Positions 1 to 64,000 of a stretch of DNA of 64,000 bases are shown here, one piece after another. The stretch's first letter is position 1; every line of letters starts with the position of its first letter. Made by a program: the position numbers and the translations under genes. Origin of the DNA: an uncultured Caryophanales bacterium (lineage in GTDB: Bacteria; Bacillota_I; Bacilli_A; RFN20; CAG-826); the NCBI GenBank assembly GCA_946414655.1, contig CAMKPL010000002.1:197765-261764 (forward strand), written 5' to 3'. The notes under the pieces are model-generated. The model was not told the origin of the DNA. It did no database searches and saw nothing but the letters and a program-made list of their open reading frames with translations.

Positions 1-1
1 C

Positions 2-796
2 AAAAAAGATAATCCAAACAAGAAGGTTGTTGTTCTTGGAATGCTTGTTCACAACCAAGATACTTTGAATGAACTTTCAAAGGCGGGAATCGAAACTATT
101 TATGAAGAAAAGACCTCTTTAGTAGATTTAATCGACAAAGTCGATAGAAATGCAATTGTCATTTTAACTGCTCATGGCCATTCTCGTGCGGTTGAGGAAA
201 AATTAGAACGACTCGGAATCCCATTTGTGGATGCGACTTGTCCTTTTGTTACCCTTACCGAAAACATGATTAAAAAAGCTGTTTTTGAAAACCGTGATGT
301 TCTTTACTTAGGTAAAAGAAACCATCCTGAGGCTAACGCAGCGCTTTCCATCAGTAATAAAGTTCATTTAATTGAGCCAAAAAACATTCATTTAGACGGG
401 AAATATAATCGCCCGTTACTTATTAGCCAAACGACATTTTCTAATGAAGAAATCGCTAGTGCGATTGATGTTATAAAAAATGAAATGAGTGATGTCCAAG
501 TTGTGGAGTCAATTTGTCATGCCTCAACACTACGACAAAATGCCCTCAAAAAATTATCGCAAGATGTTAAATTGATTTATGTTGTTGGAGGAAAAAACTC
601 CAATAACACAAAAACATTATTTGAAATTGCTTCTGAATCGCATCCAAACGCTGTTGTTCATATGATTCAGAATGCTTCGGAAATAAACAAAAAAGACCTT
701 TTAGGTCTTGATTATGTCGTAATCTCATCTGGAGCATCAACTCCAAAAGAGATTACAATTAAAGTTAAAGAAAAAATCAAATTGTTAATGAATTAA
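2..796 (+). CDS. ispH: 4-hydroxy-3-methylbut-2-enyl diphosphate reductase (IspH/LytB), 5'-truncated by window edge
   Basis: Frame is open to the window start (KKDNPNKKVVVLGMLVHN...). IspH-type motifs: ATCPFV, SICHAST, VVGGKNSNNTKTLFEIA, ISSGASTP. Confidence 0.9.
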   Translation, partial: KKDNPNKKVVVLGMLVHNQDTLNELSKAGIETIYEEKTSLVDLIDKVDRNAIVILTAHGHSRAVEEKLERLGIPFVDATCPFVTLTENMIKKAVFENRDVLYLGKRNHPEANAALSISNKVHLIEPKNIHLDGKYNRPLLISQTTFSNEEIASAIDVIKNEMSDVQVVESICHASTLRQNALKKLSQDVKLIYVVGGKNSNNTKTLFEIASESHPNAVVHMIQNASEINKKDLLGLDYVVISSGASTPKEITIKVKEKIKLLMN

Positions 797-1558
797 TTCT
801 GGTAAATCCTCATGATCGACTTCAATAACATCTAACGAAGAATCGATTGATAAGAGGATTTTTTTCATTTGTGGAATAAAAATCTTTTCCACTTCGTGGG
901 GAACATCGAGATAGTTATAGTGCTGGGCTAAAACATCGCGACGAATATGATGTGGAGTGTCTCCAGAAATATAGATATCATAACCTTCATCCATCGCGTT
1001 CTTATATTTATAAGAACCACCACCACCTAGAACAGCAACTGTTTCAATGATATCTTTTCCGCCATGAACAAGGTGAGAATATTCAAGATTAAACTTCTTT
1101 GTTGCATAGTGTGCAAAATCACGAATTTTCATTGGTTGTTTGAGCTTTCCACCGCGGCACATATAACAAGTATCTAAAGGCTTGACGTCTTCTAGTTCAA
1201 GCGCTTCAGCTAGCGCGTCATTCATTCCGCCAACGCCTTTATCAAAATTGGTGTGCATTGAATAAACAGGAATATCTAAAGCATCAACTTTTTCACATAA
1301 AACACGTTTAAACTCACAATATTTAAATACATGGTACTTTGTACCATAGATAAACGGGTGATGAGTGAGGATTAAATCTGGTTTTTCCTTCATTTGAAGA
1401 ATTTTTTCTAAGACGATTTCGTCAAAATCAAGGCAGAGTAAAACACGATGTGTATCTTCTTTTAAGCGTCCAGTCATTAGTCCAACATGATCGCCATGAT
1501 CAGCGAGGGATTTTGGAAATCTTTTGGCGAGATTTCTTAATAGTCTAATCGTGTTCAT
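785..1558 (-). CDS. Nif3-like dinuclear metal center hexameric protein
   Basis: Nif3/YqfO signature (DLILTHHPFIYG, YSMHTNFD, YISGDTPHH); ATGA overlap with trmK. Confidence 0.88.
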   Translation of the reverse strand: MNTIRLLRNLAKRFPKSLADHGDHVGLMTGRLKEDTHRVLLCLDFDEIVLEKILQMKEKPDLILTHHPFIYGTKYHVFKYCEFKRVLCEKVDALDIPVYSMHTNFDKGVGGMNDALAEALELEDVKPLDTCYMCRGGKLKQPMKIRDFAHYATKKFNLEYSHLVHGGKDIIETVAVLGGGGSYKYKNAMDEGYDIYISGDTPHHIRRDVLAQHYNYLDVPHEVEKIFIPQMKKILLSIDSSLDVIEVDHEDLPELIH

Positions 1559-2178
1559 AAATGTTTTAACCTTTCAATCTTGTGCGCTAACTCATTTGAG
1601 TTATTGCAGTTATAATTTCTTTGATATTGCTCTAAAAGAGCTTGTCGATATTCATTAAAAAGTGGATCTTTATTGATGTGATAACCAAACTCTAAATCGG
1701 CTGGAGCAAGTTTACTTTGGCCTCGTTTAACACTCATCACGTTATAGAAGACACCTTCTTTAATAAGAATCTCTTTTTCAAATTCGTATCCGAGGTTTTC
1801 AAGTGTTTGACGAACTAAGATTAGGTCTCGATGGGCATCCACAATGATGTATTGAACATTTTTTAGTTTCTCTTCATTCTTTATAAGAATGTCGGAAACA
1901 AGAATGCCACCCATTCCAGCTATGATCACCGTATCAACATCATCAGGAATTTTACTAATTCCATCGCTGAATGATGCAGTGATTTCGCGGTATTCTTTCG
2001 TGTTTTTCTCTAATCTAGAAAACGGACCTTTTTTATTTTCAACGGCAAAGACTTTTTGAGCAATCTTGTTTTCGACTAAATAAATCGACAGTAGTCCATG
2101 GTCGGCGCCGATGTCGGCCACCACTGCTCCTTTTTTAACTAAAGAAGCAATCGTAAAAAGTCTTTGACTTAACTTCAT
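1555..2178 (-). CDS. trmK: tRNA (adenine-N1)-methyltransferase TrmK
   Basis: VADIGADHGLLSIYLVE SAM motif, IIAGMGG; conserved position next to rpoD. Stop codon is TGA. Confidence 0.88.
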   Translation of the reverse strand: MKLSQRLFTIASLVKKGAVVADIGADHGLLSIYLVENKIAQKVFAVENKKGPFSRLEKNTKEYREITASFSDGISKIPDDVDTVIIAGMGGILVSDILIKNEEKLKNVQYIIVDAHRDLILVRQTLENLGYEFEKEILIKEGVFYNVMSVKRGQSKLAPADLEFGYHINKDPLFNEYRQALLEQYQRNYNCNNSNELAHKIERLKHL

Positions 2179-3467
2179 TAGGAACGATATCCTCGGTAAT
2201 CTCCGAGCTTTTTAGCTCGGTTTGGATGACGAAGTTTCTTGATCGCTTTCGCTTCAATTTGACGAATACGTTCACGAGTAACGTTAAATTCTTTACCGAC
2301 TTCTTCAAGAGTTCTTGGATGGTTATCTTCTAATCCGTAACGAAGTTTGAGAACCTTTTGTTCTCTTTCGGTGAGATCAGACATAACTTCATAAAGTTCA
2401 TCCTTAAGAAGTGATTTGGTTGTGTATTCATTTGGTGTTTCAACTTCCTTATCTTCAAGAAAATCACCTAAGTGGGAATCGTCTTCTTCCCCGATTGGAG
2501 TCTCTAAAGAGACTGGTTCTTGGTTAATTCGTTGAATTTCACGAATTCGGTCAGCACTTAATGCCCCTTCAAGACGATCAGAAATTTCTTCTGCGGTTGG
2601 TTCACGTCCTAACTCTTGGACGAGTTGACGTTGAGCGCGGGTAATCTTATAGATTGTTTCCACCATATGAACCGGAATTCGGATGGTTCGGGCTTGGTCA
2701 GCAATCGCCCGAGCGATCGCTTGACGAATCCACCATGTGGCGTATGTTGAGAACTTAAATCCTTTGGTGTAATCGAATTTATCAACGGCCTTGATTAAAC
2801 CCATATTTCCTTCCTGGATAAGGTCTAAGAAAGGCATACCACGACCAGCATATCGCTTTGCGATAGCGATAACTAAACGAAGGTTGGCTTGAATGAGATC
2901 TTGCTTGGCTTGTTCATCACCAGCAGCAATTCTTTTGGCTAGTTCAGTTTCTTGTTGAGCAGTTAATAATGGGACTTTGCCAATTTCGCGAAGATATATC
3001 TTTACAGAGTCATTAACCTTCACATCTCCAACAATCATCTTGGATAAGTCGGCAGTAACTTCTTCTTCATCGATTTCTTCCTCTCCAAGCATGTCATCAT
3101 CAGCTAGATCCATTCCTGCTTCATTCATTTTTGATTCATCAAAGTCGATATCTTCCATATCTCCTTCTTCATCAGAAATAACGTTGACCTTGTTGTTTTG
3201 GAAATAAGTAATAATACCTTCGTAATCCTCATCGGTGAGGTCAAGCATTGATGTGGCGTCATAGATTTCTTCTTGCTCGATGGTGTTATCGTTTTCTTTC
3301 GCCTTTTTAAGAAGATCTTTTTTGATTGCTTCTAAAACGTGGGCTTGATCAACGTCTTCTTCACCATCATCTTCTGAAGATTTAGTAACTTTCTTAGCCT
3401 TGGTTGGTTTAATTTCCTTCTTTGCTTTGGCCTTTTTAGCGGCCTTTTTTGTTTCTTCCTTTGCCAT
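2178..3467 (-). CDS. rpoD: RNA polymerase primary sigma factor RpoD/SigA
   Basis: sigma70 regions 2-4 ([52 protein letters not shown]). Start adjusted from the ORF track to [12 protein letters not shown]. Confidence 0.96.
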
Positions 3468-3492
3468 AACTCTTCCTTCCTTTAATCGTGGC

Positions 3493-5304
3493 TTATTTGC
3501 CGTTTTTCGTGGTTCGTTTGATATATTCATCCATGAGCCGTGCCTGCTCGTGAGCGCTTTTTCCTTCAAAAGCTTTCAGTAGCGTGTTTCTCTCATAGAC
3601 TTTCGTTCTTTCTTCAGCAATGATTTTTTCACAATCCTTTAGTGCTTCTAAAGAATATTTGATTGTGGAAATTTTAAACGATAACTTTGTTAACAAATTA
3701 ATCACGTCTTCCTTAAGATCAACATTTGATAGTGAAACAATGTCAATCAGCGCACTTGGGGAAACTGGTGCATCAGGATAGTTGTGGACATAGTCCACGA
3801 TGAAGTTTGCTAACACACGATACGTTTCATTATAGAAATACTTAATATGCTCTTCGAAAAAAATAACAGCGTCCTTCTCAACCATCATTTGTTCAATGAC
3901 CATACTTTCAGCGATTTCTAAACGTCGGAGTTCCTTTGGAACATTTTTGGTTTTATTCTCAATAATCACATCAGTTTTATTACTCATCTGAACTGGTTTT
4001 TTACCGTCTTTATATTTTTGGACAAGATTACGAATCGCTTGTGATGAGAAACCAGTAATCTTTTCTAGTTTATAAATATAATTGTCAGCATCAAGTTCAG
4101 ATTTTTGTGTAGCAATCATTGGGACAAAGTGATTAATCACTTTCTTCTTATCTTCGCTCGAGCCAAGAGGTGATGTTGTTTCGTAGTAGTTGATAATGAA
4201 ATCAAATGGATCAACTAACGAATTAACATATGTTTTTAAAGCCTCTGGTCCATCTTGTTTGAGGATTTCGTCAGGGTCGCGAAGCTCTCCAGCTTTGCTG
4301 ACATATCTTGCGTGGATACGTGCTTCATTAAGTTGAGAGATGATTTTCATCATTGCTTCTTGGCCTGGGCGGTCACCATCTAGACAGACACGGACCTCTA
4401 CATTAAGCTTACGTAATTCATTAATGTGTTGGGTTGTCAACTTTGTTGACATTAAAGCAACACATGAGGTCACACCGATGCTATCAAGAGCAAAAACATC
4501 CATAAATCCTTCAACAATATAGATATAGCCATCATGTTTCACAGTCTGTTTAGCGTTGTTATAGTTGTATAAAACATTACCTTTGGTAAAGATTCGCGTT
4601 TCAGGGGAATTTACATATTTTGGAGCATCATCTCCACTGGTCATTTTACGAGCTGAAAAACCGACAACTTGTCCGCTCTTATCGCAGATTGGGAAGATGA
4701 GTCTTCCAGCATTATTGTCGCTCATGCCACTAGTTTGTAGTAAAGCGATACCTGTATCTTGGATGTTCTTAAAAGAAAATCCTTTTTGTTTCAAGTAGTC
4801 AATTGTTAGTTTTCCATCGCTTAAGGAATAACCTAATCCGAATTTGGTTTGTTGATCATTGCTAATTTGTCTTTTCTCGAGATAATCTCGAGCTACTTTA
4901 CCTTCATCAGTCATTAAACAATATTTATAGAACTTATGAAGTTCAGTAATACAGTTATAGATTGGAACTAAATCGGTATCGACTGGTTTTTGATATGTCT
5001 TCTTATGAAGACGTGGATCATCATAACCAATAATTTCGGCTACTTTACGAACCGATTCTTCGAAGGTGCATTTTTCATACTTTTGTACGAATGTAAAAAC
5101 ATCACCACCAATATTGTCAACAAAACATCTAAATGTTTGATGTTCTTTAGAAATCTGCATTGATGGCTTATGGTCATCATGGAATGGGCAGATACAAACA
5201 TAATTGCGTCCTTTCTTTTGAACGCTTGGCAAAAAATACGAGATGATATCAACAATATCAGCACGTTCTTTAATTTCTTTTAAAACATCATAATCAATTG
5301 CCAT
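3493..5304 (-). CDS. dnaG: DNA primase DnaG
   Basis: Zn-finger [37 protein letters not shown] / [11 protein letters not shown]; upstream of rpoD. Confidence 0.95.
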
Positions 5305-5345
5305 AAACTATGTTTATAATCTACTAAATATTTACTAATTAATTA

Positions 5346-6713
5346 CTAATCAATAACTTTGCTTTCTAAGAATTCTCTAACCTTTTCAATCGGCATTCTT
5401 TCTTGCTTCATGCTGTCACGATCACGTACAGTCACACATCCATCGTTAGCAGTTTCAAAGTCTACTGTTATACAGTAAGGTGTGCCAATAGCATCTTGTC
5501 TACGGTAGCGTTTTCCAATGCTTGCGGTTTCATCATAAGTGACAGAGAAGTATTTATTTAGCATTGCTAAAACTTCCTTTGCTTGTTCATTGAGCTGCTT
5601 GCTTAATGGAAGAACCGCTGCTAAATATGGAGCAACTTTTGGACTGAAATGCATCACAATACGTTTGTCATTTTCGAGTTGTTCAACATCGTATGCTTCG
5701 CATGCGAGCATAAGGAAGATTCTTTCGACACCCATTGAAGGTTCGATACAATATGGAACATATTTTTCGTTCGTTTCTGGATCGAGATATTCGAGTGATT
5801 GTCCGCTGGCATCCATATGGCGTTTTAGATCATAATCTGTTCTATCGGCTACGCCGAGAATCTCTCCCCAACCAAATGGGAACTTATATTCAACGTCACA
5901 TGTTGCTTTACTATAGAAAGCAAGCTCTTCTGGTTCATGATCTCTATAGCGAAGATTTTCTTCTTTAATATTGAATGATTCGAGGAAATGTAAACAATAT
6001 TCTTTCCAATAGGAAAACCACTCTAAATCAGTTCCAGGCTTACAGAAAAATTCCATTTCCATTTGTTCAAATTCGCGAACGCGGAAAATGAAGTTTCCTG
6101 GAGTAATTTCATTGCGGAATGATTTACCAATATTGCAGATACCAAATGGAATTTTGCGACGAGATGTTCTCTGAACATTTTTAAAATTAACGAATATACC
6201 TTGAGCAGTTTCAGGACGAAGATAGACGAGTGATTCGCTTGCTTCAGTAACTCCAATGTGTGTGCGAAACATCATATTGAACTGACGAATGTCAGTAAAG
6301 TTTGATTTTCCACAAACTGGACATTTAACCTTCTTTTCACGAATAAATGCCATCAATTGATCATTGTTCATCTTATGAACATCAACATCTGGATATTGTT
6401 CTTCGATAAGGTTGTCAGCACGGTGACGAGCATGACATTCCTTGCAGTCAATTAACGGATCGGCAAAAGTAGCAACGTGTCCCGTTGCTTTCCAAACGCC
6501 AGGATTCATTAGAATCGCTGCATCAACTCCAACATTTGTTGGAGATTCATGAACAAACTTTTTCCACCAGAGCTTTTTAATGTTATTTTTTAATTCAACG
6601 CCTAAAGGACCGAAATCCCAGGAGTTGGATAGTCCACCATAGATTTCACTATCTTGGTAGACAAAACCGCTCGTGATTAAATGATTTACGATTTCGTCAA
6701 ATTTCTTTTCCAT
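5346..6713 (-). CDS. glyQS: glycyl-tRNA synthetase (homodimeric type)
   Basis: Class II GlyRS motifs ([48 protein letters not shown]). Start adjusted to MEKKFDEI. Confidence 0.95.
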
Positions 6714-6806
6714 TTTGGTTACCTCAATAAAATTGAATGCTAAATATAATGTGTTTGAAAGCACATCTTGTCAACCTACTATGAGTGTATTTTAGTGAAT
6801 TTTTAG

Positions 6807-7520
6807 TTAATTTTGAAGTAATTTCAGTGAATTTAAAGAAAATTCAACTGTTCCTAGAATGAATTCCTCAAGTAGAGAGAGAATAACGAGACATTCATCT
6901 TTCTCAAAAGAGATATGGTCATACAATTCGGGCTGGACCATAAAAATATAACGGATTATTTTTAATAAACGTGGTGATAATTTAGCCCCGTTTTGGCCAT
7001 CAAAACAATTTCGACAGATAAATCCTCCAGTTGAAGTGTTTACCGCCACTATGTCGTCTTTTTGACCACATTTTTGGCATTCTTTAATGTTCCAGCCATA
7101 TCCTGATTCATTCAAAATGAAGGCCAGATAGATAATTGCCAAAGTATAATGATCAAAACCTTGTTCTAAAAGTTCAACAATGCGTTTGATTGGTTTATAA
7201 GCTTTATAGAGTTCTTTTTCCGGAAGAAACTTAATTGTCACTTCGCTTAAATAATCAAACATCAGTAAGCCTTGATAAGATTCTCGAAGCTTTGAATGAG
7301 AATTCACAACGTTTCCTGTCTTTAATGACAGGCCATCTTTGGTTTTCATGATGTCAAAGTGTGATTCGGCAAAAGGAAGTAAACTAAAAGAATTCTTTGA
7401 GTGGATTTTACGAACCCCACGAGCTAAAAAAGAAAACGATGATCGTTCGTTAATAACGTTGACCATTGCATCATAATCTCGGAATGGATTTAGACGTAGA
7501 ACAAGACCATCGATTTCCAT
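6807..7520 (-). CDS. recO: DNA repair protein RecO
   Basis: N-terminal OB region and Zn-site pattern CQKCG...CRNC; between era and glyS. Confidence 0.87.
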   Translation of the reverse strand: MEIDGLVLRLNPFRDYDAMVNVINERSSFSFLARGVRKIHSKNSFSLLPFAESHFDIMKTKDGLSLKTGNVVNSHSKLRESYQGLLMFDYLSEVTIKFLPEKELYKAYKPIKRIVELLEQGFDHYTLAIIYLAFILNESGYGWNIKECQKCGQKDDIVAVNTSTGGFICRNCFDGQNGAKLSPRLLKIIRYIFMVQPELYDHISFEKDECLVILSLLEEFILGTVEFSLNSLKLLQN

Positions 7521-8392
7521 TATTTGTATCCTAATTCTTTTAATAATCTTTGATTATTGAGCCAATCCTCTTTTACAGAAACGAATAATTCAAGAAAGAT
7601 TCTCTTTCCATAATACTCTTCAAGATCTTCGCGAGCTTTCATTCCAATAGCTTTAATTCGCTTGCCATTTTTGCCAATCACAATACCTTTGTGCGATTCT
7701 TTATCAACTATAATAGTTGAACGAATAATACATTTGTCTTTTTGATTCTTAATATCGTCGACACGAACAGCAAGATTATGTGGAACTTCGTCTTTGAGAA
7801 GTTTTAGAAGCTTTTCACGAATCACTTCCGAAACAAAGAATGATGGATCTTTATCGGTGAGAGCATCTTTTTCAAAATATCGCGGTCCTTCTTTGATAAG
7901 AGGTTTAATTTTCTCTAAAAGAGAATCGATACCAAAGTTTTCGATTGCAGACATCTCGATAATTACTGCTTTTGGATAGACTTCATGATATTTTGCTTTG
8001 ATTTCTTCAACCTCTGGTAAACGTAACAAATCAATTTTATTAATTACTACAAACAAAGGTGTCTTTTTATCAATCTTGTCTTCAATAACTTGGTCGCCAG
8101 CATCAAATTTTCTTGAACCATCCACCACAAGCACGATCGCATCAACATCTTTAGTTGAAGCAAAGGCTTGTTGGTTCATATATCGTCCAAGGGAATGATG
8201 GGCTAAATGAATTCCTGGAGTGTCAATGAAGATAATTTGGTATTCGTCATCATCATAAATCCCCTTAATGGAATTGCGAGTTGTTTGGGCTTTTTCAGTC
8301 ACAATTGAAAGTTTTCGCTCTAAAAGAGCGTTGATGATTGTTGATTTACCAGCGTTTGGTCGGCCAATAATTGCGACAAAGCCACTTTTCAT
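7520..8392 (-). CDS. era: GTPase Era
   Basis: GRPNAGKSTIINALL, DTPGIH, NKID, C-terminal KH domain VIGKNGKRIKAIG. Confidence 0.96.
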   Translation of the reverse strand: MKSGFVAIIGRPNAGKSTIINALLERKLSIVTEKAQTTRNSIKGIYDDDEYQIIFIDTPGIHLAHHSLGRYMNQQAFASTKDVDAIVLVVDGSRKFDAGDQVIEDKIDKKTPLFVVINKIDLLRLPEVEEIKAKYHEVYPKAVIIEMSAIENFGIDSLLEKIKPLIKEGPRYFEKDALTDKDPSFFVSEVIREKLLKLLKDEVPHNLAVRVDDIKNQKDKCIIRSTIIVDKESHKGIVIGKNGKRIKAIGMKAREDLEEYYGKRIFLELFVSVKEDWLNNQRLLKELGYK

Positions 8393-8793
8393 TATTTGAG
8401 ATCGTCAGCAGAGAAGGCATATGGAAGAAGTTCTTTGATTGTTGTTTCTTCAACTTGCCCTTTGAGATTAGACATATAAATTGGAGCACTACTTGGGAAA
8501 ATTTCGCTTAAAACTTGGCGGCAGGCTCCACATGGTGAGCATGGATCATCTGAAGCGGCACAAAGTGCCATAGCGACAAAATCTTCTTTTTTCTTTCCGT
8601 GCATATAGGCGTTATAAAGAGCGTTTCTTTCAGCACACATGCAAAGTGGGTAAGAAGAGTTTTCTATGTTTGCTCCAACATAAACTTCTCCATCTTTACA
8701 AAGTAAAGCGGCTCCGACAGCAAAGTTGGAATATGGAGAATAAGAAAGTTTACGGGCTTCCTTAGCTCTTTCGATTAGTTCTTCTTTTGTCAT
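8392..8793 (-). CDS. cdd: cytidine deaminase
   Basis: CAERNALYNA and PCGACRQVLSE zinc motifs. Confidence 0.95.
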   Translation of the reverse strand: MTKEELIERAKEARKLSYSPYSNFAVGAALLCKDGEVYVGANIENSSYPLCMCAERNALYNAYMHGKKKEDFVAMALCAASDDPCSPCGACRQVLSEIFPSSAPIYMSNLKGQVEETTIKELLPYAFSADDLK

Positions 8794-9242
8794 TTTCGAC
8801 CTCCAAGGATTTCATCCTGTAATGCAAACATCTTCACTTCGTCTTTTTTTGTCATGTGGTCATAACCAAGTAAATGGAGCAAACCATGAACGAACAGGAA
8901 TGAGAATTCTCTTTTTAGAGAATGTTCATATTCTTTAGCTTGTTCTTCGGCTTTCTCAAACGAAATGAGAATTGTTCCCAATGAAATCTGATTTTGACCA
9001 ACAAGAGTTGTTTCGTCTTTGTCATCTAAGAAAGCAAAGCTAATGACATCAGTTGGACGATCAACACCGCGATAAGTCTTGTTTATTTGATGAATAAACT
9101 TGTTATCAACGATATTCACATCAACTAAGTATTCATCTTTAAGATGAAGGTGATTAAAAACTTTTTTCGCAAGGTCATTAAAGACGGAGTCGTACTCGTC
9201 ATAGGTTTTTGGACCTTGGTTGATGTAGTCGAGTTCAATCAT
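8790..9242 (-). CDS. ybeY: endoribonuclease YbeY / rRNA maturation factor
   Basis: HGLLHLLGYDH motif, RPTDVISFAF; TGA stop overlapping cdd start. Confidence 0.95.
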   Translation of the reverse strand: MIELDYINQGPKTYDEYDSVFNDLAKKVFNHLHLKDEYLVDVNIVDNKFIHQINKTYRGVDRPTDVISFAFLDDKDETTLVGQNQISLGTILISFEKAEEQAKEYEHSLKREFSFLFVHGLLHLLGYDHMTKKDEVKMFALQDEILGGRK

Positions 9243-9277
9243 TGGGCCGATATTATAACATGTTTTATAAAACTAGT

Positions 9278-10450
9278 CTATAAGCCGCACTTATCATAAA
9301 ATTGAGCTAGATTTTTGAGATCTTCTTGTCGATTAGTTAAATGGTTGAATATCAGTGAAATTCCTTGTCCGATAACGAAGTAAATTCCAAAGTGGAAAAC
9401 TGCAAAATTGGCAGACATGTTGTTCGACAAAATCATCATGAATAATGTTAATAACATTAGAATCAGTTGAAAGAAACAGTTTCTTGTTGTAATTGCCATA
9501 CCAAATTGATTGCTCTTTTTATTCAAAGAAAGCAAGGTTGGAACTGCTTGGTCGGCATGGTCAAATGCAACCGATTCTTGGTGTGACATTTCTTGAATTG
9601 CTTCATCATCATGGCGTTGAGTAATGTATTTTTCTACCGCTTTATATATCGCAATTAAAGCAATTACGAGAAGATTCTTTGGCTCGTTAAGAGAAATTAA
9701 GACTCCCAAAATTATCGCTAGTGAAGCAAAGACGACCATCGATTTTGATGATTGGAAAAGCTTCACTTTAACACCAAGAAATTTTTTATAATCATCATAA
9801 TTTTGGTTGGCTTCTTTTCTAAAGAAAAGCGGAATATAATGAGCATCGAAATAGTCGCTCATTTTTAACAAGTACCAATTCTCAAAAACCTCGACCAAAA
9901 TTAAGAACATTATCAGCATAAAAATGAACGGAACATTTTCGCTCATGTTCATTAAATAAAAGTCGAGTCCAAGCATTCCAATTAGTACTGCTGCTACCAC
10001 TAGATGAACGATTCCGTACGAAACGGGCATTAGTCGTGGTTTGTCCGCTTTAAATTTTCGGTCGAGTTCTTCGTTTTCGATAACCAAACAATGTCCGGAA
10101 TAGACTTTCAGAAAGTCGTTTTCATGGATTTTTAGTTTGCCTCGAGCTGGGTCCAAAACGTAGAAATAATTTTTTCTAATTTTTTTTAGTACAACCATAT
10201 GATTCCCAGCTAATTGGACTAGAATTGGAAGCTTTTGCTCTTTCATTTTTTGAAATTCTAGTTCATAACCAGCAAGATTAACTTGATGTGTCGCTGCAAT
10301 CTCAATTAAGTCCAAAAACGAATAGTGTTCACTTTGTGAACCTTTTTGCAAATAAAGATAGTTTTGGTTCTTCGAAATAATTGAGAAGAGCATCTTTAGT
10401 GCAGCGAACCCACAATCATGTTCGTTGCCTTGATAACAAAAATTTTTCAT
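9278..10450 (-). CDS. cysteine peptidase C39-domain membrane protein lacking ABC ATPase domain
   Basis: N-terminal C39 pattern (NEHDCGFAALKML ... GNHMVVLKK ... VLDPARGKLKI) followed by several TM helices; no Walker A/B or LSGGQ motifs. Confidence 0.75.
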   Translation of the reverse strand: MKNFCYQGNEHDCGFAALKMLFSIISKNQNYLYLQKGSQSEHYSFLDLIEIAATHQVNLAGYELEFQKMKEQKLPILVQLAGNHMVVLKKIRKNYFYVLDPARGKLKIHENDFLKVYSGHCLVIENEELDRKFKADKPRLMPVSYGIVHLVVAAVLIGMLGLDFYLMNMSENVPFIFMLIMFLILVEVFENWYLLKMSDYFDAHYIPLFFRKEANQNYDDYKKFLGVKVKLFQSSKSMVVFASLAIILGVLISLNEPKNLLVIALIAIYKAVEKYITQRHDDEAIQEMSHQESVAFDHADQAVPTLLSLNKKSNQFGMAITTRNCFFQLILMLLTLFMMILSNNMSANFAVFHFGIYFVIGQGISLIFNHLTNRQEDLKNLAQFYDKCGL

Positions 10451-10516
10451 ATTTGTCCCTCCATATTCTTTATTCGTAAAAATTGAGCAAAAGTGTTCAA
10501 AAAATTTTTTAAAACA

Positions 10517-10546
10517 ACAAAAAAAGTGACCGACAAGCGATCACTA
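10517..10546 (-). terminator. intrinsic terminator downstream of rpsU
   Basis: Minus strand AGTGATCGCTTGTCGGTCACTTTTTTT. Confidence 0.7.
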
Positions 10547-10564
10547 ATTTTGATGTTTTTATAA

Positions 10565-10738
10565 TTAATAAGATTTACGTCTGGCCATTTCGCTTTTCAT
10601 TTTGCGTTTGAGGCCTGGTTTTAAGTAGAACTCACGTTTGCGTGCTTCGAGAAGGACGCCACTTTTGTTCACTTGACGTTTGAAACGACGAAGAGCTTCA
10701 TCTAAGCTTTCGTTTTCACGAACGATTGTCTTTGGCAT
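10565..10738 (-). CDS. rpsU: 30S ribosomal protein S21 (57 aa; absent from the supplied ORF track)
   Basis: Manual translation: [57 protein letters not shown]. Confidence 0.96.
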
Positions 10739-10756
10739 ATGTTTTCACCTCCTCTT

Positions 10757-11401
10757 TTATTCACCTTTGACGATCTTGACGCCACAGGAAGCACCAATTC
10801 GAGATGCTCCAGCTTCAACCATCGCCATTGCTTCTTCACGATTGTGAATTCCACCGCTGGCTTTAACGCCAACGTTTGGTCCAACAGCTTCGCGCATTAA
10901 TTTAACAGCGTGAGTTGTGGCACCACCTGTGGAGAAACCGGTTGATGTTTTAACATAATCTGCACCGCCTTTAACACAAGCTTTGCAGCATTCCGTGATT
11001 TCTTCATCAGTTAATAAACATGTTTCTAAGATTACCTTAAGAAGGATCTTTCCACATGCTTTTTTGACTAACTTAACTTCGTTAGCAATAAATTCGTAGT
11101 CATGGGCTTTCGCCATTGAATCATTGAGAACCATATCAACTTCGGTTGCTCCAGCTTTGATCGCTAATTTAGCTTCATAAGCCTTTGATTCTGGAAGTGT
11201 GGCACCTAGTGGAAATCCGACAACTGTGCAAACCTTGACATCGCTGCCTTTTAAAATTTTTGCAGCTAGTGGAACGAATCCTGGGTTAACACACACGGAC
11301 ATAAAATGATATTCAAGAGCTTCTTTGCAGAGTTTTTCAATTGCTTCTGGGGAAGCATCTTGTTTCAACAAGGTGTGGTCAATGAGTTTGTTAAGTTCCA
11401 T
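10757..11401 (-). CDS. deoC: deoxyribose-phosphate aldolase
   Basis: DeoC motifs (LIDHTLL, KVCTVVGFPLGA, GADYVKTSTGF, GVKASGGI). Confidence 0.95.
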   Translation of the reverse strand: MELNKLIDHTLLKQDASPEAIEKLCKEALEYHFMSVCVNPGFVPLAAKILKGSDVKVCTVVGFPLGATLPESKAYEAKLAIKAGATEVDMVLNDSMAKAHDYEFIANEVKLVKKACGKILLKVILETCLLTDEEITECCKACVKGGADYVKTSTGFSTGGATTHAVKLMREAVGPNVGVKASGGIHNREEAMAMVEAGASRIGASCGVKIVKGE

Positions 11402-11419
11402 GTTTAATTCTCCGAATTA

Positions 11420-11617
11420 TTATTTTTCTTCTTCAGCCTTTTTGACTTGTTTAACAACTTCTTTACCGTTATAGTAACCACATTTTGGGCAAACGTTGTG
11501 GGACTTAATTGTAGCTCCACAGTTTGGGCATGTGACTAAACCACTAACAGATAATTTGAAGTGTGTACGACGTAATCTTTTTGCTGTTTTTGAAGTTCTT
11601 CTAAATGGTACTGCCAT
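11420..11617 (-). CDS. rpmF: 50S ribosomal protein L32
   Basis: [19 protein letters not shown]...CPNCG...CPKCGYYNG. Confidence 0.95.
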
Positions 11618-11710
11618 ATCTAAATCCTCCGACGAAGATTATATCTTAATTACTCATCAATTCAATAAAATTTTAGACAATGTTTAATTTTTCTATATTT
11701 TCTATCGAAT

Positions 11711-12946
11711 TTATCGAACTTTTAATTTTACAATCTTTCCTTTATAATCATCAGAGAAATCACCATCTAATTTAATATAATTAGACGTGAATCCAGACAT
11801 TAATCCGCTTTGTTTGTTTCTCTCTTCGAGAATGACCTCCATTTCTTGATTAAGGAAACGATTCTTGAAGTCCAATTGTAACTGCTTCGACAAGTTTAAT
11901 AAAACTTGGACTCGTTGCTGTTTGATCCGTGGATCTATTTGTCCATCCATTTTTGATGCATCTGTTCCTGGGCGAGCGCTAAATGGGAAAACGTGAACTT
12001 CGGCGAAATTAACTCTTTTAATAAAGTTCACCGTTTCTTGGAACTCTTCATCACTTTCTTGTGGGAAGCCAACAATTACATCAGTTGTAATCGCTATGTC
12101 TAGACAAACATCTCTTAGTTTATTGACTTTATTTATAAAGTCTTCCGTGCGATATTTGCGTCTCATGCGCTTCAAAACGGATGATGATCCGCTTTGCAGG
12201 GGCATATGTAAATGATGTGCCAGATTTGGATATTTTAGGAATAACGAAATTAGCTTCTCATCAATTTCACTTTCTTCAATAGAAGATATTCTTAATCGAT
12301 ATAATCCAGGTAGATTGAGGAGTTCTTCAACTAAATCAGAAAACGAGCATTCCTTGTTGTCAATTCCATAGTGAGCAGTATGAATTCCTGTTAAAACAAA
12401 TTCGAGATATCCTCTTGATATCAAAGATTTGATTTCATCAATAATTTCTTGTTTTGGTCTAGAGCGCGATACACCTCTGGTGTATGGGATCGTGCAATAT
12501 GAACAGAAATTATTGCATCCGTCTTCAATTTTAATGTAAGCTCGTGTGGCATCTGGAACAGCAAAACTTTTAAATGATTCATATGAAAAGTGTCTTGTAT
12601 CCGGATCAATCTCAACAATTTTCTTTTTATTTTCTAAATAAGAATTAATTAAAGCTCCCACCTTAGAACGATTAGATGTTCCTAAAACAATGTCTGCACC
12701 ACATTCCTTTAAAACATAGTCCGCATTATTCTGGGAATAACAACCCATGACAACTAAAATTGCTTCTGGATTTTTCTTTCTTTCGCGGCGGATAATCTGA
12801 CGCGATTTTTGGTCTGCAACAGATGTAACCGAACAAGTATTTATCAATACGATATCCTTATCAGGATATAAAGAAAAAAGTTGCTCTTTAATCGCGCTTG
12901 CTTCATAAGAGTTTACTTTGCAACCTAAAGAGATAACCTTAATCAT
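11711..12946 (-). CDS. mtaB: tRNA threonylcarbamoyladenosine methylthiotransferase MtaB
   Basis: Methylthiotransferase N-terminal domain plus radical SAM CNNFCSYC, and MtaB-like GCKVNSYEA. Confidence 0.92.
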   Translation of the reverse strand: MIKVISLGCKVNSYEASAIKEQLFSLYPDKDIVLINTCSVTSVADQKSRQIIRRERKKNPEAILVVMGCYSQNNADYVLKECGADIVLGTSNRSKVGALINSYLENKKKIVEIDPDTRHFSYESFKSFAVPDATRAYIKIEDGCNNFCSYCTIPYTRGVSRSRPKQEIIDEIKSLISRGYLEFVLTGIHTAHYGIDNKECSFSDLVEELLNLPGLYRLRISSIEESEIDEKLISLFLKYPNLAHHLHMPLQSGSSSVLKRMRRKYRTEDFINKVNKLRDVCLDIAITTDVIVGFPQESDEEFQETVNFIKRVNFAEVHVFPFSARPGTDASKMDGQIDPRIKQQRVQVLLNLSKQLQLDFKNRFLNQEMEVILEERNKQSGLMSGFTSNYIKLDGDFSDDYKGKIVKLKVR

Positions 12947-13665
12947 TATTTTCTTTCTAAATGAGCTGCTAAAACAGATAAGGCATAAAATGATGCGGTT
13001 TCTGCACGAAGGATTCTTCGACCGAGAGATACGGTTTGATAACCATATTCCATAGCTTCGTTTACTTCGTCATCACTAAATCCACCCTCAGGACCGATTA
13101 GAATTGCCACTCTTTGACCAGATTTGATGGTTTTTACAGCGCTTAAGAAGGAGGAAGTGCTTCCTTGGCGTCCTTCATAAGCCATCAGTTTTACATCGGC
13201 TTTAATCTCTGGTAATTCATTCATGCGAATAATGCGGTAAAGAAGTGGCAGACGAGTTCTTTTTGATTGCTCTGCTGCTTCTTTGACGATTCTATTAAAT
13301 CGTTCTAATTTGAAATCACGATCTAAATTACGAATTTTAGCAATCGAACGTTCGCTTTGTAAAAGAACGATTTCTTCAACTCCAAGTTCGGTTGCTTTTT
13401 GTATAACTAAATCAAGTTTGTCGCCTTTTAAAAGAGAGGCAATTAGAACAACATCGTTTTTGAGTTCGTTATTTTCTTTAATTTGGGCTGTTGCACTTAT
13501 TCTAAGTGGCTTAACCGATGAAACTGTACATAGAAAGAGCTTTCCTTCGCAGACAACCTCAACTTGGTCGCCAGTGCGAACTCTCATAACTTTGACAAGA
13601 TGAAATTGATCACCTTCATCTAAAATGACTTGTTTATCGACAATTCGACCAAAATAACGTTGCAT
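12946..13665 (-). CDS. rsmE: 16S rRNA (uracil1498-N3)-methyltransferase RsmE
   Basis: SPOUT motifs IGPEGGFSDDEV and SLGRRILRAETA. Confidence 0.94.
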   Translation of the reverse strand: MQRYFGRIVDKQVILDEGDQFHLVKVMRVRTGDQVEVVCEGKLFLCTVSSVKPLRISATAQIKENNELKNDVVLIASLLKGDKLDLVIQKATELGVEEIVLLQSERSIAKIRNLDRDFKLERFNRIVKEAAEQSKRTRLPLLYRIIRMNELPEIKADVKLMAYEGRQGSTSSFLSAVKTIKSGQRVAILIGPEGGFSDDEVNEAMEYGYQTVSLGRRILRAETASFYALSVLAAHLERK

Positions 13666-14102
13666 TATTTCAAAAACTCCCCTCTTCCATCTTTGACAGT
13701 TGGACTAGTTAGAATATAAACACCCTTGAAAATGTAGTAAATTTCGAGGACAAAATACGGAATTAAAAAGCCGAATACATTGTGTAAGGCAAAGAAGAAT
13801 AAAATTGATCCAAAACCACCTATTGCAATTAATGTAATTGCTGAAGCAATTAAAGCGTGTTTATAGCGATAGATGTAGAATTCTTCTACTCCAAGGATTC
13901 CTAGCAAGATAGCAAAGATTCCTGCCGCTTTCTTAGAACGTGGTTTAAGGTTTTGGTTTTTTAATTCAACAGGATCAAACACTTTTGTGATATCGATTGT
14001 CGAATCATCAATACCTTCGAGTGGCTTTTTACCACCACAAAATGGACAAATTTCTTTGTCGAGTCGAGAGATTGATTCGTGACAATAACGACATTTCGGC
14101 AT
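13665..14102 (-). CDS. zinc-ribbon + TM2-domain membrane protein
   Basis: CRYC...CPFCGG ribbon, then paired hydrophobic segments of TM2 type. Start adjusted to MPKCRYC. Confidence 0.7.
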   Translation of the reverse strand: MPKCRYCHESISRLDKEICPFCGGKKPLEGIDDSTIDITKVFDPVELKNQNLKPRSKKAAGIFAILLGILGVEEFYIYRYKHALIASAITLIAIGGFGSILFFFALHNVFGFLIPYFVLEIYYIFKGVYILTSPTVKDGRGEFLK

Positions 14103-14135
14103 AAATACGTGTAAAAGTATAGCACATGTAGGCAA

Positions 14136-14165
14136 AGAAAAAACGACCAATTATGATCGTTTTTA
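14136..14165 (-). terminator. intrinsic terminator downstream of deaminase gene
   Basis: Minus strand AAAACGATCATAATTGGTCGTTTTTTC. Confidence 0.65.
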
Positions 14166-14177
14166 CTTTTTTATTGA

Positions 14178-14645
14178 TTAGTAATTTGTTTTGTCTTCGA
14201 TTGCAGCGTATTCAGCATAGAGCTTTAAGCAAGCCTTACGATCAAGTTCGATGACCATTTCATCGAGGTGACCTTGCATCTCGTAGAAGACTTTATCTCT
14301 AAATCCGATACCTTCGGTATCAACAATGTTACAACCATAGTAGACTTTCTTAATGTTAGCCCAGAGAATTGCTGCCATACACATTGGACAAGGTTCACCT
14401 GTTGTATAAAGTTCGCATCCACTTAAGTCAAATGTGCCGAGTTTCTTACAGGCTTTATGGATGGCCATCATTTCTCCATGGCAAGTCGGATCATTGTTTT
14501 TAACAACTTGGTTGTGTCCTTTTCCAACAACTTCACCATCTTTGACAATGACCGCACCAAAAGGACCGCCGTGACCAGCATGAATTCCTTTTCGAGCTTC
14601 ATTAATTGCCATTCTCATGTATTTGTTCATATCAATACCTCGCAA
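14178..14645 (-). CDS. nucleoside/guanine deaminase (CMP/dCMP deaminase fold)
   Basis: CHGEMMAIHKAC, EPCPMCMAAILWANI; resembles the GuaD-type nucleoside deaminase family. Confidence 0.85.
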   Translation of the reverse strand: MRGIDMNKYMRMAINEARKGIHAGHGGPFGAVIVKDGEVVGKGHNQVVKNNDPTCHGEMMAIHKACKKLGTFDLSGCELYTTGEPCPMCMAAILWANIKKVYYGCNIVDTEGIGFRDKVFYEMQGHLDEMVIELDRKACLKLYAEYAAIEDKTNY

Positions 14646-14720
14646 AATATTATAACATAAATTTTGCTTTTTCTCATTAACGATTTAATTACTATGTAAT
14701 TATAGATTTGTAAAAGTTAA

Positions 14721-14745
14721 CAAAAAAAGAGGGAATAACCCTCTT
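14721..14745 (-). terminator. intrinsic terminator at end of hrcA-grpE-dnaK-dnaJ operon
   Basis: Minus strand AGAGGGTTATTCCCTCTTTTTTT. Confidence 0.8.
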
Positions 14746-14747
14746 AA

Positions 14748-15887
14748 TTAAGCATGAAAAGCTTTCTTAAACTTTGTAAAAATGGATTCGCTTGGTGATT
14801 CTTCTTTCTGGAATTCGTTAAGCAGTTCTTTCTGCTTTTTACTTAGTTTTGTTGGTGTTTTTACGATCATGTGTAGATATTGATCACCTGGTGTTCCTTT
14901 ACGCATATCTTTGATACCGCGTCCTTTTAAACGAAGAATTTGGTTTGGTTGGGTTCCTGCTGGAACTTCTACTTCCACTTCTCCATAAACTGTTGGAACA
15001 TCAATCTTTTTACCAAGCATTGCATCAACAACCGAGATTGGAACATCAAGATGAATATCGTTTCCATCACGTTTGAAGTATGGATGTGGCACAATAACGA
15101 TCTCTAAATAGAGATCTCCATTTGGTCCACCATTGAGTCCACGTTCACCTTTTTCACGAATGCGGATTTGTTGTCCCTGGTTAATACCAGCTGGAATGTT
15201 TACTTCCATATTGCGTTTAATGTGGGTAAATCCTTTTCCGCCACAGTCTGGACATGGGTTAGAAATAATCTTGCCCGATCCATGACAATCTGGACAGACT
15301 TGTTGGGACTCCATCACACCAAAAATTGTCCGTTGTTGAACATTGATATAACCTTTTCCACCACACTTCGAACAGGTATGGAAATCGTTTTCACTTTTAG
15401 CGCCAGTTCCGTGACAAGATGAACACTGTTCATCATATTCGACTGGAATGGTCACTTTTCGACCAAGAATAGCGTCCATAAATTGGACGCGAATACGTTG
15501 AAGAGTGTCTCCGCCACGTTGTGGTCCATAACTTCTTTGTCTTCTTGAAGAACCACCACCAAAGAACGAACTAAAAATGTCACCTAAATCGACTCCGCCA
15601 AAACCTTGTGAAGAGAATCCGGCACCACCAAATGGGTTACCATAACCACCAGTCGATGCACCTTGTTCAAAGGCCGCACTACCGAATTGGTCATATGTTT
15701 GACGCTTCTGATCATCGTAAAGGATGTCGTAAGCTTCTTGGACTTCTTTAAATTTTTGTTCCGCTCCTGGTTCTTTGTTTAAATCAGGATGATATTTTTT
15801 GGCGAGTTTTCGATAAGCTGATTTAATTTCATCCTTAGTAGCAGTTTTGCTGACTCCTAAGGTCGCATAATAATCTTTTGCAGCCAT
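14748..15887 (-). CDS. dnaJ: chaperone protein DnaJ
   Basis: J-domain with HPD, Gly/Phe-rich linker, four CxxCxGxG repeats. Confidence 0.97.
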   Translation of the reverse strand: MAAKDYYATLGVSKTATKDEIKSAYRKLAKKYHPDLNKEPGAEQKFKEVQEAYDILYDDQKRQTYDQFGSAAFEQGASTGGYGNPFGGAGFSSQGFGGVDLGDIFSSFFGGGSSRRQRSYGPQRGGDTLQRIRVQFMDAILGRKVTIPVEYDEQCSSCHGTGAKSENDFHTCSKCGGKGYINVQQRTIFGVMESQQVCPDCHGSGKIISNPCPDCGGKGFTHIKRNMEVNIPAGINQGQQIRIREKGERGLNGGPNGDLYLEIVIVPHPYFKRDGNDIHLDVPISVVDAMLGKKIDVPTVYGEVEVEVPAGTQPNQILRLKGRGIKDMRKGTPGDQYLHMIVKTPTKLSKKQKELLNEFQKEESPSESIFTKFKKAFHA

Positions 15888-15968
15888 AATCGTCCTTTCT
15901 AACCAACAAAGCGCGGAGCAAGTTGCTCCAACGCTTTGCTAGAATATTTATTTCATAAATGAAATAGA

Positions 15969-17795
<1,827 letters not shown>

Positions 17796-18365
17796 TTAGG
17801 CGTCTAATTCTTTCGATTCTATTTGAGAATCGTTATTTTCTTCTTTTTTGTCTTCGTCTTTTTTATCTGTGGAGACGACCACAATTGCTGGTCGGATTAA
17901 GTGTTCATGGAGTTTATAACCTTTCAGGTTAACTTGGAGCACTCGGTTTGGTTCACCTTCATCAAACTTTGTTTCTAAGGCTTGCATGACGGTTGGATCA
18001 AACTTGTCACCGACTTTTGGGGTAATTTCGCTTACGCCCTCTTGTTCAAGGACATTCACGAGGTTACGATAGATAAACTGGAATCCGACGAGGAAGTTTT
18101 TCATTTCCTCGGATTTAGTCTCCACACTTAGTGCGAGGTGGAATCCATCGAGGATTGGAAGGAGATTATCAACGAATCCTTCAGCGCGGTATTTAATCGC
18201 TTCGCGATGGTCTTTTTCGACATTCTTACGAAGGTTTTGCATATCCGCATAAGCCCGATAATATTCATTCTTCCAATGATCTAAGTCAGCTTGTAGCTTT
18301 TGGATTTCTTCGTGGTGCTTTTCCTTTTGGCTTTGCACCTTCTCTTGTTTCTTTTCTTCCTTCAC
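17796..18365 (-). CDS. grpE: nucleotide exchange factor GrpE (start uncertain: TTG 18392 in track, GTG 18365 has better RBS)
   Basis: GrpE coiled coil and core (YRAYADMQNLRKNVEKD, LLPILDGFHLAL); operon position. Confidence 0.92.
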   Translation of the reverse strand: MKEEKKQEKVQSQKEKHHEEIQKLQADLDHWKNEYYRAYADMQNLRKNVEKDHREAIKYRAEGFVDNLLPILDGFHLALSVETKSEEMKNFLVGFQFIYRNLVNVLEQEGVSEITPKVGDKFDPTVMQALETKFDEGEPNRVLQVNLKGYKLHEHLIRPAIVVVSTDKKDEDKKEENNDSQIESKELDA

Positions 18366-19401
18366 TATTTTCTTCCTTTCTCTCGTCTTCAACTTTTGGT
18401 TGATTGTTGTAAGTTTTTTCTAACTCACGAACGAGGTATTCCATCGAAGAAACGACTTTGTCGTAATCCATTCGTTTTGGACCAACGATCGCAATCGATC
18501 CTTCTTTTTGACCAGGGATTTTTACTTTCGCAGAGATAATGGAGACATCGTCATCTTCCTTACTTTCTCCACCAATGTGGATGGAGATTTCGTCATCAGT
18601 GTCTTCTTCTACTTCACGGAAGATCTCTGGAGACTCGAATAAATCGAGAAGTTTTTTAATTTTACTGGCATCATTAGCGAACTCTGGTTGATCGAATAAG
18701 ACATCTTTTCCATAAGCACTTAATCGGTCTTTAGCGAAGCCTAGGAACGCTTCAAGCATTGTTTGATAAACCACATCATGGTCAATCACATAGTCGCTAA
18801 GTAATGGGCGAATCGCTTCCATCTTTGGAACAAGATCACTAATGCGTGTACCTTGTAAGCGTTCATTTAATAATTTCACGCACGATTCAATGTCAGATAA
18901 TTTGGTCTTTTCGTTAATAACGAAGGTTTTGTTTTCGACATAACCTTGATCAGTAACGAAGACGCATGTGGCACTAGTTTTGGAAAGAGGGATAATTTGA
19001 ACAGAAACTAATTTTTCTTCATTTACATTTGGCCCAAGGACAATCGACGCCAGATTCGTCATTTGTGAGAGGATTTCACAGCTCTCTTTAATGACATCGT
19101 CAATTGATTGAACTTTTTGTTCCAAGATCGACTGCATCTGGTATTTGAATTCATCCGAGACACTTCTTTCGCGGAGGTTTTCAATGTAATATCGATATCC
19201 TTTAGAAGAAGGAACGCGTCCGCTCGATGTGTGAGTCTTCTCAAGAAGACCATCTTGTTCAAGAGCATTCATCTCATTACGGATTGTTGCGCTTGAATAT
19301 TCAAGCCCATACTCTTCAATGAGCGTATGACTTCCGACTGGTTGAGCAGTTTTAATAAAGTGTTCAACAATGAGCTTTAGGACTTTATCACGTCGATTCA
19401 T
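18286..19401 (-). CDS. hrcA: heat-inducible transcription repressor HrcA
   Basis: HrcA N-terminal wHTH (FIKTAQPVGSHTL, SSATIRNEMNALEQDGLLEKTHTSSGRVPSSKGYRYY). Confidence 0.96.
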   Translation of the reverse strand: MNRRDKVLKLIVEHFIKTAQPVGSHTLIEEYGLEYSSATIRNEMNALEQDGLLEKTHTSSGRVPSSKGYRYYIENLRERSVSDEFKYQMQSILEQKVQSIDDVIKESCEILSQMTNLASIVLGPNVNEEKLVSVQIIPLSKTSATCVFVTDQGYVENKTFVINEKTKLSDIESCVKLLNERLQGTRISDLVPKMEAIRPLLSDYVIDHDVVYQTMLEAFLGFAKDRLSAYGKDVLFDQPEFANDASKIKKLLDLFESPEIFREVEEDTDDEISIHIGGESKEDDDVSIISAKVKIPGQKEGSIAIVGPKRMDYDKVVSSMEYLVRELEKTYNNQPKVEDERKEENSEGRKETREGAKPKGKAPRRNPKATS

Positions 19402-19413
19402 TTTAACCTCCTT

Positions 19414-19440
19414 TTGGCACTCTCATTCCTCAAGTGCTAA
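19414..19440 (-). promoter_or_regulatory. CIRCE element 1 (HrcA operator), promoter-proximal
   Basis: TTGGCACTC-N9-AAGTGCTAA; consensus TTAGCACTC-N9-GAGTGCTAA. Confidence 0.92.
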
Positions 19441-19444
19441 CAAC

Positions 19445-19472
19445 ATTATATTTGGAATTTTGGCACTGTCAA
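19445..19472 (-). promoter_or_regulatory. sigma-A promoter of hrcA operon
   Basis: Minus strand TTGACA (19472-19467), 16-nt spacer, TATAAT (19450-19445). Confidence 0.9.
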
Positions 19473-19486
19473 CACTTAAGTGCTAA
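19460..19486 (-). promoter_or_regulatory. CIRCE element 2 (HrcA operator), overlapping the -35 box
   Basis: TTGGCACTG-N9-AAGTGCTAA. Confidence 0.88.
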
Positions 19487-19502
19487 AATTTGTAAAAAAA
19501 TA

Positions 19503-19535
19503 AAAAAATTACCATCAATGGTAATAATTTTTTGA
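19503..19535 (-). terminator. intrinsic terminator downstream of hemW
   Basis: Minus strand ATTACCATTGATGGTAATTTTTTTA. Confidence 0.65.
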
Positions 19536-19553
19536 AAAATTAGTGATTATGTC

Positions 19554-20654
19554 TTAGAAAAACGACAAAATGAGGCGATCCATGACCATTAATCCGTCAT
19601 CCGTGAAAGCAAAATTTCCGTCACTAATTTTGACGAAATTGTTCTTGGCGTATTCATCAATTTTTGTTTGATATTTTTGTAGGAAGTCTTTGTTGAAAAG
19701 TTCTTTATATTCACTTAGTGAAAAGCCTTCTTTAAGACGAAGGTGCGTCAATAAAAAGTATTCGCGAAGAAGTTTTTGGTCAACTTTTTCTCTTTCGGAG
19801 ACACAGTCTCCTGCTAAATATTTCTCAAAGTTTGATGTGTTTTTGTATCTCACTCCATTAACATAGCCAGAGGCGCCTAGGCCAACTCCATAATATTCTT
19901 GGTTATGCCAGTAAACGAGATTATGACGAGATTCATAACCTGGTTTAGAGAAGTTTGAAATTTCATAACGTTCGTATCCAGCTTCTCGCATCATCTGTAA
20001 AATTGTGTCATAAAACAATCGTGAGTCATCTTGGTTTTGCTCCTTGATATTCTTGTTAAAGAATAAGGTACCTGGAGAAACAATCAAAGAGTAGATCGAG
20101 ATGTGTTCAGTTTTTAGACTAAGGATGTTATTAACATCATCTTTTACTTCGTCTAATGTCTGACCCGGAAATCCATACATCAGATCAACGTTAATGTTCT
20201 TAAATCCAACATCGCGAGCATTCTTAATGACATCTCGCGCTTTTTCGAACGTATGAAAACGGCCGATTTGAGAAAGTCTTTCATCGTGGGTGGATTGAAT
20301 GCCTATCGAAAGACGATTCACGCCGTAACGAGCCATTAAAGATAGTTTTTGACTTGTTAGATTCTCTACATTAGCTTCACAAGTAAACTCTCCACCCCTA
20401 TTTAATAGATTTGAGACCTTTTTTAGAAGTGATTCGAATTCTATATCACTTAATGATGTTGGAGTGCCTCCACCAATATAGATGGTGTCCATCTTTATAA
20501 GATGATAAGAATCGATTTCTTTAAAAAGAGCTTCTAAGTAGGGTTTCGAGAATTTCTCAAAATAAAAAAGTTTTGTGAAGTCACAGTACGGACAAAGATG
20601 TTCACAAAACGGGATATGAATATATAAGGATTTATTGTTGGTGGAATTCGTCAT
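19554..20654 (-). CDS. hemW: radical SAM family heme chaperone HemW
   Basis: YIHIPFCEHLCPYCDF, YIGGGTPTSL; HemN-like C-terminal domain. Start adjusted to MTNSTNNKSLYIHIPFC. Confidence 0.9.
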   Translation of the reverse strand: MTNSTNNKSLYIHIPFCEHLCPYCDFTKLFYFEKFSKPYLEALFKEIDSYHLIKMDTIYIGGGTPTSLSDIEFESLLKKVSNLLNRGGEFTCEANVENLTSQKLSLMARYGVNRLSIGIQSTHDERLSQIGRFHTFEKARDVIKNARDVGFKNINVDLMYGFPGQTLDEVKDDVNNILSLKTEHISIYSLIVSPGTLFFNKNIKEQNQDDSRLFYDTILQMMREAGYERYEISNFSKPGYESRHNLVYWHNQEYYGVGLGASGYVNGVRYKNTSNFEKYLAGDCVSEREKVDQKLLREYFLLTHLRLKEGFSLSEYKELFNKDFLQKYQTKIDEYAKNNFVKISDGNFAFTDDGLMVMDRLILSFF

Positions 20655-20901
20655 GTTCTTTGGCTTGATCCATCTGTTTTTGGATTTCTTCATCCTCAAT
20701 TGGTACTAAGATTCGATCAAGTTCTTCTTTGGCAGCTTGCTTTTCATCAATCTCCGGTTTCTTAATTTTTAAGAAATTGATTTTGTTTTTCGCTAGCATC
20801 ACGCCTAAAACGATTAAACCAAAAAATCCAAGAAGTCCAAGAAGGACCCATAAAGGTAGTAAATCAGATGCGAGAATGTACATAACTTTTTCCTCTTTCA
20901 A
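20632..20901 (-). CDS. small single-pass membrane protein, function unknown
   Basis: Hydrophobic N-terminal helix (LLPLWVLLGLLGFFGLIVLGVML) with charged tail; between pfkA and hemW. Confidence 0.6.
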   Translation of the reverse strand: MKEEKVMYILASDLLPLWVLLGLLGFFGLIVLGVMLAKNKINFLKIKKPEIDEKQAAKEELDRILVPIEDEEIQKQMDQAKEHDEFHQQ

Positions 20902-20912
20902 ATTGTATCTTA

Positions 20913-21878
20913 TTATTGGAGCATTTCAATAAGTTCTGGTAATCCAGAAGCTGTTTCATGCTTCATTTGGATTGCTTCTTCAATATCGTAATCAACAATA
21001 ACACTCTTTTTCATGCCGACAATTCGACCACTTTTAACTTTGTTATCGACGAGCAACTCAATTGCGTGAGCAGAGAAACGAGCTGCAAGAATTCGGTCTT
21101 CTGCCACTGGGGAGCCTCCACGTTGAAGTCTTCCAAGAACTTCTGTACGAGAGGTAAATCCAGTTTCTTTTTCAACCTTTTTAGCGAGCTCGTTAATATC
21201 AAGCAGGTTTTCACTGACGATAATAATCGCGTGGCCCTTCTTTTCATCTTTCATCTTGCGAAGACGTTTGAATAAGCTTTCTTCATCCAAAGGATGTTCG
21301 ACACAAATCACGCCTTCTGCACCTTCTGCTAGAGCACTAAAGAGGGCTAAATCTCCACAATGACGTCCCATGACTTCAATGAGAGAACATCTTTGATGGG
21401 ATGAAGATGTGTCCTTTAGTTTATCAACACATTCACAGATGGTGTTTAAGGCTGTGGCAAAACCAATCGTTTTATCGGTTGAGCCAACATCATTATCGAT
21501 TGTGGCAGGGATACCAACAACTTTCACACCTTGTTTGGCTAAAGCGGCTAATCCACGGTACGTTCCATCGCCACCAATACCAACGAGAGCGTCAATACCG
21601 AAATCTTTTAAGATTTCTGCGGCTTTCTTTTGTGTTTCAATTTCTAAAAATTCTTTTAACCTAGCTGAACGAATGATTGTTCCGCCACGATTAATAATAT
21701 CTTGGGTAAAATCTTTGTTAACTTGTTTAATGTTTCCTTCAAGTAGTCCACGAAAACCGTCATAAATGACGTACATTTCTTTTTTAGCGACTAAACCAGC
21801 ACGAATCACGGCTCGAACAGCAGCGTTCATTCCTGGGGCATCACCACCACTTGTTAATACAGCAATTTTGTGAATCAT
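20913..21878 (-). CDS. pfkA: ATP-dependent 6-phosphofructokinase
   Basis: AVLTSGGDAPGMNAAVRAV, IGGDGTYRG, GIPATIDND, LGRLQRGGSPV. Confidence 0.97.
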   Translation of the reverse strand: MIHKIAVLTSGGDAPGMNAAVRAVIRAGLVAKKEMYVIYDGFRGLLEGNIKQVNKDFTQDIINRGGTIIRSARLKEFLEIETQKKAAEILKDFGIDALVGIGGDGTYRGLAALAKQGVKVVGIPATIDNDVGSTDKTIGFATALNTICECVDKLKDTSSSHQRCSLIEVMGRHCGDLALFSALAEGAEGVICVEHPLDEESLFKRLRKMKDEKKGHAIIIVSENLLDINELAKKVEKETGFTSRTEVLGRLQRGGSPVAEDRILAARFSAHAIELLVDNKVKSGRIVGMKKSVIVDYDIEEAIQMKHETASGLPELIEMLQ

Positions 21879-21883
21879 TTTTC

Positions 21884-23257
21884 TTAGTCCTTAAAGATCG
21901 GGGTATAAACAAACTTTTTGTTGTTAACCTTTTCGCGGCGATAATAACCTCGTAAAACGAGGTGATCCATCGAAGTACGAGCTGTTTCATAGACGCAGCC
22001 TTCGGCTTTACGATATTGTTCGATGGTATAGAAATGGTTTTTCTCGCGGTGACGAATATAAAAATGGGCTTGACCTTTCTTTAGTGTTGGGTCAGTTTCT
22101 AAAAGTTCTTCAGTGAGTTTTTGAAGTTCTTTTTCACTTAAAGTTTGTTCACTTACTTTAGTAAATGTTTCAACATGAACCTTTGGTTGTTCGACTTCAA
22201 CAACAGGTTTATATATTGGTTTTGTCTCTTCAACAACTGGTTCATAATGAACGGATTCTTTTTTTACTTCTTCGACGTGTTCTTTAAAGTCTTCCTCAAG
22301 TTGATTTAAGGAATGGGACACAAAGACATTGCTAGCGTCCTCAATTGTTTGAAGAAGAATATCTAAATAAACATTAATCACATAGGTGAGGTCATGAGTT
22401 CTTTGAACTTCTTTAGCAAGAGTGCCAACTAAAAGTTGTTGTTCACTAAGAAGATTTTCAATTGGTAAGAAAACACCACATTCGCCGATCTCACGGACAA
22501 GAATTGCCTTACATAGTAAGATACTCATTTCGTAGTTATAACGTGAGAACGGTTTAACATAGTTAAAGACATAACAAACAATGGCGACACGAACATAAAG
22601 TGGTAGGTCGCGACGTTCAACAAAACGAAATAATGATTCCATCTGGGATTCAATGAGATTTGCTGGTGAGCCAACGTATTCACGTCCAATTAAGACGTTA
22701 TTCTTTTGTTCGATGTCTGTAGTTCTATAGAACTCAGAAAGTTCAGGATTTCCAGTAAGTAAACTATAGAAATCAGCTAAGAGGTTTTCATCAATATTTA
22801 AAGATTCTAAATTTAAGCGATCAAAAGCTTTGAGGTATCTTTGCAGATACGCAAATTGAGGATCAATGTTTTCTTCGCGAAGAATATTGCTAATTGAAAC
22901 ATCATCAACATTCTTGTTATTTGCTTTAGCAATGCTTTTTAAGCATTTGCTGATTAAAGAACTAACAATTCTTTGATAATCAAGCGTTTCTTGAGAGATA
23001 TTTTTAAAGATTTGTTTATAGTTATAGCCCTCTGTATTAACATTTCCAATTTTGTTTTGGATCAGTTGACAGAAGCAGATGCTATAAGGCGTCTTTGTAA
23101 AATCAACTAGGTTAATCTTTTGACTCGACTTTTCACGATAAGCTAAAATCTCAGCCCAAATTGGATCAATTAAGTTTGTTCCAAGTGCGCGGGCAACTTC
23201 TAATCTTGTTGCATATTTTTCTTCTGTAAAGCGAAATGGTAAATTTTGATAACCCAT
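21884..23257 (-). CDS. Fic/DOC-like fold protein with degenerate active-site motif and C-terminal winged-helix
   Basis: CYVFNYVKPFSRYNYEMSILL aligns by eye to the Fic motif region [xF..IHPFxDGNGR..R]. C-terminal YTIEQYRKAEGCVYETARTSMDHLVLRGYYRR resembles the wHTH of Fic family proteins. Confidence 0.6.
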   Translation of the reverse strand: MGYQNLPFRFTEEKYATRLEVARALGTNLIDPIWAEILAYREKSSQKINLVDFTKTPYSICFCQLIQNKIGNVNTEGYNYKQIFKNISQETLDYQRIVSSLISKCLKSIAKANNKNVDDVSISNILREENIDPQFAYLQRYLKAFDRLNLESLNIDENLLADFYSLLTGNPELSEFYRTTDIEQKNNVLIGREYVGSPANLIESQMESLFRFVERRDLPLYVRVAIVCYVFNYVKPFSRYNYEMSILLCKAILVREIGECGVFLPIENLLSEQQLLVGTLAKEVQRTHDLTYVINVYLDILLQTIEDASNVFVSHSLNQLEEDFKEHVEEVKKESVHYEPVVEETKPIYKPVVEVEQPKVHVETFTKVSEQTLSEKELQKLTEELLETDPTLKKGQAHFYIRHREKNHFYTIEQYRKAEGCVYETARTSMDHLVLRGYYRREKVNNKKFVYTPIFKD

Positions 23258-23346
23258 AAACGATACCTCTTACATTAATATTAACATTTGCGATTTCTTA
23301 TTACAATAAGGATTTACTAATTATTTACCAATCGGCTACTAAACAA

Positions 23347-25155
23347 TTATTCGTCATCAATCGAGAGAACACTCATAAATGCTTCTTGAGGAACCTCGAC
23401 AGAACCAATTGCTTTCATGCGTTTTTTGCCTTCTTTTTGCTTCTCTAAAAGTTTTCTTTTTCGAGAGATATCTCCCCCATAACATTTGGCTAAAACGTCT
23501 TTGCGCACAGCCTTAATATCGGCACGCGCAATGACTTTGCCATTAATGGCAGCTTGGACAGGAACTTCGAATTGTTGTCGCGGAATAATTTCTTTGAGTT
23601 TGCGAACAACAACTGAGCCACGCTCATAGGCATTTGTCTTATAGACAATGGTGCTTAAAGCATCGATTGTTTCTCCGTTAAGAAGAATATCCATCTTGGC
23701 GAGATTTGAAGCGTAGTAGCCACTATATTCATAGTCAAACGAAGCATAACCTTTCGTGTATGATTTTAACTTATCAAAGAAATTGTAAACAATTTCAGCA
23801 AGTGGAAGTTCGTAAGTAATAATCATTCTTGTATCATCAAAATACTGTAAGTCGTGGTAAATACCACGTCTTTCTTTGCAAAGCTCCATCACTGGACCAA
23901 CATACTCCTTAGGAGTCATGATTTCAGCTTTCACAAATGGTTCTTGAATTTCTTTTATTAACGTTAAGTCTGGTAACTTAGAAGGGTTATCAAGTTTAAT
24001 CATATCTCCATTTTGGAGATAAACATGATAAATAACACTTGGAGCAGTTAAGATCAGGTCTAATCCATATTCTCGTTCAAGTCTTTCCTGCACCACATCC
24101 ATATGTAAAAGGCCTAAAAAGCCACATCTAAAGCCGAAACCAAGAGCTTGTGATGTTTCGGCTTCATAGACTAAAGAAGCATCGTTTAACGAGAGTTTTT
24201 CTAAAGCATCTTTTAGATCAAGATATTTTTTAGAGTCCACTGGATAAAGGCCACAATAAACCATTGGGTTCATCTTCCTGTAGCCAGGAAGAGGTTTTTC
24301 ACAAGGTTGAATAGCGTTCGTAATCGTGTCACCAGGAACGACATCTCGAATGTCTTTGATTTGTCCGGCTAGATAGCCGACCTCTCCTGCAGACAAGGAA
24401 TCAACCTTAATCTCCTTTGGAGTGCGGATTCCAACTTCAGTAACTTCGTATTCTTTATTGGCGGCCATTAATCGAATCTTATCTCCGACTTTGACCGAAC
24501 CATTTTTGACACAGATTAAAACAACAACGCCGCGATATGAATCGTAGTATGAATCAAAGATTAATGCTTGGAGAGGTTTATTATCATCTCCATTAGGAGA
24601 TGGAATATATTTTACAACAGCCTCTAAGACATCTGGAACACCAGCGCCAGTTTTTGCTGATACTTCACATGCGTTAACACAAGAAATACCAATCCGTTTT
24701 TCGATTTCATCTTTCACCATTTCTGGCATAGCGCTAGGAAGATCAATTTTATTGATTACCGGAACAATTTCGAGGTTATTGTCGACGGCTAAGTAAACAT
24801 TAGCAAGGGTTTGGGCTTCAACTCCTTGAGTTGCATCAACAACTAGAAGACAACCTTCACAAGCGGCTAAGGAGCGAGATACTTCGTATGTAAAGTCAAC
24901 GTGTCCCGGAGTGTCGATCAAATTAAAAAGATATGTTTCTCCATTTTTCGCCTTGTATTTAATTGTGACAGCATTAAGTTTAATGGTGATTCCACGTTCT
25001 CTTTCAAGGTCCATTGAATCTAAGAATTGGTCGTGCATCTCTCTTTTAGAGATGGTTTCGGTTAATTCTAAAACTCGGTCCGCTAAAGTGGATTTACCAT
25101 GGTCAATATGGGCAATGATAGAAAAATTACGAATATGTTCACGATCAAATTTCAT
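23347..25155 (-). CDS. lepA: elongation factor 4 (LepA)
   Basis: [39 protein letters not shown], LepA C-terminal region. Confidence 0.97.
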
Positions 25156-25179
25156 AACAATGAGTGTATTATAACAACT

Positions 25180-27519
25180 TTATTTGTTATTTCTCCAAAA
25201 ATTTTCACATTCTTCTTTGAGATCTTCTAAAGAAGTAATAACGGTATAATCTTTCCATTCACCTCGGAAGAGATCGCGGTAGGATTTGGTGAGATAGCGG
25301 TCATCAATTAGAAGAGCTACACCTCGATCATTGTCACCACGTATGACTCTTCCAACGGCCTGCATAACCTTATTCATGCCTGGATAAAGATAGGCGAAGT
25401 TATAGCCTTCTTGATCTTTTTTATTGAAATAATCTTTTATAAGATTACGTTCATAACAAATTTGTGGCATTCCAACTCCAATAACGACCACGCCAATAAG
25501 CCGGTCGCTCACAAGGTCAATTCCTTCTCCGAAAGCACCACCTACCACGGCTAGACCAACTTTTGTACGCTTAGGATGGTCCTCGAACGCACTTAAGAAA
25601 TTCTCTTTATCGCCCTCCGTCATTTCACGGTTTTGAATGAGCAAGTCGTAATTTTCATCCTCTAAAAGAGGAGCGATGTTGTCTAAGTATTCATAACTTG
25701 GAACATATACGAAATAATTGCCGATTTTAGAATTGAGTAAGGTATGGACATAGGAAACGACTTCTGAAAGAGTTTCTCCACGGTTTTTATATTTAACGGA
25801 AATCTTTGGCGCCACCATCAGCTTTAAATGGCTTAGTTCAAACGGAGATGGGAGTTGAAGGAAAGCATCATTTTTTGTTCCTCCAACAAATTTAATGTAA
25901 TAATCACTTGGAGAGAGTGTTGCTGAGAAAATAGTTCGAGATTTGACTTTGTCAAAACTCATCTTTAAATGTTCACTTGGATCAAGACAGAAGAGATTAA
26001 TTGAGAGGTCTTTTTCTCCGTTTTTTGAGACATATAAAACAAAGGAGTCATCAAAATAGTCATATAGGCGGAAGAACTTATTCAGTTCCATGGAGAAATC
26101 TTTTAGTTCATCTGTCACAAATTCATGATGTAGTCGAGAAACATCTTTACTTGCGAGTAAGAACGCTTCAATTCCATTCAGATGAGTTTGTTCTAAATAA
26201 GCAATCTCATGATCTCCAATCTCGAGTTCTTTAAACTCATTGAACATTTTGGAGATTCTTTTTAAAGCGTTCTTCATCTTTTTGTGGTTTAAACCACTTA
26301 ACGAATGTTGAACCTTTTTATAAAGACGATAGTTAAGTGAAGCAGAATACATTTTACGCCCACGTTCAATGAGGTTATGAGCCTCATCAACTAAAACGAT
26401 TTTATCTGATGCTTCTTCATCGAAATATCTTTGTAAATGAACGATTGGATCGAAGAAATAGTTGTAATCGCAGATAATAATATCAGCGAACAGTGAAAGG
26501 TCTAAAGAGAATTCGAATGGACAAATAGCATAGTGTCCAGCGATTTCTTGAAGAGTATTAAAATCAAATGTTTGGTAATTCTTTAACGCATATTCTAGGA
26601 CTTTGCGAATGTTCGTGTAATAGTCTTTAGCGTATGGACATTCATCTGGATTACACGCCTTGCCTGGACAGAAGCAAATCTTTTCTTTTGCTGTGATAAC
26701 AATCGGGGTTGCTTCTAATCCGTGCTCTATGAGCATCCTAGAGGTTTCTAAAGCCATTTCTTTCCCGGAATTCTTTGCTGTAAGATAGAAAATTTTCTCA
26801 TTTTCTTCGCTGGCAAAAGATTTGACAGATGGGTAAAGAGCAGAAATTGTTTTACCAATTCCAGTCGGCGCTTCAACAAAGAGTGTTCCGCCGTTTTGGG
26901 CCACTGCATAACAATACTTTGACATTTGGCGCTGTCCAAAGCGGAAATCCTCAAATGGGAATTCTAATTTAGCAGCACTTTTATTTCTTCTCACAGTACG
27001 ATCAATGATGAAACGATAAAAATTTAAATACTCTTTGAACAATTCATCCACATCTTTTTCGAGTTCTTCTAATGAATAGCGAAACTCTTTAAAGAGTTTT
27101 GATTTATCTAATTGATGATAATAGGTTATTTTAATGTTAATAAAATCAAGTTTTCTTTCGTGAGCAAACATCAAGGCGTAGCACTTGGCTTGACCGAGGT
27201 GCCATTCTTTTTGGGAAAGATAATATTCATCCAAATTAACAATGGTTGATTTAATTTCTTCAAGGACATATTCTTGACCATCAAAATAGACTCCATCAGC
27301 TCGTCCTTCTAAAACAATATCAATTCCCTGAACATGGAATATTTCTCGAAGCGGGTATTCAGCAAGATAATTCTTGCCTTGTTTACTTTGGTGCATTGAA
27401 TGCAAAAAAGTGCCTTCTTGCATCGTTTCTTGATTATAAATGCGGTTATCAATGTCACCTGTGCGCAACAAAAAATCAACAAGTTGATGCACCGATAAAA
27501 CTAACTCGTATTTTTCCAC
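25180..27519 (-). CDS. DinG/XPD-family Fe-S helicase with N-terminal PD-(D/E)XK-like nuclease domain
   Basis: Helicase: EAPTGIGKTISALYP, VDEAHNL, four-Cys ICFCPGKACNPDECPY, GRVIRGDNDRGVALLIDDR. N-terminus: EGRADGVYFDGQEYVLEEIKST...LGQAKCYALM. Confidence 0.85.
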   Translation of the reverse strand: MEKYELVLSVHQLVDFLLRTGDIDNRIYNQETMQEGTFLHSMHQSKQGKNYLAEYPLREIFHVQGIDIVLEGRADGVYFDGQEYVLEEIKSTIVNLDEYYLSQKEWHLGQAKCYALMFAHERKLDFINIKITYYHQLDKSKLFKEFRYSLEELEKDVDELFKEYLNFYRFIIDRTVRRNKSAAKLEFPFEDFRFGQRQMSKYCYAVAQNGGTLFVEAPTGIGKTISALYPSVKSFASEENEKIFYLTAKNSGKEMALETSRMLIEHGLEATPIVITAKEKICFCPGKACNPDECPYAKDYYTNIRKVLEYALKNYQTFDFNTLQEIAGHYAICPFEFSLDLSLFADIIICDYNYFFDPIVHLQRYFDEEASDKIVLVDEAHNLIERGRKMYSASLNYRLYKKVQHSLSGLNHKKMKNALKRISKMFNEFKELEIGDHEIAYLEQTHLNGIEAFLLASKDVSRLHHEFVTDELKDFSMELNKFFRLYDYFDDSFVLYVSKNGEKDLSINLFCLDPSEHLKMSFDKVKSRTIFSATLSPSDYYIKFVGGTKNDAFLQLPSPFELSHLKLMVAPKISVKYKNRGETLSEVVSYVHTLLNSKIGNYFVYVPSYEYLDNIAPLLEDENYDLLIQNREMTEGDKENFLSAFEDHPKRTKVGLAVVGGAFGEGIDLVSDRLIGVVVIGVGMPQICYERNLIKDYFNKKDQEGYNFAYLYPGMNKVMQAVGRVIRGDNDRGVALLIDDRYLTKSYRDLFRGEWKDYTVITSLEDLKEECENFWRNNK

Positions 27520-27532
27520 GATTAGATTATAA

Positions 27533-27557
27533 CAAAAAAGGCCTTAATTAAGACCTT
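27533..27557 (-). terminator. intrinsic terminator downstream of fmt
   Basis: Minus strand AAAGGTCTTAATTAAGGCCTTTTTT. Confidence 0.6.
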
Positions 27558-28493
27558 TTATTGAAGAATTTTCTTATCAAGTTTGGCGTTACCATTTGCA
27601 AAGGAGACGCCATCGGTTTTCTTTTTGCCTTCTAATTGAAGTTGGTTAACCTTAACAATTCCATTATTTAACTGGATAAATGTCCCTTTTTTGATGATAA
27701 GTTGACCAGTTTTGTATTTAACATCATCCGAATAATGTTCAACGTGATAAAGTTTTAATTTTTTACCATTTACTATAACGTATGCGCCAGGCATTTCGCT
27801 TAAAGCATGAACATAACGAATAAATTCGTTAACGCACATCTCCAAATGGACATGTTCATCTTCTGCATGAATCTTGTTTGCGAATGTTACTTCATCTTCG
27901 TTTTGTTCTTCGCCTTCAAGTTCTCCGTTGAAATATGCAAGCAAATTATCACGAATAAGTTTCACTGAACATTCGACAATCTTTTGTTGCATGGAGGTCA
28001 TTGTGTCCTCGTCAGTAATTGGGCAAGTTTCTTTAGCATACATTTTGCCAGCATCCATCTCATCAACCATTTCCATTAAGGTGACACCAGTTTGTTGATC
28101 GCCATTCATAATGGCTCTTTGAATTGGTGCTGCTCCACGATAACTTGGTAAAAGGGAAGCGTGGAGGTTTAGACAACCATATTTTGGAAGAACAATTAGT
28201 TCATGAGGAATAATTTGGCCATAGGCCATTGTTAAAATCAGATCTGGTTTTAAGTCTTTGACGAATTCGAAGTCTTTGCGAATTCTATGTGGCTGAAACA
28301 CTGGAATATTGTGGGCTTGAGCAACCTGTTTTGTTGGGACTGGTTCAAGCTCTTTTTTACGCCCGACCGGTTTATCCTCTTGGGCAATAACCCCAACAAT
28401 GTTAAAGCCATCTTGAATCATTGTTTCAAGAACTTGGGCACTAAAACGAGGAGTACCCATGTATACAATTCGATATTCGTTAATTAGTTTCAT
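27558..28493 (-). CDS. fmt: methionyl-tRNA formyltransferase
   Basis: YMGTPRFSAQVLE, NLHASLLPSYRGAAPIQRAI. Confidence 0.96.
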   Translation of the reverse strand: MKLINEYRIVYMGTPRFSAQVLETMIQDGFNIVGVIAQEDKPVGRKKELEPVPTKQVAQAHNIPVFQPHRIRKDFEFVKDLKPDLILTMAYGQIIPHELIVLPKYGCLNLHASLLPSYRGAAPIQRAIMNGDQQTGVTLMEMVDEMDAGKMYAKETCPITDEDTMTSMQQKIVECSVKLIRDNLLAYFNGELEGEEQNEDEVTFANKIHAEDEHVHLEMCVNEFIRYVHALSEMPGAYVIVNGKKLKLYHVEHYSDDVKYKTGQLIIKKGTFIQLNNGIVKVNQLQLEGKKKTDGVSFANGNAKLDKKILQ

Positions 28494-28610
28494 GTGTTCA
28501 ATTATATTGATTTAGCGAATGATTTACAATCATACATGATAGAAAAAATAGTTGTTAGTTTATCTTAAGTTTGCTAAACTTATGTGCGAATCTTTTATAG
28601 GAGATAACAA

Positions 28611-28874
28611 ATGGCACAAATTAAGTCACAAATTAAACGTATTGAAACAAATGAACGCAGCCGTCAACGTAATGTCGCTGTCCGTAGCCGTATCGCTACC
28701 GAAAGCAAAAAAGTCGTTGCTCTTGTTGAAAAGAAAGATGTCGAAGCAGCCAAGAAACAACTTGTTGTTGCTTGCAAATTAATCGACAAATCTGTTACAG
28801 CTGGAGTTTATGCTCGTAATACAGCTGCACGCAAAAAATCATATCTTCAACGTTTAGTTAACTCAGTTAAATAA
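28611..28874 (+). CDS. rpsT: 30S ribosomal protein S20
   Basis: MAQIKSQIKRIETNERSRQRNVAVRSR...NTAARKKSYLQRLVN. Confidence 0.95.
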   Translation: MAQIKSQIKRIETNERSRQRNVAVRSRIATESKKVVALVEKKDVEAAKKQLVVACKLIDKSVTAGVYARNTAARKKSYLQRLVNSVK

Positions 28875-28878
28875 AAGA

Positions 28879-29829
28879 TTAGTTTGGAAAATTGATTAGA
28901 AATAATTCAAATCCATAGAAGCGGTCAATCTGGCCGCTTTTTATGTTGTAATCGAGTTGATATAGGTCATCAAGAGCGTGAGCAATCATCGTTCTTGAAA
29001 GATAACGAGAATTATTTAAAGCAATCTTAACACGAATCTCTCTAACGCCAAGTTGCTTTGCAATCTGCCCTTTTTCGAGACCTTTTTCGTCTAAAAAGCA
29101 GACTTCAGAAATGAAACGGAACTGTGTCCCAAGCATTGGGATCAAAGTGTCCGTGGCTCTTGAGCCAAGTTTTTGCAAGTCACGGAAAATTGATAATGCT
29201 GTTGCGTTGTCTCCACGCATTAAGGCGTTAGAGATTTGAAACACATCATCTTCTAGAGGTTTATTCACCATTAAGCAGACATCCGCTACCGTAATTTTGT
29301 CTTTATATAGAACTAGTTTTTGAGCTTCGTTCATGAAGCGATATAAATCTCCATCAACTCTTGAAGCGAGTTCATTAACTGCAGCAGGTTCAATTTCGAC
29401 GTTTTGATCCTTGAAATATTTTTTAATAAAGACTGGCCAATCTTCTTTTTTGAGATTAACAAAATTAAAGATTTGCCCATTTTCTTTAACCTCTTGAACA
29501 AGTGGTAATTTATCATCGATTGTTGAACTACGATGAATGAGAATTAAATCGATTTCATCAGAAGAATTTTGAATTAATTTGGTAAAAATTTCTCTTAATT
29601 CTTTGTTTCCGCCATTACCTAAAAATGTACAGTGATCAACGACGACAGCTTTTCTTTCATATCCTAAAGGAAGAAGTTCAGCTTCGCTTTCAATTTCATG
29701 AGGGTCTGTTTCATCTAGGTCGAACTTTACCACATTAAAATTATCTGGTTCACCTAAACGTTCTTTTAGGATTTTCGATAATCGCTTTTTGATCATCGGA
29801 AATTGTTCGCCATAGAGAATGTAATTCAT
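28879..29829 (-). CDS. holA: DNA polymerase III subunit delta
   Basis: HolA architecture (YILYGEQFPMIKKRL..., VDGDLYRFMNEAQKL); next to comEC and convergent with rpsT. Confidence 0.87.
   Translation of the reverse strand: MNYILYGEQFPMIKKRLSKILKERLGEPDNFNVVKFDLDETDPHEIESEAELLPLGYERKAVVVDHCTFLGNGGNKELREIFTKLIQNSSDEIDLILIHRSSTIDDKLPLVQEVKENGQIFNFVNLKKEDWPVFIKKYFKDQNVEIEPAAVNELASRVDGDLYRFMNEAQKLVLYKDKITVADVCLMVNKPLEDDVFQISNALMRGDNATALSIFRDLQKLGSRATDTLIPMLGTQFRFISEVCFLDEKGLEKGQIAKQLGVREIRVKIALNNSRYLSRTMIAHALDDLYQLDYNIKSGQIDRFYGFELFLINFPN
28919..28944 (+). terminator. rpsT intrinsic terminator, located inside the 3' end of holA
   Basis: AAGCGGTCAATCTGGCCGCTTTTTAT. Confidence 0.7.
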
Positions 29830-29844
29830 GCCTAAAATTATACA

Positions 29845-31869
29845 CTAGTATCGAAAATAAGATAAGTAAGAAATCGTCCCTTCTATATCCGTTCGACGTA
29901 TTTTAACGTCGTATCGATATAAAACATCTAAAACCTCTTGGTTTGGATGTCCAAATTTATTGTTTCTACCACAGGAAATAACTGCTTCTTTCGGCTGGAC
30001 TTGATGGATAAAGGATTCGTCACTAGATGTTTTTGAACCGTGATGGCCTACTTTTAAAATATCACATTTTAGATTTGGATTATCTATGATAATCTGCTTT
30101 TCAATTTCTTTAGGGGCATCGCCCATAAAAAGATATTTTTGATCCATAAAATCCATATATAAAACTAATGAAGACATATTTTCATCTTTCGCTTCATAAT
30201 GATTCAAATTCTCGAGATGAATTTTTCCCACATCAAACGGGAAATCATCATTACTTTTTAGATAGGTTTTAACTTTAAAATTCTTTATCAGAGAATCGGC
30301 TGCACCAGAGTGGTCAAAATCTTCGTGTGTCGTAATTAGTGCATCGAGGTGATAAATTTGTTTTTTATTCATAAACGGAATCAATGTTTCTTTGGCCATA
30401 TCGAAGTTTAGGACTCCACCAGTATCGATCATTACCGCATGAAAATGATCTTGAATAATGATGGAGTCCCCTTGACCTACGTTTACAAAGTAAACACCAC
30501 TAACAATTGAGGGTTGGATTGGCATTATGCCAATTAATAAAAGAAAGGAAGTTAATAACAAAATTAGCCGACAATGTTTATAGCGTTTTGCTTCAAAGAA
30601 ATAGAGGGCGATTAAACCAAAAATATAAAAGAGAGAAATATAAATGAATCCAAAGCCAGAAAATGGAATAGTTAGGTTGATTTTTTGGTAGAACCGCAAG
30701 CATTCATAGATGAAATTACCTAAAAAATTAATTAAAGGCGATAAAGGTAGGCCAAGCACACCCAAAAATGAAAGAAAAATAAAAAGTTCATTTATTGGGA
30801 TTAGTGCCATTTGTTCGAAAAATGTTAATAAATGTAACTGGCCACTTTGAAACATGAAAGCCGGTTGAATAAACAAATAAACCAAGATAGGTGTCACAAG
30901 ACGCGATCTTATGGACATCTTTGTTCTATATGAAATACGGAAAAAGTGAAGGAATGTCGTTAAAGATAAACCGATTAGATAACCCGTATCAAACGCCCAA
31001 TAAGGATTAAGAATCAAGAGCAAAAGGTGAGTTATGGAATTTTTAGAAAGGAAGTTACCTCTTGGTCTAATACCTTCTCCTTTTGGAGGTAAGTTTAGTA
31101 GATTTACTAAAAAGACACGTAGGACACCTATCTTAGGAAAGGAATAGACAACATATGGAGATAGGATAAGTAAAGATAATAGATGGGATTCACGTTCTTC
31201 AAATTTTATATAGATAACCTTCTTTAGTAAGCGGAAGAAAAACGAGAAATAGATGCCTGTCGTTGACAATAAAAATATTAGATAAATATCTTCTGCAACT
31301 TGAACAACACTACTACTATAATCTTTCGTATTAAAGACCATTGCATCCACAAGCGGAGCAGCATTTCCATTCAGCTTTTGTAAGGCTTTTTTCCTAAGAT
31401 TTGTTAGGCGAATTGGATTATGAAAAGAAGGGTGAATATTTTTAGCACTGATTCCTCTTGAAACGCCTTTCCTTGAAAGATATTCATTAAAATCACTTTG
31501 TGATTCGTATGTTGTGAATGAATTCGTCGCTACTTCACCACTAACTACGAGAAAATCTCCGACTTCACGTTCATTGTCTTTTTCATAGACATAGAAACGC
31601 TCGCCATGGCTATACAAGAGGAAGTAATTTTGCTTGCTAGAAATGACTACTCCACTATATGTTTGATTTGGGGTATTATACGATCGTGGTATGTTGCTAA
31701 AAAGTGCTCCGATAAGGAATAACGATAAAAAAAGAGCGCTCTTTTTTAAACCAAACCGATAGATGATAAAGATGACAAAGAGCAGTGTTAGTACAAGACT
31801 AACGATTAGGTTATCTTTTAAAAAATGAAGACCTAAGATTAGAGAGATCAGCGCAAAAAGATAGCTCAT
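29845..31869 (-). CDS. comEC: ComEC/Rec2-family competence protein
   Basis: Multi-TM N-terminus, competence domain, C-terminal metallo-beta-lactamase-like VGQGDSIIIQDHFHAVMIDTGG / THEDFDHSGAADSL / KVGHHGSKTSSDE. Confidence 0.9.
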   Translation of the reverse strand: MSYLFALISLILGLHFLKDNLIVSLVLTLLFVIFIIYRFGLKKSALFLSLFLIGALFSNIPRSYNTPNQTYSGVVISSKQNYFLLYSHGERFYVYEKDNEREVGDFLVVSGEVATNSFTTYESQSDFNEYLSRKGVSRGISAKNIHPSFHNPIRLTNLRKKALQKLNGNAAPLVDAMVFNTKDYSSSVVQVAEDIYLIFLLSTTGIYFSFFFRLLKKVIYIKFEERESHLLSLLILSPYVVYSFPKIGVLRVFLVNLLNLPPKGEGIRPRGNFLSKNSITHLLLLILNPYWAFDTGYLIGLSLTTFLHFFRISYRTKMSIRSRLVTPILVYLFIQPAFMFQSGQLHLLTFFEQMALIPINELFIFLSFLGVLGLPLSPLINFLGNFIYECLRFYQKINLTIPFSGFGFIYISLFYIFGLIALYFFEAKRYKHCRLILLLTSFLLLIGIMPIQPSIVSGVYFVNVGQGDSIIIQDHFHAVMIDTGGVLNFDMAKETLIPFMNKKQIYHLDALITTHEDFDHSGAADSLIKNFKVKTYLKSNDDFPFDVGKIHLENLNHYEAKDENMSSLVLYMDFMDQKYLFMGDAPKEIEKQIIIDNPNLKCDILKVGHHGSKTSSDESFIHQVQPKEAVISCGRNNKFGHPNQEVLDVLYRYDVKIRRTDIEGTISYLSYFRY

Positions 31870-32411
31870 TCGTCACGCAAACGAATGATGTTTTTGAGCT
31901 TCTCAAAAGTGGCGTTACCGATGCCAGAGACATTTTTAATGTCTTCAATACGTCTAAAAGTGTTTCCGCTCTGTCGGTAAGACACGATAGCTTTCGCAAT
32001 TGCTGTCCCAATTCCGCCAACTTCTTTCATTTCCTCTTCAGAGGCTGTGTTGACGTTAAATTTTACGATTGGATCAGTCGCGCAAATACTATCCGTTTTG
32101 TATTTTGGAGCAATATAGAACTCCAGGCCTTGCTGTAACACATAAGATGTATCGTAAGCTAGTCCATCAGCGTTACTCGTTTCCCCTGACGCATAAGAGA
32201 TTAAATCACCCAAAGTAGAATTGAGATCACACTTATACGTGCCCGGACGTCCAACTTCCCCAGAAATACGGCACGAAATTGTTTTTGAATCATCACTGAC
32301 CAAAGTTGTTGGGGCGTTTCCGCCAGCTGTCTCTTGTGTCGGATCAATGGCTTTAAACACTAAAATACCAACAACCGTGAGAGCAACAATCGCAATAATA
32401 ATTTTGACCAT
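31866..32411 (-). CDS. comEA: ComEA family DNA-binding protein
   Basis: N-terminal TM, SLBB-like region, HhH C-terminus (FNVNTASEEEMKEVGGIGTAIAKAIVSYR). Confidence 0.9.
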   Translation of the reverse strand: MVKIIIAIVALTVVGILVFKAIDPTQETAGGNAPTTLVSDDSKTISCRISGEVGRPGTYKCDLNSTLGDLISYASGETSNADGLAYDTSYVLQQGLEFYIAPKYKTDSICATDPIVKFNVNTASEEEMKEVGGIGTAIAKAIVSYRQSGNTFRRIEDIKNVSGIGNATFEKLKNIIRLRDE

Positions 32412-32511
32412 AGTTGTCCACCTCCTTACATATATCTTTATCGAGTTTTTTTGACCAAATTTTTCACACGATTTTTCTTAAAATAATTTTATTAATAAAA
32501 TTTTTTTAAAA

Positions 32512-32541
32512 AATTTAAAAAAAGAGAGGAAACCCTCTCTA
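32512..32541 (-). terminator. intrinsic terminator downstream of valS
   Basis: Minus strand AGAGAGGGTTTCCTCTCTTTTTTT. Confidence 0.8.
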
Positions 32542-32562
32542 ATTCCCACTTTTAAGGTGGAT

Positions 32563-35109
32563 TTACTTTAAGTCTGATAGACGCTTTTTGAACTCTTCTA
32601 ACTTCTTTTGTTCTAACTCAACTTTTTCTTTTGGAGCGCGAGCAACAAAATTCGGATTATTCAGCATTCCTTCACAGCGTTTGATTTCGCTTTCAAGAAA
32701 GGCAATATCACGAGCGCGTTTCTCTTCGAGTTCTTCTTTGGAAATTTCATCTTCAATATAAAGAGTCATCTTTCCATACGCGTATTTCATTCCTTTATCG
32801 TAATGTTTACTAGTGAAGACAATTTCTTTAGCAAACGTAAAACGTTTGAGATATGTTTCAAATTCGTCAAATGGTTGATTTTCGCTTTCCACAACAAGCT
32901 TCAAAGCATAATTTGGCGCAAGTTTGTTCGTGACTTTATAGTTACGTAGTTCTCCAATCATCTTCATTAAGAGTTCAACCTCAGAGACATCATCCTGATA
33001 TTTTTTCGCCTCTGGATAAGTCTCAATCATGATTGATTCCTTGTGCTCAGGCAAAGCCTGATAAAGTTCTTCCGCAATAAATGGAGCAAATGGATAAATC
33101 ATTAAAATGATTGAACGAACAATTTCGATGAGGATTGTACGAACAATATTTTTATATTCTTCATTCTCTCCTTGGAGAGTTACTTTACTCATCTCTAAAT
33201 AATTTGAGCAGAAGTCATCGTAAACAAAATTATAAAGATAGTTTGATGCCATCGAATATTCATATTTATTCATGTAGCCATCCACCGCTTTAATTGTTTC
33301 GTTTAAACGAATAAGGATGTGTTTTTCCACTGGAGCAAGTTCATTGAACTTGTAATCAACTGGTTTATATGATTCACCAAGTGATTCAAGAACATAACGA
33401 ACCGAATTCCAAATCTTATTTAAATAATTGCTCGAAGCAGCTACTTTTTCATCAATATAACGAATGTCTTGACCTGGTGCAGAACCAGTTGTTAAGAAAT
33501 AACGTAAGGCATCAACACCATACTTATCAATCACATCAATCGGATCAATTCCATTACCGAGTGATTTCGACATCTTTCGCCCTTTTGAGTCACGAATTAA
33601 TCCATGGATTAAGCAATCCTTAAATGGAGATTCTTTCGTGAATTCGAGGGAGTCAAAAATCATTCGACTAACCCAGAAGAAAATAATGTCATAAGCCGTA
33701 ACTAGGAGTGAATTTGGAAAATAACGCTTAAAGTCCGGAGTTTCTTCTGGCCAACCAAGTGTCGCAAATGGCCATAAAGCACTAGAAAACCATGTATCCA
33801 AAACGTCTTCATCTTGGACATAGTTTGGATCAGTGATTTCTTCTTCGGAGACTAAAATCTCACCTGTTTGCTTATTGTAATAAGCAGGAATACGATGTCC
33901 CCACCAGAGTTGGCGTGAGATACACCAGTCATCAACGTTTTCCATCCATTGTCTAAAAGTATGGTTAAAACGAGTTGGAACAAAGTTCACACTAGATTTT
34001 TCTAAAGCTTGGTCAGCAAGTGGTCTCATTTTGACAAACCATTGTTTTAAAAGCATTGGTTCCACAACTGTGTGGCTTCTTTCGGAGTGACCTACTTGGT
34101 GAACAATGTCTTCAATTTTAATCAGACGTCCATCTTTTTCGATTTGCTTGACTAAAGCTTCGCGGCATTCATAACGGTCCATACCTTTGTATTTTCCGCA
34201 GATATCGCTCATCTTAGCGTCTAAATCCATACATTTTGGACGAGCTAAATGATATTTTTCGCTTAAAGCGAAGTCATTTGGGTCGTGTGCTGGAGTACAT
34301 TTCATCGCTCCAGTACCAAATTCAATATCGACATATTCGTCAGCCATGATTGGTAATTCTTCTTCATTAGCTGGATTTATCGCCTTTTGACCAATGAGAT
34401 GTTTGTAACGCTTATCATTTGGGTTCACAAACACCGCCACATCGCCAAACATTGTTTCTGGTCGAGTTGTGGCAACAGTTAAATATTCTTTGGAACCAAC
34501 GATTGGATATTTAAAGTAATAAAATTTTCCTGGATCATCAAAATATTCGACTTCGATGTTGCTTAATGCAGTTTTCAGTTCTGGGTCATAGTTAATAATG
34601 CGTTCTCCACGATAAATAAGACCTTTATCATATAACGTCTTAAAGACATGTCGAACGGCGCGGCTAAGATTTTCATCAAGCGTGAATCTTTCACGCGTGT
34701 AATCAAGCATTAGACCCATTTTAGCCCATTGTTCATGGATGTTCTTGGCGTACTCATGCTTCCATTCCCAGGCTTTCTCAAGGAATTTTTCTCTTCCAAG
34801 GTCATAGCGAGAAATTCCTTCTTTACGAAGTTTTTCTTCAACTTTGGCTTGCGTAGCAATGCCAGCATGGTCCATGCCGGGTAACCAAAGGACATCGTAG
34901 CCTTTGAGTTTTTTATATCGAGCAGTAATGTCTTGAACAGTCGTATTCCAAGCGTGCCCTAGATGAAGTTTACCAGTGACATTTGGAGGAGGAATGACCA
35001 TCGAGAATGGATTTTTGGTTTTATCTCCAGCAGTAAAATAACCTTTGGACTTCCAAAAGTCATATTTTCCTTGTTCAACTTTCTTTGGATCATAGCGTTT
35101 ATCTAACAT
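32563..35109 (-). CDS. valS: valyl-tRNA synthetase
   Basis: PPPNVTGKLHLGHAWN (HIGH), GRKMSKSLGNGIDPIDVI (KMSKS). Confidence 0.97.
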   Translation of the reverse strand: MLDKRYDPKKVEQGKYDFWKSKGYFTAGDKTKNPFSMVIPPPNVTGKLHLGHAWNTTVQDITARYKKLKGYDVLWLPGMDHAGIATQAKVEEKLRKEGISRYDLGREKFLEKAWEWKHEYAKNIHEQWAKMGLMLDYTRERFTLDENLSRAVRHVFKTLYDKGLIYRGERIINYDPELKTALSNIEVEYFDDPGKFYYFKYPIVGSKEYLTVATTRPETMFGDVAVFVNPNDKRYKHLIGQKAINPANEEELPIMADEYVDIEFGTGAMKCTPAHDPNDFALSEKYHLARPKCMDLDAKMSDICGKYKGMDRYECREALVKQIEKDGRLIKIEDIVHQVGHSERSHTVVEPMLLKQWFVKMRPLADQALEKSSVNFVPTRFNHTFRQWMENVDDWCISRQLWWGHRIPAYYNKQTGEILVSEEEITDPNYVQDEDVLDTWFSSALWPFATLGWPEETPDFKRYFPNSLLVTAYDIIFFWVSRMIFDSLEFTKESPFKDCLIHGLIRDSKGRKMSKSLGNGIDPIDVIDKYGVDALRYFLTTGSAPGQDIRYIDEKVAASSNYLNKIWNSVRYVLESLGESYKPVDYKFNELAPVEKHILIRLNETIKAVDGYMNKYEYSMASNYLYNFVYDDFCSNYLEMSKVTLQGENEEYKNIVRTILIEIVRSIILMIYPFAPFIAEELYQALPEHKESIMIETYPEAKKYQDDVSEVELLMKMIGELRNYKVTNKLAPNYALKLVVESENQPFDEFETYLKRFTFAKEIVFTSKHYDKGMKYAYGKMTLYIEDEISKEELEEKRARDIAFLESEIKRCEGMLNNPNFVARAPKEKVELEQKKLEEFKKRLSDLK

Positions 35110-35128
35110 AAGCTGACCTCCTAACAAA

Positions 35129-35345
35129 ATAAAAAAGCGTTCCGTTTAAGGACGCTTTCACGTGGTACCACCTTAATTCTATAACTCTGTTATAGCACTT
35201 CATTTGTCTTTATCGCAGAACTACGGAATATTCCTATTCAATCTCGCAAGCGACAATAATTAGAACTTTAGAAGTTTTCCACCAACCAACTTCTCTCTAG
35301 ATAAAGTGATCTAATTAACCTCTTGGTCAACGATATTTTAATTAT
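35129..35345 (-). promoter_or_regulatory. T-box leader of valS
   Basis: Minus strand AAGGTGGTACCACG T-box core at 35161-35174, followed by terminator AAAGCGTCCTTAAACGGAACGCTTTTTT just before the valS start. Confidence 0.92.
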
Positions 35346-35376
35346 AACAAACCATTGTCTATAAACAATGAATGTT

Positions 35377-35955
35377 TTAATTTTCAATAGCGTGAGTAAT
35401 CACGCCTTTGAGTTTTTCAAGAGTCTCTTTCTTCTTAAAAGAAACTTCAAGATAATTTTCTTCCTGTACTTCGTTTTTCATTCTCTTATGAAGTGCGGCT
35501 AAATCTTTTTGATTAAGTTTATCAACCTTCGTATTAACGAGCACATAAGGAAGATTTGATTCCTTTAGAAAGGAATAAAAGTCTTCATCGTCTTTACTTA
35601 ACTTGTGACGAGAATCAACAAGGAAGACAACAAGTTTTAGATGTGGATTAGTGAAATATTTCTCCATCATCTCCCCAAATGAGGAGACATCTCGACTTCC
35701 ACTTGCGGTATAACCATATCCTGGGGCATCAACAAGGTAAAATTTATCATCAATTATAAAATAATTGAGTAATTTCGTAAAACCAGGTTTTGAGGATGTG
35801 TAAGCAAGATTTTTTCTTCCGGTTAAAGCATTAATCAACGATGATTTTCCGACGTTTGATTTACCAACAAAAAGAACTTCAGGAAGATCTCTTTCTGGCT
35901 TGTCAGCAAGTCTCGGCGCTGACTTTACAAAATCAACACGTCGGAAATCAATCAT
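35377..35955 (-). CDS. ysxC: ribosome biogenesis GTP-binding protein YsxC/EngB
   Basis: FVGKSNVGKSSLINAL, DAPGYGY. Confidence 0.94.
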   Translation of the reverse strand: MIDFRRVDFVKSAPRLADKPERDLPEVLFVGKSNVGKSSLINALTGRKNLAYTSSKPGFTKLLNYFIIDDKFYLVDAPGYGYTASGSRDVSSFGEMMEKYFTNPHLKLVVFLVDSRHKLSKDDEDFYSFLKESNLPYVLVNTKVDKLNQKDLAALHKRMKNEVQEENYLEVSFKKKETLEKLKGVITHAIEN

Positions 35956-35956
35956 T

Positions 35957-38290
35957 TTATTTTAAAATGGCAACTTTGACAGCATCATCAACATTCTGCA
36001 TGTAAACAATGCTCAAATTGTCTTTCACCTCTTTTGGTAATTCATCCACTGCTTTCTTGTTTTCCTTTGGAACAATAATGGTTTTAATACCACTACGTAA
36101 AGCAGCCAGAGACTTTTCGCGGAGTCCACCAATTGGTAGAGCTTGTCCACGAAGTGTTACTTCACCAGTCATCGCCACGTTGTTATCAACTGGACGATTG
36201 GTTAAGCAAGAAATAATGGCGGTTGTAATGGCTACACCAGCACTTGGGCCATCTTTTGGCACAGCGCCTTCTGGAAAGTGAATATGGAAATCACTTTCAG
36301 CGAAAACTTTCGAATCAATCGCATATTTTGTAGCATTAGCGCGGACATAGTCCAGAGCAATAGTAGCGCTTTCTTTCATCACATCACCAAGTTTTCCGGT
36401 CAGGATTAAACTACCTTTTCCTGGGAAGTAATTAACTTCGATTGGAAGGATATCTCCACCAAACTGAGTGTAAGCTAAGCCAGTGACCACACCGACTTGG
36501 GCATTTTCTTCTTTCTTGGAATTTTCAAAGATTGGAGTACCTAAATATTTGTGAACTTTTTCTGGCGTAATAGCGATTTTTTCAGTTTCGTGATTTGTCA
36601 ACAAATCAACAACTACTTTACGGCAAATTGATCCGATTAAACGTTCGAGTTCACGAACACCAGCTTCACGGGTGTATTCTTGAATGATGGTTTTATAAGC
36701 GGCTTCCGAAAAAGAAATTTGCTTATTGTTTAAACCATTCGCCTCGATTTGCTTCTTAGATAAGAAGTTTTTGGCGATTTGAATCTTTTCAAACTCCGTA
36801 TAAGAATTCACTTCGATGAGTTCTAAACGGTCACGAAGTGGCGCTGGAACGTTCTCGAGATAGTTTGCTGTTGCAATAAAGAGAACTTTGCTTAAATCAT
36901 ATGGTTCTTCAAGATAGTTATCGTTGAAGGCAAAGTTTTGTTCTGGATCTAAAACTTCAAGCATCGCGCTTGCTGGATCTCCTTTATAGGAGGAACCAAG
37001 TTTATCTACTTCATCAAGAAGGAAAACTGGGTTCACCACACCAACACGTTTCATGCCGGAAATAATGCGTCCAGGCATTGAACCGACGTAAGTACGTCTA
37101 TGACCACGAATTTCCGCTTCATCAGAAATACCACCAAGACTTGCTTTAAAGAACTTTCTTCCTAAAGCGCGAGCAATGGACTTACCTAAACTAGTCTTAC
37201 CGCATCCTGGAGGTCCATAGAAACAGAGTATTGGGGCCTTTAAGCTATTGGTTTTTTGTTTAACAGCTAAATATTCAACGATACGTTTTTTGACCTTATC
37301 AAGACCAAAATGGTCTTCGTCTAAAATTTTCTGAACATTTTTGAGGTCATTATTATCTTCTGTCTCTTGGTACCATGGCACATCCATTAATGTTTGGATG
37401 TAACTCATGATTAGAGAAGATTCAAGTGATGCTTGTGGCATCATTTGGTAACGTTTCAGTTCTTGTTTGACTTTCGTTTTAACGTGTTCTGGATAAGGAT
37501 TTTCCTCTAAACGTTTGAGGATATTATCCTCATCGTTAGCGCTTTCTGGGTCTTCACCGAGTTCCTTTTTGATCGCTTTCATCTTCTCACGAAGGATATA
37601 ATCCTTCTGTTGTTTCTCGGTTTGTTGAGAAACTTCACGGGAAATATCAGCATCAACTTTTGCTTCCACAAGGGATTCTTTTAAGGATTGAGCAACAAGA
37701 GTTAATCTTTCTTCGACGTTAATTGCTTCTAAGATTTTTTGACGTCCATGTTCGTTTAAGAAAAGGTATGGTGCTAAAGCATCGGCAAGTTCGCCAGGAT
37801 TCATCCCTTGTGAACTTAAAGATGTGTAAACACTTCTTGGAATTGCTCCAGCAACACGTTGGACCTTTGGTAACATTGATGTAATATCCTTTAATAAGGA
37901 TAAAACTTTCTGGTTGTCACCTGGAATATCTTCCACGACTTCAACATCAGCAACGTAGTAGCCAGATTGATCAAACGAGATGTTGTTTAGTTTGACACGA
38001 ACAGATGAATTAATACGCACGGAGACATATGTCTTCATGTCGGTATAGGTGGTAATTCGGCACAATGTTCCAACCTTATAAAGGTCTTTGATTGTTGGAG
38101 TTTCCACTTTCTGGTCTTTTTGGGAGACCACAACTAAAAGAGACGATTCTTTATCGCGGCTAGCTTGAATAGCTTTAATGGAAAAGTCTCTTCCGGCATC
38201 GATTTTTTCATCGTGTGTGCCTGGGAAAAGGGTATAAGCTTTCGTGATGAGTAATGGTAATGCAAATTTTGTTTTGTTATTATCAGCCAT
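35957..38290 (-). CDS. lon: endopeptidase La (Lon)
   Basis: GPPGCGKTSLGKSIARALGRKF, catalytic PKDGPSAGVAI, N-terminal LON domain. Confidence 0.97.
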   Translation of the reverse strand: MADNNKTKFALPLLITKAYTLFPGTHDEKIDAGRDFSIKAIQASRDKESSLLVVVSQKDQKVETPTIKDLYKVGTLCRITTYTDMKTYVSVRINSSVRVKLNNISFDQSGYYVADVEVVEDIPGDNQKVLSLLKDITSMLPKVQRVAGAIPRSVYTSLSSQGMNPGELADALAPYLFLNEHGRQKILEAINVEERLTLVAQSLKESLVEAKVDADISREVSQQTEKQQKDYILREKMKAIKKELGEDPESANDEDNILKRLEENPYPEHVKTKVKQELKRYQMMPQASLESSLIMSYIQTLMDVPWYQETEDNNDLKNVQKILDEDHFGLDKVKKRIVEYLAVKQKTNSLKAPILCFYGPPGCGKTSLGKSIARALGRKFFKASLGGISDEAEIRGHRRTYVGSMPGRIISGMKRVGVVNPVFLLDEVDKLGSSYKGDPASAMLEVLDPEQNFAFNDNYLEEPYDLSKVLFIATANYLENVPAPLRDRLELIEVNSYTEFEKIQIAKNFLSKKQIEANGLNNKQISFSEAAYKTIIQEYTREAGVRELERLIGSICRKVVVDLLTNHETEKIAITPEKVHKYLGTPIFENSKKEENAQVGVVTGLAYTQFGGDILPIEVNYFPGKGSLILTGKLGDVMKESATIALDYVRANATKYAIDSKVFAESDFHIHFPEGAVPKDGPSAGVAITTAIISCLTNRPVDNNVAMTGEVTLRGQALPIGGLREKSLAALRSGIKTIIVPKENKKAVDELPKEVKDNLSIVYMQNVDDAVKVAILK

Positions 38291-38333
38291 AACTACTCCT
38301 TTCCTTTCTTTTTAGAAATGCTTAAGTAATAAA

Positions 38334-39614
38334 TTACTTAGCAATGTTTTCATTTAATAAGAAATCAGTAATGCGACGTTGACGGATTTCAGCTTTGAAA
38401 CGTGGTAAATCTTTACCAAGGATTTCTTTCACTTTGGCAAGTTCCATATGGTATTGATCGGCGATCTTAGCCATTTCGAATTCGACATCCGCATCACTCA
38501 CTTCGATTTTTTCTTCTTTCGCGATTTGTTCCATGACTAAGATAGCACGGAGGTTCTTTTCCGCGTCTTCATGCATCTTTTTGGACAAATCTTCTTCTTT
38601 TTGACCAGTGATTTGTAAGTATTGTTCAACAGTCATTCCACGAGATTGAACTTGTTGTTCTAAATTCTTTCTCATACCTTCGACTTCGTCATCGATCATT
38701 TCATGAGCGAGTTCGATCTTGGCATTTTTGGAAATTTCTTCAATCACTTTATTGAGAGCTTCATTAGTGGCACTTTGTTCTTTTTGGGCCTTAATTTGCT
38801 CTTTTTGGTATTTCTTAAGACCTTCAACATCTTTGACTTCTGGGATGTTTAAGTCTTTGATGAGTTCTTCATTTAATTCTGGAAGAACTTTTTCTTTTAC
38901 TTCGTGAATAGTGCATGTAAATGTCGCATCTTTACCAGCGAGTTCTGGAACGTATTGTTCTGGGAACTTCACTTTCACTTCAACGACTTCACCACTCTTT
39001 TTACCAACGAGTTGTTCTTCAAAGCCTGGAACAAAGGAATGGGAACCGAGTTCTAAAGAATAGTTTTCGGCTTTGCCACCTTCAAATTCTTTTCCATCAA
39101 CTTTACCAACAAAGTCCATGACAACGGTGTCACCAACTTTAGCTGGTTTTTCGCTGACGACTAAGGAAGCATTTCCAGCAACGAGTTTATCGATTGCTTC
39201 ATTAACTTCTTTTTCAGAAACGCTCACTTTGGCTTTTTCAATGTTTAGTCCTTTGTATTGGCCGAGTTTGACTTCTGGAGCAAGAACAATGATGAACTTA
39301 AGTTGAAGTTCAGTGTCGCTTACTTTAGTAACATCAACACTTGGACGAGCAAATGGTTGAAGTTTTTCTTCACGGAGGACTTCTTCATAAGCAGGTTGAA
39401 GCATTAAATTAATCGCTTCGTTAAAAATCTTTCCAGCATCGATGTGTTGACGAGCAAGACTTTCTGGGGCTTTGCCTTTACGGAAGCCTTTGATTTCGAG
39501 TTCGCTAGCTAACTTTTGGAACGCTTTTGATTGGGCGTCTTTCCAAGTTAATTCATCAACGTCGCAAACGACTTCGACTTTGGAATTTTCTAATTTATTG
39601 ACGACTCTTTTCAT
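38334..39614 (-). CDS. tig: trigger factor
   Basis: N-terminal ribosome-binding GFRKGKAPESLARQ, FKBP core GDTVVMDFVGKVDG. Start adjusted to MKRVVNK. Confidence 0.94.
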   Translation of the reverse strand: MKRVVNKLENSKVEVVCDVDELTWKDAQSKAFQKLASELEIKGFRKGKAPESLARQHIDAGKIFNEAINLMLQPAYEEVLREEKLQPFARPSVDVTKVSDTELQLKFIIVLAPEVKLGQYKGLNIEKAKVSVSEKEVNEAIDKLVAGNASLVVSEKPAKVGDTVVMDFVGKVDGKEFEGGKAENYSLELGSHSFVPGFEEQLVGKKSGEVVEVKVKFPEQYVPELAGKDATFTCTIHEVKEKVLPELNEELIKDLNIPEVKDVEGLKKYQKEQIKAQKEQSATNEALNKVIEEISKNAKIELAHEMIDDEVEGMRKNLEQQVQSRGMTVEQYLQITGQKEEDLSKKMHEDAEKNLRAILVMEQIAKEEKIEVSDADVEFEMAKIADQYHMELAKVKEILGKDLPRFKAEIRQRRITDFLLNENIAK

Positions 39615-39694
39615 AAGTATCTCCTTTTCGAATGAGCATTGTAAAGTATATGTAAATATACACTTCAATGCAACTAGAAAGATAATTATTTATA

Positions 39695-40624
39695 TTAGAT
39701 TTTGATTGGTGGGGTTTTATCTAAAATCTCTTGAATCTTTGATGCAAGAGAAGAGTCGAATGTCGGTTTTTGTTGTAAATAACCCATGGCGATATAAACA
39801 AACGCCTGGGCTAATTCAATAATTCCATCCTCATAAATGTCTTGAGGATAAGTATCTAAAATGTAGCAATTAAATAAGTGAAGTGCGGTCTCACTAATCG
39901 ACGTATCTCCATCAGAAAACAGAGTGATTTGACGGCAGACTTCATTAAAATCTTCATGCATAAACGGCGGGGTAATTTTAGCAGGGTTAACCACCACCAT
40001 TTTGTCTTGAACAACGATCGAGATTTCGGAGTCATATTTTTGGTCAACAAGACAGATCAAAACATATGTTCGAAAGTTGGGGTGAACGTCTCTTCTTTTT
40101 AAGAAAACACGAATACTATCAATCAATAGATTGATGTTATAGTTCTTTAGTTGAAAAATTGTTTGCGCGATCTCACTTGGAGTTGTACCAGTTTCAAGGG
40201 TCTCAAACACCTCATCAAGAGGGATTAAATTAGACCCTTTTTTCTGGTGTGCTTCATCCTCAATTCGCGTCTTCATTTCACGTAAGAATTCTTCGACTTC
40301 TTGTGAGATATATGGAAGGTTTTCATAATGACGTAATTTGATGCGTGCTTCATCGAAAAGCTTCTCACTTAAAAGAAGCTCAAAATGCATCTTCATTAAT
40401 TGAAATGGATAAGAAGTTTCCAAAACTGGTTGATATCGATCAATCTCATCTAGTGCTTCTTTTCGTTTACCTTGCTGAACAAGCGCACTAAGCACAAGAA
40501 AACGTTCTTTTGGATCATGAGAATCACCAATAAGTTTGATCATTAGATCAAAGTTCTTTTGTTCAAATAACTCTTCAATCTTATTCACGTGTAACATTAT
40601 ATAACAAAAATCGCACATATACAC
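39695..40624 (-). CDS. TPR/helical-repeat protein, function unknown
   Basis: Predominantly helical repeats (ALVQQGKRKEALDEIDRYQPVLETSYPFQLMKMHFELLLSEKLFDEARIKL). Confidence 0.6.
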   Translation of the reverse strand: MYMCDFCYIMLHVNKIEELFEQKNFDLMIKLIGDSHDPKERFLVLSALVQQGKRKEALDEIDRYQPVLETSYPFQLMKMHFELLLSEKLFDEARIKLRHYENLPYISQEVEEFLREMKTRIEDEAHQKKGSNLIPLDEVFETLETGTTPSEIAQTIFQLKNYNINLLIDSIRVFLKRRDVHPNFRTYVLICLVDQKYDSEISIVVQDKMVVVNPAKITPPFMHEDFNEVCRQITLFSDGDTSISETALHLFNCYILDTYPQDIYEDGIIELAQAFVYIAMGYLQQKPTFDSSLASKIQEILDKTPPIKI

Positions 40625-40654
40625 GTGCGATTAATGTTATTGATTAAATAATAA

Positions 40655-42850
40655 TTATTTAACGATGAGACTCCAAACGGACCAACCGCTAGAGATCATT
40701 GGTGCCATAATTAAGGCAATAACACTCATCAATTTGATGAGAATATCCATTGTTGGACCAGCAGTGTCTTTTAAAGGATCACCAACGGTATCACCTGTTA
40801 CAGCAGCATGGTGAGCTTCTGTTCCCTTCTTACCAATTTGTTCGATGTATTTCTTGGCGTTATCCCAGGCACCACCGGAGTTTGCCATGAAGATCGCGAG
40901 CATTCCAGAGGAGGCAAGGCCACCGATTAAGAGAGCTCCTAATCCGGCTTTACCTAGAAGCACACCAACAAGAATTGGAGTGACAACAGCGACGATTCCA
41001 GGAACAATCATCTCTTTTAGAGATGCGCGTGTTGCAATATCAATACAACGGTTGTAATCTGGTTTTTCAGTTCCAGCAAGAATTCCTGGGTGTTCTTGGA
41101 ATTGTTGTCTAATTTCTAGAACCATCTTATTCGCAGCTTTACCGACTGAGTTGATGACTAAACTTGAGAATAAGAATGGAACCATGACACCGATTAAGAT
41201 GCCGATGACAAATGGTGTGACGTCAACGGTCATGTTTGTGTAGGCTGAGTTTGCGGTAATGTCTTCAATTAAGCCACTAACTTGTCCATAGGACAAAACA
41301 AGAGCTAAAGCAGTGAATGTGGCTGAACCAGTACAGAAACCTTTACCAACAGCGGCTGTGGTATTTCCAACAGCGTCAAGATGGTCAGTGATTTCACGAA
41401 CTTCTGGACGTAATCCGCTCATTTGGGCAAGTCCACCAGCGTTATCGCTGATTGGACCATAACCATCAACAGAAATGGTAATACCGGCTGTGGAAAGCAT
41501 TCCAACAGCAGCTAAACCGATACCATAGATACCAAAGCAGAAGTAAGCAAGGATGATACCAACTGATAAAGCGATCACTGTTGCGGCAGTAGATTTCATA
41601 CCACTGGCAAAGCCAGCAATGATGTTTGTGGCGTGTCCAGTTTCACTTTCTTTAGCGATATGTTTGACGGTCTTATAATCGGCAGAAGTGTAGATTTCAG
41701 CAATCTTACCAACAGCAACACCACAAGCTAGACCTGCTGCAACAGCAGCAATGGCCCATGGAGCAGCGTGTCCGTCGACGGACATAAAGCTTCCGTCAGC
41801 ATTCCTTAGATAGAAGACACTAAGGAAGACACTAGCAACAATAACAATACCAACGGCAATATATGTCGCAATGTCGAGTGTTTTTTGTGGATCTTTCCAC
41901 TCTCTTAATCTTATGATTAAGACAGAAATAATGGAGGCAATAATACCTAAACCAGCTAAGGCCAGTGGGAAGATGACTAAACGAATGTTTAGATTAGCTA
42001 ATGCATCTTGTCCTTTTCCAAGTTCAGTTTGAATAAAAACAGTTGCAAGAGTCATCGCCGAGACAATGGAACCAACATAGGATTCACATAAGTCACTAGA
42101 CATACCAGCAATATCACCAACGTTGTCTCCAACGTTATCAGCAATTGTCGCTGGGTTACGAGCATCGTCTTCATCAATGTTTGCTTCGATCTTACCAACA
42201 ATATCGGCACCGACGTCAGCACATTTGGTATAAATACCACCGCCAACACGGCCAAATAAAGCAACCATTGAGCAACCTAAGCCATAACCAGTAATAATGT
42301 GGCTGGCTTCTAAGACAGCTTTGATTGAATCACCACCATTTGTAGCATTTAAGATGCCATAGGCAGCGAAGAATAAACCAGTTAAGCCAATTAATCCAAA
42401 GCCCACAACACAAAGGCCTAAAACAGCACCACCAGAGAAGGCAACGTGCAAAGCACGTGGTAAGCCATGCTCGTTAGCAGCATCAGCTGTTCGAGAGTTT
42501 GCGTTAGTGGCACTTAACATACCGACTAAACCAGCAAGGGCACTAAATGTTGCACCAACAACGAAGCAGATGGCACTTTCCCATCCGACTCCTTCAGCAG
42601 ATTTGAAGGCAGGAATAAATCCTAAGCCAACAAAAACTAATGCAACAATAGCGATGAACGGAACAATAATCTTAAATTCACGCTTTAAGAATGTAATCGC
42701 ACCACTACGAATGTATGCGGCGTTATTGGCAACATCCTTATTCACAACTTTAAGTTTTTTGATTTTGTGATAAATGAGAAAAACATATCCAATTGTGATT
42801 GCAGCAATGAATAAGACACAAGTTAATAAAATTAAATTTACTTTTTCCAT
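40655..42850 (-). CDS. hppA: membrane-bound ion-translocating pyrophosphatase
   Basis: Many TM helices; [35 protein letters not shown] and [15 protein letters not shown] signatures. Confidence 0.96.
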
Positions 42851-42907
42851 GTCCGACCTCCTTTTTGCTCGTTTATTTTATATGCACGCGTAGGAGAACG
42901 CAAGAAA

Positions 42908-42945
42908 AAAATAAAAGTGCCTTTTTAAGACACTTTTAATTTTTA
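42908..42945 (-). terminator. intrinsic terminator downstream of degV-like gene
   Basis: Minus strand AAAAGTGTCTTAAAAAGGCACTTTTATTTTTTT. Confidence 0.7.
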
Positions 42946-42960
42946 TTTTTAATCTAAAGA

Positions 42961-43830
42961 TTAACGATGTTTCGCGTGGAACGAGACAGAAACGCAGTCT
43001 GGTCCAGAGTGACATCCATTCGTTGGGTTAACACAACGGACTTCAAAGTTGAGTTTTCCAAACTTTTCAATCAGTTTTTGCTTAACAATTTCCACACCTT
43101 CTGGGAAGTCGGTATGAGTAATGACGACACGGTGATCAGCAATATTTTCTTCTAAGTCTTCAACGATTTGGATAATGCGGGCAATGGCATTTTGTCTTCC
43201 ACGGGCTTTTTCAACGGTGACCATCTTACCGTCTTTATCTAGGCAGATGATTGGCTTAATGCCGATGATTCCACCCATTAAAGCGGCAAAGCCGCTAACA
43301 CGTCCACTTTTAGCAAAGAACTTTAAGTTATCGGCGTATAAATAGCAGGCGGTATGGTCAGTGTTTTCGATAGCAAATTTTCGAATTTCTTCTAAAGAGT
43401 GATTTCCTTCTAAAATGTATTCGATAATTTCGATACCAGCGAGATAAGCGCAACCAGTAATACCTTTGGTATTAAATGTTTCAATAAATCGATCTGGATA
43501 TTCTTCTTTTAAGATCTCTTGAGCTAAGCGAAGAGAATTAAAAGTGGAACTTAATGCATGGGAGAAGGACACGTAAAGAATATCTTTGCCTTCCTTAAAA
43601 TATGGTTCAAATAAGGCGACATATTCTTCTGGGTTAACAGCAGATGTTGATGGGACAACACCGCTACGAAGCTTGTCATAAAACGCATGGAAATCGATCG
43701 ACTCATAATCAACATATGGATAAACGTTTTTACCTTCCCATTCGTATGGCATGGAAATCATTCCAAGGTCATACTTTTTAACATCTTCTAAGGTAAAATC
43801 GGAATCAGAGTCAACAAATATTTTATACAT
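42961..43830 (-). CDS. DegV family fatty acid-binding protein
   Basis: IFVDSDSDFTLEDVKKYDLGMISMPYEW, VPSTSAVNPEEY, SHALSSTFNS. Confidence 0.93.
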   Translation of the reverse strand: MYKIFVDSDSDFTLEDVKKYDLGMISMPYEWEGKNVYPYVDYESIDFHAFYDKLRSGVVPSTSAVNPEEYVALFEPYFKEGKDILYVSFSHALSSTFNSLRLAQEILKEEYPDRFIETFNTKGITGCAYLAGIEIIEYILEGNHSLEEIRKFAIENTDHTACYLYADNLKFFAKSGRVSGFAALMGGIIGIKPIICLDKDGKMVTVEKARGRQNAIARIIQIVEDLEENIADHRVVITHTDFPEGVEIVKQKLIEKFGKLNFEVRCVNPTNGCHSGPDCVSVSFHAKHR

Positions 43831-43858
43831 ATTTCTTCCTTTCTAATTTATTTATAAA

Positions 43859-44986
43859 TTAAAGCGACTTAACGTAGCAACGACGACGCTTGTTTTCAAA
43901 GCGATCGAAGTATTGCCACTGACTTAAGACTTGGTGGTTGGTTGTTAGGTTAAGAAGAGTCTCACCATAATCAACATCACCACTGCTTAACATTTCAATC
44001 AGTTTATTTAAGAAAACTGCACTGACGCCTTTGCTTTGGTATTCTGGAACAACGCCAATTAAAGCAAAATCAACCACTTTTGGTTTACGAACAGCTTTTA
44101 AAATACGAATGATACCAAGTGGTGTGAGGTGACCTCTCGATTTTCTCACAGCTTCTTGAATGGAAGGAATCACAAAGGCAAAACCGACGATATTTTCCTT
44201 TTCATCCACTAAGACTGGTAGGTATTTGTTATTGATTAAGAGTTTAAATTGGGCTTCAAGACTATCCTTCATCTTTTGGGTCCAAGGAACAACACCATAA
44301 ATATCTTTATAAGTTTCGTCTAAAGTCTTAAAGAAACCATCTTTAACTTTGTTAATGTATTTTGATTTGGAGCAATTAATATCCACAAAGTGGAGATTAT
44401 TAATTTTTGTGACGTGATCAGCAATACGTTTAATCTTTGGCGCGATCGCCGGATCTTTTGACGCACGAATTTGGGCTTCAATCCATTCAACTTCGGTTTC
44501 ATAACCACATTTAGTGATTAAATCTTCATAGTAATCGTAGTTATATTCTTCTTCGAAGCAGCATGGTTGATCAAAACCCCAAACAAGAAGACCTTCTCTT
44601 TCAAGATCAGAGAAGTTTAATGGTCCGCACATCGTGTCCATACCTTCGTTTCGGGCCCATTCTTCACCGGCTTTGAATAAAGCTTTAACTACTTCTAAGT
44701 CATTTATAAAATGAATTCGAGAGAAACGAGCACGTTTTTCATGATGCATTTCATTATATTGGTGTTGGATAATTATTTGGATTCTGCCGGCGATTTTGCC
44801 ATCTTTATAGGCGAGGAAACACTTGTGATGGGCAACATCACTATAAGTGGATTTATCAGTGAAGATCTTTAGTTCATCACCATAAAGTGATGGAACATAA
44901 AGAGAACTTTTTGGATATAGTTTTAGAGGGAACTTAACAAATTCTCGTTGTTGTTTTTTAGTTTCAACAGGAACGACTTGAATCAT
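43859..44986 (-). CDS. GNAT-fold acetyltransferase-like protein
   Basis: C-terminal LIGVVPEYQSKGVSAVFLNKLIEML resembles GNAT motif A; long N-terminal domain. Confidence 0.6.
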   Translation of the reverse strand: MIQVVPVETKKQQREFVKFPLKLYPKSSLYVPSLYGDELKIFTDKSTYSDVAHHKCFLAYKDGKIAGRIQIIIQHQYNEMHHEKRARFSRIHFINDLEVVKALFKAGEEWARNEGMDTMCGPLNFSDLEREGLLVWGFDQPCCFEEEYNYDYYEDLITKCGYETEVEWIEAQIRASKDPAIAPKIKRIADHVTKINNLHFVDINCSKSKYINKVKDGFFKTLDETYKDIYGVVPWTQKMKDSLEAQFKLLINNKYLPVLVDEKENIVGFAFVIPSIQEAVRKSRGHLTPLGIIRILKAVRKPKVVDFALIGVVPEYQSKGVSAVFLNKLIEMLSSGDVDYGETLLNLTTNHQVLSQWQYFDRFENKRRRCYVKSL

Positions 44987-45087
44987 ATTATTACTCCTTA
45001 AATTTAATACTTAACAACAAAGTCGCTAAGTATTAACAACGTGAGTATTATAATTCATGTATGCGTGCGTGTAAATAGAAAAGAAAA

Positions 45088-45118
45088 TTAAAAACCACAC
45101 TCTTACGAATGTGGTTCT
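45088..45118 (-). terminator. intrinsic terminator
   Basis: Minus strand AACCACATTCGTAAGAGTGTGGTTTTTAATTTT. Confidence 0.7.
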
Positions 45119-45140
45119 TAATACAAATTAATTTGTGAAA

Positions 45141-45590
45141 TTATTTATGAAGACCAAGAATTTCGTTGCGTTTTTGGATGAATTCTCTTTCAGTGATGAT
45201 TCCTTCATTGTAGAAATCTTTCCACTTCATGATCTTTTCAACTTGAGCATCGCCTTCTTCTTCCTTGCAGCATTTGCAAGAATCTTTACCACGAATAACT
45301 TGGATCTTCTTGAAGATGTGTTCGAATGCCCACATAACGATGGATCCAACAACGAGGAAGAATGAGAAAGCAGCTAAGCCACCCGCAAAGACGGTCCAGA
45401 CATAAGCAACGGCATCGGCTCCGCTTAATCCAGAAGCTTCTTCAACGAGAGTGTAGTCGATAGCTTCACCATCAAATACGAGTAATGATGCTGAACTAAA
45501 AAGACCAAGAGCGATGAATAAGACTGCTAAAATAAAGAGCCAAATCTTCACATAATGGAAAATACGTTCCCAAACATGTAATGCTTTCAT
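45141..45590 (-). CDS. small membrane protein with C-terminal SHOCT-like motif
   Basis: Two TM segments; C-terminal MKWKDFYNEGIITEREFIQKRNEILGL resembles SHOCT. Confidence 0.6.
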   Translation of the reverse strand: MKALHVWERIFHYVKIWLFILAVLFIALGLFSSASLLVFDGEAIDYTLVEEASGLSGADAVAYVWTVFAGGLAAFSFFLVVGSIVMWAFEHIFKKIQVIRGKDSCKCCKEEEGDAQVEKIMKWKDFYNEGIITEREFIQKRNEILGLHK

Positions 45591-45780
45591 AGATAATCTC
45601 CTTTCCTGTTGTTATTTTATTCTTATAAAGAACAAAAATCAATTTATATTTCCCACGTATACAAGCGTCTAAAAATGACAAAAGTAAAAATCACCAGCAA
45701 TTCTCGGTTAAAATCGGAAATTTTCAAAAAAATTTAAAGCAAAATTCGCATATTTTTTTAAAGAGATATACAATAGAGTC

Positions 45781-46425
45781 ATGATCAGAAAAGACATAAA
45801 AACCTTTGCAAAATCCATACCAAATGACGTCAAACTTGTTGTAGCGAGCAAATATTATGATGTTAATGACCTCTCGGTGCTTGTCGAAGATGGAATTAAA
45901 GACTTTGGAGAGAACCGAGTCGACTCGTTTTTGCCGAAGTATGAATATTTCAAAACAACGGGTGTTTGCTGGCATTTTATTGGACATTTGCAAAGAAACA
46001 AAGCCAAAAAAATTCTTAATAAAATTGATTATTTACATTCATTAGACTCCCTTGAACTTGCCAAGATGATTAATGAAGTTCGAGAGAATAAACTACCAAC
46101 GCTGATCGAAGTCTCTGTAAATGAAGAAGAGAACAAAAATGGAGTTAAAATCGCTCAATTAGATGAATTTGTTCAAGAGGTGCTGAAATATCCAAAAATA
46201 GATTTAAAAGGTCTAATGATGATGGCCATTGATGGTTCAACTGAGGAAAGTCTCCACCACCAATTCGCTAAACTTCGAGAAGTTAGAGACCATCTTGAAA
46301 AGAAATTCCAGATTAAACTTCCTGAGTTATCAATGGGAATGTCTCACGACTATAAAATAGCAATAGAAGAAGGCGCAACAATAATTCGCCTGGGGCATAT
46401 CATCTCTGAAGAATATAAAAATTAA
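45781..46425 (+). CDS. yggS: PLP homeostasis protein (YggS/YlmE family)
   Basis: VASKYYDVNDL, DFGENRVDSF, WHFIGHLQRNK, LSMGMSHDYKIAIEEGATIIRLG. Confidence 0.94.
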   Translation: MIRKDIKTFAKSIPNDVKLVVASKYYDVNDLSVLVEDGIKDFGENRVDSFLPKYEYFKTTGVCWHFIGHLQRNKAKKILNKIDYLHSLDSLELAKMINEVRENKLPTLIEVSVNEEENKNGVKIAQLDEFVQEVLKYPKIDLKGLMMMAIDGSTEESLHHQFAKLREVRDHLEKKFQIKLPELSMGMSHDYKIAIEEGATIIRLGHIISEEYKN

Positions 46426-46455
46426 AAAGTGCATCGCGTGGATGCACTTTTAAAT
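46424..46455 (+). terminator. intrinsic terminator downstream of yggS
   Basis: AAAAGTGCATCGCGTGGATGCACTTTTAAAT. Confidence 0.7.
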
Positions 46456-46470
46456 ATAGAAAGAGAAATA

Positions 46471-47025
46471 TTATTTCTTTTGAGCAAGTTCTGGCATGTA
46501 ATAGTGGGAACGGAATACTGGAACAGCCATGCAAGCATTAACAAGGGCCGCAACAATATATAAAGCCATCACCACATACCAGAAAGCTGGAATGATCGAA
46601 TGATCATAAACAACAGCAATCACGCAGAAGACTGCATCAACTACGCAAAGACCTGCATTAACTAAGCAGAGAACTGGAAGTGTTTTGCTTGGTGTCATTT
46701 TTTCTTTTGGAAAAGCAAATTTGAATGATTTTGCGATCACAACAATTGCAAGAACAAGTGTTGCAAAGAAGAGTAGGAAGCAGAACATTCCCATCATTTG
46801 GTGATGAGCATCAGGAATTGGCTGTTTGGTTGTTTTATCAACTAAACCAATTACGCCAAAGGCGACAATACTTTGCCCGTATTCATCAGTTCCTTTAGAA
46901 AGCTGGAATGCAACAAAGGCAACGAGAACTACAACAGTGACAAACGCGGATAAACCAAGCATAATTTTCGCTAAAAGTTTGTAGTTTGATAATGTTTTGG
47001 CAATATTACGAATAAATTGTTTCAT
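46471..47025 (-). CDS. four-TM membrane protein, function unknown
   Basis: Four predicted hydrophobic segments; intact ORF in operon with next gene. Confidence 0.55.
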   Translation of the reverse strand: MKQFIRNIAKTLSNYKLLAKIMLGLSAFVTVVVLVAFVAFQLSKGTDEYGQSIVAFGVIGLVDKTTKQPIPDAHHQMMGMFCFLLFFATLVLAIVVIAKSFKFAFPKEKMTPSKTLPVLCLVNAGLCVVDAVFCVIAVVYDHSIIPAFWYVVMALYIVAALVNACMAVPVFRSHYYMPELAQKK

Positions 47026-47038
47026 ATTTACCTCCTAA

Positions 47039-48520
47039 TTAAGCAGCTTGAGCAGCCTTTCTAGCACGTTTTTCCATCTTATAGTCTCTCTTCACTTTGT
47101 GGCCAACAATGGCGTAGGCAATCGAGAAGAAGAATAAAACAGTATTACAAATCCAGACAATTGATAAGTTGGAATAGAGTGAGAACTCTAAACCAGCAAG
47201 AGCTTCTGGAATAGCAACCGTACCTTTTAAAGCAGTTAAGATTGGTTTGATGAATAAGAATGCACCAAAGACAAGTTCGATAATGCCGAATAAGACAATC
47301 GCGAACCACCAGAAGAATCCCATGTAAACGTATGGTTTCTTCTTTGAGAAGATCTTGATTAAGGCAAATACTGCTAGAAGACCCCACATGCCCATAAAGA
47401 CATATTCGACAATCACACCGTATTTGGAGACCATTCCAAGGGCCTCTCCAATGGTGTTTTTGGTGGCTTCGTCTTTAAAGACGTTATCATTAATAAGTTT
47501 CCATGCTGCTTCAGAAACAACCTCAGAAAGAGTTTTCTTATTTTCTTCAGTTTTGGCTTCTTGTTCAGCACTGCTATCAGCATAGTGAGCTAAGACGATT
47601 GATGATGATTCTTCGCTCGAAGAGCTGGAAGAACTGGAAGAATTTGTTGCTTGATTCATCATTTGTTCAAGAATCATCGCTAAAGCTTCATCAACTGAAA
47701 CAATTGTTACTTCGCCAGTTTCAGGATCTTTTTCAGCAAGATTATTATCAACAAGCATTGTCTCTAGTTGCTTATTGATTTCTTCCTTTAATTCAGCAAC
47801 TTCAGTAGCGTCTTCAAAATCGTGGTAATTAGTTCCACCTTCCCCATATTCTCCGTATTCATCAGGATTAGAATTGGCTGCTTGGACAAATACATCCATT
47901 GTATTTGACAAAACATCAACAATCGCATCGGTTACGCCCGATACAGTTGCGGTAGTTTCACCACCATTACCAGTAAGAGCGTTATAAATGGTTTCGGTTT
48001 GATGGTCTAAAAACTCATCGGTAATTCCGATTTCATCTAAAAAGGCATCATTTTCTTTATCAGCATCACCAATAAGATTTTCTCTAATTTGTTCTTTAAG
48101 AGTTTTCTTGGCCATCTTCTTGGCCATTGTTTTTGCAAGCTCGTTAATAACACCTTTAATCTCTTCGTTATCAATGACTTGTTGGATAACAGGTTTAAAG
48201 ACTTCGTCATAAAGCACTTGAACACGATCATCATTAGTGCCGTCACGCATCTTTTTCATTCCTTTTGATTCGAGTTTTAGTTCTAAACTAAACTTGATTC
48301 CATCACCGCCAGTACCTTCGACAATGATATTGTGGAGTTCTTCATCAGAAATACTATCTTCTCCAGATCCAAGTTTGCCTTTAAAGACATTCTCTAAATC
48401 TGTTGTTTGGACAGTATAATCCACATTCATTTTCATCAGTGGTGTCAAAACAATGAAGCCAATCGCCACAGCAGAGATAGCAATCAAAATGATATTAAAA
48501 ATTCTTAATACATTTCTCAT
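47039..48520 (-). CDS. membrane protein with large extracytoplasmic domain and Ser-rich tract, function unknown
   Basis: N-terminal TM, ~300 aa acidic/helical domain, SSSSSSSSSEESSS tract, C-terminal TM cluster. Start adjusted to MRNVLRIFN. Confidence 0.55.
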   Translation of the reverse strand: MRNVLRIFNIILIAISAVAIGFIVLTPLMKMNVDYTVQTTDLENVFKGKLGSGEDSISDEELHNIIVEGTGGDGIKFSLELKLESKGMKKMRDGTNDDRVQVLYDEVFKPVIQQVIDNEEIKGVINELAKTMAKKMAKKTLKEQIRENLIGDADKENDAFLDEIGITDEFLDHQTETIYNALTGNGGETTATVSGVTDAIVDVLSNTMDVFVQAANSNPDEYGEYGEGGTNYHDFEDATEVAELKEEINKQLETMLVDNNLAEKDPETGEVTIVSVDEALAMILEQMMNQATNSSSSSSSSSEESSSIVLAHYADSSAEQEAKTEENKKTLSEVVSEAAWKLINDNVFKDEATKNTIGEALGMVSKYGVIVEYVFMGMWGLLAVFALIKIFSKKKPYVYMGFFWWFAIVLFGIIELVFGAFLFIKPILTALKGTVAIPEALAGLEFSLYSNLSIVWICNTVLFFFSIAYAIVGHKVKRDYKMEKRARKAAQAA

Positions 48521-48584
48521 AATTTTTTTCCTTACAATTTTTATTCTACCATAATCTTCAATTTTGAAGATATACAAACTTATA

Positions 48585-49169
48585 TTATTTTTCGAGGGGT
48601 TTTCTTTCGCGAAGTACGATTTTGGCAATAATTGGAACAAAAATTGAAGCTGAAATAACCTCAAAAATAAAGTTCCAACCAATCATGGCCAAGAACAAAA
48701 ATGCATAGGCATTAGCGTAGGCTTGGGAGTTTGCTTCAAGTAGTGGCATAAAGAAAATAATGCTTCCGATAGCAAACAAACCAGTATTGACAATCGCGAT
48801 GGTCATCGCACATAAAACATACGATAGAATCACATTTTTCTTATATAAGAGCTTATATACTAGTCCACCTAAAAATCCAGCGATTGTGCACTTTAATAAA
48901 CAAACTAAAACAGTACCAATAACACTGATTGGCATGAATACTGCAGCTGTTGATGGAGCAAACAAAACAAGCGCTCCAGAGAAGAATCCCAGAAGAGCTC
49001 CACTAAGAGGTCCATATAGAATCGCACAAAGGGCGATTGGCACTAGTGAAAGATTAATCGAAACTGGACCAATCGCAATAAAATTGCCCACCACTTGGAG
49101 GACAATCATGATTGCTCCTAAAAGAGCAACGCCGGTAATTTTTTGTATCGAAAGATGAGTTTTATTCAT
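48585..49169 (-). CDS. ECF transporter substrate-specific (S) component-like membrane protein
   Basis: Six TM pattern with GPVSINLSLVPIALCAILYGPLSGALLGFFSG typical of ECF S components. Confidence 0.75.
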   Translation of the reverse strand: MNKTHLSIQKITGVALLGAIMIVLQVVGNFIAIGPVSINLSLVPIALCAILYGPLSGALLGFFSGALVLFAPSTAAVFMPISVIGTVLVCLLKCTIAGFLGGLVYKLLYKKNVILSYVLCAMTIAIVNTGLFAIGSIIFFMPLLEANSQAYANAYAFLFLAMIGWNFIFEVISASIFVPIIAKIVLRERKPLEK

Positions 49170-49173
49170 TGTT

Positions 49174-49431
49174 TTATTTTCCTAAAGATGCTTTTCTAAC
49201 CGCAATAGCGAATTGGTCAGCACAAGATGTTGGGCGAAAACCACAAGTGTTACCTTTGAGTTTGGCTTCGATTTCATCGACACTCATTCCTTCAACGAGT
49301 TTTCCAATGGCCTTGAGGTTGCCATTACATCCATGCGTAAATTTGACGTTATAAACTTTATTGTCTTCTAAATCAAACTCAATTAATGTGGAGCAAACGC
49401 CACTTGGCTGATATTGATAGTGTTTTTTCAT
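49174..49431 (-). CDS. TSCPD domain-containing protein (TIGR03905-like)
   Basis: PSGVCSTLIEFDLEDNKVYNVKFTHGCNGNLKAIGKLVEGM...CGFRPTSCADQFAIAV. Confidence 0.82.
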   Translation of the reverse strand: MKKHYQYQPSGVCSTLIEFDLEDNKVYNVKFTHGCNGNLKAIGKLVEGMSVDEIEAKLKGNTCGFRPTSCADQFAIAVRKASLGK

Positions 49432-49610
49432 CTATTTGTCCTCGGCTTATTTATAAGCGCTCATATAATATACATTATTTCATAAAAAAAACACATTAAT
49501 ATTTAAACAATTTGTTTAGAAGATTCATTATTGAAAAACATTCATTTGTTCGTTAACCTAATACCAGAAAGGGATCCACCAGATGTGTGGGTTAAAAAAA
49601 TAAAATAATT

Positions 49611-49781
49611 ATGTCAACAGTTGAACAAATCAAGGTTCAATACGAAGCCTTCGTTGCTGAAAACGAAAAATTCGTTTCAAAAGGAAATAAAGCTGCCGCT
49701 GGACGTGCTCGTAAAGCTCTTAGCGAACTCGCTAAACTCTGCAAAGTTCGTCGTGCAGAAATCCTTGAAGAAAAGAAATAA
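49611..49781 (+). CDS. small basic histone H1/Hc1-like protein (56 aa; absent from the supplied ORF track)
   Basis: Manual translation: MSTVEQIKVQYEAFVAENEKFVSKGNKAAAGRARKALSELAKLCKVRRAEILEEKK*. GNKAA(A)GRARKAL core resembles bacterial Hc1-like proteins. Followed by an intrinsic terminator. Confidence 0.75.
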   Translation: MSTVEQIKVQYEAFVAENEKFVSKGNKAAAGRARKALSELAKLCKVRRAEILEEKK

Positions 49782-49797
49782 TTATTCTGTTCCCAAT

Positions 49798-49827
49798 CAA
49801 AAACACGGTCACTCGACCGTGTTTTTT
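49798..49827 (+). terminator. intrinsic terminator downstream of the Hc1-like gene
   Basis: AAACACGGTCACTCGACCGTGTTTTTTT. Confidence 0.85.
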
Positions 49828-49843
49828 TAACTTTGTTAAAAGA

Positions 49844-50323
49844 TTATTGAATAATTGAAGATGCCCACTTCGCGATGTCTTCGTGCGATTCACGTATCTT
49901 AATGACGCGTCCTTCTCTTACAGTGGCACCTTTTGCGAACTCTTTAAAGCGAGCGATGGCTTCGCTACCAATCGAGGATGAACCACTTGTGGCAAATGGA
50001 ACAACGATTTTTTCTTTAAAGTCATGCGACTCTAAGAAGGTATCGATAATCGATGGTTCACGGTACCACCACACTGGATAGCCAACAAAGACGACATCAT
50101 AGCTAGATAGATCCATTTTACCTTTTAAGGCTGGACGACATGATTTATCTTCCATCTCAACTGTGGATCGAGAGTTTTTATCCATCCAGTTTAAATCATC
50201 TTTAGTGTAGATTTCTTGTGGTTCAATCTCTTTTAAATCAGCATCTAAACTAGAAGCAATTTCTTGAGCAATTTTCTTCGTGTTTCCAAAGGAAGCTGTG
50301 AAATATGTTACGAGAATTTTCAT
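49844..50323 (-). CDS. flavodoxin family protein
   Basis: VTYFTASFGNTKKIAQEIA, YDVVFVGYPVWWYREPSIIDTFL. Confidence 0.9.
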   Translation of the reverse strand: MKILVTYFTASFGNTKKIAQEIASSLDADLKEIEPQEIYTKDDLNWMDKNSRSTVEMEDKSCRPALKGKMDLSSYDVVFVGYPVWWYREPSIIDTFLESHDFKEKIVVPFATSGSSSIGSEAIARFKEFAKGATVREGRVIKIRESHEDIAKWASSIIQ

Positions 50324-51732
50324 TTCTTTTGACCTCTACTTTCTATAATAAAGTGTTTCGCTGGAAATCGCAAAATTTTATAACCATACTTCTTTCTTAA
50401 AGCAAACATAAACGAAACGGTCATTACCATTGCTAGAATTTCAGCAAAAACAATTGATAACCAAATGCCATCAACACCGAGAAGTAACGGAATTAAGAAA
50501 ACAAATCCAAGTTCAAAGACCAATGTTCGGCAAAATGAAATCAGAGCGCTAACTAAACCATTGTTTAGACCAGTAAAAAAGGATGAACCAAACATCGAAA
50601 ATCCAGTAAACAAATAGCAAATTGAATATAGTCTCATTGCTCGAGTTGCTAAAGCAATCATCTCTGGATCTCCGTTTGTAAAGAGCTTAGCAAAGACACC
50701 TGAAAGAGCAATCGAAAAGACAAACATTATTGCTCCGATAATCTCTAGCAAAACAAAGCTGCGATTAAGAATATTTGTCAGTTCATCTTTGTTTTTGGCA
50801 CCAAAGTTATAACCAATCGTGGAAGTAATCGATACTGAATAGCCAATAAAAATGGCAAAGAACAAGAATGAGACATAGGAAATGATTCCATAAGCTACAA
50901 CACCATTTTGACCGATATATTTCAATAATTGAATATTAAAGACCAAAGTAACGATGTTACCAGAGACGTTAGAGACAAATTCACTACTACCATTCGTTAG
51001 TGTCTTTCCAATATCAGACCAGGATTTTCTTGGTTTACCAAGATAAATGAGGTTTCCTTTGTGAAAAACAAAGTAAAAGATTGGTCCAATGCCGCTGATG
51101 AACATGCCTGCTAATGAAGCCAAAGCAGCACCAGTGACACTTAGTTTAAAGACACCAATTAATAGGTAATCAAGAAGCATGTTTGTTAGTCCGCCGGCCA
51201 AAGTGAAAAAGAAACCGTCTAAATTTGTTTCATTAACAGCAAAAATGCTATGGAAATAAACTTGTAAGACAAATAAAACAACACCAGCAATCATGATTCG
51301 ACCATAGGTCGTTGCCGCTTCAATCATCTCTGGGGTCGTATGTGTAGTATTGATTTTAGCGAATGCTTGAGTGATATAAGGAACAAGGAAAAAGAAGATC
51401 AAAGAGAAAAAGATTCCAGAACCAATAACAGTGTAAGTGATGAGGGAGAATGTTTGGTTGGCTTCTTCCTTTTTACCTTCACCTAATTTCCTAGAAATTA
51501 ACGCTCCACCTCCACTACCAAAGATAAACCCGATACAAGAGACAAGCATGATCACAGGGAAGATGAGGTTGACACCGGCAAATTCGTTTTCTCCAGCAAA
51601 ATTAGCAATGAAAGTTCCATCAACAATCCAATAGATGGATGAAAAGAGCATCATCAAAATCATTGGTAATGTAAAACGCAGTAGTTTTCGGAAAGTAAAA
51701 TGATCAGATAAATGGATTCTTTCTTTACTCAT
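50320..51732 (-). CDS. MATE family efflux transporter
   Basis: 12-TM MATE pattern (LPMILMMLFSSIYWIVDGTFIANF, GSGGGALISRKLGEG). Confidence 0.9.
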   Translation of the reverse strand: MSKERIHLSDHFTFRKLLRFTLPMILMMLFSSIYWIVDGTFIANFAGENEFAGVNLIFPVIMLVSCIGFIFGSGGGALISRKLGEGKKEEANQTFSLITYTVIGSGIFFSLIFFFLVPYITQAFAKINTTHTTPEMIEAATTYGRIMIAGVVLFVLQVYFHSIFAVNETNLDGFFFTLAGGLTNMLLDYLLIGVFKLSVTGAALASLAGMFISGIGPIFYFVFHKGNLIYLGKPRKSWSDIGKTLTNGSSEFVSNVSGNIVTLVFNIQLLKYIGQNGVVAYGIISYVSFLFFAIFIGYSVSITSTIGYNFGAKNKDELTNILNRSFVLLEIIGAIMFVFSIALSGVFAKLFTNGDPEMIALATRAMRLYSICYLFTGFSMFGSSFFTGLNNGLVSALISFCRTLVFELGFVFLIPLLLGVDGIWLSIVFAEILAMVMTVSFMFALRKKYGYKILRFPAKHFIIESRGQKK

Positions 51733-51794
51733 ACCTTAAAAGAATATCAAAGATATTAATAATATAAAAGAAAATACGCACCCATAGGCGCATA

Positions 51795-52130
51795 TTAACT
51801 AATTAATCTTCTTAATTCTTGGATAATTTCTTCTTTTCGCGGTCGTTGATATGGAAGATGGTAATATTCGCGAATTTTTTCCAAGGCATCAAAAATGTAA
51901 TCGGCATAAAAAGATAAATCGGAATCATTTCCAAGTCGAAGCTTTTCTATGCCTCCATAAGCGAGTAAAAACATCTTTAGATAGACGAGATTCATCTCTG
52001 ATTGAACAAGGTCTTCATCAATTTCTTCTCTTCCGTTTATCTTTAGATAAAGTTGACAGTATCCGTCCTCATTATCCATCTCAACAAAGAAAGGATAATC
52101 ACGATAATTAATATGATACATTTTTAGCAT
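51795..52130 (-). CDS. hypothetical protein
   Basis: Intact ORF abutting the downstream gene (52131), same strand. Confidence 0.5.
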   Translation of the reverse strand: MLKMYHINYRDYPFFVEMDNEDGYCQLYLKINGREEIDEDLVQSEMNLVYLKMFLLAYGGIEKLRLGNDSDLSFYADYIFDALEKIREYYHLPYQRPRKEEIIQELRRLIS

Positions 52131-53075
52131 TTATTTCTTGTCCTTAGCCTGATAACAAAGCTCTTCGTATTCAGCGATAATTTCACTATAATCGCCTAAA
52201 TTAGCAGCGTGATAAAGACAGCCGATGGCTTTATCATAGTTTCCGAGGTGGTAGTGACAAATTCCTTGTTGAAGGAAAACCCATCCATCACCATTCAAAG
52301 AACAGTCTGGATCTTCGCTTAGTTCAAGCATTCGTAAAGCGTATTTAAAATAGCCCGCTTCCATTAGTTTAATCACCGGGAAATAATGAAGGTTTTCTTC
52401 GTCTGGTGAATCGCCGGTTAATCGAATCAGTTCATCATGGATGAATTTAATGACTTTTTCGCTCTTCTTTTTTTGAAGGGCGTACACGAGTGTTTCCTTT
52501 AAAAAATCAAGAACAAAAATGTCTGAATGTGAGACATAATTTAGCTTCTCAATGAGGTCTTCATCACTTAGTTTATTGAAGTCATGAACAATCTCTGATT
52601 CGGTCTTTGAAATTCTCTCTAATCTTTTTTGGTATTGTCGTTCTTTTTGAGCCTCTTCTTCCGCTTTCTTTTGGAGTTGTTCCATCATTTTATAACGATG
52701 CTGGGTGTTATAGTAGTTTGCGACAAGAGGATTAGAAAGTTCAATTAGTTCTTTGGCTTTTTCTTGCTTTCCTTCAATTTTGATTGTGTCTTCCCCAAGA
52801 TGAAGTCCAGTTGTGTAGGCGCGAATGAGCCAAAGATAGCTACGATAATCCTGGTATTTTAATGAAGAAAGAAGTTCTTCTTCAAACTTCTCATTACTTC
52901 GTTTTACACCATACCCTTTTGCATAGCAAAAAGCTAGTGCTAAAGAACGAGCTGAACACGGAAGCATCCTTGAGGCAACAACATATAAATCATCTGGATT
53001 TTGTCCTTTCTCAAAGACAGTGTTACCAAGTGGTTTTCCATCAATTAGATCGTCTAAAAATTCGTATATTGTCAT
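52131..53075 (-). CDS. Sel1/TPR-like repeat protein
   Basis: SLALAFCYAKGYGVKRSNEKFEEELLSS (Sel1-like) and GICHYHLGNYDKAIGCLYHAANLGDYSE (TPR-like). Confidence 0.65.
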   Translation of the reverse strand: MTIYEFLDDLIDGKPLGNTVFEKGQNPDDLYVVASRMLPCSARSLALAFCYAKGYGVKRSNEKFEEELLSSLKYQDYRSYLWLIRAYTTGLHLGEDTIKIEGKQEKAKELIELSNPLVANYYNTQHRYKMMEQLQKKAEEEAQKERQYQKRLERISKTESEIVHDFNKLSDEDLIEKLNYVSHSDIFVLDFLKETLVYALQKKKSEKVIKFIHDELIRLTGDSPDEENLHYFPVIKLMEAGYFKYALRMLELSEDPDCSLNGDGWVFLQQGICHYHLGNYDKAIGCLYHAANLGDYSEIIAEYEELCYQAKDKK

Positions 53076-53077
53076 AA

Positions 53078-53185
53078 CTAATCCTTAAATAAATGATACA
53101 TTTCTTCAACGAAACTATTTAAGATAATTCCTTCCATAATAGTAAAAGAACATTCCAAAATTTTGATGCGCTTTTCGTGATCCAT
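53078..53185 (-). CDS. candidate 35-aa small ORF upstream of the TPR gene
   Basis: MDHEKRIKILECSFTIMEGIILNSFVEEMYHLFKD*; stop lies 2 nt before the next ATG. Weak RBS. Confidence 0.3.
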   Translation of the reverse strand: MDHEKRIKILECSFTIMEGIILNSFVEEMYHLFKD

Positions 53186-53323
53186 GTTTGTACTTTAATT
53201 GTCATCTAAAGGAAACGGATAAACAAGACTTTTTCAAGTTATATTGCATCATTTCAATAATTGATTTTGAAACTGATGCTAAATATAGAAATATTTTGTA
53301 TAATTTTTTCAGAGGTAATTTCT

Positions 53324-55699
53324 ATGGATAATGTTTGGATTATTATTTTACTTTCGGTTGGCGCTTTTTCTTTTATTGCTTTGGCGCTTCGCTTTATTAT
53401 CCGACTAAAAAAGTATGACTTTATCGGAAATATTGTGTTTTATATCATTGTTTCTTATTTGGTCTGTTTGATGTTTGCTTTAGCAGCAAACTTCCGTCCA
53501 ATCTCAATAGAGATTGTTAATAATGTAAAAACCGTCAAATACGATTTTGAAAGTGCAAATATCAACATTCCTGCCGCGATTGCCCAATCTTTGTTCGATG
53601 CTTTAAGAATGATGGCTGTGGCCTTTGATCAAAGCCGCATTAACGCATATGGAGAATCTCCAGAGTTAGCCCACCGTTGCTTCGCTTATGGTTATGCACT
53701 AGCGTCAATTTTAGCCCTTGTTTTCACCTCGATTACCACTGTCCTTTCCGTCTTAAAAACATTTAAGGCACGTTTAACAAATGTTTGGAGACTTAGAAAA
53801 AGAGACACCGAAATCTATTACATCTTTTCTGATCCAAAAGTAACAATTGCTCAAAAACTCGGAACTGTTTTAAAAGATGACGGAAAAATCGTTGTCATGT
53901 TATTAACTCGATCTTCCCAGAAAACTCAGGAAGGTACCGAGTATAAAGATATGCTCATCTCCAAAGGTCTTGTTGTTAAAACAGAGAGTTTTAGCCAAGG
54001 TATTGCCAAGTTTATTTTTAATAAACATTTCAATAAGCAATATCATTTTCTTACAAGATTGTTTGGTTATGATAAAAGAAGAGTCTTTGTTTATGGTCTT
54101 TTCTCTGATGACGAAACATCCGTTGAACTTGGAAGTAATTTTAAGGATGCCATCACAAGCAACAAACGCTTCATTGATTTAAAAACAAAACTAAAAAACA
54201 AAACAATTAAGAATGAAGAATTCGAAAAATTTAGAAAAATTCGTGTTTTCTTAACATACCACTTAACTGATTTTGATATGGAAAGTGGTTATTCACAAGA
54301 AACATGTCAAATGGTTTCTACCCTTTCCGAATACGACATGATTTCATCTGAATTTGTTTTAAATAACCAGATTTCGAACTTTGTTAACATGAAGGAAATT
54401 GGTGAAATAAAAGATAACAAGAACTTTAACGTCACCTTCTTTGGATTTGGCAATATTAACCGCCCAATTTTTGAAAAGATGTCCTATGCTTATCAGCTTT
54501 GGGGAGACAATATTAACAAAGTTAATTACCACGTATTGGACCGTATTTCCGAATCATTAGTAACCTCTTATGAAAATCAATTTACCACTGGTAAAAACGA
54601 TCTTCTTTTATATCACATTGATGCGGATGGAGATGGAAAAGATCTTAAATCATATGAATACATCCATTCTTATATTAAGAAGATCAAAGACAACAAACCG
54701 GATGAAAAGAATGTAACTCATTTCAATAATCGTTTTCAATCGAGTGGTTTCGAAGTCTTTGTTGTTTCGATTTGTGACACAAATACAGATATTCGAATTG
54801 CTTTGATGCTAAGAAAAGCGATTCTTAATATCTTTGAAAAAGATAAGGAACGAATTAGCAAAGCAATTATCTTTGTTCGTATTGGAAACGAACATATCGG
54901 AAAACAATTCTGTGATACCCATAAATACGAGGTTATTTCTCAAGAGAAACTGAATGAAGGCTATCTCTTTGAAGAAGGTCATATCGATGTCCCAATTGTT
55001 GTCTTTGGACAAAACACACTCATGTCCAAATACATTTCGGATCACTTACGTACGATTATGAAACTCGGCTTAGCTAGTGAAATTGCTTATCACGCTGGAA
55101 ACAAAAATGAAGGTGACACATATGATCCAAAATATGTCGCCCAAGTCGAATGGTTTAAGAAGAACAAAAATAAAATTTCCAAGAATACGTCCACCGTATA
55201 CTCACTTAAAGCCAAACTTAACCTTTTAGGTTATAAGTTAACAAATGACTACAAGATTGCTCGACTTGACGGAAAACAAATTCAGCCAAATGAAATCGAA
55301 CAAGTCATGAAGAAGTCAACATTCCCAAAAGAATGGGACATTAAAAACGACATTATTAAGTTAGCTGCTTTAGAACATAACCGTTGGATGGCAACAGAAT
55401 ATCTACTTTTCAAATCTGATGTTTGGAAAATGGATGAATTTCTTGCTAACTGTGTTGACGAAGAATATAAAGGTGTTAACACTCGCTCACCTGATGGAAC
55501 CAAACATGCTTGTATGGTAACAAACGAGGTACTGCATAAAATGCGCGATAAACTTCTCAAGGTTGATGCTCCAGAATGGTTCCCAGAAAAAGTTGATAAA
55601 CTAACATACTATAACGACATTAATATGTTGTTAATGATGTTTGAAACGTTAGATGTTGTTCAAGTTGAACAAGAAGGTAAGAAAAAAGCCAAAAGTTAA
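53324..55699 (+). CDS. membrane protein with TrkA-N-like Rossmann region(s) and C-terminal RyR-like domain
   Basis: N-terminal TM helices, FNVTFFGFGNINRPIFEKM NAD-binding-like loop, C-terminal KLAALEHNRWMATEYLLF...TKHACMV resembling the RyR repeat. Start adjusted to MDNVWIII with AGAGGT RBS. Confidence 0.65.
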   Translation: MDNVWIIILLSVGAFSFIALALRFIIRLKKYDFIGNIVFYIIVSYLVCLMFALAANFRPISIEIVNNVKTVKYDFESANINIPAAIAQSLFDALRMMAVAFDQSRINAYGESPELAHRCFAYGYALASILALVFTSITTVLSVLKTFKARLTNVWRLRKRDTEIYYIFSDPKVTIAQKLGTVLKDDGKIVVMLLTRSSQKTQEGTEYKDMLISKGLVVKTESFSQGIAKFIFNKHFNKQYHFLTRLFGYDKRRVFVYGLFSDDETSVELGSNFKDAITSNKRFIDLKTKLKNKTIKNEEFEKFRKIRVFLTYHLTDFDMESGYSQETCQMVSTLSEYDMISSEFVLNNQISNFVNMKEIGEIKDNKNFNVTFFGFGNINRPIFEKMSYAYQLWGDNINKVNYHVLDRISESLVTSYENQFTTGKNDLLLYHIDADGDGKDLKSYEYIHSYIKKIKDNKPDEKNVTHFNNRFQSSGFEVFVVSICDTNTDIRIALMLRKAILNIFEKDKERISKAIIFVRIGNEHIGKQFCDTHKYEVISQEKLNEGYLFEEGHIDVPIVVFGQNTLMSKYISDHLRTIMKLGLASEIAYHAGNKNEGDTYDPKYVAQVEWFKKNKNKISKNTSTVYSLKAKLNLLGYKLTNDYKIARLDGKQIQPNEIEQVMKKSTFPKEWDIKNDIIKLAALEHNRWMATEYLLFKSDVWKMDEFLANCVDEEYKGVNTRSPDGTKHACMVTNEVLHKMRDKLLKVDAPEWFPEKVDKLTYYNDINMLLMMFETLDVVQVEQEGKKKAKS

Positions 55700-55723
55700 G
55701 GTCTTATCGATGAAATTATTGAA

Positions 55724-55754
55724 AAATAACTCGCCGGTCGCGAGTTATTTTTTT
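55724..55754 (+). terminator. intrinsic terminator downstream of TrkA-N/RyR gene
   Basis: AAATAACTCGCCGGTCGCGAGTTATTTTTTT. Confidence 0.8.
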
Positions 55755-55780
55755 AACAAAAATACTCCTTACGGAGTATG
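55755..55780 (-). terminator. intrinsic terminator downstream of the small RyR gene
   Basis: Minus strand ATACTCCGTAAGGAGTATTTTTG. Confidence 0.65.
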
Positions 55781-55784
55781 ATTG

Positions 55785-56066
55785 TTATTTCTTTTCAACT
55801 TTGTAACCAAGTTTAAGAACGACTTTAATCGTCTCTAAAGCGGTCTGACGATCATAGTCTTTGTCTTCTTCAGAAAGTTCTTCATATGGAATAAGACACG
55901 GAGTGGTTTTCTTCTCCGAATCTTTCTTTTCTCCATAGACCCAACCTTCCTTAATTCTTTGCTTCGCCCAGACATCGTGAACGTTTTTCGCAATGAGTTC
56001 AACAAGAGGTTTTAAATCACTTGGAAGATCAATACTTTGGGTATCGATTGGATTAGGCTTGTACAT
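55785..56066 (-). CDS. stand-alone RyR-domain protein
   Basis: LIAKNVHDVWAKQRIKEGWVYGEKKDSEKKTTPCLIPYEELSEEDKDYDRQTALETIKVVLKLGY matches the RyR repeat pattern closely. Start adjusted to ATG MYKPNP. Confidence 0.88.
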   Translation of the reverse strand: MYKPNPIDTQSIDLPSDLKPLVELIAKNVHDVWAKQRIKEGWVYGEKKDSEKKTTPCLIPYEELSEEDKDYDRQTALETIKVVLKLGYKVEKK

Positions 56067-56499
56067 TTTTACATTCAAGGATGCGGTCGACTAGTTCGGC
56101 TTCTGGGTAAGTAATAACTCCATCAGCACTGACTAGACAGGCACCATAAATAATTAAAGCAATTCTGTCATCACGATTAAGAATCGAGATGAACTCAAAG
56201 CAGTGTTCGACGAATTTGGCGTCACTACCACCGTTTGTCATTTCATAAAAGTCATCATAAGTCATGTTCGATTCCGTGACGATACGGAAGAGTTCATATT
56301 CTTCTCTTGAACAGTCTTTATCACCGCTAACAAATAAACGGGTAAATAAGACAAAAAGAGTCTTAATTTGGTCATTACTGACTCCACCATTATGTAGACC
56401 ACGAGCAAGACGAGATAAAGCTTCTTTAGCCGTTCCGACTTTTGTTTCGAAACTTGATTGACAGACGTCTTTTAAAGTTGATTCAACAGCTGGATTCAT
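56053..56499 (-). CDS. TerB-like helical protein
   Basis: All-helical with FVSGDKDCSREEYELFRIV and LVSADGVITYPEAELVDRIL, resembling TerB-family acidic metal-site motifs; overlaps RyR start. Confidence 0.6.
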   Translation of the reverse strand: MNPAVESTLKDVCQSSFETKVGTAKEALSRLARGLHNGGVSNDQIKTLFVLFTRLFVSGDKDCSREEYELFRIVTESNMTYDDFYEMTNGGSDAKFVEHCFEFISILNRDDRIALIIYGACLVSADGVITYPEAELVDRILECKNVQA

Positions 56500-56549
56500 T
56501 TTTTATTCCTCACTTTAGATATTTTATATTTTACCAAAAACTTATGTTT

Positions 56550-57593
56550 TTAGGCGAGAGATATTTTCTTTTCGACTTTAATTAGATATAAGTTTACTTT
56601 TTCTTTGTAGCGTTTCTCTTTGCTAGCCAATGTTAGATAGTATTTACTTCGGGCAAAATCACCGATGTAATAAAGACAGATGCCTTTAAGTAGGGCGATG
56701 TATGGATCAAGAGGATCTCTTTTATCAAAAGATAAAAGCTGATATGCGAGATTGTATTGTTTGAGTGTTAACAAGAATGGAATTGGTAGTTCCAAGAGGT
56801 TTTCTTCGCTCAATCGGTTTGGGAACGTTGTTAAGACTTCTTCCATTAAGTGGATGAAGATTTTTCGATCACTAACTTCTTCGTAGACACGAATCAGTTG
56901 ACGAGACAAAGCTTTAAAATTAGCTTGACGATGCTTGAAGAAAGAATAGATGAACGCCATCATGATTTGAACTTCTTCTTGTGACTTAATTGCGTTTGTG
57001 ATGAGAGGGAAATTATTGATAATTCTTTCTTTGTTTTCCTTGCTAATAGGGATGACTAGTCCAACAACTCCGCTACCTGGGTAACGATCTCTAAGTTCTC
57101 TTTGAGAATGGATTTGAGCGTGAATCTTTGAAATATCGGCCTTAATGACCATTTTAAGAATCATTTCTGCTTTTTCACTAGCTTCATCTGGGTCATCGGC
57201 ATAGTCATCTTCAAGATCACAATCTGGGAAGATGATTTTGGTGCCTTTAGTTTTCTCATCAATTAAGAAAACAACATTGATCGTCACGTTTTCTAGTTCA
57301 GGAACCATTTTCTCTTTGTAGTTTTGGTATACTTCGTCACTCACTTCAATCGAAATGTTTTCCACATCTCGATTTGGCCACTTTCTTTTAATAGCATCAA
57401 TACTTTCAGGAGGATAACATTGCTCTGGAGAGGACTCCACCATGAGTTTGAGAAGATCCTTTGCCATATAAATGGCGTCGTCATAGCCTTCACCAAAGGT
57501 GTAGGCTCCTAAAATATTAGGGATCGTGACATTAATAAAAGATTGATCTTCTTGATCCTGATATAAAGTGATTGGGTAAGTGATGGTTTTCAT
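56550..57593 (-). CDS. protein with two tandem HicB-like antitoxin-fold domains and helical-repeat C-terminus
   Basis: MKTITYPITLYQDQEDQSFINVTIPNILGAYTFGEGYDDAIYMAKDLLKLMV (HicB_lk-like), second copy VTINVVFLIDEKTKGTKIIFPDCDLEDDYADDPDEASEKAEMILKMV, then TPR-like helices. Confidence 0.6.
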   Translation of the reverse strand: MKTITYPITLYQDQEDQSFINVTIPNILGAYTFGEGYDDAIYMAKDLLKLMVESSPEQCYPPESIDAIKRKWPNRDVENISIEVSDEVYQNYKEKMVPELENVTINVVFLIDEKTKGTKIIFPDCDLEDDYADDPDEASEKAEMILKMVIKADISKIHAQIHSQRELRDRYPGSGVVGLVIPISKENKERIINNFPLITNAIKSQEEVQIMMAFIYSFFKHRQANFKALSRQLIRVYEEVSDRKIFIHLMEEVLTTFPNRLSEENLLELPIPFLLTLKQYNLAYQLLSFDKRDPLDPYIALLKGICLYYIGDFARSKYYLTLASKEKRYKEKVNLYLIKVEKKISLA

Positions 57594-57671
57594 CTATTAC
57601 AAGGATAACGGTTTTTACTCAAAAAGAAACTAATTCTTTTAATATCATTAATACAAAATGAACATAATGCC

Positions 57672-57699
57672 TTGTAAAAAATATAAATAATGATATAGT
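57672..57699 (+). promoter_or_regulatory. candidate promoter of a short antisense RNA
   Basis: TTGTAA-N16-TATAGT on plus strand. Confidence 0.45.
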
Positions 57700-57706
57700 A
57701 TGAATT

Positions 57707-57797
57707 AGAGGATGTATCCTCTCACTACGGGCCTTGCTAATTCATCAAAACCAGTAGTAGTGCGGCAATTATGAGTAAGATAATTGCCTTTTTTATT
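57707..57797 (+). ncRNA. candidate ~90-nt antisense RNA covering the 3' part of a small hydrophobic-peptide gene
   Basis: Promoter-like TTGTAA/TATAGT upstream, CACTAC...GTAGTG hairpin, and terminator GGCAATTAT-gagtaag-ATAATTGCC-TTTTTTATT at 57764-57797. Confidence 0.5.
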
Positions 57798-57853
57798 AAG
57801 CACATTGTCTCATACCTCCTGACGAGTGTAGGAGATTGAGAGGGATACATCCT
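57709..57853. repeat. long-range inverted repeat flanking the small-peptide ORF
   Basis: 57709 AGGATGTATCCTCTC pairs with 57838 GAGAGGGATACATCCT (one bulged G). Confidence 0.8.
57737..57805 (-). CDS. candidate 22-aa hydrophobic toxin-like peptide (absent from ORF track)
   Basis: AGGAGG at 57820-57815, 9-nt spacer, ATG; MCLIKKAIILLIIAALLLVLMN*. Confidence 0.6.
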   Translation of the reverse strand: MCLIKKAIILLIIAALLLVLMN

Positions 57854-57987
57854 GCCGGTTTTACCCGGCAAACATATTAAAACACAATAAGAAAGAAAAT
57901 ACATCAAAAATATGTATTTTTTATTTATTTGTATTTATTACAATATAATTGGATAGATTTTATTATATAAAAAAGCAGGTTTTGAGC

Positions 57988-58299
57988 CTACTTTTTATAT
58001 GAGTTAACTTTATCAACCATATCGTTCAATGATTTTATTAAATCATCAAGGACGATTTGTTCTTCACCAGTTGGAAGGGGTGGAAGATCTTTCTTCATTC
58101 GCCAAACATTGTAAACGAGTTGGTCGATGGAAACATCATAAACTTCCGACATTTTCTTTAAAATGGAAATACTTGGCTCGCTTCGATTTGTTTCGTAGTT
58201 ACCAAGTTGATAGTTTTTAACACCAATCTTTTCCGCGGCCTCAGTTTGGGTTAGACCGGCTTTCAAACGGAATCGTTTAAATCTTGCTCCTAAATTCAT
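57988..58299 (-). CDS. XRE-family helix-turn-helix regulator
   Basis: RFKRFRLKAGLTQTEAAEKIGVKNYQLGNYETNRSEPSISILKKMSEVYDVSIDQL. Confidence 0.92.
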   Translation of the reverse strand: MNLGARFKRFRLKAGLTQTEAAEKIGVKNYQLGNYETNRSEPSISILKKMSEVYDVSIDQLVYNVWRMKKDLPPLPTGEEQIVLDDLIKSLNDMVDKVNSYKK

Positions 58300-58424
58300 G
58301 GCGATATTTTACAGAAAATTTGTAAAAATTACAATAACTTTGAATCATAAATGGTGTTTCAACCCCTTCTAATCAATGATGATTATTTGATATTTCGTTC
58401 ATTGTTTTATACAATTAACGCACA

Positions 58425-58988
58425 ATGACTTTAGAGGAAAGAATTCAGCGTTTAGAAGATATCGAAGAGATTCGTTATCTCCAAGCGAAGTATCAACGAT
58501 GTCTAGATAGTCGTGACTACGATGGACTAGCGAAGTGTTTTACTGTTGATGCTAGTTCATCATATTGTGATGGAAAGAAAGTCTTTCATTCGAGAGATGA
58601 AATTCTGAACTTTCTCATGAAGTCAATGTCACTAAGTATGCCAAGTGGTCATTTTATCCATGGAGGAGAGATTGATTGGATTAATCCGACACTTGCGAAA
58701 GCAAAATGGTACTTAGAAGACCATCTTCACCACAAAAAGTTTCTTATTCAACTGCATGGAAGTGCCGTCTATGACGTCACTTATCAAAAGATTGATGGAC
58801 ACTGGAAGATTTCCTTTATTGGCTATACTCGGGGATACGAATACGCGGAACTAAGAGGACCAATTAATCTTCTTTCTTTTAAGAAAGCAAACTTAATTAA
58901 ACAAACCAAAGAAAAGAAAGAAGATGAATTAGGTCTATACGGAAAACGATTCCGTCATAAAGAATATAAAAAGAAGAAACATGAATAA
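58425..58988 (+). CDS. SnoaL/NTF2-like fold protein
   Basis: RIQRLEDIEEIRYLQAKYQRCLDSRDYDGLAKCFTVDASSSY; FIHGGEIDWINPTLAKAKWYLED. Confidence 0.8.
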   Translation: MTLEERIQRLEDIEEIRYLQAKYQRCLDSRDYDGLAKCFTVDASSSYCDGKKVFHSRDEILNFLMKSMSLSMPSGHFIHGGEIDWINPTLAKAKWYLEDHLHHKKFLIQLHGSAVYDVTYQKIDGHWKISFIGYTRGYEYAELRGPINLLSFKKANLIKQTKEKKEDELGLYGKRFRHKEYKKKKHE

Positions 58989-59877
58989 GAAGTGTTTGTT
59001 AATTTATTATTCTGGTACTGGAAATACAAAGTACGTTACATTAAAACTTGCTCCAAAGTTAGAACAAGTTGGTTTTGATGTTGATATTTATCGTATCAAT
59101 CCACTTCTCATGGAAGAGATTAATTTATCAAAATATGATGTTGTTGGGATTGGTTATCCAATCTATGGATTAAATGTTCCATCCAAAGTCCATAAGTTCT
59201 TCAAGAAACAACAATTTAAAAAAGGTCAACGTGTTTTTATTTATAAAAACTCGGGTGAGACATATCGCGTCAATAATTCCTCTTCTTTAGTCTTACGAAA
59301 GATTATTAAAAGAAAGAAGGCCAATCTCACGAATGAGTATCATTTCATGATGCCTTATAACATCCACTTCCGTTATGATGAAAGTCTCGTTAAAGAGATG
59401 CTAACAATGGATGAAAAGTTAATGGACATTCTTGTTAAAGAAATTGTTGATGAGATTCCAAATATCAAGAAATATACCTTCCGAAATAATTTTTGTAACA
59501 GGGTGTTACGATTAATGTATATCGGAGGACCGATTAATGTTTCTTTCTACAAAGTAGATAAGAAAAAATGTATTAAGTGTGGAAAATGTGTTCAAGGTTG
59601 TCAGATGAAAAACATCTACTTTAACAAGAAAGGAAACATTAAGTTTCATCATAAGTGCTTAATGTGTTGTTATTGCACTTTGAACTGTCCAAAAGACGCG
59701 ATTAAGATGGGTTTATTTAACTCCTGGAGAGTGAATAAGCCTTATAACTTCAAAGAAATTGAAAAGATTGAACTGAAAAGTCCAATTATAACAAACGAAA
59801 CCAAAGGTTTCTTTAAGTGTTATATTGAGACTTATCAAGAGATTAACAAGAGATATAAAGAGTTATTCAAAGAATAA
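58981..59877 (+). CDS. EFR1-type flavodoxin-ferredoxin fusion protein
   Basis: N-terminal flavodoxin YYSGTGNTKYVTLKLA; C-terminal 2x[4Fe-4S] CIKCGKCVQGCQ...CLMCCYCTLNCPKDAI. Confidence 0.9.
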   Translation: MNKKCLLIYYSGTGNTKYVTLKLAPKLEQVGFDVDIYRINPLLMEEINLSKYDVVGIGYPIYGLNVPSKVHKFFKKQQFKKGQRVFIYKNSGETYRVNNSSSLVLRKIIKRKKANLTNEYHFMMPYNIHFRYDESLVKEMLTMDEKLMDILVKEIVDEIPNIKKYTFRNNFCNRVLRLMYIGGPINVSFYKVDKKKCIKCGKCVQGCQMKNIYFNKKGNIKFHHKCLMCCYCTLNCPKDAIKMGLFNSWRVNKPYNFKEIEKIELKSPIITNETKGFFKCYIETYQEINKRYKELFKE

Positions 59878-59907
59878 AGAAAAGAGGTAAAAAACCTCTT
59901 TCTTTTT
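59878..59907 (+). terminator. intrinsic terminator downstream of flavodoxin-ferredoxin gene
   Basis: AAAGAAAAGAGGTAAAAAACCTCTTTCTTTTT. Confidence 0.75.
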
Positions 59908-59922
59908 AGCAATGATTATTTT

Positions 59923-62853
59923 TTAGTGTGTGACTCCAAAGGTAATCGAACAGAAACAGTTCTTTGACCAATTAAACCATGGTTGAGGACCGTAAATTGG
60001 ATCATATTTGTCTAGATCCGCCATTTCTTCAGAAGTGTATTCGACTTCAATTGACATTGGAGCTTCGCAATAAGCGAAGGCTTCTTCACCAACACTCGTG
60101 ATTGTTTTCGGTAGATAAACCGTTCCAAGCAAACGACAATGTCCAAAGGCTAATGGTTCAATCGAGGTTGTACCATTTAATGAAACAGAGATGTTTTTAC
60201 ATCCATAGAAGAGACCTCGAGGAACCGTGACTAAATCATTAAAGTAACCATATGAGTTTTTAAAACTAACACAGTTTTCGAAGACATATTCACTCACTTT
60301 AGAGATGTGTAAGTTGTCTAAAACAATGTCTTCCAAAAGTGGACAGTTCGAGAAGCATCCGGTATTAAGTTTTAATGATGCTTCTTCGTTACCATCATAA
60401 ATGATGGTGAGATTCTTCACGAAGGCAAAGTTCGACATATATCCAGCACGAAGAATAAGTTTATGATCACTTTTTTGTTTGAAGTGAATGGTCACATCAC
60501 TAAGATTGGAACAATGTCCAAAGACATCGTTAAATGATTCCACTTGTTCGTAGTTTAGTTTAACAGAAGTTAATTCATGACAGTTTTTAAAGGCGTCATC
60601 TTCTAAAACAAGACTTTTTGCCCCAGTAAAATCGATACTTTCAATCTTTGATGATTCAAAGGCGCCTTCTTCGATTCTCTTTAAAGAGGAGATATCTTCA
60701 AATGTTAATGATTTAATGTTTGAATATCGAAAAGCGTGAGCTTCAATACGAGTGACACTACTAGGAACAAGTAATGTCTCTAAAGAAGAAGTTACTTCGA
60801 AACAAGATGACGATAGACTTGATAAATTTACTCCTTGAGCAAATTCGACCTTTTTTAACGCCGTATAACCTTTAAAGGCGTTATCTTGGAGTTGACCTAC
60901 ACCAGAAAGGTAAACCTCTTCTAAAGTTGATTTAGAATTTGGGATTAAGCTTAACGCTGTTGCTAAAGAAGCAACCTTCGAATAAAGTTTTGTTAAACTT
61001 GGACAATCCTCGAAGGCGGATTCATGAACTTCGAGTCCATCTTCTCCATAATAGAAGAGGGTCGTTAGACTATTAATGTCAGAGAAGGCTTTTGCACCAA
61101 TTTGTTGCATCTTTCCATCAATCTTGATGGAAGTGAAGGCGTCACAGTTTTCAAAGGCTCTTTCCTCGATTACTTCAATATTAGGATTATCTATAAAGAA
61201 ATCCTCACTTAGATTAGTGCAGTTTTGGAAAGACATTGGGCCAATATGCTTTAAATTAGCTCCTTTAATGTCGACTAAATTAGTCGCATTAGCAAAGGCA
61301 TTTGTTCCCACTTCTTCAAGTGAAGATGTGGTAATAATGTGACTTGCTTGACAGCCATTTAAAGCATTCGCGACGACTTTACTTACCTTTGGTAAGTGAA
61401 TTGTTTCTGGGCAAGACGCACTACAATAGACTGGTCTAGCAGCATAGAAAAGTGATCTTTGACCTAAGCTGTCTTGTTGAATTAAGAAATGGTCTTCATT
61501 AACAAAACGCGAATGTCCATCCATTGGGATAATATCAACCATTTTATTGATTCCATGAGTTCGAACAGATTCATGGATATCCCAAACATCAAGAGGGATA
61601 ACAACACCTTTAATATCGTTTAAATTATGGTAACTAGTTTCATCAACACTCATTAGTTTATGGCTAGAAATTTCGCATTCTAACCAGTGTGGGATGAAAT
61701 TATAGTCACCAGTTGAGTGATGAGGGATGGTTTTGTTGATTTCGATCACATCATCAAAAGGATCTCCACCTTTTTGAACAGTCCAACCAACGAAAAGATA
61801 ACTATGTTCACTATCGCTTTCTTTGACAGGATAAGGAATTAAAATATCTTCGGAATCATAATTATATGATGTTGGATGATCACCGCTAAATGATTCTCCA
61901 CTAGAGAATTCATACCAAATAGAGAATTCTTTTGGTAAATACGAGGCGACTAATGTCGCGTTATCTTCTGATACATTAAAGGAATCAGTATTAACTGGTT
62001 CACCTTTATATAACCACTTATCAAAGTTATAGTTTTCTTTCGTGGCAGTTGGAAGGGTAACCTTACTTAAGTAGACATAGTCTCCTTCAGTCTCAGAAGG
62101 AGTACCTCCATCTCCATCAAATAGAACGTGAACTGTTTTTGGTTCGTATTTAGCTTTAACACTCACATCTCGATGGGAGTGATATGGGATGACATAATCT
62201 AAACTCGGTGCATCTTCATCTTCTTCCACCCATCCGAGGAAGTTATAACCTGGTTTAGATGCTTGGGGGAGATGGACATCTGGCGAATAATAAGTGTAAT
62301 GAAGTGGAGCGTTACTAGGTAAAACACCTCCATCTAGACTATAGGCGATCGAATAATAGTGATGCGAATAAGAGGCGTTTAATCGAAATGAAAGTTGGTC
62401 AGCGTCTTTGTTATAGCTTCCATAAGTCAAAGTCCAACCTAAGAAGTCTTGGAACGATTTTGATGGCACTTCATTGATGTATTTTGTATCACTTTTGCTC
62501 TCAATGATGCGACTTGGAATTTCTTTCGTATCGTTTGTTTCAAACGAAACCTCAACTTTTCCATTCCAAAGAACAACTTCGTTGATCATGTCTTCGAAGT
62601 TTCTTTCTCCTTGGTCGATGCGGTAGAGTTGATAGGCATAATCTTGTTTCTTACTTGCATCGAGATAATTTGGGATTTTAGAGAAAGCATCATAGGCTTC
62701 TTTATGTTCACGATTTAATAGATGCTGTAACCCTTTTTGATATGTATCCTCTTGATTTTTATTGCTTAAATAAATACCAAGGAAAGTGCCTAGACCACCT
62801 AAAACAAGTGCTCCAGAGATAGAAATAATGAGAATTTTAGTTAACTTTTTCAT
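59923..62853 (-). CDS. BspA-like leucine-rich repeat surface protein with InlB-type B repeats
   Basis: N-terminal TM anchor, repeats like GYNFLGWVEE / NYNFDKWLYKG (Flg_new-like), many LRR_5-type units (LEEVGTNAFANATNLVDI, IGPMSFQNCTNL, VIEERAFENCDAFTSI). Confidence 0.85.
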   Translation of the reverse strand: MKKLTKILIISISGALVLGGLGTFLGIYLSNKNQEDTYQKGLQHLLNREHKEAYDAFSKIPNYLDASKKQDYAYQLYRIDQGERNFEDMINEVVLWNGKVEVSFETNDTKEIPSRIIESKSDTKYINEVPSKSFQDFLGWTLTYGSYNKDADQLSFRLNASYSHHYYSIAYSLDGGVLPSNAPLHYTYYSPDVHLPQASKPGYNFLGWVEEDEDAPSLDYVIPYHSHRDVSVKAKYEPKTVHVLFDGDGGTPSETEGDYVYLSKVTLPTATKENYNFDKWLYKGEPVNTDSFNVSEDNATLVASYLPKEFSIWYEFSSGESFSGDHPTSYNYDSEDILIPYPVKESDSEHSYLFVGWTVQKGGDPFDDVIEINKTIPHHSTGDYNFIPHWLECEISSHKLMSVDETSYHNLNDIKGVVIPLDVWDIHESVRTHGINKMVDIIPMDGHSRFVNEDHFLIQQDSLGQRSLFYAARPVYCSASCPETIHLPKVSKVVANALNGCQASHIITTSSLEEVGTNAFANATNLVDIKGANLKHIGPMSFQNCTNLSEDFFIDNPNIEVIEERAFENCDAFTSIKIDGKMQQIGAKAFSDINSLTTLFYYGEDGLEVHESAFEDCPSLTKLYSKVASLATALSLIPNSKSTLEEVYLSGVGQLQDNAFKGYTALKKVEFAQGVNLSSLSSSCFEVTSSLETLLVPSSVTRIEAHAFRYSNIKSLTFEDISSLKRIEEGAFESSKIESIDFTGAKSLVLEDDAFKNCHELTSVKLNYEQVESFNDVFGHCSNLSDVTIHFKQKSDHKLILRAGYMSNFAFVKNLTIIYDGNEEASLKLNTGCFSNCPLLEDIVLDNLHISKVSEYVFENCVSFKNSYGYFNDLVTVPRGLFYGCKNISVSLNGTTSIEPLAFGHCRLLGTVYLPKTITSVGEEAFAYCEAPMSIEVEYTSEEMADLDKYDPIYGPQPWFNWSKNCFCSITFGVTH

Positions 62854-62856
62854 TTT

Positions 62857-64000
62857 CTATTGCTCCTTTGCCCATAAATAATCTTGGCAGGCTCCATTAA
62901 AGGAATATTCAAATTTCTGAGTTGGATTAAAGTGATCAGTGGTGTCATAATCAACACGAACACTAAAACTACTTGGATCAACAAGGAAATACGGACTAAC
63001 TGTGACGAGCTCTAGCTCATCTTCAAAGAAATTTGATCTTAGGCGATAAACAACATCCATATCACATTCATAGACAACACGGTAATAACCTTCGTCTGAA
63101 TTTGCTGGAATGGAGAAATTAAAGCCATTTGTTTTTAAATCATTTAGATAATCAGCATGTTCAATTAGATAATCGGCGAGATATGTATTAAATAATTCAT
63201 ATTCTCCTTCCAAATTATCAAAATATGTTGTTGTGTGGTTATGAAGTAATGTTTCGACATCAAATGTTTCATATGCCCGAGGTTTGAACTTTTCACTAGT
63301 TCCACTGAGAATATGCACCGCATCCTCGTTATTCCATGGATTAAGTTGGGTTGGAGAAAGGCCAGCGTCAAAGGTGATTTGACTTGTCATAAATGACTTC
63401 ATCATCTGTTCAATTCCAACATATTCGACATATGATCCAGTTGGGGTTAGATCAATGCTTTCAAATTTAGCAGTAAATGATGCTGGAGTAGAAGTGGTTT
63501 TGTGGTAGACGCTTCCGGCTGTTGGATCAAGCCTTGCCACATAAAGTGGCGCGTGATAGAAGCGACCTAAATGGAAATACATTGCGTCGTTATTACCATC
63601 TAAAGTTTTATCTAAGAAACGATTTTGGAAAGCATCACTTTGAGCTTTACTAGAGAAGGAGTGAGAACGTTTAAATTTCTTATCATATTGCGGATAAATC
63701 ACATAATCATCATGGATATTTTGACCACTTAAATCAGGGTACCAACGTTTGTTATCATAGATACAATAGTAATCTTCTTCTCGATCAGGAACCGAAGGAA
63801 TAAACGGAAGTTGTTCAGTTGGATCAACTTCAAAGATTTGTAAGAGATTACCTTGGTAATCACGATATTCAACATGATAAAGTTTGCCACTAGGAACAAC
63901 CTTGAAATGGGCCACCACTTCTTGTCCTCGAAAGAGAATTTTTACAACGTGGTCACCTTCCGTGTCAAGAATATCGCGAATATCGGGAGACAAAGAACGC
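62857..64000 (-). CDS. hypothetical (probable extracellular) protein, N-terminus beyond window edge
   Basis: ORF track starts at a TTG and the frame is open to the window end. Beta-rich sequence; abuts the LRR gene. Confidence 0.6.
   Translation of the reverse strand, partial: RSLSPDIRDILDTEGDHVVKILFRGQEVVAHFKVVPSGKLYHVEYRDYQGNLLQIFEVDPTEQLPFIPSVPDREEDYYCIYDNKRWYPDLSGQNIHDDYVIYPQYDKKFKRSHSFSSKAQSDAFQNRFLDKTLDGNNDAMYFHLGRFYHAPLYVARLDPTAGSVYHKTTSTPASFTAKFESIDLTPTGSYVEYVGIEQMMKSFMTSQITFDAGLSPTQLNPWNNEDAVHILSGTSEKFKPRAYETFDVETLLHNHTTTYFDNLEGEYELFNTYLADYLIEHADYLNDLKTNGFNFSIPANSDEGYYRVVYECDMDVVYRLRSNFFEDELELVTVSPYFLVDPSSFSVRVDYDTTDHFNPTQKFEYSFNGACQDYLWAKEQ

Follow-up and report, generated by a model that had tools for sequence, protein, structure and literature searches.

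Thoeris and other TIR-NAD+ defence systems pair a TIR gene with a separate effector that carries a nucleotide-sensor domain, and membrane effectors are known in some of their types. In animal calcium signalling, the sensing of cyclic ADP-ribose (cADPR) by RyR domains has been a matter of dispute. Phage RyR proteins were reported in 2026 to bind cADPR isomers made by TIR enzymes and to cleave them; in one of these, RyDEP, 2'/3'cADPR cleavage is catalysed by H75 and D117, while W78 stacks on the adenine and the phosphates are held by H100 (PMC13232231). The protein analysed here (the target), encoded in a 64,000-nucleotide stretch of DNA (the window) from an uncultured Caryophanales bacterium, belongs to a family whose loci, like those of Thoeris, can combine a TIR gene with a separate sensor-bearing protein, but its sensor is RyR-like and sits on a membrane protein with an RCK-like Rossmann region, the TIR partner is a fusion with a methyltransferase, STAND/TPR or LRR, and some loci carry a VirD4-like/ClpP cassette. 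PADLOC models, including those of described Thoeris effector types, gave no match to it. The target shares with RyDEP and the other phage RyR anti-Thoeris proteins (PF02026; PMC13232231) the ligand positions HxxW, His and Asp, although these are soluble, phage-encoded evasion proteins, whereas the target is a bacterial membrane protein, divergent at the profile level and with long inserts between its ligand residues. Animal ryanodine receptors are also membrane proteins that carry the RyR domain and possibly have nucleotide gating, but are ~5000 aa long compared to ~790 aa, and no sequence relation between the membrane parts was detected. Similarly, K+ channels and regulators of the TrkA_N/RCK type place a cytosolic TrkA_N-like Rossmann domain behind a TM region, as the target appears to do, but the latter has no TVGYG motif, does not reach the Pfam TrkA_N model and ends in a RyR-like C-terminus.

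The target gene (53324..55699, + strand) is an open frame for 791 aa with a 30-member family, and alignment of homologue starts favours the ATG at 53324 over the upstream TTG at 53261. Relative to a 94%-identical copy in genome G120 it has no stops and a dN/dS of 0.18, falling to 0.05–0.07 across the TM and first Rossmann parts, so that the gene is real and under purifying selection. Among 30 aligned homologues (15–94% identity to the target), E684, R687 and D765 are invariant, and conservation is at least 90% at H685, at W688 and at two Rossmann glycines, G374 and G376. Protein and then alignment searches found relatives in 28 of the 279 genomes of the order and only sparsely in the phylum, which was thinly sampled outside the clade. 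A search of genome contigs returned the 94%-identical copy as the sole relative, the closest named record being 'Bacillales bacterium UBA4278', and none were found among the viral contigs, plasmids and phages searched. The literature consulted, whose scope did not extend to the TIR-system survey of Yirmiya et al. 2025, yielded no description of the protein; that preprint, reportedly a survey of TIR systems, is the likeliest place of a prior description and may already cover the system.

The C-terminal domain (~residues 664–776; 55313..55651, +) holds the motifs AALEHNRW (681–688) and KHACMV (727–732), matching the H-x-x-W ... K-H-x-C pattern from which the original prediction proposed a RyR-like domain. 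Up to E = 10, direct searches of Pfam (with its RyR model, PF02026), NCBIfam, PADLOC and PDB found no relevant match to the target; the best PDB profile match was a designed protein. In hhalign, residues 664–791 aligned with genuine RyR domains at 63% (E 7e-5), other regions of the target giving 0.1–0.2%, and the C-terminus aligned with RyR domains and RyR-bearing membrane paralogues combined at 93.5% (E 2.4e-7; controls ≤0.2%). The C-termini of these paralogous membrane proteins, in turn, aligned with RyR at 97.7% (E 1.8e-12) and with the target C-terminus at 92% (E 6e-7). One paralogue (L131, in G076) matched the target-family profile with E 2e-21 and Pfam RyR with 1.4e-4, which lies under the curated cut-off, and gave a weak TrkA_N match. 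The target C-terminus therefore appears homologous to RyR domains at the profile level, and the prediction stands in that form but not as a Pfam match; since the support comes through hhalign and paralogues and lies under the Pfam cut-off, 'RyR-like' is the correct term rather than Pfam membership. AlphaFold2, given only two sequences as input (the window's and L001), returned a pLDDT of 34 for the full length and 42 for the C-terminal domain.

Comparison with RyDEP points to H685, W688, H728 and D765 as putative ligand residues, the counterparts of H75, W78, H100 and D117 respectively; the H728 and D765 correspondences were drawn by eye, because the H685–H728–D765 spacing is longer than in RyDEP. 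H685, W688 and D765 rank with the most conserved positions of the family; H728 is less conserved, being Asn in G176 and G068. Just before it, residues 700–725 show a striking divergence (dN 0.38) between the two nearest copies, the target and that of G120, and this patch is possibly a ligand-specificity loop or a recombined segment.

At the N-terminus, hydropathy bears out the predicted TM segments, of which there are three, at residues 4–22 (53333..53389, +; kept in most of the family), 37–55 (53432..53488, +) and 126–144 (53699..53755, +). Between the second and third lies a hydrophobic stretch conserved in alignments, S-x-FDALxMMAVAFD (residues 80–101; 53561..53626, +), which is placed like a channel pore helix and might serve in a pore. 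The central nucleotide-binding loop VTFFGFGNINRPIFEKM (residues 370–386) and the further Rossmann-like stretches IDVPIVVFGQNTLMSKYI (from 554) and DTEIYYIFSDPK (from 161) of the original prediction are all present in the frame. A first putative Rossmann region, suggested by conserved motifs, spans ~residues 163–270 (YYIFSDPK...SSQKTQEGTE; 53810..54133, +) and gave no profile match to TrkA_N. The second, at ~residues 367–540 (GFGNIN...HVLD...VVSICDTNTDIRIAL...IIFVRI; 54422..54943, +), appears TrkA_N (RCK)-like: residues 360–560 aligned with same-clade TrkA_N profiles at 27–31% in hhalign (E 5–7e-4; control regions 0.1–0.9%), in a collinear alignment that starts at the glycine loop and extends to the last strand. 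Pfam TrkA_N (PF02254) did not match the target up to E = 10 and gave weak fragments only in the paralogues, so the predicted TrkA_N likeness is weakly indicated by the profile comparison and not by the library model. Because direct library matches are absent, the RyR and TrkA_N labels both stand on profile-profile and bridging evidence.

Neighbourhood maps place TIR genes with Pfam support beside members of the target family in seven genera, and two-gene operons of TIR and target are frequent among the TIR-linked relatives. TIR-methyltransferase genes lie directly upstream of the target homologue in G219–G221, divergent from it in G010 and overlapping its 3' end in G023; a TIR gene precedes it by 9 bp in G115 and in G069, where the homologue is split into two frames; TIR-LRR lies just downstream in G435; and TIR-STAND-TPR lies three genes upstream on the same strand in G055. 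As in Thoeris, a TIR gene is thus genetically linked to the gene for the presumed sensor/effector. A weaker TIR match adjoins the homologue of G169, a TIR-NACHT-LRR gene lies two genes away from the paralogues in G109 and G184, and G013 has a gene of the DUF4062 family, recently reported as TIR-like NADases (PMC13174449), nearby. A TIR label considered by eye for the neighbours in G167/G252 and G195 was dropped and left uncounted when Pfam gave none. TIR-methyltransferase fusions were also seen at L133:10067-11383 and L144:9616-10920. Long variants of the target have a ~300–320 aa partner directly downstream (L023:2997-3959, L061, L062, L063, L064, L065), whose C-terminus in L023 and L061 has an EEHRRW motif suggestive of another RyR-like domain, with no Pfam match.

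Co-occurrence across 196 genomes agrees with this linkage. A TIR_2 match is present in 14 of 17 target-positive genomes and 49 of the 179 others (P 1.2e-5), and TIR-methyltransferase in 10 of the 17 (P 2.7e-9; 7e-5 at genus level), P values other than the genus-level one treating genomes as independent and the counts using the 17 positives known before G115 and G069 emerged from neighbour reading. With those two added, all 15 sampled TIR-methyltransferase genomes carry the target family or a paralogue. The target's own locus has no adjacent TIR gene; its partner is in trans, a TIR-methyltransferase gene unlinked to the target on another contig (G000:C8); the G120 copy of this gene is 96% identical. 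TIR neighbours are likewise absent beside the members in G176, G068, G257, G158, G271 and G231, and TIR_2 matches are absent genome-wide in G176, G068 and G195.

On balance, we think the target probably acts as a membrane sensor/effector of a TIR-based (Thoeris-like) nucleotide-signalling immunity, gated via its RyR-like domain; we infer the identity of the signal, its binding, the gating, the pore and the anti-phage role. Infection would trigger the TIR protein, in many cases TIR-methyltransferase or TIR-STAND-TPR, to turn NAD+ into an ADP-ribose-type signal. The C-terminal RyR-like pocket (H685, W688, H728, D765) would bind this signal, and the RCK-like Rossmann region would pass binding on to the three-TM part, which could open a pore or otherwise disrupt the membrane. 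Where relatives carry the cassette, its soluble VirD4-like ATPase may feed an active/inactive ClpP pair, so that a proteolytic arm is added or regulated, and the stand-alone RyR protein encoded next to the target may buffer or destroy the signal. The nucleotide-sensing role first proposed for the domain is strengthened by the TIR association and by the binding or cleavage of 2'/3'cADPR, which are TIR signals, by RyR-domain proteins (PMC13232231). The more specific version, in which TIR-made cyclic ADP-ribose gates a RyR-domain membrane pore and some relatives couple a VirD4-like motor to a heteromeric ClpP protease, we put forward tentatively, as a possibility with the balance against it.

The cassette consists of a ~304 aa protein (p304), a VirD4/TraG-type ATPase (Pfam T4SS-DNA_transf, E 2e-37) and two ClpP-like proteins, and it lies beside the target homologue in G120, G010, G097, G082 and G055, with variants in G261 and G147. 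The ATPases have no TM segments, and Walker A/B is retained in nearly all of them; of the two ClpP-like proteins, one keeps Ser, His and Asp and its partner is without Ser and His. The module of p304, TM-less ATPase and ClpP pair was seen at L015:10365-14266, L018, L020, L022, L073, L126 and L127. Its composition suggests an undescribed ATP-dependent protease. In the window the cassette is gone: G120 DNA aligns to either side of a ~3.9 kb gap, at which p304, the VirD4-like ATPase and both clpP genes are missing from the window, and blastn junctions place the 3' end of the second G120 clpP, with the intergenic DNA that follows it, directly after the target (55686..55793, +). The target's last codons derive from this clpP DNA, read in another frame, and GGTCTTATCGATGAAATTATTGAAAAATAA, at 55700, falls within the scar. 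No VirD4-like ATPase was found elsewhere in the window's genome (1.2 Mb in 41 contigs, 97% complete), which has therefore lost the cassette and retained a clpP scar.

The chief rival of the TIR-effector reading assigns the target a role in steering ClpP. Anchored in the membrane as a signal receptor, or as the site where the VirD4-like ATPase/ClpP docks, it would recruit or activate proteolysis in its nucleotide-bound form and would form no pore itself; here it would be an orphan left by the deletion. Seven of the eight genomes with close ATPase homologues, representing all six genera, carry the target family (P 7.5e-8), G055 has the operon-like order TIR-p304-ATPase-TARGET-ClpP-ClpP, and the make-up of the soluble ATPases and of the ClpP pair suits such a role. 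We nevertheless judge it unlikely, as the cassette is missing from most family members and lies away from the target in G188, G158 and G031, where it stands alone, which makes it a module, not an obligate component. Moreover, comparison of the strain that has the deletion with the one that does not shows the target still under purifying selection, an argument whose weight depends on the age of the deletion.

The stand-alone RyR gene (55785..56078, − strand; 97 aa) lies 86 bp downstream of the target and is convergent with it. Its product, unlike the target, is a direct match to PF02026 (E 1.9e-36), and in PDB it matches ryanodine-receptor repeats and 3nrt, a bacterial structure. Residues H34, W37 and D76 are retained, and with them the His/Asp pair that is catalytic in RyDEP, while T59 replaces the phosphate-binding His (RyDEP H100 position); the protein is a candidate signal buffer or off-switch. 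If the RyR-like domain of the target itself degraded or sequestered the signal, the target would end TIR signalling as a host equivalent of RyDEP, and the catalytic pair H75 and D117 does have conserved counterparts in H685 and D765. That role is improbable: hydrolysis does not require a three-TM, multi-Rossmann carrier, the small neighbouring protein is a better fit for an off-switch, and the two-gene operons of TIR and target (G115, G219–221) resemble a sensor with its effector. Overlapping the stand-alone RyR gene is a gene for a small TerB-like protein (56053..56499, −; weak Pfam TerB, E 0.064), whose homologues in other genomes lie close to the cassette or to TIR genes, followed by a recurrent neighbour with a HicB-like N-terminal domain (56550..57593, −; PF15919, E 2.7e-7; homologue in L022). 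Elsewhere in the window, an ordinary T-box leader (RF00230; 35145-35339, −) lies upstream of a large gene (32563-35127) that matches a valyl-tRNA-synthetase-like protein. The original prediction did not include the true RyR gene, the linkage to TIR, the VirD4-ClpP cassette or the scar left by its deletion.

A TVGYG-type selectivity filter is absent from the target and the family members inspected, as had been noted from the sequence at the outset, and the reading as a plain K+ channel was dropped for that reason. The TrkA_N-like Rossmann domain behind a TM region might still suit a housekeeping protein for Trk/Kch-like K+ uptake or channel regulation, equipped with a ligand sensor in the cytosol, but the patchy distribution within the order, the strong TIR co-occurrence, the missing filter and the separate presence of ordinary TrkA_N proteins in the window's genome make this very improbable. 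Least credible is a part in a mobile or conjugative element rather than in immunity, raised by the coupling-protein-like nature of the cassette ATPase and its T4SS-DNA_transf match, given that no relaxase or mating-pair genes were seen in the loci read by eye, the ATPase has no TM anchors and the target has no plasmid or phage match.

The target family is not alone in placing a RyR domain near TIR or ClpP/VirD4-like genes, as HD-RyR-SLOG-like conflict proteins (G005, G058, G142) do so too, although these are soluble with an HD N-terminus, whereas the target is membrane-bound. One such protein adjoins ClpP and a VirD4-like ATPase (L135:4484-12801, in G058), and another adjoins a TIR-HD protein (L136:6018-11187, in G142). 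They appear to be a second RyR architecture tied to the same partners (TIR; ClpP/VirD4-like).

Under the TIR-effector reading, an antiviral signalling pathway that mirrors cyclic-ADP-ribose/ryanodine-receptor signalling in animals probably acts on the membrane through the target. If this is true, a host RyR-like membrane protein in two-gene operons with TIR would provide a small, testable case of a TIR signal acting through a RyR domain on the membrane, and the recurrent VirD4-like/ClpP cassette suggests that an unrecognised regulated protease belongs to the same pathway.
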